Source: Termitomyces sp. T153
Taxonomy: Eukaryota > Basidiomycota > Agaricomycetes > Agaricales > Lyophyllaceae
Assembly (NCBI GenBank): GCA_018296165.2
Contig: JACKQL020000089.1
Coordinates: 62,001 to 126,000 of the forward strand
Reading direction: 5' to 3'
Length of the DNA stretch: 64,000 nucleotides
Under the pieces are notes generated by a model that was not told the DNA's origin, made no database searches, and saw nothing but the letters and a program-made list of their open reading frames with translations. Below, in pieces: positions 1 through 64,000 of the stretch. Position numbers and translations under genes: made by a program. Position 1 is the stretch's first letter. The number at the start of each line of letters is the position of its first letter.

Positions 1-401
1 TAGTCGTAGTTCATGGCTTTTCTTTTACAGTAAATGCGCGAGTCTGACATTGGTCTGATAGGGAGTTTTGATTGTCACTGTTTTAGGTGTGTATCGTCTC
101 ACAATAGTTCTAGCAGTGATGAACCATTTTTAATACTAGTCACCACAACTAGTGAGTAATCCAAACTTATCCATTGAAAACTGCCACTTACACCATTGAA
201 TGAAATGACATCAAGTCTTCATTTCGAGAATGTACATTTTTTGTCTTCATAAAGATAAATAATTGGTTTGAAGTTGATGGTTTACACCTCAGGTTAACAA
301 TCAGTTCGATTCAAGATGTACTACAATTCATGAAATCTGAGGAAAGCATCCTTTGACTGCAGTACAGAAGTCCAGTATTAAAATATTCCTTTCATTATTA
401 G

Positions 402-1226
402 CCATTCTTCTATATTTCCGTCGTTTCCGGAGTTGTAGGTGACATCATCATCGCGGGCTCACTTTTTCGCGCACTTTCTTTGCACAAGAACGGATTCTCG
501 AGGTGAGAGCTTTGTAGACGTGTATACGTACAACAAATCTAAAGAATTGTCTCAGAAAAATGGACTCTGCGATCAAGACAATCATGATGTACACAATTAA
601 CACAGGTTGGTTCACTTCATATTGCCTCTACTTATTACAATGTAACACTTGACGGCTACAATCTAGGTTTACTCACCACGTAAGTTGAGCTTGTTGTATA
701 GCAGTTACATGAGCTTGTTAATGGTCATTTTTGACAGCCTCCTCATGATTGCCATGCTTATAACCTTTCTCGTCTTGCCACCAACGCTCCCGGTGTACTG
801 GGCCTTGTACTTCTCATTGAGCAAACGTTCAGTTTCATTCACATCGAAAATCTGTTTGCTAACTCAACTGACTTTCCATCGTTTGATCTCCTTTCAATAG
901 TATATTTTGCCTGTTTACTTGCCGCCCTGAACAGTAGAGAGGACTTATGGGAGAAGTGCTTCGGAAGCATGAGCGGGGTAGTAACTACCGGAAATATTGT
1001 CTCCGGTTCTGATCACGGTCGCCATGTCACGCAACAGCCGGTATGTCCAATTGTCGATGTAGGAGTGTTTGGTATACTAAGTATGACTCACACGCACCGC
1101 TAGGTCATCATGGTCAATATCGAGCGGAAAGTTACTGTGGATGATTCTCCGTCAGAAACGGTGAAGGACAACGGGGCTAGGATACCTAGCTATCATGTTT
1201 CTTCAAGTGGTCCTGTCGTGGTGTAA
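402..1226 (+). CDS. DUF6534-type seven-helix membrane protein, 3' exons (5' part unresolved)
   Basis: Six exons can be joined in frame: 402-502, 556-605, 667-679, 738-826, 901-1040 and 1104-1226 (TAA). All introns are GT..AG and 54-74 nt long. The joined product carries the pattern of the basidiomycete DUF6534 family C-terminal half: a D-IIIAGSLF helix, then KTIMMYTINTG, a helix ending FLVLPPTLPVYWALYF, and LSK followed by LYFACLLAALNSRE. The tail is a hydrophilic cytoplasmic stretch. The third exon is only 13 nt. The N-terminal exons should lie at or before positions 1-400, but I could not resolve them; the upstream sequence contains stops in the obvious frames, so the 5' half may be damaged or partly outside the window. 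Family function is unknown; a plasma-membrane location is inferred from the helices. Confidence 0.72.
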
Positions 1227-2130
1227 GCTGGATAGAGGATACGACGAGAAAAGGTATATATGGTACCCAATCCTAAGGCAGGAGGTTGCTAGACGATCTT
1301 TTCTTTATATTTCCTTTTCGTAGAGTGTATAGGCTACGGTTTCTGAAGTCCAATAATTTGAAGTTCAAAGCTCTATACGCAACGCTCTGGAGTCATTTCA
1401 CGGAAAAATGTTCATGAATGACGAGCAAACATGTATACACACTTAATTTCACTGCGTAGATACTCAGACTTATTGATGAGAATAATCACCCGGAAGATTT
1501 CAGCTGAGAACTGTGCTGCCAGGCTGCCAGACACTGATTTGTGTGCACGCGGGCTGCTCTGTTGGTGCTAAGAGGACTGTTTGGAAAAAGAGAAGTAGAA
1601 TAGAGGGAGGAAGTAGGAAATGTAGCAGTGGACTGTGCCAAGACCCAACCATGCGGTGAAACAATGCCCAGGCCCGGCATAACAAGGCCCATAACGCATC
1701 CAAACAACAACATAAACATGTTGTAATCATGATTTGTGTGCGGAGGGAGAGCGAGGAATTTCTAGATGTCAGCAAGTGTCAGTGTCAGTGTCAGTGTCAG
1801 TGTTAGTGTTAGTGTGCATGTAGGGAAAGTAATCTGACTGTCATGACTTGGAAATCCCCAGGGAGTGGGTTTCTTATGCCTAGGAGCTATTAGATTCTTT
1901 GGGTATCTGTAATTTAAACCCTTTCTATGGTACAAGACCGTCTCAAACTAAAGAATTAATTGATAAAAATAATAGCTCAGTTGATCATTCTATTTTGAAG
2001 TGGAACTAAGTGTAACTAAGCCTCCAACAATAGTGAATAGAAAAGTTTGCTTAGTTGATGTGATCACTTGACAAAGTAAAACTTTCATTTGCATCATCTG
2101 GAGCCCACTGCGAGGGGCATTTTTACATAA
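1227..2130. other. intergenic stretch before the repeat island
   Basis: No convincing gene is seen. CpG is normal up to about 1.76 kb and becomes scarce after that, so the edge of the transposon island lies near 1.8-2.1 kb. The only open frames are short, overlapping and featureless. Confidence 0.5.
1775..1816. repeat. (GTCAGT)n simple repeat
   Basis: About seven head-to-tail copies of a GTCAGT hexamer. The last copies drift to GTTAGT, which is C to T decay within the array. Confidence 0.9.
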
Positions 2131-2149
2131 AAAAAATGAAAAAGAGAAT

Positions 2150-4400
2150 CTCAGGGTATGTGGATGCTCAGACTGTGCAGGAATGGCATACTTAGAATAC
2201 CTTTGAAAAGAAGATCAAGGAGTCCTATCCAGAAGCAGTTGATGATACTGGGAGTGTAGCAAACATGAGTTGGATCTGCAGGGAACATGCCAGGCTCAGC
2301 AGGAGTGATACCACAGAAATCCACTCTCTTATGAGGAAGTTAGGAGCTGAGGCTAAAAAGTTGGCTAATGTCACTGGGAATGTATTCCTGGTAGACAAAC
2401 TCCTGGAGGGCCTTCCACCAGCTTGGAGATGTAATTGAAGAAAGCACTGCAGGCACTGGAAGCTGTTTCCCCTGGGAAAAGTACAAAAGAAATATGTTAT
2501 GTCATTCCTAATGCACATATTTCAGGGGGGAAAAGGCATTAGACAATGGAAAATGACTTTTTCCATAACAAAAAAAGCCAACAAAGAAATGGCATAACAT
2601 GTTTCTTTTTCCCTTTTTCCAAGGGAAACAATTTCCAGCGCCCACAGTGAAGGTTGATTGGTTGGTGTGGCCACTACAGGGACTCTGCTAAAAATAGGCA
2701 CAAGGACAACATGTATGATGTGTTTAAAGTGTTTACAGTAGTGATGACCCTGATAGATGGTGCTACTGTGAGAAGATTTAGAGAAGAAGAAGTGGAAAAA
2801 TTGGAAAATAATAAGGTGCACATCAAGGAAGATGAGGTGGAGGAGAAAATGGCCCATCAATAAGATGCCATGGTTTCCATTGGGAAACAGATGGAGAGCA
2901 TCCAGAGTACTATGCAAGCATTGCAAAATGGTCAGTTGGACATGCACAGTACCTTCTTGAATACCAAGGGAAACCAAGGTATCAGGGTAGAAGAGTTTTC
3001 TTCAATTCCAACATCTAGGAGAAGTGTTGTTACTTGCTTCTATAATTGGCAAACTGGACATACAATCTCAGAGTGTGAAGATATCAAGGGAGATGTACAA
3101 AAAGGATGGATCATCTTGTTAGAAGAGGGGAGGGCCAGACCACCTAATGGCTTCTTTAGCTAGGGATCCTGCTGGTATATCTCCTCATGGTAGACTGGTG
3201 CAGATACAGTGAGCCTGTACTTGAGATGGCTAAAAGATGACCCTCTAAATACAGTTACTTACTCCACCTATGTAAATGCTGCTAGAGGAACAAGGGATGA
3301 CATGCTAGAACACATTCAATACAAGGAGTCAGGCAACCTAGGGGAGTTGGAGAAAGGGTTTAATACAATGACTGAGTTGCTTACTGTGCTGTTCAACACA
3401 AGACACACAGCTAGTCCTAATGAGGAACAGAAATCTGCCTCCAAGGATTTCTAGATGACTCAGTGAAGGCAATTAGGAACAAAACATTTCAAACAAGAGT
3501 ACCCTCATTGCTGGAGAGAACCCCTGAGAAACCTTGTTGGTCAGAAAGGCTTACTCTTAAAATACCACCCAGAGTTGCACCAAAAGTGGACTTACCTTTT
3601 GAAAAGGTACCAGCCCTCAATGAGGGACCAGGCTGGGCAGTGTAGGCTATTGTTAAAAGGTATCTTCAAAGAACAAAGAGGGAGTTGGATAAGGCTATTG
3701 ATAAACTTTGGGAAGCCACAGTGCCATTCAATACAAACAATACAAAAGGACTGTTGTATGTGTCTCTTGGATTAAGAGAAGCCATGATACAAAAGTTGAC
3801 TCTCAAATCAGGAAATATGTCTAGGGATACTGATACCCCAGAAGCAGCAGTTCAAAGCCAGTCTAGGATAGCAAGAGAACAGTTGAGGCAAGTAGATGTC
3901 ACTAATCTACTAGTTGCAACTTACTTCATTGCAGATGGGACACAATTGGATTGCCTACTGGCAGTAAGTGCATCAGAAATGTGTAGCCACTTACTTGGAA
4001 AATAACCCTTCAGGAGAAAAGTCAGTAGTGGTGTATGTGGCTAGAGATTTGCAGGTGCTGAGGTCCTTGAATCCCACTGAATTAGAAGGGGCAGGTAGAC
4101 ACAACCTAGACAGTGGATCTCAAATAGTCTGTATGGCATTAAATGAGGCCTTGTGCTTAAGTTTGACCTGGGATCCAGACATCCACCTGTGCATAGAAAG
4201 TGCTAATAGCCAAGCAAATAAATCAGTTGGTCTGGCATAGAATGTTCCATTCAATTTTGCTAAAGGGTTCATGATCTATTGGTAAGTGCATATCTTTGTC
4301 AAACCAGCTTATACATACTGTTTTTTTGGGTCATCCATTTGACAAGCAGATCAAAAGAAACATACAAAATCTTCAAGATGGAACTGCCTTTGTAACATTA
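2150..4400 (+). pseudogene. LTR-retrotransposon gag-protease relic (DSGS protease type)
   Basis: Fragments in shifting frames read as one gag-protease polyprotein. An N-terminal gag piece (2222-2440) is followed by a charged coiled segment and, near 3035-3090, a zinc-knuckle-like CFYNWQTGHTISEC. A retropepsin segment follows at about 4010-4390 with the active-site motif LDSGSQIVCM (4107-4136) and a downstream hydrophobic strand ending in a GHPFD motif. A stop at 2861-2863 sits between two segments that are in the same frame, so it is a nonsense change inside the gag. Further frameshifts occur near 3163, 3454 and 3645. No reverse transcriptase or integrase follows; the copy is truncated after the protease. 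The family is different from the chromovirus family found later in the window. Confidence 0.65.
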
Positions 4401-4579
4401 GAGATACTAATTGTAATATGGTTTGCACAACTTACAGCTCACACCTCATAAGTCAAAACCAGTCAATTGGTTCTAATCTACAAAGTATGAAGTAAGGTGC
4501 TGCCTTACATAATTACAGTATGGATAGTTATGGGTAGCATCATGTGACACTACCTTATAATATAATATATAATGAGCAT

Positions 4580-4670
4580 GAGCTACAGTCCATGCCTTTG
4601 GTATGGGCCTGTAGCTCTTGCTTCATCCCAGACCCAACCTCACTTTGTTTGGTTAGGTCCTTGATGTTCT
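4580..4670 (-). repeat. hairpin (4580-4617) plus one unit of the 58-bp repeat, copy A
   Basis: A 38-nt imperfect palindrome runs from GAGCTACAG to CTGTAGCTC, with 9 perfect outer pairs. It is followed by one unit of the CCCAGACCCAACCTCACTTT motif. The same pair occurs at 9661-9800 and, inverted, at 39112-39481. The left flank is AT-rich (TATAATATATAATG). Confidence 0.75.
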
Positions 4671-5579
4671 TTTTAATTTTCCTATTAATGTGTATGAGAT
4701 GCATAGCATCTGTGTTGCATGGTACATCAACAGATACATAATACTACAAGAGCTGCATGATGCCAAACCTCCCTGCATATGCAGAGAATGAGCTGGCCAG
4801 TGCTTCCCAACACCATTTTAGGATGCACTCCAGTTATGCTCTGAAGTAATTCTTGGTGGGAGTGTTTCAGCCATGTTAGGGTACAACAAAAGCTCACAGG
4901 GCAAGCAGGGTCAAGATGAGCAGCTGGGCTGGATTCCTGACCAGGGCTAGGGATGTCAGTAGGTGGTTGGAGGAGAGCCTAGGGCCGTTAGTAAGGAGAG
5001 TAGTAGGGTAAATTAGGTAGAACTAGAGTAATTAAAACATGGTTGGGGGCCCTGCAGGGCCTTGGGTGGGTCTATTGTGCTATCTGCATTATTGGTGTGG
5101 CAGGTGGGGACTGCTGGAGTTGTTTTGTGGCTTTAATGAAGCAGAGCAGGTGAGTCAGGGCAGAGGGGGATGACAAGAGGTGCAAGAGGGACTCAGCTTG
5201 GCACTTGAGGTGGGTGCAAGAGGTGAACATGGCATTCAAACCTGTATTGTGGGCACTCAAGCAGAAAATGACATATAGTTTTGACTGTTAGGCCCTGGCA
5301 GTGAGGACACACTGGGGATTCTGCTTGGCAAATTCAGAAGAGGTGCTGGTTCAAGGGGAGGTATCCAGTCCAAAGCTGGGTGATCATGGCCAAATCACAT
5401 CTGTCAAAGTTGCCGGTGAGCTTGAGGTAGGCTTTAGATGGGAGGGACCTGTCTATCCTGTGGAGGGCCTGGAAGCATGGTGACATCTTCTACCTACACC
5501 TTCACATAACTTGGGTGGTGACCAGGTCTGCCTGACAGGCTGCTGGGATGCTCATTGGGAGCTGCTGACAGTGGATATA

Positions 5580-6328
5580 AGTCAGGAGGGAACTATTTGG
5601 GGACAAAGAGCCTTGGGCCACTTCCTTAGCAAGGGCATCAGCCCATTTGTTGGTGTGAAGCCACTGTGGCCAGGGGACCAGTGAATGTGAACACTCATCA
5701 CTCTTTGTGAGCAGGGAGCTACCTGCCCCTGGCCTCTTTGTCTCAAGGTGCAGCCTAACAAGCAGTCTTGTTTCCAATGGAGGTTTTCAGCCATGAAGTG
5801 CACAACATCCAGAAGGTAGTGAGCAGGATGGGGGCACTGGTTCTTGAGTGCCCAGATCATGGCTTGACTATTGCTGCCAATGATGGTGTGGTCACAGAGG
5901 CAGCAGGCTAGGGATGTTAGTAGATGGAGCCCCAGTGTGAGTCCAACAATTTCAGCTTCATAGACTGTATGTTCAGCTGCTGAACCAAGGTGGTACTTCA
6001 ATGAGGAGATCTTCTTGTTGCCTACAAACATTACTGCTGATGCCCCTATACCACCCTTAGCTCCTGAGCCATTATAGAAGACTGAGGTGGGTGATCTCTT
6101 GAAGACCCTGTCCACTGCAGTCAGGGCAAGGTCCTTGGAGGGTTCAATGTGCATGGCAAAGGATGGCCTGTAGCTCAGGTGCCTCCTGGTGGGGAGGACC
6201 ATCTCTGTATCAGAGGGGGAGATCAGTGTGTACTGGAAAAGATCATGCAAAGGTGAGCAGTGCTGCCTAACTGCATGCCCCAAGGCCTTACAAACCAGGC
6301 TGTGCAGGGGGTGTGGCAGTGCTAGCAA
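5580..6328 (-). pseudogene. LINE-1 copy RNase H domain
   Basis: A 248-aa open segment has the RNase H layout: a first strand FYNGSGAKGGIGASAVM (Asn where the first acidic residue is usual), YEAEIVGLTLGLHLL (the helix with the conserved Glu), and IIGSNSQAMIWAL, where the third acidic site reads Asn. This domain normally removes template RNA during retrotransposition. The Asn at two acidic sites suggests loss of activity. Downstream (5480-5060) a Cys/His-rich tail common to these LINEs can be read in broken frames. Confidence 0.65.
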
Positions 6329-6599
6329 GGATAGTCAGACAGCTGTGGGTGTCAGCACCTTACAAAATAGGAGATCTACTAGTAACAGGTTAGCATGTAC
6401 CTCCAAAACATCCCCAGCCATGGTGCTGAGGGCCCCCATCATAACCTTGGCAGCTTGATGCTGTGCTGCCCCAAGCTTCTTAGTCACCCCCACTGACCTG
6501 ACACGCCTGGAGCCCACAGCATTTGTACTGATGCCTGAGTACCAGATGTCCATGGCATATGTGAATGCCAGGACAGCTACAGTGTTCTAGAGCTGGTGC

Positions 6600-7343
6600 A
6601 TATGCTGAGGGAGCATGCTGCCAGATATCCTCAAGAGGTGGGAGACCTGTGCTGTCCACCAGGCTGCAGCAGCTGCAACCTTCTGCATGTGGGCTGACCA
6701 ATGTAACTTGGGGTTGAACACAATGCTCAGGTACTTGTACAAGGAGACAGTGGTGATGTGTTGTGCCAATGTGGATCCATCCTGCAGCTGTCACATCAGT
6801 GTAATGTCTGGAGAGGCCACCAAACTTCTGGTTCTGGAGAAGTTCATGGCTGCTAGTTTGGTTAGTTCAAAAGGGGAGTTATGTTGATCAGACCAGGTGA
6901 ACATGCTGTCAGTGTGGGACATGAGATCTTGTAAAATTGCATGTGTCTTGAGACTTAGCAATGGCAAGGAACATAACATTGTCTACAAAGCCAGAGGACA
7001 ACTCAGAGGGGTCACCAGCTCTGGCCACCTCAATGAGGGGTGCATTGTAGAAAGCATAATAAAGCATAGAGAGTGGGCAGCCTTGGGTAGTGCCATTAGT
7101 AGTCAAGACCCATTCAGATGTGTGATCATCAAATTTGAGTCTTGTACATCTGTCAGTCAGCATACAGTCTGCAAGACCAATGTAGCATGCTGGGACCCCA
7201 CGCCCCCTCATATTGTGAAGGAGGCAGGCTTTGACTGTATTAAGGAATGCCCCTTGAACATTCAGAAAGAGAGTGGTGGCAACCTTACCAGCCCTCCACA
7301 CATTCTTGATCCTTTGCATCACTAGATGCATCACATCTGACAT
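6600..7343 (-). pseudogene. LINE-1 copy reverse transcriptase fragment, both catalytic sites altered
   Basis: Minus-strand translation shows RT motif A as LFLNVQGAF (Asn at 7260-7262 in place of the usual Asp), then TTQGCPLSMLYYAF (motif B) and GFVDNVMFLA (motif C). The second Asp of the FVDD pair is Asn at 6978-6980. The N-terminal fingers are deleted. The frame shifts near 6909 and continues as a thumb-like region to about 6600. Without the acidic pair it cannot polymerise. Confidence 0.7.
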
Positions 7344-7359
7344 GTTGCACCCTCAAATG

Positions 7360-8645
7360 TCTTTGCGGATCACAACATGTCTCCTGCCAATGAAGATGCA
7401 GCTGTGGATCATACAATTTGTAGTGTTGGGGCCCCTGCATGAGAACTTGATGGAGGCCACCACCTGATTGGCATAGCACTGGCTTGGGTGCTTCAGCCAG
7501 TTTGTTGCAGCAATGGAACCTGAGGGTAGGCTGTCCTCCAATTCTATGGTGTGGAGGCATGTCTCATCTGATGGGTTAAAAGACCCAAGGCAGGGAACAA
7601 ACCTGGCAATGACATTGTATGCCTTGTCTATAATTGCAAAGCTGACACTGAATAACAGGGTGAATCTGGCCCATTCTGCTGAGGCTACCATCTGGAACCT
7701 GCTGGCAGAGTCAGCTGTATTGAACTTGGCAAGATATGCACTCTCGTCGGTCGGTTTTAGTCCTATGGCTTGGGTCCTGCATGGGACATGGGTAATTTCC
7801 CCTTTCTCCTGCTTGGGCAAGGCCTTGTCTTTCACATCAAAGCAGGCTAAGAGTTTGTTGAGATTGTCATGCAGGGAGGCTGACCTGACTGTGGAGAGGT
7901 CCTTGGGTGCAAGAGGGTCATCAGGGTCAAACTTGATGAGGACTGTGCATGAGTTGCACAGAGTATGCTGGCATATGTGCATAATGGCTTCCTCTGGGAC
8001 TGTGGGGGCTTGCTAAGGGGGGGTGGCCACTGGGTTGTGGGGCTGCAGGCAAGCTGCTGACCACAGATGCCCAGGAATGTGCTGTGGGGGGGACTGCAGA
8101 CACCTGTACCCTCATTAGCTTGGATGCCAGGGTATTGAGTGAGGAGGCTACTCCAACCAGAGAGTCTGAAGTGGCCCTAAAGGTCACATAGTCTTAGCTT
8201 GTTTAGAGTCAGTAGCAGCTAGGAACTCAGCTGTAGAGCTAAGGCAGTCTACCAGAGTGCCAAACTTCTCTGTGGCTTTGGCAGCAACCACATCTGCAAG
8301 AGATTCAGATATTTGATCTGTAATGTCAGCATCTAGCAAGAAAGCCACCACAAGAGCAGCACACTTCAGGTCTTTGGCTTTGGATGTGAGGGCTGCTATT
8401 GTAAGGATACTGACTAGCTTGGACCTGCTGTATGATTCTGCAGTGAGAATCCAGCCTCTGGTTTTGAGCCACTTGCATGCATCTAGGGCTGAATGGATTG
8501 GGCCTTGGTCTATGGACTGCAGGGACCTGAGGTTGGGATGTAGTGGGAGTGTAGGGGGGGGCCTGTCTGGGGTCCCACCAAAGGTGGAACTGCTGGTAGA
8601 GGACCTGCCTGAAGGTTTTAAATGGGGAGGTATTGTAGCTTCCAC
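7360..8645 (-). pseudogene. LINE-1 copy ORF1 (gag-like), broken
   Basis: Two open segments, 8645-8184 and 7982-7353, match the ORF1 of the second LINE (26.3-27.15 kb) in the conserved stretch DACKWLKTRGWILTAE followed by RSKLVSIL. ORF1 proteins of this group bind the element RNA. The first segment ends in a stop at 8184 and the second lies in another frame, so at least one frameshift separates them. No intact zinc knuckle is seen. Confidence 0.6.
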
Positions 8646-8660
8646 CTGGGCAGAGAAGGG

Positions 8661-8812
8661 AGTGAGATAGGGTGAGAGGATAGATATAAGGCTAGTTGAT
8701 GGTGAAGAATAAAGGTTTTTACACTAACTTTGTTCTCAGTGCCCAGGACTCCAGAAGAGATGATGGGTATAAGAGATCAAGAAGCGTCCCCTTGATATTC
8801 TACTTGATGCTT
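8661..8812. other. short spacer right of LINE-1 copy
   Basis: CpG-poor sequence between the LINE ORF1 end and the tandem repeat. It probably holds the LINE 5' leader. No gene seen. Confidence 0.4.
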
Positions 8813-8965
8813 AGTCCCAGACCCAACCTCACTTTATTTGGTTAGGTCCTTGTATTCCAAACTTAATGCTAAGTCCCAGACCCAATCTCACTATGATCAG
8901 TTAGGTCTTTGTATCTCATTAACTCAATGCTGAGATCCAGACCCAACCTCACATCCATATTAATA
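8813..8965 (-). repeat. three degenerate units of the 58-bp repeat, copy B
   Basis: Three spaced copies of AGACCCAACCTCACTTT with GGTTAGGTCC, each about 60 bp apart. They match the arrays at 9690-9800 and 39112-39440. No hairpin is next to this copy. A weaker unit follows near 9136. Confidence 0.8.
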
Positions 8966-9656
8966 CTACTTTCTGAAGCCTTTTCCATCTTAAACCCACT
9001 ATCCTTTCTCGAAGGGTAGTCAAATATCTATTGAGAGCAGGAAAAGTTGGAGATAATCAGAAATAAGTTGACTCCAAGTGAAACTATAAGAACACACCTT
9101 GAAATCAGAAAGCCAGCATACAGCTATCAGCACTTTGGTCCAGCCTCACTTTGTTTGATTTTACAATTTAATTTTGGTACTACCTAACATTATAGAATAC
9201 ACATTACAAGTTAGAGGCTATCAGCAATCAAATTCAAGTCAGATTTATGGTCAAAACATACTGTATGTCATAAACCTCTCAAATTCCTTCAGAAACCACA
9301 GTTGCCTAGGGATATACATAGGATGGGACATGTTTATTTCTCAAAGAACAGCCAGAAGTGTTCCTCAGTACATTTCACATAAGTAATGCCCCAAAAAAGC
9401 TGAAAATAGGGAAAGATTGCCTGGAATATCAGGTCTGGCACCTTTCACACATAGTCAAAAGATAGTATACATGTATCAAAGTTGTCTACTATAATTTTTT
9501 TTGGAGAACAAACCTGTTTCAAGTGCAAAAAACAGCCAAGTTACCCAAAAAGGAAGGTTCTTGGTCAGCAGCTGACAAATTCTAGTCAGCACAATCCAAA
9601 GTCGTCGCATATATCGAGTGCACAGCCACTTTCCCAGGAGTCGTCCCATATATTAT
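8966..9656. other. unassigned repeat-island sequence
   Basis: AT-rich, CpG-poor and without a convincing open frame. A small cluster of CpG at 9600-9650 next to the hairpin may be a piece of original target DNA. Confidence 0.4.
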
Positions 9657-9660
9657 AGAT

Positions 9661-9800
9661 GAGCTATGGTCCATGCCTTTGGCACAGGCCTGCTTCATCT
9701 CAGACCCAACCTCACTTTGTTTGGTTAGGTCCTTGTATTTCAAATTCAATGCTAAGTCCCAGACCCAACCTCACTTTGTTTGGTTAGGTCTTTGTATTTT
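9661..9800 (-). repeat. hairpin plus two units of the 58-bp repeat, copy C (putative Helitron 3' end)
   Basis: GAGCTATGGTCCATGCC and GGCACAGGCC form a partly decayed hairpin (9661-9690). Two CAGACCCAACCTCACTTTG units follow at about 9712 and 9767. The copy lies about 290 bp beyond the stop of the Helitron Rep-helicase relic, on its 3' side, which suggests this is the 3' terminus of that Helitron. No clear CTRR end was seen. Confidence 0.6.
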
Positions 9801-10089
9801 ATTGACTAAGTGTTGCTTTTCTCTTACAATTCAATACACTGAGATTTCATGCATAAACCAATCATGTATCTATATTACATCAACAACAAAATACTACAAT
9901 GTCCACTGATATATATTAGAGATGCTGAAAATTATCAAAGTTAGTACTAACCAAGCAATTATTGAAACTGCTATACTTACATTTGTAAACCATTAAGAAT
10001 ATCTATACTACATCATCCAGCTATAGACATTAGGTACTAAAGTTCATAGATGTTAGCAATTTGTTGCTTGAATCCAACAAAAGTCACAC

Positions 10090-13000
10090 TTACATTTGTA
10101 AACCATTTAGTATTTCTTGATAGACAATATTTGCAGTCTTCCTTGATGTGTTTTCTGAGTCCAAAATCACTTTGATACAATCTCCTGATGTGCACTGAGA
10201 AAGGGCAACATAAAGTTGGCCATGTGCAAAAACTGCTGATCAAAGGTCCAATCCAACATGCTTGACTGATTGTCCCTGAGACTTGTTGATTGTCATAGCA
10301 CAGGCTAATGGAACTGGAAAGGCTAATGGAACTGGGAATCGTCTTCTGCACAATGGAATTAGCAAATCTTTTTCAGAGACATCCATGTTAATTCTTGGAA
10401 TCAAAACAATTGATCCTGCAAACTTGGCATCTCCACTGATGATCTGACATCTGAGAATCCTGTTGCTGATGTGGATGACAATCATTCTTGTCCCATTGCA
10501 AAGTCCTTTAGTTGTATCCAGATTCCTGAGCAGCATGACAGGAACACCAATCTTCAAAGCCAATTTAGCCAAAGGCAAACTGCTGGCTCTGAGAGAGTTG
10601 AGGTATTCCATTGGATACAATGCAAGACCATTAGGATTCCCATCATCAGATATGACAGAGTCTGCACTCTGCAAGATTTTCTCTTCTCCTGCACATCTCT
10701 GCAAAACTTCAGAGTTGGTATCCTCTACATCAGAGTTCTTGCCAGAAAGGATGGTATGGTCCAAGTAATACTGATCATTTTGATGGTGATCAATATGAGG
10801 ATAAGTGGAAGAGATCAATCCAGTGACAGAATCATCATCACAGATCATAGTTTCTGGAAGTTGTACTGTTTCTCCAGGCCCAAGGTTTTTTCCAGCACCA
10901 ACATCCAATAACCAAGCTGCATGAGCAATGTTATCAGGAGTCTGATCCAATCTCATGTTTTGAACCAAGTAGTGGACTTGAATCTGATCCCAAAGTCTTT
11001 CTCTTTTGAGTGAAGCAGCAATCATCTGCTGCCTGAGTCCTCGTTGGATAACTGGGAGAGTTTGCCTAAAATCTCCTTCAAACACCACAGTCACTCCACC
11101 AAAAAGAACATCCTTCTCCAGGATGTCTCTGAACCCTTGAGTCAATGGCATTTTTGTGTTGCATTGGGACTTCATCCCAGATGACAACTTTGGTCTGGAG
11201 TAGGAGCTGAGACAACTGAGTTCCTCTTTTGATATTGGAAATGGATATATCTAGAGCAGGAATGGGGATTTTGAACCTTGAATGTGCAGTTCTACCATCC
11301 TGCAGCAATAAGGCAGCAATCCCAGATGATGCTACACATAATGCCACATCTCCATTGGACTGAACAGCAGAAGCCAAAGTGTTGCAGACAAATGTTTTGC
11401 CACATCCACCTGCACTGTGAATGAATATCAGTATTAATGTCAACTCTTTATACAATGTCCAACTTGCCTGGAATCACATTCCAAACTTGTTGGGGTTCTG
11501 GCATGTTTGGAAAGTCTTGAAGAGTCTTGCCAAAATTCTTCAGGTTGTCATTGGTCAGATGAAGGCCATAGTCATAGACATCTTCATCAGTAAAGACTCT
11601 GTCCCTGTACTGCTTGATATTCTCCAATCTGTGTCAAAGATCATCACAAATGGAGTGCTTGAATTTGTTTCATAGAGCCTCTGGAGTAGTAGGAGCACAA
11701 TGGAATAGGATAGTGCAAAAGAGCTGTCTGAGAGCTGATCCTGATTGGATTAGAGCAGCTTCAGCAAGACACTGCCTCCATTCTGCATCATCTTCTAGAA
11801 GACCAAGGGCCTTGCATGCCTCCTTGTAAGTAGGATAAGTGTGGCCATTGACTGTCCTGAGATCAGCCCATGATGTTGCATTGGTCACAACTGTCAGGAG
11901 CATCCTAAGGTAGGACCTTTCTCCTTGATGAGGTGAAGCAAAGTACATCCTCCCAATAGCTGTTCCTCTCTGCCTCTTTTTCCAGGTCCTTTTGGAAGCA
12001 TCATAGACAAACTTGGTTGGAAAGTTCTGATAAGTGGTGTTTTTATCAGGGAATTTGGCATTGGCTTCAAACCAAGCAGTGAGTGCAGTCTTGTTTGCAT
12101 TAGGCCTAGCAGCTACCATCTCCAAAGGTTCATTGTTCTGAAAGTAGACCTCATGTTGGCCCTCTAAATGCACAGGTAATCAATACACAGGGGGATGTTC
12201 TTCATGCATGTTGAATTCAAAGATGTGCCAGCAAGCCCCAGGTGCAGAGATGTATCTGGCATCCAAGTGTTCTTTGATTTCATCCCTCTGGTCCATCTGC
12301 TCTCAAGCAATCTCCATAGTTGTCCTATCATGGCCTTTGTAGATGTACTTGTGAATGTACTTGATGGCTCCACTGAAGCACAGACCACCACATTGATGTG
12401 ACATTTGTACTTGGCTGAGAGATAAGGGTTGTATGGCACAACATCACAATTGTCATAATGATGACCATTCTTTTCAAAGAAGTGTCCATTGTCAGGCCTA
12501 GCATATTGAAGACAGCCATTATCTCCATACTGAGTAGCCTCTTAGTATTACTTTGGGTATTTCTTGGAGCATTTGCTATCTACTATGCACTTAGCATTGG
12601 TTTTGGCAGCTCCACATGGGCCATGGACCATGTTGGTAGTAACAACCTGACAACAAAGATAAGTTACTGAATCCAGAATTTAAACAAAGCCAATACCTGA
12701 TACAATTCAGGCTGAGCAACTGGATCTGGAATTTGGGCAGAAATAATGGAATCCACATCAGGTGCATCCTTGATTCTGTGATGGTGATGGAAAAAGATCA
12801 AGATGTGCATGTGTGGAAGTCCTCTCTTTTGAAATTCAATGGTATGAACATAAGCCACACAGCTGCCAAAGAGACCTTCCTTGATCTCCTTCACCACAGC
12901 ATTTTTCTTGAGTTCAAATACTCTGGCAACAATATCAGGTCTATCAGCAGCTGTTTGCTTTTCCCCATTGACTACAGATTCCTTCAAAAGAGCTTCTTCA

Positions 13001-14436
13001 ATTTCTGACCACTTTGGATTGGCAGTCATAGTCAAGAAGAGATCAGGTTTTCTAAAATGCCTGCAAATAGCCATGGAGTCCTGGAATAATTGCTGCATCT
13101 TTCAATCACTTCTAGTATGTGAGGATGGGAGGATAACACAGTGGCTTTGTGGGGTGACTTGTTCATCTCCAGCAGCAGCATCCACTACTCTCTGATATAC
13201 TTCAGCTCTGATCTTCTTTTGATTGTGTTGAATCCAATTCAACTTGTTTTGTTCAATTGAAGCCCATGCATCCACAACATATTGTTGAAATAGCCTCCCA
13301 CTCCAAAGTAATGGTGCATTGAATTCCAAAGTTCTTTGCTGCAGTCTATATCAAATGCTGTTTGGGTGACTTTTGCTGATCTTTGTTGATTCTGTGGTCC
13401 AAAAAATGAGAGTGAATGTTGGTGTGAAATCCAGGCTGTCCAGTGGGAAAGATGATGGTATAATGCAATAGAGTGTAATATGGGTGCAAGTGACTGATCT
13501 GCTTCAATTGACCTCCATGCAAGTGCAAGACTATATCATGATCATTTGATTGCTCTTCTGAGCCATCACCAGGGATTACAGCTGCAACTCCCTCCTGTTC
13601 ATTGGGATCATTATAGCATTGAGGACCTCCAAAATCAGCTGTAAGCTTGACAGAAAGCCTTTGTGATTGGCCTTCTGGAACTTCTCCCATAATCTGCCTG
13701 GCCTGCTTGTATAAGCCAATGAAGGTATTGACTCTAGCAAGCATATTCTGCAAAGAGGCCATTATCTGAAGACCAAGCCCAGGATTCCTCTGTTGACAAA
13801 AAGCCAATTGCTAATTATGGTCATAAAAGTAGACCTGTGCATATATAGGAAGATTGCATTCAATAGGAAGCAAGGCACCTGTCAAATGATGTAGTTCTTG
13901 ATTGATCCTAAAGCTGTATAGTCCATGGGCATTGGTAATTGCATGATCAATCTTGACTCCCAGAGATGTCAATGCAAAGGCTGCATTGTATTGATGGATA
14001 GATGTTTCAAAAGTGTCAGAGAGGGGATGATATCCATGGAGTAGGTTCAGTAAATCTGCTGGAGCATCTTAAAGCCTGGGCAATTTCACTTGGCCTTATA
14101 AGCACCACACATGCTAAATTTTGCATTATAAATGGTAGACTGAGTGAGCTTTTCAGCATCAAAATGTAGAGCTTGGCAGTATGGACATATAACAGTCATA
14201 GGACCAAGATAATGTGGTGCCATCATATAAGGTTGCCTTCCTCTTGGAATAGGCTGAACAGGACTAAGTTGTGGTGGAATAGGAAGTTCAAGGGGAGGCT
14301 GCTCAGCAGGATTTTGCAGTCCTACTGGATAGTTGGGTGGAGCAGGGTCCAAGGCTTGTGCAGGTCTCTGTTGAGCAGGATCAACATATTCCAAGTCATC
14401 ATCAGAAGGTATGTCATTCTGATGACCAAATGGCAC
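10090..14436 (-). pseudogene. Helitron Rep-helicase (RepHel), decayed
   Basis: Minus-strand pieces give the full RepHel order. A Cys-rich N-terminus (14436-14086, with CPYCQALH) leads to the Helitron-like N domain (13807-13346). The HUH relaxase motif LPHMHILIF lies near 12815-12785. The Y2 motif KYIHKYIYKGHD (12365-12330) has its two tyrosines three residues apart. A PIF1-type helicase then starts at Walker A AGGCGKT (about 11410) and runs through IIWDE-like WDEVPM and NKSQGQS. The protein normally nicks and moves single-stranded DNA by rolling circle. The HUH and Y2 residues are intact, but there are frameshifts near 12373 and 11130, an in-frame TGA just after GLDL (about 10242), and an 18-bp tandem duplication near 10300-10335. 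The C-terminus ends GLQM at 10090. An L2 LTR abuts the 5' end. Confidence 0.82.
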
Positions 14437-14447
14437 ATCAAGGGAAG

Positions 14448-15015
14448 TGTCACAACCTGTTTCCTGGACCTCTGCACATCATTCCCAACCTGCCTGCTCC
14501 CCCAGAGTTCCCCCCGACACTCCCTTGAACTCCCCCAACTATTGTCTACTCTCTGCACCCACTCCAGCTAACTCCAGCACTTCTCTGGCTAATTCTGATG
14601 ACCCCTGGCCAACTCCAATGCCTTCTCCACAGCCCCCCCATGCTTTCCCTGGCCCTTCCAAACTCCTGGAACCATCCCACCACAGTTCCTGACTCCGTCC
14701 CACATCACTCTGGCTTTCCTAAATTACTCTAGAGTTTTACAATGACTTTGGGATGGCCTGCATTCCCATTTGATCCCATCAAGATATCAACATGGCCTGC
14801 CCCCTGATCACAAACCAACACCTGTCAGCTCTGCTAAGCTCTGCCAAGCTCTGCTGCCACACCTGCTGTTACCCAGAGCACTCCAGTAGTTAGTATATAA
14901 ATCATAGAGTAGCTCTCCATACTCTAGTCTTGATATTGCCTTACCTGTCATGTTTTGTGTTTCATGTTTCATTTTCCTTACTCTCACTCTCCTGGTCCTA
15001 TCTCATCTCTTTTCT
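14448..15015 (+). mobile_element. L2 LTR copy (a), 3'-truncated
   Basis: Begins TGTCACAACC and contains AGTATATAAAT with CTCTAGTCTTGATATTGCC near 14895-14945. The same block occurs at 24410-24465 and, inverted, at 28740-28770 and 59275-59330. It joins the gypsy-1 relic at about 15015. The strand is set by the TATA-like box and is tentative. Confidence 0.55.
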
Positions 15016-15019
15016 GTTT

Positions 15020-16722
15020 TTTGGCATTTGATTTGTCAGCAGAGTTGTTGCAGGGGTCATGCTGGGTGAAGAAGGAGTCTGGGAGTGAGTTTCTGATTTG
15101 GTGGAGGATTCCTTCTTTGTTTAAAATCAGCACGGCATGTAGATGTTTGGGGAGGATTACCACTTGATAGTTGAACATGTTCTGCTCAGCTTCAAATGAC
15201 TTCTTTGGATACATGTTGGACCTCCATGTGAGTGCATTGGGCTTTGTGCCAAGTCATCTGGGGCAGTAGTGGATGGTAAAGTTGTACTCCAAACCATCAA
15301 GCTTGGCAATGGCTGAGTTGCTTTGTGGTCATGAAGTATTGCAGATTGTTATGGTTGGAGTAGACTTGAAAATGGTGCAGGGATCCCTCGAGGTAGGCCC
15401 ACCACTGATGGAAGGCTTTGATGATTGCAAGGAGTTCCTTAGAAGGTGAGAGGGTGGAGGTTCTTGCCTCTGAAGTCTGACTGGGAGAGTATTCTGGCAA
15501 TGGTGTAGTTGGAGGCGTTGCATTTGAGCATGATTGGCAGGGAGGGGTCAAAGTGGCAGAGGACCAGAGCAGAGGTGGAGGCCTTTTTGAGGAGGAGGAA
15601 CACACTTTGACACTTGCTGTTCCAATTCCAAGGGGTATCCTTCCACATGAGTTGGTTGAGGGGTTTGGTGATTCCAGAGTAGTTGTTGATGAATCAGCAA
15701 TAAAAGTTAGCAAACCCCAGAAATGACTGTGCTTCTTTGATGTTCTGCAGGGGGAGTCAGTTGAGTATGGCTTCAACCTTGGTGGGGTCCATGTGTACAC
15801 TATTGGGAGTGACAATAACTCTGAGGTATTTGACCTCTGTCATATAGAAGGAGCATTTCTTGGGTTTGGCATGAAGGTGGTACTCCTGGAGCTGTTCTAA
15901 GATGCAGCAGACATGCTCCAGATGCTCCTCTGGCAAATTCAAATAGATCAATATGTTGTCCAGGTACACAATAACAAAGATGTTGTTCATGTCATGGAAG
16001 ATGTCTTTCATGAAGTACTGGAATGTGGCAGAGGAGTTAGTCATTCTAAAGGGCATTACTAGGTACTCAAAAAGGCCATAGCAGGTGCAAAAGGCAGTCT
16101 TCCATTCATGTTCTGGAGCAATCCAGACATTGTTGTAGCCAGAGCAGAGGTCTATTTTTGTGTAGATCTTGGCACTGTGGAGGCAGTCAACAAGGTCCCC
16201 AATCAGGGGGAGGGGATACCAGTTCTTTTTGGTGACTTTGTTGAGTCCCCAGTAATCTATACAGAGTCTAAGTGATCTGTCCTTCTTCTTGGCAAACAAG
16301 ACTGAAGCGCTGGCAGCAGAGATTAATGGGCATATGAAGCCTTTGCCAAGCATGTTATTGAGGTATTCCTTCAGGGCCTGGAGCTTGATCTCAGACATGT
16401 TGTAGATTTTGCCAAATAGGGGCAAGGTGCCTTCTTTGAGGTTGATCTTGTGATTGTAGGAGCAATGTGGGGGAAGTTCTTTGGCACTCCTTTCAGAGAA
16501 CATGTCAGTGAATTTATGATACTCTGGGGGAACCACTTTGTAAAGGATCTGCTCCTTTGTTTTGCACTCTAGCAGAGTAGTCTCTGCATGGAGGTGCTTC
16601 TTTAGTAGGGCTGGCATGATCTGTAGCTGGAAGGCAGGAGTGCCATCTTGTAAAATGCATGCAAAGGGGATGGCACCAATGATTTTGATGTTGAGGTTTC
16701 CAGAGTTGATGGGGGTGGGCAA
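15020..16722 (-). pseudogene. gypsy-1 reverse transcriptase and RNase H, YLDN active site
   Basis: A 321-aa open segment (16722-15757) covers almost all of a Ty3/gypsy RT: KEGTLPLFGKIYNMSE, LCIDYWGLNKVT, KIDLCSGYNNV (motif A Asp present), FEYLVMPFRMTNSSATFQ and VYLDNILIY. The second Asp of YLDD is Asn at 15955-15957. Frameshift continuation at 15815-15297 gives the linker and RNase H, with KELLAIIKAFHQWW and VYSNHNNLQYF. A last piece (15214-15020) ends at the L2 junction. RT copies element RNA to DNA; this one is inactive. Confidence 0.8.
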
Positions 16723-16849
16723 CAGGGCAGTAGCAGCTGAGTCCAGAGTGGTGGTGGAGTGGTTTGGAGAGGTTGGGCATTGCTGGTCCAGGTACTGCAG
16801 GCCTTTGTATCAATTCTGGGGTATGTTGGGGGGGCAGTGGTCATGATTT

Positions 16850-17900
16850 GAGCAGAGGTAAACAAGGCAGTAAAATCTTTTCTTTGCTTCCTTGGTTGCT
16901 ATCATGAGTTGAGGGGCTTTGGGTTGCTCTGAAGGTGCTGGCATCAGGGTCAGGGACATTGGAGTCCAAGATAGACTGGAGGTGGAGGGGGATAGCAGCT
17001 GCTAAACTTGCTTTGGGGCTGGGAAATTGCATGGTGAGGTTCTTCCAGTCAATGTCAGAGTTGATGTCTTGCAACCACAGAAGTCTGAGCACAATCAGAG
17101 TCAACAGGAGGAGCTGGGTAATGAGAAGCCAAGCCTGGAGCCCTAGGTTGTTGTCAAGGGTGAGGGCATTGTCATGGTATTGAGTAATTCCCATCATGGC
17201 GGAGCTTCCATCAAAGAGTTGCAAGGGGTTTGTTGAGGTCATTGTGTCAGAGGTTCAGCTGGCTGCTAACAAAGGTGCCAGAGGCACCGCTGTTGACAAG
17301 GGTAGGGAGGACCATGAGCAAGCTGTCAAGTCAGACATTGATGACAAATGACTGTGTGGACCTTGAGTGGAGCTGCATGGGGATCTGGGGTTGGTTAGTT
17401 GTAGTCTTGGAGTTCTCAGAGGGGGGTGAGACATCAAAGGGTACTAGTCTGGAGTTGGTCAGGTTGTCATGGTCAAGATGAAGAGTGAGGCTGGGCCAAT
17501 CAATATGAGGATTGGTGGAGCTGAACCATGAGAAGCCTAAGACAAAGAGTTCTTGCCATCATCTGTTGGCAAAGGTCACAGTCACTTCCATGCAATGTGT
17601 GATACTTCTGGCAAAGATGGGGCTCTGTCAAAGAGTTTGATCAGGATTGGAGTGGAGAGGCATTGGAGGTGTTGAAGAGTGAGTGCTGCCAGGGATTCAT
17701 TGATGAAGTTATCCATAGTGCTGCTGTTGACCAAGGTGGGGATGGGGTTGTCAGAGAAGGGGAGAGTGGTGTGAAGGAGGAGGGTGGTGGCAGAGTGGGA
17801 GGGGAGGTGTGCTGGGAGGTTGTCCAGAGCAAGTACTGTTACACAGAGGAGTGTGGCCAGGATGGAGAAGATGTTGGGGTCTGGTCTACAGTCTAGTGCA
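16850..17900 (-). pseudogene. gypsy-1 protease and linker
   Basis: Around 17290-17260 the minus strand reads LVNSGASGTFVSSQL, the retropepsin active-site region, with Asn in place of the usual Asp. The segment 17242-16841 carries the C-terminal protease strand and the sequence WLQDINSDIDWKNLTMQF, the normal border before reverse transcriptase. Frames are broken between them. Confidence 0.55.
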
Positions 17901-18039
17901 TCTTTGAGACCTAAACTGCTGACTCATTTTTTGTAAATTAGTAGTTGCAGTCTTCTCCATTGATGGCCCATATGGCACATCCCATCACCTGGCATTTAGA
18001 GCAACTACTGATGAAATGCCCCCACTCACTATATAGAAT

Positions 18040-19347
18040 GCATGTGCTCTCCTTCCATCGTTTCTCCTGAGTCTCCTCCAGCATGTCAATCCAGAGCCTA
18101 TTCCAAATCTTATTTGTGCATAGGGCTTCTTGGTTGTCAGTGGAGAAGTGTCATTGAGGTTGTTGGAGTTGGTGTCCAGGGGCTCCAGGGCCTCATGGAG
18201 GTTGATGGCACTGAGTTGGGCTTGTAGGCACTGTTCCAGGAGTCAATTGGTGCTGGAGAGTGGGAAATGGGGTGCAGGGTTGGCAGGGTTAGCAGGGATT
18301 GAGGGTTGGTTGCCATTGGTTGCTCTGGCCTGCCAGTTGGTGTTGCTGGAGGGTATTCCATGTAGTCCACAGTGCCGCATTTTTGCTCCAGTCTTCCCAA
18401 TAATGTTGGTTGACCTGAGTGACAGGTGCTTTGTATCCATCATATGTAGCTTGCTTGGGTGCAAGGCAGAGGATGTCCTTGATCTGTTAGAGTAGGGTGC
18501 AATGGAGAGAAAATCAGAGGGTGTTGTAATTCCATCCTGTTTTGTAGGCCTCCCATTTGAATTGCATGATGAAAGTTGTGAAGAGGTTCTCCTCTGCTTC
18601 TGCTACTGTATCAAAGACACCAAACTTACTAGAGAATTCCTGGGTCAAAGTGAGCCAGTTAGAGAGTATGGAGTTGTTGGGATTGAACTGGAGTAGTGCT
18701 GTGTAATGGTTGAAAGTAATACTCTGCAAATATGACACAGCAAAGGCTACTTGTGAGCTCTCAAGCTGGAAGGTAATGGGCTTAGCTTGGAACATAGTTA
18801 GACATTGTGTCAGAAAGATGTGCCACTTCTGGGGGTTGTGGGTAGTGAAAGGTTTGGGCTTTTGAATGTCGAGTTTTCCTTCCTGAGCCAGTGTGTCATG
18901 AGTATTGTCCTGGGTGTTTTGAATTTGGGGTGGGGTCCAGCATAGTAGTAGTAATAATAATTGTTTCTGTTTCTATGCTTGGGGAGAAAGTTGTCTATGG
19001 CTAGGCCCCATCCTCCAGGTGGTCCACTATTGGGAGGCCTGCCACCAGGGGGTTGGCCCACATTGCCTGGAGGAGGCCCCAGGGCCCAACAAGGGAGAGG
19101 GGGTTCTATGGGGGTGGGGGGTCCAAAGTAATTAGTGTTGGTGGGAGGGAAGATGTTCCAGAAGGGCTTGGAGAGAAAGAAACACTGCTTCAGTAGTTTG
19201 ATGGAGTCCAGTGAGTTCAGCTGTGTGGAAAGTAAGGGAGGCTTGGGTAAGTTGAGCCTGTGTCTCTAGGGACAGCAAACAACTCCAGGCATTGTCCTGG
19301 GGGCTTGAAGCGTCAGGGGGAGGTACTGGAGGAGTTGGCTGGGTCAT
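18040..19347 (-). pseudogene. gypsy-1 gag
   Basis: The N-terminus at 19347 (MTQPTPPVPPPD) is shared with the gypsy-3 relic at 38288. The capsid-like core lies at 18795-18514, with FQLESSQVAFAVSYLQS and a downstream NWLTLTQEFSSKFGVFD segment typical of fungal gypsy gag. A Tyr run near 18945-18965 comes from a TAA/TAG trinucleotide repeat. Gag forms the particle around element RNA. The pieces are in different frames. Confidence 0.6.
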
Positions 19348-19449
19348 AAGAGGAGCACAGAGGCACTAAGACACTGGTGGGGGAGAGACCTTTTGAGGAA
19401 CCAAGTAAAAGCTCAGGTAATCAAGAAGGGGCTCCCAGACTGAATCTAG

Positions 19450-19460
19450 AGACTTGTTCT
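19450..19460 (-). promoter_or_regulatory. self-priming type primer-binding site of gypsy-1
   Basis: On the minus strand AGAACAAGTCT lies 2 nt after the LTR end (19463). Its exact reverse complement, AGACTTGTTCT, lies inside the LTR (19589-19599). An 11-nt match of this kind is the self-priming signature known from the Tf1/sushi branch, where the RNA 5' end folds back to prime reverse transcription. Confidence 0.6.
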
Positions 19461-19462
19461 GC

Positions 19463-19640
19463 TGTAAGGGCAACCTCTGGAAGCTGTGGCTAAGTCACAC
19501 AACTGGCAGAGGGAGATCCAAAGTCTATTCAGTATCTACAAGAAGTTCTAGAGTTCTAGCTACTCACTTGGCAGAGGGAGATCCAAAGAGAACAAGTCTA
19601 AGGATCTCCAATGCCAGTGTTCAGAAAATTTACTCTAGAG
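19463..19640 (-). mobile_element. gypsy-family 5' LTR (partial) of gypsy-1
   Basis: Ends (minus orientation) in GGTTGCCCTTACA, like the LTRs at 29450-29890 and 36348-36815. Two GGCAGAGGGAGATCCAAAG blocks at about 19517 and 19570 match the two blocks in those LTRs. Homology fades to the right of about 19640. Confidence 0.65.
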
Positions 19641-20860
19641 CTTCTGAAAATAACAGCCAACAACAATCAAATCTAGAGTCCAGTCTGAAAATGGAAATCC
19701 ACTGTAACTGGCCTCAATCTCTGGACTCCTTGCACATGACCTCACAAATATAACCAAAAGATAGCCCTCAGTTGAAATTACCTGTGGACCAAGGATGGGA
19801 GGCCTACAATGAGTGGTAGGCCTGGAATAAAGAAAACAATCAAGAGGTCTAGAATGAGCAGTTCCCTGACAGTCTGGTTGTTGTCGTCGATGCATAGGGG
19901 TGGCTGTTGTGCATGGGGCTTGGGGGAAGTGGGCTGATCCCATGTATAAAAGGTGCTGAAGACAGAGTTGTCCCAGGGATGAGCAGAGAGGGCCAGGGTG
20001 TGGGTGGTGGGTAGGTCAAACAACCCTCCTGTGGGGTTAAGGTTCCTCAAGATGCTGGAGGCCACATTAAGTTCTACTTGCTGGTGGGGAATGGGAGGCA
20101 GGGCTTTCTTTGTGTCCTGATGGGTTCCTTGCATTGCACATGGAAGGAGTAGGAGGGGTCCAGAGAGTCTTTGAATAGGCAGGAGTTTGGACTGGTGTGG
20201 ATTTCTTTGACCAATGCATGGAGCTTGTTTTGTAAATTAGCATCAATTCCCAGGGTGAGTGTTTGTAGAAGTTGAGAAGCTGATCTGCCCAAACTTCTGG
20301 AGTTGCAGAGGTGTTGGGGTAGCCTAAGTTGACAAGGAGGGTGCAAGTGCACCTTGTAAACTCTGTGGGGAAGAGGTAGAGGAAGCAGAGGACTTTGATA
20401 AGATAGGTTTTTAAGTTTGGTTTTGAGAGGCTTGTCTGAGCTGCTGGATGGCAGGCTGATTGGCAATGGGGGTGGGGTGTGGAGGTGCATTGTGAACAGG
20501 GTCTTGCAGGTCAAAGCACCTGGTAGCATGCATGTATCTGTTAGGGGACTTCCATTTCCAACCTCTATGACCTATTCCAGCACCTCCACAGCTTGTTCAA
20601 CATCTCCAGGGCTCATTTCAGAACTGTGGAGTTCTCCATATCACCTCACTGATCATTGTCCTAGGGTTAGGACTAGCTCCAATATAGTACTTGGTTAGAG
20701 TAATACTAATAGTTCTGGGGCTTTCTTGAAGACTTAGGAAGTCCACTCCAATTCCACATTGATGTCTTGATAAAGGTCTGAGGTTGAGGTTGTTTACTTC
20801 CAAAATATTTCTATTCTGAATGTAGAGGTGTTTCAACAAACTCCAGCCTAAGTGATTCAC
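19641..20860. other. unrecognised repeat-island segment
   Basis: CpG-poor. Two overlapping minus-strand open segments (20529-20074 and 20134-19778) are rich in Pro, Ser and Leu and match no family I know. They may be remains of another element's gag. Confidence 0.3.
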
Positions 20861-21672
20861 TCCCTGGGAACCACTGAGCCTTTGCCTATTAATTGCCTGG
20901 CTATTTGCTACTCTACTTTGGCTATTTATACCTCTTTCTACAGTGCACAGACCATCCCCTGCATGTGACTTCTAGTTTCACACTTTCTAGCCCCTCATTC
21001 ATCTGTTATTCTAATTTCCCCTTTTGGGATGCCTGTTTCAGTGCCACAGGCTAGATCATGGTGCTATCATTCCTCTGATGCATTCTTAGCTCTCATTTGC
21101 CCCATTTATCTCTTTCTCCTTTGTATTTCTTCCATTCATCTTGTCCCTTCCATTCATTCCATTCATCCTCCTTTATTTATTTCATATTCTTCCCCCATTT
21201 GGATTCTTCCATTCTTCTTCCTTTATTCATTTAATATTCCCTTCCCTTCATTCCATTCCTTTCATATTATTCCATTTATTTCCCCTTTACCTCCTTTCAG
21301 TCAACATTCTAATCTGGTTATTCTTAGATCAGATCTAGATCTTGCCAGAATTGATGCCATTCAGGTGCTTTTGCCAGTCCCATGCTTCCCCTCCCATTAC
21401 AGTGATTGGATCATTATTGAGTGTATAGTCTAGTATAGTCCTTGTCCTATCCTGTTCTGTATTTCTTCTGGTGTATTTTAAGGAGATAATGTTGCTGGAA
21501 CTTGTTGTACCAGGATGCTTACAGTTTTCAGCCTTAATAGATGTTTATTTTGACTTCTGGTGTTTTATTATGTTCCCATTGGTGAGGCAACATCATATCA
21601 TCAGCCTTCTGTACAGTAGTTTCCATGCCTCCACCACCTGCTGATGCGCTGTGCCAAGCAGTGGAAATCTTT
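20861..21672. other. pyrimidine-rich repeat-island segment
   Basis: The plus strand is strongly C/T-rich between 21090 and 21300 (many TTCCATTC words). This gives a long plus-strand open frame that looks like low-complexity sequence, not a gene. It could be part of an LTR, but no second copy is seen here. Confidence 0.4.
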
Positions 21673-21810
21673 AGACTTGTTCTCTTTGGATTCTTCTTTG
21701 CTAGATGATTAGTTATTGTTTGTATTATTGTCTACTCCTGATAATATACTTTGGATTCCCTTCTGCTAGCTGTGTGACTCTAATCCACTGCCCCAGAGGT
21801 TGCCCTTACA
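21673..21810 (+). mobile_element. gypsy-family LTR fragment (R-U5 end)
   Basis: Starts AGACTTGTTCTCTTTGGA and ends GAGGTTGCCCTTACA, matching the last 138 bp of the family LTR. It abuts the 3' end of the LINE-2 copy. Confidence 0.7.
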
Positions 21811-22119
21811 GTATCTGAAAAGGTGCTTCAAGGCATTGGAGTTGTTCAGTAGGTAGGGAATAGACTCAGCTTTGTGGCAAAGCTTGCAGCAGAGGTGTAA
21901 GGGCCTTTCAAACTGATATTGCCAGCATTTGACCAGAAGATGGCAGACTGTCTCCACAACCAGGTTGCCACAGTGTGGACAGACCAGAGTTTTGGAGTGT
22001 TGGATCCTAAAGAGGTATTGGTTGAGAGGGATGTGGCAAGTGCAGAGCTGAGTAAGGATGGCAGAGTGTTTTTGGTCAAGTGGTGCTATAAGCTGGAGGT
22101 ATTTCTTGGAAGGGAGCAA
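21811..22119 (-). pseudogene. LINE-2 copy C-terminal Cys/His zinc-finger tail
   Basis: Reads TLVCPHCGNLVVETVCHLLVKC, cut here to its key residues: CPHC then H and C in a CX2C..HX5C pattern. This is the nucleic-acid-binding tail usual after RNase H in these LINEs. It ends where the gypsy LTR fragment begins at 21810. Confidence 0.65.
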
Positions 22120-22314
22120 TTGTTTGATTGCATGGATGCCATGGTACCTGGGGGACTTCTTCCATCTGGACTTCTAAGTGGTTTTGAGGGATGACAGGGC
22201 TGCCTCTTTTGTTGTGCTGATGCTTGTTGGGAGGGGTTTCCTGTGCAGGAAGACCAGGAGAGAGCTGGAGTCACTAGAGTGACCTTGGAAAGCAAGCTTG
22301 GCCAGCTCATCAGC

Positions 22315-22953
22315 TCATTCATTGGGGTGGAAGCCCATGTGGCTGGGGACCCAGTAGATGCAGAGGTCTACCACATTGCATGTGCAATTAGACCATTCAG
22401 AGCAACCTTGAGGGGCTTGGCAGTAGTCAGTAGTGTGGAGTATATAGTCTTGCTTCTTGTGCAGTTGCCCTGCCACTGTGTGGATCTGGTCTAGGAGGTA
22501 GTGCACAGGGTGGGAGTGTTGATTAGAAAGGGCACAGAGCATTGCTTGGCTGTTACTGCCTATGAGGGCATGTGCAGGGAGGTTTTGCTGGAGGAGAGTC
22601 AGTAAGTGGAGGGCAAGGACATTACCCACTATCTTAGCTTCATATATAGTGTGTTGGGAGCTGCTGCCTAGGTGGTAACAGAGGTGCCACTCCTCTACAC
22701 CATCCATGTAAAGGACAGTGGATGTGCCAATGTTGTTTTTGAAGCTCAAGCCATCATAGTAAACTGCAGCTGGCATAGCTGTGAAAGTGTCCTTGGTCAA
22801 GATCAGTGCCAACTCCTTGTCAGATCCCATATTGGTGGTGAAGAATGGTGAGTGGTCTGGGCACAGCCTCACAGGCTGAACCATTTTAATGGTTTTGGGA
22901 TCAACCCCAGTGATAAAGAATAGGTAATGGAGGAGGGAGTGGTGGCATGCCAC
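22315..22953 (-). pseudogene. LINE-2 copy RNase H domain
   Basis: A 212-aa open segment carries VYYDGLSFKNNIGTS (first Asp kept), TIYEAKIVGNVLAL (the Glu helix) and IGSNSQAMLCAL, where the third acidic site is Asn. A His-containing VPSHMGFHPNE closes the domain. It is better preserved than the RNase H of the first LINE. Confidence 0.68.
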
Positions 22954-22959
22954 AAAATG

Positions 22960-24160
22960 CCTTGTGGCCTTGCAGGCAGCCTAGTGGAGGAGATGGGAGG
23001 GGGATAGGGAGGAGGTACACACTGCAGTGCATGTCAGGACCTTTCTGAACAGCAATTTCACTAGGAGGAGGTTTGTGTAAATGTTGAGAACATTGCCAGC
23101 CATTATGCTGAGGGCTCCAGTGATAATCTTGGTGACTCTTTGCTATGAAGGGACTAGCTTGTTCATGGTTGTGACAGAACCAAGTTGGCATTTGCCAGAG
23201 GGCAAGTTGTAGATGCCAGTGTACCAGATGTCAGCAGGATATGTGATTGTGGGGACAGCAACTGTGTTGTGAAGTTGCCTATGCCTCCAGAGACTCTTGA
23301 AAGGCACATTACCTGGAGTGACCACCAGGCAGTGCAGGCTATAATCTTCTGGCCATGTGCATTCCAGTACCTGGAGTCAAAGATGATGCCCAGGTATTTA
23401 TACATGGTCACAGTTTTGACATGTTGGGTAGTGACTAAGCCATCAGGAATTATGTTGAGAGGGCAGCAGGGAAAGTTCATCAGAGCCAGTTTTGAGAGTT
23501 CAAAGGGAAAGCAGTGGGATAGTGACCAGTTGAAGCCACCCCCAGCTTGGTGGACCATGTTTTCCAGGACTGCATGACATTGGGTAATGGTTTTTGCCAT
23601 TGCTAGGAACATGGAGTTGTCTACAATGAGCTTGGAGATGAAATCATTAAATTTGAGCCTTGTCTTACAGCTAGTGAGGATATGTCAGGCCAGATGGACA
23701 TAGCACTTGAGGACTCTACACTTGCACAGGTTATGGATTAGTTGGTCTTGAACAGTATTGGAAAATGTGCCTTGGATGTTGAGGAACAGGGCAGCTGCTG
23801 TGTAGCCAGAGCACCAGGCATCCTTGATCTTTAAGATCACAGTGTGCATTGTGTTAGTAGTGTTACAGCCTGGTCTTCCACCGAACTGTGTGGGGGGAAG
23901 CATGTTGTGTTTCTCAGCTAGGAAGGAGAGGTCAGTAGTGACTATAGTGGATAGGAACTTCCCAACTGTGTTGAGAAGTCCTATTGGCCTATAGGCCTTG
24001 GTGACATTATAGCTTGGCTTGCCAGGCTTGCACAGAATCAAAGTAGTGGACTCTAGCCACATGGTGTGGTATACATTGAGGTTGAGCACAGCTCAAAAGA
24101 TGTAGTATAGGTGGTCTATGAGCATATCCACACATTTTTCCAGCACCACATTGAGGATCC
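22960..24160 (-). pseudogene. LINE-2 copy reverse transcriptase, both Asp sites altered
   Basis: 24089-23685 gives KAYRPIGLLNTVGK, QFGGRPGCNT and motif A LFLNIQGTF (Asn at 23778-23780). A stretch with motif B is deleted between about 23690 and 23640. 23612-23163 begins just after motif C, which reads VDNSMFLAM (Asn at 23616-23618), and continues with YKYLGIIFDS of the thumb. Both RT metal-binding positions are lost. Confidence 0.72.
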
Positions 24161-25117
24161 TGTTAAGACTCTATGCCTAGTTTCAACTGAGAAATAGCAG
24201 TTTGTATGCAATTGCAATTGAAGAATTGGATAGTCAGAAGCAGTTTCAGATATACCAAGGGAGGAATCATGGGACAGCCTGCATCCTTGACTGATCCCAT
24301 TAGAATATCACTACAGCCCATTATCTGATTACAACTGACACCTGTTGACTCTGCATGGCTCCATTGAGCTCTGCCACCAGACCTGCTGTCCCCCAGAGCT
24401 CTCCAGTAGTCAGTATATAAGTTGTAGAGTAGCACCTTGTACTCTAGTCTCAATATTGCCTTACCTGATGTGTTTCTGATTGTTTCTTTCCTATGTTTTG
24501 TGTTCCATGTTATGTTTCCCTTTATCTCAGTCTCCTGGTCTTATCTCAGTCTCCTGGCCTTGTCTTGTCTCCAGTTCCATTATTGTTCTTGTTATCATTT
24601 TGTATCCCCACTTGATTCTATTTTTGTTCTCATCTCAACCTTGTCTTGACTCCATCTCATCTTGTTTGACTCCATTTCCTTTATTTTGTTGAAGTCCTCT
24701 CAACCTCAATGCCTTTACAAACTCTGCACTTACAGTTACAAACTTCAAACATTCTTGAAACCAACTCTGGACCTTGCTAATTGATTGGCCCCAAAACCTA
24801 TCAACATCTGTTGATCCTCCATCAAGCTCCAGCTCCACTCCCATCACTTGCATAGCCTCCACTTAACCCACACCTCCAATACTTGCTTTGAAACTTGTAC
24901 CTGATGCCCCATCAAGTCCAACCCCTTTTCCATAACTCATCTTAGACTTCTCCAGACTACTCCAGACTTGTTCAAATCACTCCCCCTTGCTTATCCTCAC
25001 AAGTCTCTAAAGTCTAAACCTTCTCCAAATGCCAGGTTATCAGTGTAGGACATCACATCTGCCGAGTAAAAATTTGCCCCAGTGTAGCTGAGCCCCCATG
25101 GTCAGCAGAATCTGACA
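24161..25117 (+). mobile_element. L2 solo LTR copy (b) inside the LINE-2 copy
   Basis: 957 bp from TGTTAAGACT to AATCTGACA, with TG..CA ends. A TATA-like AGTATATAAG lies at 24413-24422. It separates the RT from the endonuclease of the LINE-2 copy. Shared blocks are also found at 14448-15015, 28170-28790 and 58708-59777. No clean 5-bp target duplication was seen. Confidence 0.68.
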
Positions 25118-26310
25118 TTGCCCATCCTTTGATTCCATCTTGATTGATCTTGAGTTTGGGGACTCTGGTACATGAGGTGTCAGAGGGCTCCTGAACAATG
25201 TAGTTGTTGTCCATATAAATCTGTCAAGTGTCAATATTCTCTACTCACTCCACCCAGTGCTCCTCTTCCACCATTTTAATGTTGTTAGCCATTAGCTTGG
25301 AGAGGTGGTCAGCTTCAACTTTGGCTGGGTGGTTAGCAATATCATGGTATTTGTATGTGATGTTAGGTGCCCTATTCCTCTCCTGCTTCAGAGCTGTCAG
25401 CTCTTTTGACCACCAGCATTTGGTTAACAGGCATGGCCATCTGAGTGGAACAATGCTGTCATTGCCAATGACCTCTTGTATTGATGCTATCAGTGTCAAG
25501 ACTTTGGAGTTGAAGTCCTTCTTTGTAGCAGTAAGCCTAGCTGGTGAGCAGGCATTGAGCTTCTCCAGTCAACTTCACAAAAGTTATAAGAGGTGGGAGG
25601 GGTTGCATGGGGAATTGGAAATTCTATAACTGTGACTATGGGCATGTGGTCAGTGTTAGGAGGGCAAAGGGACAGAGTGACCATGCAAGAAATGATTGGA
25701 TTGGCATTGTTATGCCTGCACCACACATTGTCAGGCTGGGTTCAGCTGTTCTGAGGGGTGCAAAAAGTGGGGAGACCTGGGGGAAGCACTAGATCCATGT
25801 GATAGTGGCCAAAAAGGCAAAGAAGTGGCTGGATATTGTCCTCAGAGGAGTTGAGGTGGTGATTTTCTACTATTTCCCACATTGAGTGGTGGTGGTTAAA
25901 GTTGCCAATCCATAACATGTGATCTTCTTGGAAGGAGCATGCCTAGTGAAATGAGTGGGAAAGGAATGAGGAAAGAGAGGTAAGACTATGATTGTTAGTG
26001 CAATTGTTGTTTAGTGCAATTGTTGTAAATATTAAAGATGGAAGTGAAGCCATTGGCTTCTTTGAATCAGATTGCTGTGACATTAGGTGACCCATCATCC
26101 AGGAATGTGTAGTTGTCTGTCAAGATATTAGCATTGACAAGGAGTAATGAGCATGTATGGGAGCTGCCATCACATTAGTGTGGGCATGGATAATGAACAA
26201 CCCAGTGGGGGGGGGCCTTTGTGATGCCAAGTGTATCAAGGTAAGGCTCTTGCAGCACAATAACATTCCAGTCTTTAGGTTGGGCAAAACTAAGCAGAGC
26301 TTCCTGAGCA
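25118..26310 (-). pseudogene. LINE-2 copy endonuclease domain and linker
   Basis: The segment 25726-25496 reads NTDHMPIVTVIEFP, which fits the SDHxP region of apurinic-like LINE endonucleases (Asp retained, Ser replaced). 25499-25245 reads WWSKELTALKQERNRA, the usual linker between endonuclease and RT. The N-terminal catalytic part (26310-25730) is badly broken. This domain would nick the target DNA. Confidence 0.6.
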
Positions 26311-27150
26311 ATGCCTGACTTGCACATGTTCTATTGCCAGATGCATAGGCAAGTTGAAGCTACTGTTGATCCTCTTATTATAAAGAGACTGAGAGAGTGC
26401 TGGTCTGGGAGGGTGCTGGGGCCTTATGACCATGTTTTCAAATACCTGTCAGAGCCACCTGGTAGCATCCAGTACCTGAGGGTTCCTTCAAAGTTCAAAG
26501 TTAGCTACTGGCATGTGATCAGGTGGAGCATTGAAGCTAGAGGAATCAATGGTGATGAGAACAGTCTTTGTGTTGTAAATTAGACATTGTTGCAGGTGAG
26601 TGTGCTGGTCCAGTAGAGCTGGGTTGAATGTGGCAAGGACTGGTGACATTTTAGTACTAGCAATGTCAGCCCATGAGGGTTGTGGTGCTGTGGGGAGGAA
26701 TGTGGGGAGCAAGAGGGCAGAAGAGAGTTTTGTGACAATATTTTTGAGAGAGGAAGAGACAGTTTTGAGCTGGGTCAAAACACCCTTGAGAGCTAGAGTT
26801 GTCCCATGTTCTTAGCATCTATCTTGAGTTTTGGTCCCTTTGAGGTGATGACTGCAGTCATAAGCACACAAGCAAGCTTTATGTGGTCATATGGCTCCCC
26901 AGCAAGAATCCAGCCCTTAGCCTCCAGCCATTGACAAGCTTCTTAAGCCAACTTGACTGGTCTGCCATGTCTGAGTAGCAAAGCACCAAATTTGGAGTGA
27001 CAGGAGAGGTTGAGGTGGTATCAGGGTCCCCACTCAACTGGCACTGTCAGGTGGGGGTTTTGATTGTAGTAGCTTGGTTGGCATGAGTGAGCCAGGCCAG
27101 AGGAATACAGGGGGTGAGGTTTGTGTACTGTAGAGGGCTTAAAGGCTAGT
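26300..27150 (-). pseudogene. LINE-2 copy ORF1
   Basis: Broken minus-strand frames share the ACQWLEAKGWIL region with the first LINE's ORF1. A later open segment (26778-26488) has LIYNTKTVLITIDSSS. Frameshifts separate the two parts. It is a gag-like RNA-binding ORF by position. Confidence 0.55.
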
Positions 27151-28169
27151 AGGAAGTTTTGCAGCTGGTGTGCTTGGATATATGCTATCTATTTTCTACA
27201 AAACTGCTAGGACCCCAAAAGGAATGATGGTGGTTGTAGATCAAGACTGTGCTCCTCCAGCAATTTATCAGAGCCTCTGCCCAACACCACTCCAAAGTTG
27301 GGGAGCCTTGTGCTCACTGAACTGCCTTTGCAAATTCTTTAGGTGTCACCTCTGCCTGGAACACCTTCTGGGCCTCTGGGATGAGCTACACCCTCTCTGC
27401 CCCCAAACTTGACCTGGAGGGTTGACCTGATGACTCTATGACAGAATGAACAGACTGCCTAGGTGTTTAGGCTTAGAAAGAGACTCCAGATAGACTCACT
27501 ACAGTTGCAGATAATTCTGATAACTCAATCAGGATGGCACTATAGACAGGATTCCAGTACTTACATCAGCAGTACATCAAGTCCATCTTCCTCTGATCCC
27601 TACAATGCTTAAACTCCAGCCAACACTTTTTATATTCTGCCCACACATTGATGCAGTTATTGTTAGAAGAAGGAGGTATCTGTGATGACAATGATAATGA
27701 GGATGACATGGAAGAGGAATTGAAGAACACCAGGCTACATCTTGACCCTTTTTAATTTCTCAGGAGGATCTTCTTGATGAATAATGATCCTGCTTTGACT
27801 TTGTTCCCCATGCCACCACCACTCATTGCTGACTGATGCATGTTACTCTGGCTTTGATTCCCATGTTGCTGCTGATCCCTGATCTGTACCTTGTGCCTTG
27901 AGCCAGATCTCCTTTCAAGCAACTCCAACTCCTTCAGAGTAGCTGCTAATGCCCACCCCAACTTTTTTCCATTCCAGGCACCTGCCCTAGCAAGCTCCAA
28001 TAGCCTCCTAACATGCCCTCTTACTCTTCTGACCCCCACCAAGATCTTAGATACTCCAACCTCTCCCTCTGAAGCCTGGAACATGTCACAGACCCACAAC
28101 AGTGTGTCACCACAGCCCACTTAATCAGACCCAACAAGCCCCACCATCAGATCTGCAATCCTCAGAGGA
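27151..28169. other. unassigned repeat-island segment
   Basis: CpG-poor. A minus-strand open segment at 28120-27752 (122 aa, with LERRSGSRHK and a Gln-rich tail) is not recognised. It may be a fragment of another element's gag. Nothing else supportable. Confidence 0.35.
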
Positions 28170-28790
28170 TGTCAAGTTCTGCTGACCATAGGGCTCAGCT
28201 TAACTGGGTGAATTCTTACTAGGCAGATGTCATATCCTGCACTTATAACCTTGTGTTCCAGAGGAGTCTGGACTTCAGATACTTGCAAGGATAGACTGGA
28301 AGAGCAGTATAAGCAAGTCCAGAGAGGTCTGGGAAAGTCTAAGACAAAGTGTAAATAAGGATTGGGCTTAGGAGTTTGTTAGGCACAAGTTTAGGGACAG
28401 ATATTAGAAGTGTGGAGCAATGGAGGATCACATAAGCAGTGGAAGTGGGCCCAGAGTTCAATGGGCAATTAGATGGTGTTGATGGGTTCTAGGGCTGAGC
28501 ATAGGACAAGGTCTGAAGTTAGATAAGAATGTACAACTTGTGAGGATATGAACAGATATATATATGGAGATTGGAATAGAGTTAGAGTTGAAATGAAATC
28601 AGGTAACATGAAAGGAACTGAGGGAGATAAGACAAGATGGGATTGAAATGAGATAGAGACAAGAATCAAAGAGAATTGAGAACAAGACATCAATAGAGAC
28701 AAAACTAGGAAACAAGACATAATGGAACACAATTGTAAGTAATATCAAGACTGCCATAGCAGATATTACTCTACAACTAGTACAAGAAGT
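28170..28790 (-). mobile_element. L2 LTR copy (c), truncated
   Basis: Begins TGTCAAGTTCTGCTGACC, matching the inverted right end of copy (b) and the left end of copy (d). It runs to GTAATATCAAGACTGCC near 28738 and is cut off at about 28790. Strand is tentative. Confidence 0.6.
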
Positions 28791-29449
28791 GCTAGCAGGG
28801 GTTTGAACAGTGCTAGGACTGGAGAAGGGTAGATGTGATGTAACATCTTTGTGAGTACTGTAACTCCACCTCTAGTACTGTATTGATGGAGTTTGTCAGA
28901 GTTATCTGCAGCAGTGGTGGGCTCCTCCAGGAGCTCTTTACATGTGAAGGGGCTAGGGCCCTCCCACTGTTCAGCTCCAGCACCTCTGGCTTGCTCCTTG
29001 AGGCTAGATCTGGGGCTAAAAGTTGTACAGGTTGTTCTAGAGGCACAGAGAGTTCCACAGACAGAGGTGATGCCAGATGTGTTTGCAGAGGCACTTGGGC
29101 AGGCATGGGATCCTCCAACCCTAGAGTAGTGCCAAACAGAAGCTCCAGCAAGCTGTTGGTATGCCTTGCTCACATTTTTATTGACCAACTATTCCTAGTG
29201 CACCCTCTATACCTGGCAGAGGGAGTTGTGTAAGTTTGACTGGCCAGTCTTGGAGTCTTGTTGGGATTTGTCCATCTGCCTTCTGTGCCATACAAGGCAC
29301 AGAAAATGTTCTGTCTTGCTGGAGTGGTATATGGCCTGAATTGCCACAAAACTGGGTTGAGAGCTGTGTTGGGTGAGGGCAGCTGGGCCAGGAGCAGAAG
29401 GCCAGGGCACCAAAGAGTGGGGAAAGGTCAACAGAGAAGGAGTGTCTGT
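28791..29449 (-). pseudogene. gag-like relic, G family, copy 1
   Basis: Proline- and serine-rich minus-strand frames. The plus-strand words GAGTTATCTGCAGCAGTGGTG and GCACCCTCTATACCTGGCAG recur in the 61.4-61.8 kb region, so this is a repeated element. By its position next to L2 LTRs it may be the internal part of the L2 element. No diagnostic domain seen. Confidence 0.4.
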
Positions 29450-29890
29450 TATCAGGGGATGTCCCACTTGTTTCTCCTTCTCCTCCTCCAGTTCTTATCA
29501 GATTTTCCTTGTTGTAGTTTTTTCTCATTGTCCTTCCTTTTCCCTATCTATTGGTCCCAGTTTTAGCCATCATGCTGCACTGGTTCTTTGTTAATAATTC
29601 AGACAATTGTGGCCCCTTTGGTGCTGCCACTAGCTTATGTAATTGCTGATCAATTGCTGACACATCACTTTTGTTTTTTTTCTCTGTCATATTGTACAGT
29701 TGTTTCTCATGCTTCTGAAGCCTTTGAAGTGTCACACCTGGCCTAGGGAATCCCCAGAGATGTTCTCTTTGGATCTCCCTTTGCTAGGTGAGTAGTTATA
29801 TCAGTATACACTGTACAATACTGATTAGACTTTGGATCTCTCTTTGCCAGTTGTGTGATTGAGCTACAGCCTCCAGAGGTTGCCCTTACA
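29450..29890 (+). repeat. gypsy-2 5' LTR
   Basis: 441 bp, from TATCAGGGGATGTCCCAC (first TG decayed to TA) to GAGGTTGCCCTTACA. It lacks the 38-nt hairpin that sits in the 3' LTR. Confidence 0.8.
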
Positions 29891-29892
29891 GC

Positions 29893-29903
29893 AGAACAAG
29901 TCT
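29893..29903 (+). promoter_or_regulatory. gypsy-2 primer-binding site, self-priming type
   Basis: AGAACAAGTCT two bases after the LTR end. It is the reverse complement of AGACTTGTTCT, found in the sister LTRs (21673, 19589 inverted, 37898 inverted). The matching site in its own 5' LTR has drifted to AGAGATGTTCT. Confidence 0.55.
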
Positions 29904-29989
29904 CTAGATTTGGTCTGGGAGCCCTCTTTTCTATTGCCTGAGTTTCTACTTGGTTCTTCAAAAAGTCTCTCCTCCACCAGTATCTGAGT

Positions 29990-31150
29990 GCCCCCTGTGC
30001 TCTTTCTACAACTCAACCAAACTCTCCAGCACCTTCCCTTAATAAATCAAGCCTCCAGGACAATGTCTAGAGTAGTTTGTTGTCCCCTTATCCTCCTGAA
30101 CCCCCAGCAGCTGCAGGAAGGTTTTCCTCTGCATCTAGCTTGGAGTTCTCAGCATCCCACTCCAAACTTCCTTGCCCTGCACTCTCTGACATATTTAATG
30201 GGGACTGTAGAGTTGGACAATGTTTCCTCTGGTCTTGCATCACCTATATTCAGTTGAGTGGTGAAGCCTTGGCCTCTGGTATCTTGGAAATTGCCTGGGT
30301 TCTCTCCTACATGAAGGTGGGCCTAGCCTCAACCTATGCACTGTGCATTTTTTGATGCTCAAGAGGAGTTGAGAGTTTCTCTAGCTATATAGAGTTCAAG
30401 AAAGAGTTCCAAGCTGAGTTGTTTCCTCTTAACCCTGCCAAGACTGCAGCTCTTTCCTTTCAAGACCAAACCTAGTATGGTCAAGGGAAGTGGTCACTTG
30501 ATGAGTACATTGACTCATTCTATGCTTTAGGTGAATAGGCTGAATATCCAGATGGTTTGCAACTCTGTCTAATCTTCCATGATGGACTCCACCCCTATCT
30601 TATATAGATTGTATTAACAATATGGTTGAGGGGCACCAAGATGGTAAGCATGTTAACACCCTGTACAAGGTAGCATGGGAGCAGTAGCAGTTGATGGAAC
30701 TGCAACATGAGCTGTGGCAGATGCAACTCTTGTTTGCACCTTTTTCTTGTGGTGAGATCACCCCTCAAGTCCTCCCTTCTATGCATGCCCCAGAGGCCCC
30801 ACAAGCAGGTGTGACTCTTCCTATTCCATCTCACATTTCTCCCTTCCATGTTTTCTTACCAGCTCCCATGTGCTCCCTACTCCAGGGAGTCCCAATAAAT
30901 GTAAACACCTCCTGATAGCAATTGTCTACTCCTCTGTTGTGTTGATGCTGCCAAAAGGCTGGTCACTTTGCCTATCAGTGTCTTCAAGGGCTAGAAGTCC
31001 ACTATCTGTCTGCATCAGAGCAAGAAGAGCTGCTCATCCAACTTTTTGCAGTCAGGACACAATAGGAACCCCCTCTGCTGACATGCCTATAGCTTCCCCC
31101 TCTGATGAGGTGGCCAATGTATCAAAGGAGGTTCCCATAGAGTTAGAAAA
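29990..31150 (+). pseudogene. gypsy-2 gag with CCHC knuckle
   Basis: Frame fragments include a capsid piece near 30400-30600 (WSLDEYIDSFYALG, IFHDGLHPYLI) and, at 30938-30979, a zinc knuckle C-x2-C-x4-H-x4-C ending GHFAYQC. The knuckle's first x is a TGA stop and its second x is Cys; both fit decay of CGA and CGC arginine codons. Gag packages the element RNA. The frame is broken many times. Confidence 0.62.
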
Positions 31151-31439
31151 GGATTTTTAGAAATGCAATGAATGAACTGTATGTCCCCATTGCTTAGTAC
31201 TAATCATTTTGCTCTTCTGTCCATATGATCAAATATATTTGTTGCTGTCCTTTATACTATGCCCAAAATAATAAGCCCCTCAGGTGTACAAATTCCCTTC
31301 CCAGCTAAAGTCTCTGCTGGAAACACACCTCCTAATCCATGCCTCCAGATTCCTGCATGGGAACAATGTCTATCTCATCACTACATTGTTGCTTCCACCC
31401 CTTCCACCAATTCTCTGAAGCTACAGATAAAAATTAAGA

Positions 31440-31830
31440 CAACAGACACCCAGCAGACCTGAAGTGTGGTTGCCCTGCTTGACAGTGGGGCAATGGGCTT
31501 CTTCCTCAACATAGACTATGTGCAACATCATCTCACCACTCTCCTCTGTCTCATCCTAGACTATGTGCAACAACATTATCTTGCTGTCTCATCCTATCTC
31601 TGTATACAATGTTGATAGCATGCTCAATGAAGCTGGCTCCATTTGCTCTGTGGTGGACCTGGTCCTCCATTACAAAGACCACTCTGAGCAAGTTGCTTTT
31701 GCTGTCCCTAGTCTGGAAAAATAAGACATGATCTTGGGCTTTACCTGGTTATGTGAATACAACCCTGAGATTGACTGGACTAAGGGTGAGGTGAAGATGA
31801 GCCTTACCCTCATCATTGCATGACTTGTGC
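31440..31830 (+). pseudogene. gypsy-2 protease
   Basis: LLDSGAMGFFLN-like coding near 31475-31510 gives the DSGA active site. Further on are HYKDHSEQVAFAV, a GLTWL-like FTWLCEYNPEIDW and the end of the domain at about 31800. A stop interrupts the strand after SLEK. The X element follows 60 bp later. Confidence 0.6.
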
Positions 31831-31891
31831 TGAAGAAGCCTGTAAGGAGCATAGAGCAAAGGTTTGTGAGCATGCTGCTATGGATGCCTGT

Positions 31892-33013
31892 TGATGTGCT
31901 CCTATGCTGCCTAGCTGCTGTGCAGGAAACCAAAAGCAAGACCTAAACACTAGCAACTAGATAAGGTAGCTGGCAATAGGAAGTTCATAGGGGGCAAGTC
32001 AGTAACCATCCCAGAAAGCAAGAGCTAATGGATGTAAAGAGAACAAAGAGTCAAGTGAGAAGTGTTGCTATTGCTAGCCTAATTTGCTAGATGGTGACAA
32101 AGGGTTGGTGAATATCAGGAAAAGAGAAGAACAAAGGCAAAAGAGTCACTAGGAAAAGGAGAACTAAGCAATAGAAATGGAGTGGGGAACAAAGAATGAG
32201 TGAAGTTAAGGTGAACTGGGGGATGAATGCAAATTAATTGCTAGCCATAGTTGCTAATGTCACTAAGTTATAATAAAGCTAAGGGTACCTGCAATTGGCA
32301 CCCACACTAGGTCAAGGTCAAGGTTATCAAGACTTGTTGCTAAGTCATTGGCAATAACAACAGAGAGAACAATAAGAAATCTGAAGCTGGTAAGCTGAGA
32401 GCTAATGAGGGGATTGGTACTCTGTTTGTTGTTTTGTCTTTATATACAGGCAGTGTTCATACTGTTCATATGTATAGTATTCAGAAACAAAATATTAGTA
32501 GCTGCCAGCAATGGCATCTGCCAAAGTGTTTATGATACATACTGGATGTCAGTACTGTAACCAAGTATACATATGCAATGTCAAATAAATGTGTAAAAAT
32601 TGTCAATCACAAGAAAGGAGCATTTCTGATGTCAATACCTAAAGTGTAGTGCTGTTCAAGTATGTTTAAAAGCCAAACAAGAAAAATGATAAGTAAGAAA
32701 TCACATGTCCTTTAATATATCCATTTTTAAAGGAGGTATAATTGTCTCCAGGTAATGTTGCTAGTGATCATCACTAAGAAAGGTCTCAGCCTTATTGTTC
32801 TAGATCCAAAGTCCAGACTCCATGTGATGCAGCTTGTGATCCATAAGTCTTGTGGTCACTAAAATCCCATGCAAAGGTTACATTATTTCAGATTTTGGGG
32901 CTAGACCCCACATGATAAGTGTCATGACTTGTGCATGGTCATGTACAATATAATCAGCTGCTGTCCAATCAGGAATGCTGAAAATGGTGCTCAGTGACAA
33001 TTGGGTCTTATCA
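31892..33013 (+). mobile_element. X element copy 1 (LTR-like), inserted in gypsy-2
   Basis: 1,122 bp starting TGATGTGCTCC and ending GGTCTTATCA, flanked on both sides by CTGT (31888-31891 and 33014-33017). The TG..CA ends and lack of coding capacity suggest a solo LTR or non-autonomous element. The gypsy-2 reading continues on both sides (protease left, RT linker right). A second copy is at 59841-61141. Strand is arbitrary. Confidence 0.72.
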
Positions 33014-33239
33014 CTGTCATGCCAGGCATCTCCCTTCTGCTGATCTTGACCTTCTGAATCCCTCCATTTGGCATTCACTCATAGAGAAGCCCTCTACAAG
33101 AATGTCTGAGGTGTTGGATGTAAACCTCAGGAGGAAGATGAATGCAAAGGAGAATCCATGAGTGCTCCAGACCCAGAGTCTCCAGACAAAACCATTGAGG
33201 TAGGTGATGGGATCTATGCTACAATCCTCTGCCTCCCTC

Positions 33240-34740
33240 CTACAGTGGTAGAGATTTGGGCTAGTCAGACTGCTTATTAATGTCTGGCTGAGGCATTTGT
33301 GGCAAACTCTCAGCCCAAGCCTTTTTGTAGCACAGTTCCTAATCACCTCCATAATTTTGAGGACGTATTTTCCAAGGCATTCTTTGATTCACTCCCAGAA
33401 CATAAGCAGTGGGATCATGCAATTAAGCTGATACCAGATGCAGAACCCTCTAGCTGCAAAGTCTATCTGCTTGCACTCCTGTGAGCAGGATGAGCTGAAC
33501 ACATTCCTACAGAGGAATCTTAGCTGTGGATAGATAAGACCCTCTAAGTCCCCAATGGCCTCCCCAGTCCTTTTTATTAAGAAGAAGGATGGGTCTCCTT
33601 GTCTGGTTCAGGATTATTGAGTCAATGCAATGACAGTAAAGAATTGCTATCCTTTGCCACTCATCTCAGAACTTGTCAACAACCTTCAAGGTGCATACTA
33701 CTTCATCAAATTGGACATCTGTTGGGGCTACAACAATGTGCACATCAAATAGGAAGATGAGTAGAAGGCAGTGTTCCAAACTGATTGTGGACTCTTTGAA
33801 CCTCTGGTGATGGATGTTCTTTGGCCTCACAAACAGCCCAGCCATTTTCCAGACTATGATGAATGACATTGTCTGTAATATGATTGCTGAAGGTGTTGTT
33901 TGCATGTACCTTGATGATACCCTCATCTAGACTGAGACCTTGGAGGAGCATTGCCAGGTCACATGCATTGTCTTGGGACACCTCCACCAACACCAGCTCT
34001 ATTTAAAGCCTGAGAAATGTGAGTTTGAACAGACTAAGGTGGAGTACCTAGGTTTGATCATCTCACATGGAATGGCCAAGATGGACCCCATTAAAGTGGC
34101 AGGTGTAGCAGAGTGGCCCGAGCCAAGGAACAAGAAGGAAGTACAGGCCTTTCTTTGGCTTGCTGGGTTTGTTCCATCATGCAAACCCCCTCTTTGACCT
34201 TACAGGCAAGGATGTAGCATGGCAGTAGGAGCAACCACAGCAAGCTGCCTTTGACACCCTCAAACAAGCTCTTACCTCAAAAACTATCCTCCTGTTTCCA
34301 GATGATGACTCTCCCTTCTGTGTTGAAGCAGATAGCTTGGACTTTGCTACAGGGGCAGTTCTTTCCCAGCAGTCAAAAGAGAATAGCAAGTGGCATCCAG
34401 TAGCCTTTTACTCCAAAAGCCTTAATGCAGCAGTAGAACAGAACTATAAGATCCATGACAAGGAGATGCTTGCCATTATTCCATCCTTTGAAGAATAGCA
34501 GCATTTCTTTGAGGGTGCACAGCATAATTTTGAAGTCTGGACAGACTACAAGAACATTGAGTACTTCCACATGGCTAACAAGCTGAATTGAATCTGGCTA
34601 ACTTTGACTTCTTGCTGCATCACAAACCCTGGACAGAGCATGGGCACACCAGATGCATTGTTCAGGCAGGCTGACCATGGCACAGGAGCATGGGATAATA
34701 ACAACATTGTCCTCTTCAAGCCTGAGCTCTTTGCTGGTCA
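33240..34740 (+). pseudogene. gypsy-2 reverse transcriptase and RNase H
   Basis: The linker LHNFEDVFSKAFFDSLPEH begins the domain at about 33340. RT motifs follow: LDICWGYNNVHI (motif A Asp kept, Cys where Arg is usual), LFEPLVM, and YLDDTLI at 33907-33927 with both Asp codons intact (GATGAT, no CpG) but a TAG directly after. EKCEFEQTKVEYLGLIIS closes RT. RNase H runs from about 34300 to 34600 with WHPVAFYSKSLN and HDKEMLAII. Stops are at 33525, 33620, 33750 and others. Confidence 0.8.
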
Positions 34741-34919
34741 TGCTCTAGAAGGTAGAAGGGATTGTGGTCCAAGGGGACAAGGCAAACATTCTCAGAGATA
34801 TTCAAAGAGGAAACCTGGAGGGTGTGCAAGAGGATGCTGTTGCCCAGGCTGCACAGGTCCTACAAGCTTGACAAGCAAGCAGAGTTAAATCTGTGCATGC
34901 AGATGAGTGGGGTCTTCAA

Positions 34920-35930
34920 GATGAGCTTCTGACCTTCTGAGAACACATCTATGTGCCTAACATTCTAAAACTTCACCAATGCATTGTAGAGCAACACCAC
35001 AACTCTTGGGTAGCTGGACATTCTAGAAGGTGGAAGACATTGGAGTTGGTATCCTGGAATTACTGGTGGCCTCAGATCTCCCAATACATAGACACCTACA
35101 CTAGCACCTGTGATCTCTGCCTCTGCACCAAGCATTGTTGCCAGGCACCCATGGGGTAGCTTCACAGCCTCCCTATTCCAGCTGCTTGCTGAATTGTTGT
35201 GTCAGTGGATTTCATTGTAGAACTCCCAGATGCTCATGGGTATGATGCAGTGATAGTAGTGGTGGATCTCTATGGCCAACAGCCCACTTTATTCTTACCC
35301 ACACACATGCTCTGCTTTGGGAATGGTTAGCCTGTATTGGAAGAATGTCTGGAAGGTCCATAGTCTGTCAGATGGGTACATCTCTGACCAAGGCCCCCAG
35401 TTTGAAGCACAGTTCACTTGGAAACTGTACTGCTTGCTGGGAGTGAAGCTCCATACTATCAGGCCTATCACTCTCAGTCAGATTGACAGACAGAATGTGT
35501 TAACCAGGAGCTGGAACAGTATCTCTGCCTGTTTTATAATGAGAGGCAGGATGACTGGGATGAGCTTCTGTCAGACACTGTGTTCCAGTACAACAATCAT
35601 GTTCACTCTTCTATGCAGATGACTCCATTCTTTCTGAACACTAGCAGGCACCCCCACATGGGATTTGAACCTTGGCCATGCCCCTCTGAGAATGACTCCA
35701 TCAACAAGTTTGTGAACTGGATGAAGAGGGTACAGAAGGAGGCAAAAGCTGCATTAGTAAAGAGGGCATGGCATGGTACTATGATTGCCATCAGACACCA
35801 GCCCCAGTTTACAAGCTGGGAGACCATTTGTACTTGGATAGCTCCTACATTAGGACAACAAGGCCATCCCAGAAGTTGTCACATCATCACCTTGGCCCCT
35901 TCATGGTGGAGAAGAAAGTAGGGCCTTTAG
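34920..35930 (+). pseudogene. gypsy-2 integrase
   Basis: The zinc-binding HHCC part reads QHHNSWVAGHSRRWKT, then WNYWWPQISQYI and CDLCLCTK (34953-35159). The catalytic core has VDFIVELPDAHGYDAVIVV (first Asp), ISDQGPQFEAQF (second Asp, about 35380) and NQELEQYL (Glu, about 35510). So the D, D and E positions survive in separate frames. Integrase would insert the cDNA. Frameshifts near 35290 and 35460. Confidence 0.75.
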
Positions 35931-36068
35931 CACACCAACTTAAGCTCCTGGCAGGCCTACTCCAATTGCACCCAGTCATCAATGTTACCAAGCTATTTCC
36001 AGCCCCAAAGGATCCAATCCCTAGCCACCACCCTAAGCCACCCCCCCACCACCAGTACTGGTCAAAAT

Positions 36069-36270
36069 GAGGAGGAGTATGAAGTGGAGGAAATTTTGGA
36101 TAGCAGGATATTCTGAGGGAAGTTGCAGTTCAAGGTGAAATGAAAGGAATATGGCATGTAGGACATTTCTTGGAAACCACAGGGCCAATGTACATGCACC
36201 AGCCCTGGTCTGGCACTACTACCATAGGCATCCCAATGCCCCAAAAGCCATTCAAGGCATCTATCCCATT
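36069..36270 (+). pseudogene. gypsy-2 C-terminal chromodomain
   Basis: One frame reads EEYEVEEILDSRIF, a stop, GKLQFKVK, a stop, KEYGM, a stop, then DISWKPQG. This is the chromodomain pattern (E-x-I-LDSR, K-x-K-x-YG, SW-x-P). The stops fall where Arg, Trp and a polar residue are usual. A chromodomain at the integrase end identifies the element as a chromovirus; it would target insertion to marked chromatin. Confidence 0.72.
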
Positions 36271-36334
36271 TCAGCAGCTGACTAGGCAATTTGTGGACTT
36301 CTTCTACATAGTATGTCAAGATGCACCATATGCT

Positions 36335-36344
36335 AGAGGAGAGG
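36335..36344 (+). promoter_or_regulatory. gypsy-2 polypurine tract
   Basis: AGAGGAGAGG three bases before the TG of the 3' LTR, the normal place for the plus-strand primer. Confidence 0.6.
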
Positions 36345-36347
36345 TGA

Positions 36348-36815
36348 TGTCAGGGGACATCCCACTTGTTTTCCTTTCTCCTCCTCCAGTTTTTATCAAA
36401 TTTCCCCTGTTATAGTTTTCCCTCATTCTTCTTCCTTTTCCCTATCTATTGCTCCTAGTTTCAGCCCTCATGCTGCACTGGTTCTCAAGAGCTACAGGCT
36501 AGTGCTGAAGGCACAGACCATAGCTTGTTCAGACAAGTGTGGCCACTTTGGCACTGCCACTAGTTTATGTAATTGCTGACCAATTGCTGACACATCACTT
36601 TTGTCTTTTTTCTGTCACACTGTACAGTTGGTCATGCTTCTGAAGCCTTTGAAGTGTCACACCTGGCCTAGGGAATCCCCAGAGATGTTCTCTTTGGATC
36701 TCCCTTTGCCAGGTGAGTAGTTATATCAGTAGACACTGTACAGTACTGAATAGACTCTGGATCTCCTTTTGCCAGTTGTGTAATTGAGCCACAGTCTCCA
36801 GAGATTGCCCTTACA
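36348..36815 (+). repeat. gypsy-2 3' LTR with an inserted hairpin
   Basis: 468 bp, TGTCAGGGGACATCCCAC to GAGATTGCCCTTACA. A palindrome from GAGCTACAGG to CCATAGCT (36490-36526) is absent at the same place in the 5' LTR. Confidence 0.82.
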
Positions 36816-38385
36816 CACATCAAGAGGCAGAGAGTTGGGAGTGGCATAAAGGCAACAATGTACCAATGAAGCAGATGGTGTTCCCAGGCTGAGACATGCT
36901 AACACAGCATGGGAGGAAAAGGTTACAGCCCAGCCAAGTCTGTGGTAGGTGAGGTAGCTTATATGTTAAAGAGAGTGCTCATGGTCTTAAGTTCCATGGA
37001 ACAAGCATCAACAACAGGAGATGTATTAGCAAATTCTACAGACAGACATGCAAACTGGTTAGCATCAAGTGGTGGATGTGTACAACTCATCCATTGCTTG
37101 ATTAAGAATCCTTTTCTACCTCAGGGATGGGGGCAGCAGAACCCACTGCTCTCACCAGGAATGGACCCATTGACACTCCATCTGGTATAGGTTAACCAGA
37201 AGCATTCTTAGCTGCAAGCAACTGCATGAGAAGCTCTTCTTGCTCAGACAGCAACAGGTAACAAACCTCCAGACCTTATAAACAGTAATGTGCCAAGTGC
37301 CTAGGCTTTCCACAACAATGGTAGAGGAGGGGCATTATAGAACATTGGCATGGAGTGTCAACATCCAGGGGTATGCTGGCTGGCAACAGTTGGGAGGAAG
37401 GGGCTGCATGCAAGGGCACTAAGGGGAGTGGGCAAGGCAACTGCAACAACACCAGATATCATTGAGAAAGACTGAGGGCAACACAGCTCATGCTTCAGCT
37501 CCATCAGTTGCCATTATTCTCAAGCCCCCTTGAACCAGGATCAATACATTCATTGTCAGGCCTGCCTTCTACTAGATTGTCAATACAGTCAATGAGGGTG
37601 GAATGCAGACCATCTTGAAAGGTAAGGCAGAGTTGGAAGCATCTGGATATCTCAATTGTTCAACCAATGCCTAGAAGGAGTCAATGTACTTGTCAAGCAT
37701 GTGCTTTCCTGTATATGAGCACTGGGTAAGGTGGGGAAAGGCACTCTAGAAGTGCCTGAAGACATTGAGAGATGTAAGGGTGACCTCTGGGAGCAGCAGC
37801 TCAATCATGCAGCTAGCAGAGGGGAATCCAAAGTATATTAGCAGGGTAGCCAATGATACAAATAGTAACTAATTACCTAGCAGAGGTGAATTCAAAGAGA
37901 ACAAGTCTAAGGATCCCTGCTGCTTGGTGCAGCACATCAGCAGGCAGCAGAGGCATGAGAACAACTGTACAGAAAGCCAGAGCTACCCCTAACCCTAGTA
38001 AGGTACTTGGCAAGACCCCACAGGAGGTTCTGAGGGTCCCTGGAGATCTCCAGGAGTCTGGAACAAGCCACAAAGATTGCTGCAGATGTCTGGAATGGAA
38101 GTCCCCTGACAGGAGATGGTGTTGGTGGTTTGATATAGCCCAGCAAATTTGGTAGTGTGTAGGGTGGGAGAGGCTTGTGTGGCCTGTACCTGGGTTTCTA
38201 GAACAGGCAGGTGGCTCCAGGCATTGTCCTGAGGGCCAGGGTCTGCAGGAGGAGCAACTGGACAGACTGTCTGGGTCATGGAGGCCAATAGAGACCAAAA
38301 GCAAATTCATGGGGAAGAAACAGCTCTAGGGGCAAAAAAGGTTCAATACAAGCTAGAGGGGGCTCCCAGACTAGCATGGATTCAT
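36816..38385 (-). pseudogene. gypsy-3: gag and leader relic, same family
   Basis: The N-terminal gag at 38288 (MASMTQTVCPVAPPADPGPQDNAWSHL, cut at NAWSHL) matches gypsy-1 gag at 19347. Minus-strand pieces from 37760 to 36816 give the gag C-terminal half, with DKYIDSF and LSEQEELLMQLLAAK matching gypsy-2. An LTR fragment (37773-37910) separates the two parts. The leader reaches about 38385. Nothing of pol remains. Confidence 0.6.
37773..37910 (-). mobile_element. gypsy-family LTR fragment inside gypsy-3 gag
   Basis: From TGTAAGGGTGACCTCTGG to AGAGAACAAGTCTAAGG, 138 bp, the inverted equivalent of 21673-21810. It is flanked by gag on both sides, so gag-LTR-gag is a rearranged join. Confidence 0.65.
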
Positions 38386-39111
38386 ATGGCCACCTGTATG
38401 ATCTTCCCTTAATAATAGAGCTCAAATAGAGTCTAAGAAGTAGAAAAACATAATTCATCATAACCCATTGCTTCATTTTTCCCAGAGGTGTATTTAGAAC
38501 AAAGACATAGAGCTTGAGTAGGATAGATGAATTTTCTGGAATGGAACCAGCTTGAGAAGGCAGAAGGAATAATTACAGAAAGTATGTGTACAATAGATAG
38601 AGTCAATGAGGAAAAAAGTGGACAGAAGGTGGAGGAGATAGAAAACTTTGCAAGTATATAAAGCATAGAATTGTCTATTTAATGAGAAATCACTTGGAAG
38701 AGTTAGAATATTGAAGACCTAACCAAATGAAGTGATGTTTGATCTGAATTTGATCATTGAGTTTAGAATATTATAGATGTAACAAAGGGAATCATTAAGA
38801 CATGATCACCACTTCTTATGTTACTTCCTGAAAGAATGAAGTTAAAAGCTTTATTTAACTGAAGCCAATATAGTTGAAATAATAGTAAAGACTTATGTCA
38901 GCTGATATAAACAATGAAAGGACTATAAGCAAAGAAAGACCTAGGTTGGAATGGTAAGAGAGAATAAGTGGAAAAGCTCCATTTCTCTAACAATCTTGAT
39001 TATTTAAAAGTGGGAATCTTACAAAAGAAAATCAAAGACTCAAGTAGACAAAGTTAGAATAGGTCTGGCTTTTAGTACAACATGAGCTGATGAAATAGGA
39101 GTTGATGAAAT
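38386..39111. repeat. left part of hairpin element copy D
   Basis: AT-rich sequence with decayed versions of the 58-bp repeat from about 38700 (GACCTAACCAAATGAAGTG, GATGTAACAAAGGG). No coding potential. It probably belongs to the non-autonomous element ending at 39481. Confidence 0.45.
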
Positions 39112-39440
39112 ACAAAGACTTAACCAAACAAAGTGAGGTTGAGTCTGGGATGAAGCACTGAGTAGAATATTGAGGACCTAACCAAACAAAGTGAGGTTGA
39201 GTCTGGGATGAAGCACTGAGTAGAATATTGAGGACCTAACCAAACAAAGTGAGGTTGGGTCTGGGATGAAGCACTGAGTAGAATATTGAGGACCTAACCA
39301 AACAAAGTGAGGTTGGGTCTGGGATGAAGCACTGAGTAGAATATCAAGGACCTAACCAAACAAAGTGAGGTTGGGTCTAGAATGAAGCACTGAGTAGAAT
39401 ATCGAGGACCTAACCAAATGAAGTGAGGTCTGGGATGAAG
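39112..39440 (+). repeat. 58-bp tandem repeat array, about six units
   Basis: Near-identical head-to-tail units of 58 bp, each with GACCTAACCAAACAAAGTGA then GTCTGGGATGAAGCACTGAG. There are no spacers, so this is a minisatellite. The last unit is shortened and runs into the hairpin. Confidence 0.92.
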
Positions 39441-39443
39441 CAA

Positions 39444-39481
39444 GAGCTACAGGCCCATGCCGAAGGCACGGGGCATAGCTC
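39444..39481 (+). repeat. terminal hairpin, copy D
   Basis: Imperfect palindrome GAGCTACAGGCCCATGCC-GAA-GGCACGGGGCATAGCTC over 38 nt. It marks the exact edge between CpG-poor repeat DNA and the host gene island. Possible Helitron-type 3' end. Confidence 0.75.
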
Positions 39482-40385
39482 GTTGATTTTAAAATAGAAG
39501 TTCAAACAAATCTTCAAGCAAATGATTAAGGTTCATTTATCAAATAAAACTCTAAAATGAAGTCTAGTCCGCGTTGTAAGCCTAGCTAATCCGCTCCCTA
39601 GGTATTCCGAGCCGCACGCCAAATGTTGCTTGACGGTCTCAAAATCCCCCCTTCCCTTTTATACCGCTCTTGTTGCGCACGGACCACAATGTCCCGTGCG
39701 TGCTCCTGTTGTCATCGTTGCCCGACGCCGACGATTTTTCTAGTTCCGCGTGGTGGGCAAAGGTTTGGTCCTGTCCCCCTCGCCCATTTTCTGTTCCTTC
39801 TCTCCCAAAATCCTTCTCTAACCTCCGCGTCCTCTCTCGGTCCAATCGATGGTCGAATTCTGTACGTGACTCGAGGGGGAGGAGGTGGTTGCCTGGGCTG
39901 GGGTGGGCGGGAGAGCGCTTTCTTGGCGTCGGTCAGGAAGTAACCGACCCGAGCTAGCACTGCCACCTGTTAGGCGAGTCCAGTGCGATCACTGTCTCGA
40001 TCACTGACGTGGACGAATCCTCACTCCTTCGCTCGTTGTGCTGCTCAGGCATTGTTTTTAGTGTCTTTTCTGGAATCATTGGTGTATCTTGTAAGTCCCC
40101 CTTCTGCCTACTGTTCTCGGCTTGATTTTGCTTACAGTTTTCAACAAAATTATTATTTTTATTGGTATATTGAGGGGGGACTTTTTCTACTTATTCCGTC
40201 GTTTCTCTTTGGTAAGAGACGGCACGGCGTAACAATATGATAAACATTACAAATCCATGATAAAGAAATAAGGATAATGAGGGATGGAGGATGATAAATA
40301 AGACCAAGTATGGCGAATAAATGGAAACATATCTGAGTGGTCATATGACGAGTTGAGTCCTGACACCACCTCCACGTACATACAA
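39482..40385. other. host intergenic DNA right of the first repeat island
   Basis: CpG returns at about 39568. Only overlapping short open frames are present on both strands at 39620-39960, without domain signal. The last 150 bp are likely 3' UTR of the minus-strand gene that ends at 40386. Confidence 0.5.
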
Positions 40386-41669
40386 TCATTGAGCGCCGGT
40401 GTAATTTGCAATTTCATCATAATTGTAACCAATTCTGACAATGAAAAATGCAATGTAAAGAAGAATATCTGCTGCCTCTTCTCTATCTTCCACTGTGTTG
40501 AGGGCATATGCTTTGCTGAGATGAAACTCTTGAATACCAAGTCTTGTCTCCGTCTCTTTTGGATTGACAACTCCAAGCTGTGAGAACGGGCCAAATAGGG
40601 AATGAAGCCATTCGACCTTGTAGGTCACCCAGCATACTCTAAACTGCGTCCCATTCACGCAGATTAGATATATGGTCCTGTCCTTCTTAGGAATATCCGC
40701 ATAACTCTTGGCAGTGTCTGTTTTCCTATATGCAAGCACAACTCGGTAAACCTGGGCATTGAGCTGAGATATATGCTGTGGTAGGATCTGTACGCGGTCG
40801 TGGCGCTTGACTTCAATTTCGGCAATAGCAACCACTTCGGGAGACTGAATTGTGGAGTTCGAGAATGCCTGGACAACAATACTGCCATCTGTCCAACAAG
40901 AATAAGTCCCCAGGGTTGTTGGTGTATTCTTGTATTTTCCTGGAGAGCGTCGGACTGCAGGGAATTGCTTTCCATCGGTTGTATCCAGTACCTCTTGAAC
41001 AGTGGTGAGAACCATCCTTATAAATGCAATGGCAGTATCATTTGCTTCAGCTTCATCAATGATGCGGACTGCTTGTTCTTCTATGTCTTCATATTTCTCG
41101 GGTTCGAAGTCGGGATCAGAGGGGTTTGTAGCTTCCGCAGAACTCTCCGTATATCTAACCTCCTTCCTGGGTCGAAGTCTGCCAGCCCAACGTTTAAAAT
41201 CCTCGGTTTGTACGGATGTCAGAACTGGCTTCCTCCGAAGGCTAGCAAGGCCACAGTAGACAGCCATTGATTCACTCGCTCCTTCCTTCTTGAGTCTCTT
41301 CAGAATCTCTGCATCCGGAAGCTGAAGGTCTTCTTCATGAAGCGCATTTAGAAGTACAGAGAGCCCAGGAGCTTTCAATGTTAGACCTTCCACCTTCTCG
41401 ATACCATCTGGGTGAAAATCCCAAAACCCCGTCGACAGAATGACAACTCCTAATTGAAGGAGATTGTTTCCTTCCCACAGACTACCTGACTTGTTGCCAT
41501 AATTTTCGAGGAGAATAGTAGAATTATGATTTGTCAGGAAGCGTTCAAAATGCTTGTCCGTTGATGGATAGACTTGCTGTTGATTAGACATGCGGCTTCG
41601 GCCTGGTAAAAGAGGCTTCGTCCTGAAAGGTACTATAATATCCTCGGTTGACGCGGCCATATTGTTCAA
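40386..41669 (-). CDS. hypothetical 427-aa protein with a putative PD-(D/E)XK-like nuclease fold
   Basis: An intronless frame of 427 codons from ATG 41669 (a second Met at residue 27 is possible). There is no signal peptide or membrane helix in the main body. Residues 255-350 have the layout of a PD-(D/E)XK core: an acidic TDGS (Asp 261), then VVAIAEIEVKRH with E-x-K (Glu 286, Lys 288), a helix with QHISQLNAQVYR (Gln 302), and a strand pair TIYLICVNGTQFRVCWVTY. This arrangement is seen in large fungal families of unknown role. The assignment is by pattern only. Residues 180-210 are acidic. The gene lies at the edge of the repeat island but has normal CpG and no breaks. Function is unknown. 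Confidence 0.75.
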   Translation of the reverse strand: MNNMAASTEDIIVPFRTKPLLPGRSRMSNQQQVYPSTDKHFERFLTNHNSTILLENYGNKSGSLWEGNNLLQLGVVILSTGFWDFHPDGIEKVEGLTLKAPGLSVLLNALHEEDLQLPDAEILKRLKKEGASESMAVYCGLASLRRKPVLTSVQTEDFKRWAGRLRPRKEVRYTESSAEATNPSDPDFEPEKYEDIEEQAVRIIDEAEANDTAIAFIRMVLTTVQEVLDTTDGKQFPAVRRSPGKYKNTPTTLGTYSCWTDGSIVVQAFSNSTIQSPEVVAIAEIEVKRHDRVQILPQHISQLNAQVYRVVLAYRKTDTAKSYADIPKKDRTIYLICVNGTQFRVCWVTYKVEWLHSLFGPFSQLGVVNPKETETRLGIQEFHLSKAYALNTVEDREEAADILLYIAFFIVRIGYNYDEIANYTGAQ

Positions 41670-42460
41670 GGAAGTTGGATGGATAGCGGAGTGTCAAGGG
41701 AGGATGCAACCAAGGGTGATAAATTGTCCGTTGGATCAACTTTTTGAAGTGTATCTATATGGCATGCCACATAATGGCAAACATTACCATCGTCATGAGT
41801 AGCTTTCAAGCTGCTAGATCAGAAAGAACAAAACCTTCAACACGACGTTACCACACGGCCATCCCCGTAAGGCAATCAATGTCACAAAAAGTCAATTGTG
41901 AATAACGAAGTGGGATTAACCTTAATGTTCTTTTGCCATAAGAACACACAAGGACTACAATACTAAGTAAATCCACTTTTATTTATAATAACATTCCTTC
42001 AAGCGATTCTTATTCTTGGAAAGCAATCACAAGGGGTTGATCGAGATAAAAGTAAACGTGTTAGTGTGGCGATAGGTGGTGACTGACCAAGCTCCAATGG
42101 CGACCGTGCCGAACATAGCAATCACAATTGACAAGTTCCAAGATCAGTATGCTTCTTGTGTACAGGTCTGCACAGGAGAGGATAAACTGTCGCCAGAACA
42201 GAAACAAAAGCAGAAATGATTATTATTCACACTGGCACACATGATGAAATTGCCAATGTATATATACGATGATACATCGCTTACATGGCCAGAAGCGGAT
42301 TTTTTTTGTGCTTTGAATGGCTACAAAAGAAAGTCTTGTTTTGGAGGACCACTTGACACATTCTGGATTTCGGAATCGGACGGTGCACGTTGCTGAGTCA
42401 TCATTTGTTTTTTTTTAAATACGGGCACTCAAGCTTTTAAGTTTCAATACCACACCTGCC
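41670..42460. other. divergent intergenic region
   Basis: Shared upstream region of the minus-strand 427-aa gene and array gene A. No gene is seen. A TATATATACGATG stretch at about 42255 and a T-tract at 42300-42307 are possible promoter parts of gene A. Confidence 0.45.
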
Positions 42461-43311
42461 ATGCATCTTGTCAATAATCCACTCTATAAACGCTCCTTAG
42501 AAGAGTCCGACCCAGCTCTCTGGTCCCCAAACGACGTTGAAGCCCTTGTAATCCCTGGGCTTTCTTCTTATCAGTCCCCACGAAGACGTGTTCCAGACTT
42601 CCCTCACCGTCGGCCAGTAGAGCGATGTCTAGAAAAACTCCAGATTATGGATCGTCACACACACAGTGAAAGAGCTATGTTCTCGAAGATATTTGACCTG
42701 ATCGAGTACGCCATGCAACGCGTCGGCAGAGACAGACAAGTTTCTGTTGTCAATGATGGCTCTCCCAAGATCGAGGTCAATGGCGAAAGCTTCAGTATAC
42801 CCTTCCATCTTGGATGCACCGTCAATGATAGCCCTATATTTCATCTTATCGACAGTTTTGCGCGATATGAAGAGCGTCGTCAGCTGGTTCCAGATTTGGA
42901 GCATGTCGCGCAAGACGAAGTTTCCACAGATGGATTCGATGTTGCTGCTCTGATTGCACAGGCTGCGAATCAGAAGGAGTGGTCTTCCGGGCCAGATGGA
43001 ATCTATAAGGTCAATTACATCATCCTTACTTTATCATTACATTGATCCTAGTTGTTTTTCCCTCCCTTCAGGCTCATGTTCTATACCCCACCTCCACTTA
43101 CAAGAAATTGGTTTTATTGACAGGCTGGGTTCCATACAAGACTGTGGTTGCCCTCAGGGAAGGTCATGAAACACTTGAGCCCATCACCCTCAGTCGTGAG
43201 CTCATCGACGTCCCCTGTGATCCTCACTGCGACTGGAATGAGATTGTTCTTTTCCAGATCATTGCAGGCCTTATTGACGAAAGTACCAAACTCTCAGCGA
43301 AGAGGGTGTGA
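42461..43311 (+). CDS. array paralogue A, two exons, 262 aa, unknown family
   Basis: Exon 1 is 42461-43009 (183 codons), intron 43010-43071 (GT..AG, 62 nt), exon 2 43072-43311 (TGA). The start MHLVNNPLYKRS is shared by all four array members. Conserved blocks are SDPALWSPNDVEALVIPG near residue 18, VVNDGSPKIEVNGESFSIPF near 95, a basic and acidic middle, and VPYKTVVALREGHETLEPI in exon 2. No known domain, signal peptide or membrane segment is seen; the protein looks globular and cytosolic. It is the first of four direct copies spaced about 1.24 kb apart. Function unknown. Confidence 0.82.
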
Positions 43312-43718
43312 CGGATATTCAACCTACTATCACAATGTTGTTACATCGCTTATTTGACATCAGAATCTTGCTATTCCGATGAATGTGCATAATCCCTTCT
43401 ATTCAAAATCTCTGATAGGACCAAGGTCCAGACCAAAAGACATTATGAACAACGGCCGTCGGAGTCTGTGTCGCTGCTGTGAGTATGTGAAAACTCAGTG
43501 CCCTTCAATTTTGATCCATACATGATCATCAACAACGAACGTCAACAAGCTCAGCGTTTTTACAAAGAAACGCACCAGCAGTGCCCATTGAGTGACCGAC
43601 AAAAGACGATTTCTGGATTTTGGAACTGAGAGTGGTCGGAGTGTGAACTTTGCTTAGTTTTTAATCGTTGGTTCTTCCAAGTACAGAAAATTTCCAAGTG
43701 TTGAGAATTACAGTTGCC
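43312..43718. other. array spacer A-B
   Basis: Contains the shared spacer motif CAACGAACGTCAACAAGCTCAGCG (shortened in places) just upstream of gene B, as in the other spacers. Probable promoter of gene B. Confidence 0.5.
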
Positions 43719-44584
43719 ATGCATCAAGTTATCAATAATCCCCTCTGTAGACGCTCTTTGGAAGAGTCCGACCCAGCTCTGTGGTCGCCAAACGACGTTG
43801 AAGCCCTTGTAACCCCTGGACCTGCTTCTTATCATTCTCCACGAGGACGTTTTCCAGTCATCCCTGACCGTTGGCCAGTAGAGCGATGGATGGAAAGGCT
43901 GCAGATGATGGATCGTCACACACACAGCGAAGAAACTATGTTATCGAAGATATATGACCTGATAGATTATGCCGCGCAAAGTGTCGGCATTGACAGACAA
44001 ATTTCTGTTGTCAATGATGGCTCTCCCAAGATTGAGGTCAATGGCGAAAGCTTCAGTATACCCTTCCATCTTGGATGCACCGTCAATGATAGCCCTATAT
44101 TTCATCTTATCGACAGTTTTGCGCGATATGAAGAGCGTCGTCAGCTGGTTCCAGATTTGGAGCATGTCGCGCAAGACGAAGTTTCCACAGATGGATTCGA
44201 TGTTGCTGCTCTGATTGCACAGGCTGCGAATCAGAAGGAGTGGTCTTCCGGGCCAGATGGAATATACAAGGTCTATTACATCATCCTTTCTTGATTTTAA
44301 TCATTACATTGATCATAGTTCTTTTTTTTTCCCCTTTTCTTCAGGCACATGTTCTATATCCCACCTCCAATTACAAGAAATTGGTTTTGTTGACAGGCTG
44401 GGTTCCATACAAGACTGTGGTTGCTCTCAGGGAGGGTCATGAAATGCTTGAGCCCATCTCCCTCAGTCGTGAGATCATCGACGTCCCTTGTGATCCTCAC
44501 TGCGACTGGAAAAAGATTCCTCTTTTCCAGATCATTGCAGGTCTTATTGACGAAAGCGTCAAACTCTCAGCAATGAGGTTGTAA
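43719..44584 (+). CDS. array paralogue B, two exons, 263 aa
   Basis: Exon 1 is 43719-44270 (184 codons), intron 44271-44344 (74 nt), exon 2 44345-44584 (TAA). I chose ATG 43719 because it begins the shared MHQVINNPL; an in-frame ATG-less extension upstream is not conserved. The second half of exon 1 is nearly identical to gene A (one base in about 250 differs). The intron and exon 2 are identical or almost identical to gene D. It is intact and its function is unknown. Confidence 0.82.
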
Positions 44585-44935
44585 CGGATTATCAACCTAC
44601 TGTTGCTACCCTGGTAAAGCACTGATTCTTGTCGTTCCGATGATTGTACATCGTCCTTTATTCAAAAATTCATGTTAAAACCAAGGTTTAGACTGAACGA
44701 CAATATGAACCTATATAGAAAAGCATCATCCACAGTCCAACAGCCCTCTGAGTCTGCCGCTGTCGTGAACATACGAAAACTTACTGCACTTCAATTTGAT
44801 CGACAACAACGAAGGTCAACAAGCTCAGCTTTCTCTTTTTTTTAAAAAAAAAACAAACAAAAGTGATCGGAGATGAACTTTGCTTAGTTATCAAGGTACC
44901 GATAATTTCCAGTGTTAGGATACGCACCACTCGCC

Positions 44936-45797
44936 ATGCATCAAGTTATCAACAATCCCCTCTGTAAACGCTCCTCGGAAGAATCTGACCCAGCTCTGTG
45001 GTCGCCAAACGACGTTGATACCCTCGTAATTCCTGGACCTGCTTCTTATCACTCCCCACGAGGACGTGTTCCAGCCTTTCCTCACCGTTTCCCAGTAGAG
45101 TGGTGGGTGGAAAAGCTGCAGATATGGATCGTCACACACACTGCGAAGAAACAATGTTATCGAAGATATATGACCTGATAGATTATGTCGCGCACAGTGT
45201 CGGCGTTGACAGACAAATTTCTGTTGTTAACGATGGCTCTCCCGAGATCGAGGTCAACGGCGAAAGCTTCAGTATTCCGTTCCATCTTGGATGCACCGTC
45301 AATGATAGCCCTATATTCCACTTGATTGACAGTCCTGCGCGATATCAAGAGCGTCTCTATCTGATTCCAGATCTGGAGTATGTCGCGCAAGATGAAGTTT
45401 TCACGGATGCACTCGATGTTGGTGCTCTGATTGCACAGGCTGCAAATCAGAAGGAGTGGTCTTCTGGGCCAGATGGAATCTACAAGGTCTATCACATCAT
45501 CCTTTCTTGTTTTGATCATTACATTGATCATAGTTGTTTTCCCCCCCTTTTCTTCAGGCTCATGTTCTATACCCCACTTCCACTTACACGAAATTAGTTT
45601 TGTTGACAGGCTGGGTTCCATACAAGACTGTTGTTGCTCTCAGGGAGGGTCATGAAACACTTGAACCCATTACCCTCAGTCATGAGATCATCGACGTCCC
45701 TCGTGATCCTCACTGTGAATGGGAAGAGATTGTCCTTTTCAAGATCATTGCAGGCCTTATCGATGAGAGCATCGAACTTTCGGCAACGAGGTTGTAA
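44936..45797 (+). pseudogene. array paralogue C, frameshifted by one base
   Basis: Exon 1 would be 44936-45486, intron 45487-45557 (71 nt), exon 2 45558-45797. Exon 1 is 551 nt against 552 in B and D. The lost base lies at about 45120-45125: gene B reads CTGCAGATGATGGATCG and C reads CTGCAGATATGGATCG. The frame breaks after residue 62 and the MHQVINNPL start leads to a stop at 45178. The rest, from the downstream frame, still encodes the family pattern, so the break is recent. A sequencing error cannot be excluded. Confidence 0.78.
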
Positions 45798-46176
45798 CGG
45801 ATATTCAACCTACTGTTGTGACTTTCTATATCGTCTGGTACCTTGGTACTCCACATATTTGACATCAGACTGCCGTTATTCCGATAAATGTACATAATCC
45901 TTGCCCTCTATGCAAGACTTTTTGATAAGACCAGGATTCAGGCCGAAAAACAATATGAACCTATGTAGAAGAGAACTGTCAACAGTCCAATGGTCCTCTG
46001 AGTCTGCCGCTGTCGAGAACATACGAAAACTTGGTGCTTCAACTTGATCCCACAACAACGACGAAGCTTTTTTTTAACAAAAAAACAGCAACCGAAAGGT
46101 GATCGTGTGAACTTTGCTTAGTTATCATTGGTTCTTTGAAGTGCAGAAAAATTCCAAAGTGTTAAGATACCTTGCC

Positions 46177-47041
46177 ATGCATCAACTTATCAACAATCCC
46201 CTCTATAAACGCTCCTCGGAAGAGTCTGACCCAGCTCTATGGTCGCCAACCGACGTTGAAGCCCTTCTAATTCCTGGACCTGCTTCTTATCACTCCCCAC
46301 GAGGACGTGTTTCAGTCTTCCCTGAACATTGCCCTTTAAGGTGGTGGTTGGAAAAGCTCCAGGTTATGAATTGTCACGAAGATGGTGAAATATCCATGTT
46401 CTCGAAGATATATGACTTGATCGAGTATACCATGCAACGCGTCGCCAGGAACAGACAAGTTTCTGTTGTCAATGATGGCTCTCCTGAGGTCGAGGTCAAC
46501 GGCGGAGGCTTCAGCATTCCCTTCCATCTTGGATGTTCTGTCGATGATAGTCCTATATTTCATCTTATCGACAGTTTCGCGCGATATGAAGAACGTCGTC
46601 AGCTGGTTCCAGATTTGGAGCATGTCGCGCAGGACGAAGTTTCCACGGATGCACTCGATGTTGCTGCTCTGATTGCACAGGCTGCGAATCAGAAGGAGTG
46701 GTCTTCCGGGCCAGATGGAATATACAAGGTCTATTACATCATCCTTTCTTGATTTTAATCATTACATTGATCATAGTCCTTTTTTTTCCCCTTTTCTTCA
46801 GGCACATGTTCTATATCCCACCTCCAATTACAAGAAATTGGTTTTGTTGACAGGCTGGGTTCCATACAAGACTGTGGTTGCTCTCAGGGAGGGTCATGAA
46901 ATGCTTGAGCCCATCTCCCTCAGTCGTGAGATCATCGACGTCCCTTGTGATCCTCACTGCGACTGGAAAAAGATTCCTCTTTTCCAGATCATTGCAGGTC
47001 TTATTGACGAAAGCGTCAAACTCTCAGCAATGAGGTTGTAA
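46177..47041 (+). CDS. array paralogue D, two exons, 263 aa
   Basis: Exon 1 is 46177-46728 (184 codons), intron 46729-46801 (73 nt), exon 2 46802-47041 (TAA). The start is MHQLINNPLYKRS. Residues 50-75 are the most divergent part among the four (EHCPLRWWLEKLQ here). The exon 2 sequence matches gene B exactly up to the stop. All splice sites are conserved. Unknown function. Confidence 0.82.
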
Positions 47042-47868
47042 CGGATATTCAGCCTATCGTCGCTACCTTGTTAAATCACTGATTCTTGTCGTTCCGATGA
47101 ATGTACATCGTCCTTTATTGAAAACTTTATGATCAAACCAATATTCAGACTGGAAGACAATATGAACATATGTAGAAAAAACTGTCAACAATTCAACAGC
47201 CCTCTGAGTCTGCCGCTGTCGTGAACATGCGAACACTTAGTGCTCTTCAATCTGATCCACAACAACGAAGGTCAACGTCCGAGTCTCTGCCACTGCCCTG
47301 AACATGGCGAAAACTTGGTGCCCTTCAATTCGATCCACAACAACGAAGGGTCAACAAACCCAGCGTTTTTCCTTTTTTTCAAAAAAAAAAGCACTCGATG
47401 AGGACGAGCCGCCGCCGACTTGCAGCTAGTAGATTCACCAGTACCACTTGGATGTCCGGCAGATATCTAGAGGGGATGTGGATCTACATATAATATTTCG
47501 TCACGACCAAACTACACACGAATTCAAAAAATCCTTTGGATACCATTAGTACTGACAAGTCATCGGAGCTCCTACACACACCACACCACGCGCAACACAT
47601 CACTTCAACGGCTGGCGAATTGTAGCCGTAAAAAAGGATTGTCACGCCGTTGTAAATCTACGACCTCGAAGCTCACTTTCCATGACACATTCACCCACCC
47701 ACACACACCTCAAATACCACTTTCAAAACCCACTCAACAACACCACCCAAAAAATAGTTCCAATTCCCAAAAGAAAAAAAGAATACAAGTACAGCACTAG
47801 AAATAGTATGTCCCAACCCCATACTCACGCCTACTCCCTATATACACTAAATCACTAACCCTCCCTAC
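47042..47868. other. spacer after the array, with a duplicated spacer block
   Basis: Two copies of an about 80-bp block (47203-47282 and 47283-47362) carry GATCCACAACAACGAAGG and CTTCAAT. They match the spacers between array genes. The rest, 47400-47868, holds no gene and includes an AC-rich stretch. Confidence 0.6.
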
Positions 47869-49924
47869 TCACCCCTCCCGCACACCCTCGCCCTCACCCC
47901 CATACCCGCTTAACATCCTCTTAATCCCCTCCCTACCCCCCTCCACGCGCGGCTCAAACACAACTGAAAACTTCTCCGGATGCGCATTCGCGCTCTCTGT
48001 GAACGCAAGCTCGTCGATTGGGCGTTTAGGGTCCGCGCGGACGGTGAAAGCCCATTGTATGAGGGCTGTATTCAACATTACGGATCTGTGTTAAGAGGGG
48101 CGTCAGCATCATGATCTGCATTGGCTTTTCCAATTTTCACGCAAAGGCAAAGACATAAAGACATAAAGACAAAGTGGACGAGGGGTGAGGAGATGAGAAG
48201 AAACGGGGCTGCAAGCAAGGAAGAAGGGAGGAATAGAATAGAAGAGAGAGGAAAGAGACGACGCACGCAGTAGCAATCCACTGTCCCGGACACACCCTTC
48301 TTCCAAACCCAAACGTATACCCCTTCAAATCGTCCCTTAACGTCCCGTCCTCCTCCCCATCGCCGTTGTGGCGGATCCACCTCTGCGGATCAAACTTCTC
48401 GGGGTCCGGGAAATATTTAGGATCTCTGCCGACGGACCAGACATTGCCGATGACAGTCGCGCCACGCGGGATGATGTAGTTTTTGTATGGGATCGGTTTT
48501 GTTGCTTTATGTGCGAACCCTGTGTGGAGTGGTTAATGCAAAGCAAAGTACGAATCGAAAAGAAAATTTGAAGGAAGGAAAAATGCAAGACGGACGGAAG
48601 ACAAGCAACAACGAAAAGCAAGTATGGAAAAAGTAAGGAAATGGATACAAGAATGAAGCGACGTACCACCAGCCGTAACAGGCCTCCACCTAAACGTCTC
48701 CAGCACAAACGCCTGCAACTGCGGCATCGCACCCGCTTCCCAATCGGCGGGCGTAGGGGGTCTCTCCCTCCCTACGACCATATCAATCTCATCCTGGACC
48801 CTGCGGGCGGCGTCGGGGTAGCACGCGGCTGCGAGGACAGCGACGGAGATGGCGGAGGCAGTGGTGTCACTGCCCGCGCCGAAGAGGGCGCCAGCAAGGT
48901 AGGCGGTTTCGTTGTCGGTGAGGGAAAGGGAGGGCTGGCGCTCGAGGAGGTATTTGGCGAAGGAAGGGGGGAGAGGCGTGGGGGTGTTCTGTGCGGGCAC
49001 AGGTGTCAGCCACATTACTAGAGTGAGAAGGGAAAGACTAGCGCACCATCTGCTCCCTCACGATCCCGAGATACTTCTTGAACAGCGCGAGTTCTTCGCG
49101 GTGACCTGCCTTGAGCTCATCGAGGTACCCAGGGACGTATTTGAGGAACGGGAAGACGTCTACTTTCCAGAGACCGGGGCGGAGGTTCACGCCGAGACGG
49201 ACGAGGCAGCGGTTGACAGCGAGGACGTCGGGGTCGTCGTGCCCGCCGGCTTTTTTGCCGTACGCGATAGCCATGACGACCGATGCGGAGTATCTATGGT
49301 TAACAGGTATTAGGCGGGTAAAATAAGGTGATTAAAAGGGGCACACCGCTTTGCGTGCTCCTGATGGATGTCGGGATCATCGAGAATATCGAGAATATGT
49401 GTGCGCGCGTTACTCATGAGGACAGGGCCGTACGTCTGCACGACCGTTGGCGACAGATGCGCGTGTAGTGCCCTGTACGTAAATTTAACGTCAGCCAACA
49501 GAAAGTGATTGCCACGGCCAACGGACTTTCTCATCTTCTTAAACCGGTCCCCGGCAGGGGTCAGCAGGACCCTCATCCCGCCGGACAGCGTCTCGCCCGC
49601 GGCGATCGAGGTCGGCCGATCGACGAGCGCCGCGCCCTCCCTCTCCATGATATCCACGGCTGCCTCGTACCGGCCAATGACCACGACGGTCGTGAGGCCC
49701 TGACGCAGCGAGAATATTGGTCCATACGTCTTGGTCCACTCCTCGAACTTGCGGTACGCGAATGCGCGGGGGAGGTTGTGGCCAAAGAGCCAGGAGTTGG
49801 GCGGGGGACCCGGGGGGAGAGTGCGGGCGCGTTGGGCGAGCTTGCGGTGGAGGACGAGGACGGCGGTGAGGAGAAGGGTGAGGAGGGCGAAGAGGTGCGG
49901 CGTGGAATGGGAAATGGAGATCAT
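47869..49924 (-). CDS. cytochrome P450 monooxygenase, six exons, 520 aa
   Basis: Exons on the minus strand: 49924-49527, 49472-49347, 49293-49047, 48988-48667, 48519-48267 and 48085-47869, joined in frame to 520 codons plus stop. The N-terminus has a membrane anchor (about residues 10-24) followed by LPPGPPP, so the enzyme should sit on the ER. Motifs: I-helix AGSDTTAS (295-302), K-helix ETFR (354-357), DPQRW in the PERF region (408-412) and heme loop FGFGRRVCPG with the ligand Cys 441. All key residues are intact. Length is normal for a fungal class II P450, which would take electrons from P450 reductase. The substrate cannot be told; it looks like the multigene families of wood- and litter-associated fungi. 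Introns 4 and 5 are long (147 and 181 nt) compared with 53-58 for the others. Confidence 0.9.
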
Positions 49925-51926
49925 GGTGGGCTGGGGAAAGATGGGAAGAGGCGGACACAGCTGGAATTGCAGTTTATATGGATCTGGGATGCATTTGTAT
50001 GTAAGCGCGTCTGATCGACGACATACCGTAACTTTTGACTTTCCCTCCACTTCAACCTCGTCCGTCTACTCGGCCCCTCCCCGCCGCCCCCTCCATAGTC
50101 TGGCCGTGTTCGTAGCCATAGGCGCTCTCTTTAAACCTCGGTCCTAGTCTAGAGAGTGACAGACACAACAAGACAGCCCAACGAGGAAAGACGATCTTGA
50201 AACGAGCCACGTGGTCTGACCACACCTTGTCAGACCTTGTCCGATGGACGCGCGCTTGCGGTGTCCGGACCTTTGAGCTTCTGACGACGCGTAGGCAGTG
50301 TTCTTCTTTCACAGATCATCATTCCACGCCGTAGCTACGGACAGCTGTACCATCTACATCCCAAAATTTACACCGATGCGTGTAAATGTAGAGGGCCGCC
50401 ACGATCAGGTAAATGAAGGTGGCAAATGTATTTCAAACATCAATCTGATCAGTCTTTGAACTCGCACCTTGTAGATCTCATGTTTATCCGTTGGAATTCA
50501 ACATTCAAGACATGCGCGCCGCCACTGGTTCCAAGTTCGCCGATCGTCGATCGGGCCAAAAAAGTCTGACCGTTACATCCCAATCTAATCTAATCTAATC
50601 ACACATTCCTTGCGCTTTTGGCAAATAGGGGGACGAGATTATCAAATTTTCACTCAACGTAGTTCCGAGATCTATTTTATATCTTCCGTAGTGAATGTCA
50701 CCATCAAGAATGGTACCATGTGTACATACAGTGTTGCTGGTATAATATACTATTCCGATAATCATTTTACTTTGTGTATAATACCAACTAACAGCTGAGA
50801 GGCTTTGGTAGTATTCTATACACATAATAATTGATTGCATAAATTAAAGGACGCCCGTTCAACTGTCTTTGAATCTCTGTAATCATGGCTCCTCATTGTT
50901 CAAGCCCTGCAGGCAGTTTGTGCATTCAATATACAGACCTTTTGTGAGATATATGTCATGTAGTAAGACAGAATGTGTAATTTTCTGGCTAGATTTCGGG
51001 CATGCCGTGCTGCGCAACGGCTCAGACCTACTACTCACAATGACAATACAAAAGATCGACATATGATCAAGTATCAACATTTCGACTGAATGAAACTATC
51101 CTCATCAGAGTATCAGGAATATTAATAATGAACGCACAAACATCTCAACGGGACATGGTTTCTCGATGTATAAGTCCCAAGCTATCCATGCGTCTGTCGT
51201 TCGAATCGAAAAATCCCACCGATTCAGGTCCCCGCTGCCACAGGTCTCTTGATGTATACATGGGTATGTATACATAGAACATCACAGACTTATGGTTCCA
51301 GCGCATTACGTCCCAAACTCCTATCCGTCTGACAAGAAAAACACGAGATTCCAGCGTGCGACTGCACCTTGTTAAGCATAGCTCATGTGGGAAACTAAAA
51401 AACGCCATTCAAACCGTAGCAAGCACTCGGGATGTCAATTTTGCTCTATTTTTTTTTGCATTATGCGCTGTTTGAAGCTTGAAGACGCCACGCGCCAAGT
51501 CCAGCTGCTCGAAGATATTTGAATCTATGATTACCTCAGCCTTTGTTAGGTCACCAAGGAATTTTCGCTGTCTGATGACATCTAAGCTTCCAGAAGCTCC
51601 GGAAGTTTTTGAGAATGGACTGAGAATGAGTCATGTCTGTCTCCGCCTCCGAATCAATAGTAAGATGAAGCAGACCACGGTAGATCGAAGGAGAGATTCA
51701 CTTGCAGTAGCTTCCCAGCATGAGCAGTGAACGATAGTATTCTCAGCAACACAAAAGCATAAAGGGAGCCGGGTCTTTACATACATATTCAGGTATGGTG
51801 TAATCACTAGATGGTATGCATTTTACCAGTTCGCGAGAACATAAAAAACAGTTTTAGTGAGTCAATGAGACTCTTCACACATTGAAAGTTTGATTACCTA
51901 CGACAGTAAGGGTTCGAAGACTGCTG
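49925..51926. other. intergenic DNA
   Basis: No supported gene. Four TCTAA repeats lie at 50584-50601. The stretch 51480-51730 has a plus-strand open frame that could be an upstream exon of the gene ending at 52497, but it has no recognisable pattern. Confidence 0.4.
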
Positions 51927-52497
51927 TTGGACGGGGATAACGCTGCGCGGGCCTTGCATTTCTTCACTGATTACGATGTCGTTAATGTCTATGAGGCAAA
52001 GCGCAAGAGTAAAAGCCTTGATGCTCATGTACCACAAGTCATCGTGCAGTGCCTTGCAAGCGTTCAAACAGATACCGACAGCATTGCGAAAGTAAAGTGC
52101 GCGCCAAATTCGATTCCGATCTGTGATTATTCGATCGTGGCTGGATGATCTCATTTTAGTGTTAGTGTTCCTAATGATCAATGTTCCTTGCAGAACCTCG
52201 CATTCGCCCTTACAAGTGGGAAAGCTTGGATCTTCGGGGTTGTAGATGCAGAGAAAGGAGAATGTTTTCAGACCGCTGATTTAAAGTTGGACATGACGAA
52301 CCTTAGGGCCATGAAGCATTCAATTCTTCGGGCCCTGACGATACTTATCAAGATCTGGGTAAAAACTTCCATTCTGGGAACAAGTACATTGCTCACTATG
52401 GTCCCTGCAGAACACACAGACAGGATATCTTATCAAAGAGGGCATAACTGCTTACTTTGAACAAGAATTGAGTCCTATCGCTTCCCAAACAGTTTAG
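51927..52497 (+). CDS. second nuclease-like protein, 3' exons (partial)
   Basis: Three exons join in frame: (open from) 51927-52136, 52194-52358 and 52411-52497 (TAG), with introns of 57 and 52 nt. The protein reads ALHFFTDYDVVNVYEAKRKS, then VPQVIVQCLASVQ, then LAFALTSGKAWIFGVVD. The E-x-K (YEAK) plus a Gln-rich helix plus a paired strand resembles a PD-(D/E)XK core and the layout of the 427-aa protein at 40386-41669, though the two do not align well. The 5' end is unresolved; the frame opens at 51927 without an ATG. It is tail-to-tail with the F-box gene (107 bp apart). It may be a truncated copy. Confidence 0.5.
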
Positions 52498-52603
52498 CCA
52501 GTGGCCCTTCAGAATTGACTTATTCACATTTGATTTACTCACTAATGAAAGACAATAGTACTTGAGGTGTCCCCAAGTGAACATTGCAGAATAGGAATGT
52601 CTG

Positions 52604-54135
52604 CTACACGACAGGAGATCTACAAGTGTCGAGAATGGAAAGGTAACTGTACATCTGAGAAACAATACGTCCAATGTCCTCGCTCAGGATATGTGGAGGA
52701 AAGGATCGAGACTGGAGTGATATTTCGGGGATTCGAGAAACATTGAGTTCGCACACTGTTGTGCCCAGATCTGACTCTTGAGCCATGCCGACGTTGACCA
52801 AGATCGATTTGACCTTCTCTCCGAAGGCTTTCTCTCTTCCAACCGCATAGAAATAATATTCTTGGGTTGTCTTCCCATGATAAACAAAATGTGGCGTGGA
52901 ATCTCAATTGTGAGGGATTGTCAAATGGTAGATCATCCTGTGCTTAGAAGTCAGCACAAGAGTAACAGCCTTAGTATCCAGACTTGATTGATGATGCTGG
53001 AATACAAAATCTCCGTCGCTGTCAAATAATGCCCATCGCACTTCTGACGGACTTTGAGGAATTACGGGTGCGATAGGTCGATCGTCGGCCATTATGTCTA
53101 TATCATACACGGTGACATTTCGGATGGAGACAAAAACCAATTTTTTGCCAGGAAGCAGCACCACAGAATACTAGTCCAATGTTATCAACAACTGCGTGCA
53201 CAGAACCAAGCCTTACCTACCGGTTTCTCTGTACGTTTAGGAAATATAACAGTCCTGCGATGCACCAAGGCTGTTGACGCCCTCCAATCAAAGACTTCAA
53301 TATTGGAGTGAAACTGAGAGATGTATACAAGCCTGGCAAGTAGGTCACCACCAAGACTGATGGACAATATAGTGGTAGATAATTCTGTTGCTGGAAAGGA
53401 ATGCAGAGAATTCGCCTCCAGATATGCCAAAGACCCATGTCCGCGGAGGTTGACACGCCAGATCATAAGGTCTGAACCAGTCACAGGTTGTGCTAGATCT
53501 ACAATCCAAATTCCCCAGTCGCGTTACGCATAGAACTAGAATGTAGAATTACTTACTGAAGTAGTCCGAAGGAAAATTGATCATGCAGAAGCTCAGTGTT
53601 GATCAATGTCAACGGTCAGGTCATATATTAAATCGCCATTGGCATCATCACGCGGTGGCGTCAAGACGGTACTTCGCATGTCGGGATCTTCGAGGTCATA
53701 ACATAACACTGCACCGTCAGACAATGCGGCAAGTAGCCAACGTCCACCTGGGACCATAGTCAATGTGTATGTTTCATAATCCAGAAAGATCCAGCGCTCT
53801 CGGACAGGATTTTTTATTTCCCATTCCTTGTCAGCACTTCTTCGCTGCAGAACCCAGGATTCGAGTTCCGCTGACGAATACAAGTCAATGGGCTCTTCAG
53901 CTGCAAGTCGAAATTCTTTCTCGGCCAAATAGCTTTGATACTGGCTAGTCCACACTGTCCGTGTTCGCGAAACGTCATTTAGCTGTTTGCAAACCTACAG
54001 ACATTGATTGAATGATCACTTCTGATTCAGTCAAAGACTCACCTGCCGTATCATAAGCAAGTCACGCCAGTGGACATGCTTCAGAATTTCGGCCAGAACT
54101 TCTGAAGGTAGGGCGCTGAACCTAAGTCGAGACTG
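52604..54135 (-). CDS. F-box protein, beta-propeller-like, exon structure partly resolved
   Basis: The F-box is split by a 48-nt intron (54042-53995). The first exon 54135-54043 gives RFSALPSEVLAEILKHVHW, and the second starts VCKQLNDVSRTRTVW. Beyond it, strands typical of a WD-like or propeller C-terminus follow: YTLTMVPGGRWLLAALSDG, VTGSDLMIWRVNLRG (to 53230), LLPGKKLVFVSIRNVTVYD and VCELNVSRIPEISL, ending at a stop at 52604. F-box proteins present targets to SCF ubiquitin ligases. The start Met is not resolved, as a stop lies just upstream of 54135. Frames do not join cleanly near 53590-53600, so either a frameshift or an unrecognised intron is present. Confidence 0.6.
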
Positions 54136-56366
54136 CTACAATATGTCCGCATAAGAAAAGGTTTTAAAAGACATGGCATCGGAATACTTTTCAGTGCTTA
54201 TATAATCCATACTGCTTTGACAATGCTTTCACAATGGTTTTTCGGAAACCTAAGGCCTAAACAGGGTACGAACTCGAATAACAAGCGCTCATGGAATCGG
54301 CACTTTGATCAGGGTACTGCATCAGCAAGGATGTTCCGCAAATGATCTCCCCTTTTTTCCTGAATGGTGATTCCCAACTCTGATTGTGACCGCTTGTTTT
54401 TTTTTTCATATGCATATTCACACATCTGTATGACTTGAAGGTTGAATCTGAACGGTCTCTAGCTATAGCACGGCCTTCGTTGGATGGGAGTACAGTCATC
54501 TTAGCCTGGTCATATGTATGTACGCTGCACTCTGCTAGTACGGCATGAACCAAGTGTACGCACAAGGTACGCACCCGTTCGAACCGGGTAGCTGGTAATA
54601 TTCCTCTCTAGTGCCCCATTTTCTCCGAACATTGGCCTACATAGGACCTAGCTATAGGTTTTGAATAACAATTCAGTACTAAGACTGGATGGGATATATA
54701 CACCGAACCAAAGACTTAGTGATCGTGTGGGCCACGATAGTCGTATGGACCCCTGTGCTGCGCTGCTAGAGCTTAGAAGCTTCAAGCTTGAAGACCTGAG
54801 GATACGAAAAACACTGGCAGAACACCCGTTCAACGATCTGGGAGACAGATAATTCATCTCTTTCTTTCCTTTTAATGTCATCTAGATGTTATCTGAAAAC
54901 ATCGTCTTGTAGTGGCACTCATCACCGGTCCCAAGCTTTTGACCCTGCAAACTCACCACAAAGATTCCTTTGTCTTCTGACGAGTCACGATTCATGATGA
55001 GTCTTCCTACAGTCTAAATATATTTATCGCATGGCCTTGTTTGGGGGGGAGTAGATGCATAAGGCCGGTGCGAGGTGGATCTTTACTGAACCATAGTACA
55101 AGCTTGCCGCTTAATTAGAACGGTATCGGTTTTGCAGTAGCATCAGGGAGGCAAGAAATTTCAATAAATTCAGTGATTGAGAGGGATGGGAAGTATTTCG
55201 GATAAGTTACATAAATGGAGCTCACCGACACTAGGTAACCTTGCAGCGCTTATGCAGGGCACTTACTAACATTGAAAAACCACCACGTTTCGTGTTGGAT
55301 CCCAGCTTGGTTTGCTTGAACTCTAGGCCCGCTTAAACAGTATATCTTCAGAGGTAACATATATTCGGAAGTGTGAATAAACAGCTTCATGTCTCCTCTG
55401 CCGACAGATATTGAATCTGGTCAATCGACGTTGCCACCTATGGTTAGTATCATTCTGTCAAGAAGCGAGTTTCGGCACAAAAGTGACGCGTTTATAATCG
55501 TGATCATTTAATTTTATTGACACAGTCTGCATCGAGAATTCGCACGTGACCTGTGACTTCTTTCTTTTCTCTGGAGCTGATCTGCTTTTCGCGACAAAAC
55601 TTCCAAGCAAGTTTCACAGCTTTGACTTCAGGTCTCCCTCACGTTTGATCAAGCTCACGAGCTCGTTTATCAAGTGAATCTATCCATGAAAATGTTATTC
55701 CTCGGACGACGATCATAATCATTCGAGACTTGCTGAATATGTGAACTCATGAAGATGTTATCTCTCGGATGACGATCATCATTATTCGAGACTTGCTGAG
55801 CTCAATTTCAACGCTCCCTTGCATCTTTCAAAAGCATCTGTACACACGGTCATTATGTGAAAAGGTAGGCTAGCTCCAACATGTTGTAAAATCAATATAC
55901 TCCTCTCTAGTTCCATCATCATGCATGGAAGAATTCAATCATTCCTCCGGGTATTTGGAGGCCGACTGCCATCTCTCTCACCGGCTTCACTCAGAAATTA
56001 TCTCAGTATCTACGATGCCTAGTCGTACTTTCATTATCACATGCCTCCAAGAAAACGAGAATTGCGTATGACTTGTTTCTCTTCTTCACTGGGATCTTCT
56101 GAACTGATTGAGAGCAATAAATGTATCTCTAACACTTACTGTCTGTCGCTATTGCTGATCTGCTCCTACCAGTCATCCAAAGGCGTGGTAATGTAGTGTA
56201 TTGATTTCACAAGCAGAGGCTGACAATTACTCTACTACTAAACATATATGGTTCCGTTCGATTGGTGGCTGGCAAGACGTGAGCCGCAATTCTTTTCCTT
56301 TTATCTCACTTGACCCTGTTCTTTGTCTCGACCTTTCCCCCTGAGTTTCTCGCTCGTTGGGAACGG
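54136..56366. other. intergenic DNA
   Basis: No supportable gene across 2.2 kb. There is a short ATG-led reading at 55389 followed by a possible intron, but it stops after a few codons. A 51-bp direct repeat is listed separately. Confidence 0.45.
55686..55799 (+). repeat. 51-bp direct repeat, two copies
   Basis: 55686-55736 and 55749-55799 share the pattern GAAAATGTTATTCCTCGG then GACGATCAT, ATTCGAGACTTGCTGA, with about five mismatches. The 63-bp spacing suggests a simple local duplication. Confidence 0.8.
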
Positions 56367-57523
56367 ATGGAAGTCGGAAGACCAAAGTCTCCTGGGCCTT
56401 CTGTGGACTTTTCCAATCTCGTCCGGTCCGACTTCTGGTTCCTTGACGGTAACATCGTCATCGTCGCCGGCCATGCAGCCTTCAAGGTTCATCGCGGGCA
56501 GTTGCAGCGCCATTCGGATATCTTCGGTGCCTTGTTATCACTTCCTCAACCTCAGGACGCGGATTTCTTTGAAGGTTGTCTTTATGTCGAGCTTCACGAT
56601 GATCCTTCCGATATTTTTTACTTTCTCAGTGCGCTTTACGATGGCCTGTTCGTAACCACCATCTTTAGGAGGTTCTGGTGGCTAACTACTGTATCCATAG
56701 ATACTTCAAGACCCCTCACGCAAACGATTTTACTGCCCTTGCTGGTGTTCTCCGTCTCTCATCCAAGTATTTCGTAGAGCACCTCCGTGAGCGATGTCTC
56801 AACCGCCTTGACATCGACTGGCCTTCAACACTCGCAGGCTGGGATCGGCGTGAGCAAGCCGCCACTGATTCTCGTGGACGTTACGTGCCGCGTGAATCAT
56901 GTCCCCATCCTATACTCGTTATTCAACTCGCTCTAGACCTCGGTATTGATTCGATCCTCCCTGCCGCTTTCTATGATCTTGCACGTTATGGCCCCAGCAA
57001 GATCATGTCCGGTGCTCCTCTCCCGCCATCAGCCTTCGATGAATATCTGGTGAAAGACAAGTCAAAGAGCCTTCCCCCTGTTCGTATCTTCTACCTTTCT
57101 CGCGGCCAACTCCTGCGGACCCTTCGAGGACGCGAACGCGTCCAGCGATACATGGCCCATTTCATTGCTTCTTCACTTCAGTCACGTTCCCCTGCACCAG
57201 ATTGTGTGCATAGTCTCGATGCAGACCCAAGCCGACCTTGCCACGAGTCCTTCTACTTCATCATGCTCAATATTCTCCGCTCTGTAGGGGGAATCGCATG
57301 TGGGCGTGATGCAGATACGCTTTACACGCTCACCCAGGCGATGGACATGCTGTCTCGAACGGATTTTTCTGATGGCCAGAGGCAGTGCGGACTGCGGATA
57401 TGCCAACCGTGTAAAGTGGACTTTGCAGCTTGTGCGATGAAGGCTAGGGAAGAGGTATGGGCGGCATTGCCGAGATGGTTTGGTCTTACTGGTGAGGATG
57501 ACGCGGACGAGACTTTCCCTTAA
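56367..57523 (+). CDS. BTB/POZ domain protein, 367 aa
   Basis: Exon 1 is 56367-56647, intron 56648-56700 (53 nt, GT..AG), exon 2 56701-57523 (TAA). The splice joins ALYDG-LYFKTPH, the expected family sequence, which fixes the phase. The BTB fold lies at about residues 25-125: SDFWFLDGNIVIVAG, then FKVHRGQLQRHSDIFGALL, and ELHDDPSDIFYFLSALYDG. The remaining 240 residues are the helical region usual for Agaricomycete BTB proteins, with KYFVEHLRERCLNRL and WPSTLAGWDRRE. Such proteins may serve as adaptors for Cullin3 ligases; the target is unknown. Gene families of this type are large in these fungi. It is intact and has normal CpG. Confidence 0.88.
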
Positions 57524-58257
57524 TGCATTCCCCTGGGACATGGGCTTTTCTTAGACCTATCCTTTGCTTTGATGTATTCCTGTATTTCCTTTTTTCATGT
57601 CTGTTTTCTACCGTAATACTTTTTCTGTGACATTTTTCTAATGACCTACTTTCCGTTTCTTTCGTCAAAAGGCACAGCGTGTGAATTTATTACCCAATCT
57701 AAAACAGCAAAGCTGTGGATGGGCATATACGCAATTGTCTCCAGGGGATTCCTGGAAAGCATTATGAGTAGCTTATACTGAGATGTACATCGATCGAAAT
57801 TGGACTCTGTGACGTTGTAACATGCCTGCTACTCTGTGGTAGGTTTTTTGTGGTATGTGCCGGAAAAAAGTCTAGGATCAAATTTGGCCTGGGTTGGAGG
57901 AATTTGGAGTAGTCAAGCCTCGGTGTAGTTGGACCTCAGGATAAGATCATGTTATTTATTCTACACAACACTGGCACAGAGCATTTTACTCCCCACCATC
58001 TGATTCTTAGCTTCATGAAGTAGGAAGTGATTTTCAGCACATTCATTCAAAGTGACGAGTTTCCAATTTCACTATATAAAGCTTTGCTCATACCCAAGTG
58101 CTCCATGTACTAGATTGATATGTTTCATCTTTCTTGCATGTCTGACATCCTCATCACATTGGCACTGGAACTCCAACCATTGCAGAAGCAGTGGAAGGGT
58201 GTGGAGTAAAACCATCTGGCACAGCCAGGTTAAAATGCATTCTGCAACTCCTTTATA
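57524..58257. other. 3' flank of the BTB gene and start of the second repeat island
   Basis: CpG declines from about 57950. No gene is supported. A plus-strand reading just before the MITE (58140-58250) is too short to assign. Confidence 0.4.
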
Positions 58258-58471
58258 CAGTGGCTCAAAAAATGTCCCAATGTTTTATACTTTTTGAAAG
58301 ATGACATTGGCATGAGGGATTGGAAGTGTTAAAAATTCTGGTTAAATCATGGAAAATACTATGGCATCATAGTTACAAATTGCATTATAGTTTGTGTAAT
58401 TCGAATCAAAACTGATGGAGTAATGGCCATTTTAAAATATTCACTCATTGGGACAGTTTTTTGAGCATCTC
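58258..58471. mobile_element. Tc1/mariner-type MITE, 214 bp
   Basis: The left end CAGTGGCTCAAAAAATGTCC and the right end, read inverted, GAGATGCTCAAAAAACTGTC form terminal inverted repeats of about 25 bp. The final bases of the right end have drifted. TA lies directly outside both ends (58256-58257 and 58472-58473), the target duplication of Tc1/mariner. No transposase fits in 214 bp, so it must have been moved in trans. Confidence 0.78.
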
Positions 58472-58707
58472 TAATTTTGCAGGTTTATCCCTATTTTAAT
58501 CAGAAATAAAGAGTAAGTTGCATGTGGGAATATCAACAGAGTCATGTGATCATGTTTGGTTATATTTGGGAGTGGTTCAAGTTGGTTGAACTACATCTTG
58601 ACCTTCAACCACTATTATGAAAGCTACTTTTCCTGCACAATGCTCTACTGTTGCTTCTCTCCTTGTTTAAGGGTATTCTTTGCATCAGATTGAGGCTAAA
58701 ACTGGTC
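58472..58707. other. short spacer between MITE and L2
   Basis: CpG-poor, with no open frame of interest. Confidence 0.4.
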
Positions 58708-59777
58708 TGTTAGGTTCCACTGACCACAGGGGCTCAGCTTGACTAGGTGAGTCCTTTCTAGGTGGATGCAGTGTCCTGTGCTTATAACCTAGTGCTCTGG
58801 AGTGGCCCAGACTCCAGATACATGTGAAGATAAGGGAAGGGAAGTGGTCTAAGCAAGTCTGGAGTGGTCCAAGAAAGTCTAAGACCAGGGTATGGTAAAG
58901 TTTGAGTTTAGAAACACATCAGGTGCAAGTCTGTAAGTGAAGGTATAGGCAGTGAGGTAAGTGGAGGCTTCATGAGTGATGGGGGTGGAGCCAGAGTTTG
59001 ATGGGGGATTAATCAAGAGTGATGAGTCTCAGGACCAAGTGTAGGGCAAGGTCTGGAGTTAGCTTATGAATGTTTAGAGGTTGTAACATATGTGCAGAGT
59101 TTGTAATGATGTCAGAGTCAAAAGGAACTTAGAAACAATAAAGAAAATAAAGATAGATAAGGTGAGACAGAACTGAGAATAGTCATAGATTTGAGACTAG
59201 AGACTCAAATAGAGAGAAGATCAGAAAATGTAATGGAAAGGAAACATGAGACACAAGTAACCAAGTAAAGCAGGTAATATCAAGACTAAAGTAAAGGATA
59301 CTACTCTATGACTTATATACTAACTACTGGGACAACTCCAGAGACAGTGGGTCTGGAAGCAGGGCTTGTCAGGGCCACACAGAGTCAACAGGTGTTGGTT
59401 ATGATCAGTGGGTGGGCCATAGTGATCTACTGATGGGATCCAATGGGAATGTAGGCTGCCCTGGAGCTGTTGTGATGTTCTGGAGCTGGTTGGGTAAGTC
59501 AGGGTGACAAATCAGTGACATATGCCAGCATTAGGCATCATGGAAGAGGGTTCTAGGGGCTCAGGAGGGGGAAAGGAAAGTGCTAGGGCCTGCAGAAAAC
59601 ACATTGTAGTTAACTAGGAAACCATTGGAGTTTGCTAGAAAAGTGTTGGAGTTAGCTGGGGTGGGCACTATGGGTCAATGAGGGTTAGGGGTGTCAAGGG
59701 GGTGTTGGGGGGAACTCCAGGGATGCAAGGCAGCTTGGAAAGAGGTCAGGGGGTTCTGGGAGCAGATCATGGCATCA
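58708..59777 (-). mobile_element. L2 LTR copy (d), about full length
   Basis: 1,070 bp from TGTTAGGTTCCACTGACC to GGCATCA, again TG..CA. It contains the inverted TATA-like block near 59315 and the pyrimidine-rich segment of copy (a), inverted, at 59690-59740. It is the longest copy in the window. Confidence 0.62.
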
Positions 59778-60307
59778 CTCTCCCTTCAGCATTGAGACTC
59801 TTGAGGTATAGGGCATGAGTTCAGGGATTGGCAGAGACATTGATGTGCTCCTATGCTGCCTAGTGCCATGCAGGAAACCTAAAAAGAGGACCTAACACTA
59901 GTCACTAAATAGGGTAGCTGGCAATAGGTAGTTAATAAAGAGGGTGAGTCAGTAACCATTCCAGAGAACTAGAGTGAATGGTGTGTGAAGTGGGTGAGAA
60001 GTGAAACAAGTTGCTATTGCTAGCCTAAGTTGCTAGATGGTAATAGAGGGTTGCTAATGAGGAAAGGGGAAAACAAATGAAGACAAAAGCATCATTAAGA
60101 AAAAGCAAACTAAGTGGTATGAGAGGGGAGTTGGGTAAAGAAAGGGGAGAGTGACAATAAAGAGACTGAATGGAAACAAATGCAAACTAGTTGCTAGCCA
60201 TAGTCACTAGCATTGCTAAGTTGATATAAAAGCTAAGGGCACCTGCAGTTGGTACCACACAAAGTTATAATCAAGTCAGCTAGACTTGTTGCTAAATCAT
60301 TATTGAT

Positions 60308-60456
60308 AATGAGTGAGAAAGAGAGAGAGGCAAAGTGAAATCTCAAGCCAGTGAGCTTAATGAGTGAAAAAGAGAGAGAGGCAAAGTGAAATCTCAAGCT
60401 AGTGAGCTTAATGAGTGAAAAAGAGAGAGAGGCAAAGTGAAATCTCAAGCTGGTAA

Positions 60457-60458
<2 letters not shown>
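60308..60458 (+). repeat. 51-bp tandem repeat, three units
   Basis: Units start at 60308, 60359 and 60410, each with AATGAGTGAAAAAGAGAG then GGCAAAGTGAAATCTCAAG. Copy 1 of the X element has only one, shortened unit at the same place. Confidence 0.9.

Positions 60459-60520
<62 letters not shown>
60459..60520. repeat. (GA)n microsatellite
   Basis: About 31 uninterrupted GA dinucleotides inside X copy 2. The long repetitive Glu-Arg or Ser-Leu frames there are not genes. Confidence 0.97.
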
Positions 60521-60522
<2 letters not shown>

Positions 60523-61141
60523 GTGCTCTTGTTTGTTTGATTGTTTGGATGGTAGTTCAATGATGAGGTGTCTATGTACAGGCAGTACTTACACCATTTA
60601 TAAGTATAGTATGGGAAAAGAAACAATAGTCACCACTAGCAATGACATCTGCCAAAGTGTTTATAATACATACAAGGTGTTAATCTGTAACCAAGTGAAA
60701 AAAATAAGCAAAGTCAATGTGATGCAAAAGGTGATCAATTGCAAGAGAAGAGCAAGTCTGATGTCAATACCTGAAGTGTAAACACCATTCAAGTATGTTT
60801 GTAAGCTTGACAAGAAAAATGGTGAGTAAGAAATTACATGACTGTCAATATATCCATATTTAGTGGTAAAGCTGTGTTGTTGCCAGGAAAGTTGCTAGCA
60901 ATTGTCACTAAGCAAGGTCTTGGCCTTGTTATTCTGGACCCAAAGTCCAGACCCCACATGATATTGCTTGTGATCAACAAGTCTCATGGTTGCTAAAATC
61001 CCATGTAAAAGCTACCTTGTTCTAGACCTTGTGGCTAGGCCTCACATGCTGAGTGTCATGATTTGTGCCATGTCAAACTAATTAGCTGCTGTCCAGTCAG
61101 AAATGCTGAAAATAGTGCTCAGCAGCAAGTGGGTCTTATCA

Positions 61142-61861
61142 ATGTGGGAATTGAAGCTCAAGCAATATTGATCAAACTGCAGCAAGTGGCTGCATAGGGA
61201 GCAAAGTTGAAGCATGGCCACTATTTGTCACAGGGTTCTTCCCAATCAATTAAAAAGGGTCAGATGTACCCTGGTGCTTCTCTAGCTTTTTCTAATGTCC
61301 TCCTCAGTGCTGCTGTCATTGTCAGCTTTAGCATCCACATCAGCATCCCCTACCTCTCTGCCATCAGATGATAACCATGTTGAGGTGTGGAAAGAGTATA
61401 AGAGGCATTGAGAAGAGTTCAACTGTCATTAGGACTAAAAGAAAGTGGATGTGATGTATTGTAGCTATAGGTGTGCAGGTTTTGCTACTTGATGCATTGC
61501 TAACTCAAATCTGGCCAGAGCTATCTGCAGTGGTGGTGCCCCCATCTTGAATCACTTCTTGAGGAGGGGCTCTAGGGCAGTTGCCATCAATGCAATCTTC
61601 AAGACTGAGTTTTAGTCTGGGGGTCATACAAGTTGTTTTAGAGGTTTTATACATTGCATGGGTAGAGGTGACTCTTGCAGAGGTGGTAGAACAAGTACAG
61701 AGTCCTCCAACCCTTGAATGGTGCCAGGTGGAGGCTCTGGTGAGTGGCTAGTGGAATCTTACCCAGTCCTAGCTGATCTAGTTGCATAGTGCACTCTCTG
61801 CACCTGATGGAAGGAGCAGTGTAGCTTTAAGGTGCCAGTGTTGAGGTCATGGCAGGATATG
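61142..61861 (-). pseudogene. gag-like relic, G family, copy 2 (left part)
   Basis: Matches the 28.8-29.3 kb relic (GAGCTATCTGCAGTGGTGG; CTCCAACCCTTGAATGGTGCC). It continues after the SINE insertion at 62798. No clear domain. Confidence 0.45.
61847..61861 (+). repeat. 15-bp target-site duplication, left copy
   Basis: TCATGGCAGGATATG, identical to 62798-62812. Confidence 0.9.
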
Positions 61862-62797
61862 GGGCACAATGGCTCAGCTGGCACCAGTGTGTCCCCAAGC
61901 AGGTCACCTGACTTGCGAGTGCAAGGCCGGGGTTTTGACTCTGGCTGAGTGCGCCTGTGTGGAAAACACCTTAGACACCACGTGGGTTATTTCAACGCTG
62001 CCGGAAAGCCACTGCCTGCACATGTTGATTAGGCAGGCTTTGTAGTGCAGGCCAACCAGGACTGACCAATCAGCACGTGGTTCAATGAGGCACAGTGACT
62101 ACCATGCTCGTGACCAATCAGAAAAAGAGAAAGTTTCTCTGGTGCAATGGATTTGGGAGAGGGTCTAGGCCTTTGCTGACCAAGCAGGTCGTGGCACAGG
62201 TAGGCATGAGGATAGGAGTCAATAGTTTGATCACGCTGCCAATGCAATGCATGGTCCATCGGATGGGTTTGGTGAGGTGAAATATCCCTGTTGGCCGGTT
62301 CGATTGGGTGCTAAGCTGAAAAGGTGCGGCATGCCATCACTGGGCTGACCACTGGCTCATTCTGTCATAGGTTCCAAATCTCAGGATCAATCTTCCAAAA
62401 GTAGTGTCTGGGTGTGGGGAAGGGTTTGTTGTGAGGCCCTTACTGGTGCATGGGAGTGGGAGGCTATGAGCTGGCCAAGCGCCTCATCATGGGACAATAC
62501 CAGTGTGCACACAGTAAGCCCTGCCAAGTACAGCTGGGTTTAGAAATTGGGACGGCACGTTAGCAGCAGATGGTGGTGGGATTTAGTGTGGGAAGTAGTA
62601 TGAACTCCGATGAAGTCAAATTGTAGTAAAGTGGCTATGAGGCATAATCAGCATCAGCTGAAAAGGGATCAGGCCAGAGAACTAGTTGGAGTGTCCATAA
62701 TTACCACCCCCATTACGTACTGTGGGTCCTAGGACACTAAGGTCATGTAAAATAGGGCTCAAACAAAAAATATATGGTCAAATCAAATCAAGTCAAA
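61862..62797 (+). mobile_element. tRNA-derived SINE-like insertion, 936 bp
   Basis: Begins GGGCACAA directly after the left 15-bp duplication. Bases 61870-61881 are TGGCTCAGCTGG, a perfect Pol III A box, seven to eight bases from the element start as in a tRNA. GGTTTTGACTC at 61931-61941 fits a B box with small drift (spacing 61 bp, as in a tRNA with a long variable arm). GCCGG and CTGGC around it can pair like a T-stem. A second B-box-like GGTTCGATTGG lies at 62297. The 3' end is a TCAAA-type simple repeat running into the right duplication. CpG is normal, unlike the surrounding relic. No reverse transcriptase is present, so a LINE would have moved it. Confidence 0.78.
61870..61941 (+). promoter_or_regulatory. 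internal RNA polymerase III promoter (A and B boxes) of the SINE-like element
   Basis: A box TGGCTCAGCTGG (61870-61881) and B-box-like GGTTTTGACTC (61931-61941). Confidence 0.65.
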
Positions 62798-62812
62798 TCA
62801 TGGCAGGATATG
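62798..62812 (+). repeat. 15-bp target-site duplication, right copy
   Basis: TCATGGCAGGATATG, identical to 61847-61861. Confidence 0.9.
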
Positions 62813-63990
62813 TCAGTGTGCCTTTTGTGTTGGTTGAGGCATGAGAAGTGCTTCATCTTGTTGAGGTGGCATGCTGCTTGTATTGCTGTGGAGCAGGGTT
62901 GGGGCTGGGAGTGGGTGGCAATGCAGCTGGAGGAAGAGTAGAGGGGTAGGACATCAGGTTGGGGGCCCAGAATGGAGGGTAGGGATAGCACAGGGCAGTT
63001 GATAGTGAAGGTTGGACCCCCACAGCATGGGTGGAGGAAGGGGGCCTCTGCAGCATGCAACAAAGGTAAGTGGAGGGCATCTCCATTACTAGAGGTGGGG
63101 CCTAGCAAGAGGGTTTGAGGCAAGGGGTTGATAGTGGGGCAACTGGGCCCCCAGGTGTACTTCCCTGGTTCTGGGGCCTCAGAGAAACAGTCTATGGAAG
63201 TGTCCTGGTCAGTCTCCAAGGCACTCCTGCATTGTCAGGTGGAGGGACTGCAGGAGCTGCTAGTGACCCACAAGGAGGAGGTCTGGAGGATTGGGGAGGA
63301 CTGAAACAAGTGGAAGCAAGGCAGGGCACTCCTGAAGCTGGAGTGCCTCCCATAGTATTGGAGACTACATGGAGGCAAGAGGAGTGGCTCACCAATGAGG
63401 TGGCCTCAGAGCAGAGAGGAGTCATGCATGAGTTCTCCCTCTTTTCTGCTCTGGCCTTACTCATGTGACCTTGTAGACTGGATCTGCAAGCACAGGATCC
63501 TTCTCAGTGGGGCCTCAGCTACATTCGTGTCAATTCAGGATAGGTTCAGGATGGGCTGGCACAGATGCCAGGAGATCATCTTGCAGAGTTGGGGCAGAGT
63601 GTGGGTCAAATGGGGAGGTTGTTGGTGAGGCACAGGCAGAGGAACATGGTGGAGCCTGAGTCATGGTGGGAGTTGGCCACAGATGTGGGGGAGCCTCTCC
63701 CAAGATACCTGGAGACTCTGGCCATAGTTATGACCTAGATGGAGGTGGACCTGATGGAGAGGGTAGTGGGGGCTGTTCCAGAGGAAGAGGGGGAGTAGAG
63801 GGGGATCTTGAGCTTCTCCTGTCTTGCACCATCATATTTATCTTCATTGTAGCATCTTTTCTTTTTTCATTGCCTAAATTACCATGTGTTTTCTTGAGCT
63901 TTGGTTTGGCTGGATTTGGAGGAGTCAGTTCTTCTTTGCTCATGCGAGGAATAAAACATGCAGGGAGTTTCTTGTGGGAGTTGAATCCCT
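62798..63990 (-). pseudogene. gag-like relic, G family, copy 2 (right part)
   Basis: Minus-strand segments 63943-63728 (start MSKEELTPPNPAKPKLKKT, basic and Pro-rich) and 63219-62788 (Pro/Ser-rich, ending NKMKHFSCLNQHKRH) resemble a disordered gag N-terminus. The match with 29.24-29.35 kb (CATCTGCC..TTCTGTG and AAATGTTCTGTC in drifted form) shows it is the same repeated element. It is open at the window end. Confidence 0.45.
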
Positions 63991-64000
63991 AGTGAATCAA

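Follow-up and report, generated by a model that had tools for sequence, protein, structure and literature searches.

The SINE copy and its surroundings

The window analysed here, a 64,000-nucleotide stretch of the genome of the fungus Termitomyces sp. T153, contains one copy of a dispersed family of tRNA-related SINEs (Table 1), an identification that the genome-wide comparisons described below confirmed. This copy is an old member of a large family of ~0.9-kb parasitic DNA pieces. As the initial annotation had claimed, it is bounded by two identical 15-mers (TCATGGCAGGATATG), carries an A box (TGGCTCAGCTGG) close to its 5' end and terminates in a simple-repeat tail. The B-box-like motif was also present where it had been placed (GTTTTGACTCT), but it deviates from the consensus, the CpG-rich copies having TTTCGACTC at this position. 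Both labels follow the A- and B-box consensus sequences. The body of the element is non-coding (Table 1); the antisense strand of the CpG-aware family consensus has a 175-codon stretch free of stops.

Table 1. Parts of the SINE copy and its target-site duplication (coordinates are those of the window).
Feature	Coordinates	Strand	Remarks
5' copy of target-site duplication, TC first	61847..61861	+	Single at paralogous empty sites
Whole SINE copy, TCAAA-tail group	61862..62797	+	Relatives in own genome, common 5' end
tRNA-related head	61862..61959	+	Alignment with tRNA-Ala(CGC) spans about 61862-61941
A box TGGCTCAGCTGG	61870..61881	+	One of 12 positions varies among 23 aligned heads
B-box-like motif, here GTTTTGACTCT	61932..61942	+	GTTTCGACTCT in CpG-rich copies
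Body	61960..62746	+	Longest sense-strand open frame in family consensus, 79 codons
Pre-tail, TCAAA group	62747..62777	+	Group pre-tails L002 and L003 compared with LINE 3' ends
Tail TCAAA TCAAA TCAAG TCAAA, in phase with target TC	62778..62797	+	Phase assigned by eye
3' copy of target-site duplication	62798..62812	+	15-mer TCATGGCAGGATATG

The copy sits inside an old repeat, and we found four paralogous places at which both flanks are matched and the insert is missing (the flank searches scored the best 40 of 94 and the best 40 of 492 candidates). On C61, the match to the left flank (C61:242657-243068) runs to the last base of that flank and the match to the right flank (C61:243054-243453) begins with its first base, so that the two share exactly 15 bases, as many as the duplication has. 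The same holds for the corresponding pair on C10 (C10:914429-914841 and C10:914827-915211). At C14 near 377350 and C21 near 775320 the matches stop short of the junction, and a gapless extension gives 15. These empty sites rest on alignment coordinates at 67-79% identity.

Several other features of the window were noted. A direct repeat at 42453-47276 comprises up to four copies with a spacing of about 1.21-1.27 kb, which contain open frames of 165-212 codons with related sequences. A 58-bp tandem repeat occupies one strand at 39059-39487; at a distance of about 29-35 kb, the opposite strand carries related copies (near 4580-4670, 8790-8930 and 9691-9815). By eye, there are two decayed LINE-like coding stretches at 5582-8645 (-) and 22315-24089 (-), whose 3' ends resemble those of the poly(A) LINEs represented by L072 and L073; a Pfam search of two pieces from these relics returned no match.

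A dispersed family with a common 5' end

The genome of this strain comprises 72.4 Mb in 307 contigs. The best 40 of 328 candidates in the own-genome search were retained as loci; these include the window copy, to which the others are 80-88% identical, and L013, whose match stops 26 bases short of the contig end. The 17-base head motif TGGCTCAGCTGGCACCA is found at 205 places with at most one mismatch, compared with a single place for the reversed pattern. A second search, for which the final 146 bases of a different copy served as the query, scored the best 40 of 152 candidates. That the element exists in multiple copies, as had been predicted, is therefore clear from both the 40 loci and the head motif.

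The predicted common 5' end was likewise borne out: in 33 of the 40 copies the alignment starts at query positions 1-11, with L010 and L038 beginning at positions 29 and 30 and five copies at 93-369. The expectation of one shared tail and 3' end held for only 10 copies, which reach query position 930 or beyond; the remaining 30 diverge at 884-902, beyond which their terminal bases and tail are their own. L039 and L040 are truncated at the 5' end (positions 187 and 369) and are nevertheless flanked by repeats, as would be expected under target-primed reverse transcription. An internal deletion is common to L024 and L025, whose duplications differ, so that the deletion variant itself must have moved.

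Some loci are duplicates. L027 and L028 (C78:90102-90989 and 62019-62906) represent one SINE copy present twice, in opposite orientation and 28 kb apart, with identical duplications and the same flanking sequence over the stretch compared. L020 and L021 are likewise identical, one of the two lying near the start of contig C6.

CpG content as a measure of age

The initial annotation had proposed that the element keeps its CpG. The observed/expected CpG ratio is indeed 0.33 in the window copy and only 0.00 and 0.03 in its flanks, although 33% of the 936-bp stretches of the window match or exceed the CpG richness of the copy. The CpG-aware family consensus, built from 35 copies by a rule that favours CpG, has a ratio of 0.90, and the same 35 copies range from 0.04 to 0.84. 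Judged by its own family, the window copy is thus well decayed; its nearest relatives are 89% identical to it. SINE copies, then, lose CpG after insertion, and the spread of 0.04-0.84 provides the family with a built-in age scale. The seven highest values (0.65-0.84) all belong to copies with TCA tails; two further TCA-tailed copies, L012 (0.44) and L016 (0.27), are low in CpG.

Relation of the head to tRNA

Among 23 aligned heads the A box is invariant at 11 of its 12 positions, whereas the B box is imperfect. The best match to the heads among 28 tRNA genes (taken from 60 matches listed) was the intron-bearing L125, named tRNA-Ala(CGC) by ARAGORN. For four of five heads its alignment score was reached by none of 300 window 98-mers, and for the head of the window copy itself by 2 of 300, these scores being uncorrected for the 28 tries. 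Three other tRNA genes (L124, L114 and L126) also score well with some heads. The head thus resembles a tRNA, and tRNA-Ala(CGC) is a candidate for its parent.

The proposed folding of the head with a tRNA model, on the other hand, gave a negative result, so that the relation to tRNA is one of alignment. Rfam at a permissive threshold identified no tRNA in the window element or in 10 other copies, and ARAGORN identified none in the window or in three SINE copies. Consensus folding of the head predicted no cloverleaf, and the single-sequence fold was no better than those of shuffled sequences (z -1.07). These results would fit a head that is not derived from tRNA, its A- and B-like boxes being due to chance or to some other promoter, in which case the element would be a LINE-mobilized non-coding RNA gene or a deleted LINE. 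We consider this unlikely, given the near-invariance of the A box and an alignment with tRNA-Ala(CGC) that extends from base 1 as far as the B box and that, in the case of four of the five heads, none of 300 window 98-mers equalled. We call the head tRNA-related. The sequence TTTT is absent from the consensus before the tail; since 30% of dinucleotide shuffles also lack it, this absence is not significant and was dropped as a Pol III signature.

Target-site duplications and the TC rule

Different duplications flank the different copies, as the initial annotation had anticipated. A flanking direct repeat with a score of at least 9 was found at 34 of the 40 loci, compared with 31 of 1560 mismatched flank pairs, 10 of which reached a score of 10; the duplicated loci L020/L021 and L027/L028 were left in among the mismatched pairs. 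The loci without such a repeat are L010, L013, L029, L031, L037 and L038. With L021 and L028 dropped as repeats of L020 and L027, there are 32 independent insertions, whose duplications are 9-18 bp long (median 14).

This length bears on another reading of the element, namely a tRNA-containing non-autonomous LTR element, i.e. a TRIM of the Helenus kind. Helenus elements occur in fungi, including some Agaricomycetes, and are 311-1263 bp long (PMC10886601); the SINE copy is likewise short and non-coding and has a tRNA-like part. The duplications of fungal Helenus measure 5 bp, however, and in the present family the tRNA-like head is at the 5' end and a simple repeat at the 3' end, we met no pair of LTRs, and there are 5'-truncated copies with duplications. 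Such an origin is therefore extremely improbable, and we treat the family as SINEs.

The tail units found across the copies are TCAAA, TCAA, TCA, TCAT, TCAC, TCCA and TC, every one of which contains TC. The tail is thus a changeable microsatellite with TC in all of its units, which is a new observation. The same dinucleotide marks the target: in 20 of the 32 independent insertions the duplication starts exactly with TC (background 0.066, P = 2.6e-16). The two are in phase, as a whole tail unit immediately precedes the duplication in 19 of these 20 insertions, where random phase would predict 5.8. The one exception is the window copy, which the script scored as out of phase because of its one TCAAG unit and which is in phase by eye. 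Inspected by eye, five more insertions (L008, L023, L027, L039 and L040) fit the TC rule if one or two ambiguous bases are assigned to the tail, and seven of the 32 (L003, L015, L020, L025, L026, L032 and L034) depart from it even so. In L023, L033 and L036 an unusual tail unit equals, by eye, the first 3-4 bases of the target, and the target itself might even seed the tail unit in such cases.

Candidate partner LINEs

The single locus read among the RVT_1 matches (L042) has, by eye, a Gypsy-type frame; this route to LINEs was therefore given up and the search was moved to the endonuclease family PF14529. It yielded 109 matches, from which three kinds of LINEs were examined. The third kind has a poly(A) 3' end, and poly(A) LINEs, including the two apparent relics in the window, were set aside as partners because their tail differs.

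LINE-A encodes an RNase H domain and has a 1380-codon frame in two copies. Its tails consist of TCAT or TTC units, with TCCAT in one copy. Of 14 copies (7 + 7) picked as probably 5'-truncated, 7 have a duplication of at least 12 bases close to where the match begins; these counts are raw, the mismatched-pair control covering SINE loci only, and shorter or second matches of 9-10 bases (L094, L096, L097 and L105) were left uncounted. Six of the seven duplications are 14 bp long. Five start exactly with TC (L093, L099, L100, L101 and L104), while that of L103 starts with TTC and that of L094 with CA. Nearly identical LINE-A sequences with the 1380-codon frame occupy the first 4.2 kb of contigs C114 and C121, the former contig beginning within the LINE-A tail, and a truncated LINE-A copy with 98% protein identity is found at C3:247455-247865.

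LINE-B, which is 26-27% identical to LINE-A, is represented by four copies ending in TCATCA repeats, that is, in TCA units. Duplications are present in three of them (there is none at C49) and start with AT, AA and CA, never with TC. Downstream of one LINE-B copy, at about 900-1400 of L085 (C3 near 1300200-1300700), there is, by eye, a CpG-depleted relic resembling rDNA ITS/5.8S.

Most of the LINE-A duplications found start with TC and none of the three of LINE-B does; hence, among the LINE kinds examined, the scar left by the SINE is that of LINE-A, with the same start and length of the duplication and the same kind of tail. The family is real and of a known kind, and its TC-anchored insertion rule is common to one LINE family. 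The LINE-driven retroposition originally suggested for the window copy is supported both by this LINE family with the same insertion signature and by the truncated copies L039 and L040 with their duplications.

Could LINE-B drive the SINE instead? Its TCA units match the tails of the seven SINE loci richest in CpG, but none of its three duplications starts with TC, a difference in the target that led us to reject it as the partner, and its 3' ends have no significant likeness to any of eight SINE pre-tails. We regard LINE-B as a rather unlikely driver, leaving LINE-A as the favoured partner.

The comparison of 3' ends is less telling for LINE-A itself. When the last 40 bases before the tail were compared with LINE-A for eight SINE pre-tails, using softer gap costs, that of the L030 group stood out, its likeness to LINE-A being equalled by only 2 of 1500 window 40-mers. 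Two more were borderline (25 and 36 of 1500), and the other five were not significant; one of these five fits poly(A) LINE ends (10 of 400 dinucleotide shuffles) and LINE-A (27 of 400) to a similar degree. The pre-tails of the window copy's own group (L002 and L003) have no significant likeness to the LINE 3' ends, and when gaps were penalized strictly, 48 comparisons of SINE and LINE 3' ends gave a minimum p of about 0.01. There is thus a weak indication that a minority of SINE groups may have 3'-end sequence in common with LINE-A.

A proposed mechanism of insertion

We consider it probable that this tRNA-related SINE is moved by LINE-A through target-primed reverse transcription with priming between a GA-3' end and UC. 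The tRNA-Ala(CGC)-like head would supply a putative internal Pol III promoter, and the resulting ~0.9-kb SINE RNA, as judged from the DNA, would end in a short UC-containing repeat. The endonuclease/reverse transcriptase, presumably provided by LINE-A, would nick the target so as to leave a primer ending in ...GA-3', which could pair with a UC of the RNA tail, and reverse transcription would begin there. Once a unit has been copied, the cDNA would again end in GA and could slip back to the last UC. Such slippage from UC to UC would make a microsatellite of the tail, with a unit set by the spacing of two UCs. What is left behind is the duplication of ~14 bp starting with TC, and the inserted copies then lose their CpG.

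More tentatively, and with less than even confidence, we suggest that one priming rule serves both the SINE and LINE-A, whereby any RNA 3' end with two nearby UCs can be primed from a nicked ...GA-3' and slippage rewrites the unit at each jump. Rewriting from UC to UC would account for the variety of tail units, of which the SINE family has seven and the LINE family three. If this is true, the tail is a changeable address label and not an inherited sequence.

Comparison with known systems

The family offers the full anatomy of a SINE, a candidate parent tRNA and, in the same genome, a LINE with a long open frame as the candidate partner. The shared TC scar allows one question to be addressed from sequence alone, namely whether insertion site and tail phase suffice to assign a SINE to its LINE where the two have no obvious match at the 3' end. 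Among the titles listed for SINEs of fungi, and of basidiomycetes, Agaricomycetes and mushrooms in particular (Repbase and most subscription journals lying outside the search), there was work on the SINEs of ascomycetes and none that pairs a SINE of mushroom-type fungi with its LINE.

In the Drosophila I factor and other LINEs with simple-repeat tails, the short-repeat tail is attributed to slippage at the start of reverse transcription. The unit of the I factor is TAA, whereas here the SINE and the LINE have several units that share TC and are tied to the TC of the target. In the case of L1 and Alu, the target end pairs with the poly(A) tail of the RNA, and the SINE need share little with the LINE beyond that tail; in the present SINE a microsatellite with TC in its units takes the place of poly(A).

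The window copy had been described as unusually long. It does exceed the 100-700 bp given for SINEs in one paper (PMC10886601), but fungal SINEs of 472-900 bp have been named, including those of 800 and 900 bp (PMC5063351). Similar in described length are EGH24/egh1 (900 bp) and Egr1 (700 bp) of Erysiphe graminis and mgsr1 (800 bp) of Magnaporthe grisea (PMC5063351). MgSINE and Foxy are, by description, tRNA-derived fungal SINEs, as the present one may be, with about 100 and 160 copies, respectively; MgSINE is 472 bp long compared with ~0.9 kb here (PMC5063351). Beside EGH24/egh1, Egr1 and mgsr1 as described there, the candidate partner LINE and the tail rule are features of the present family.
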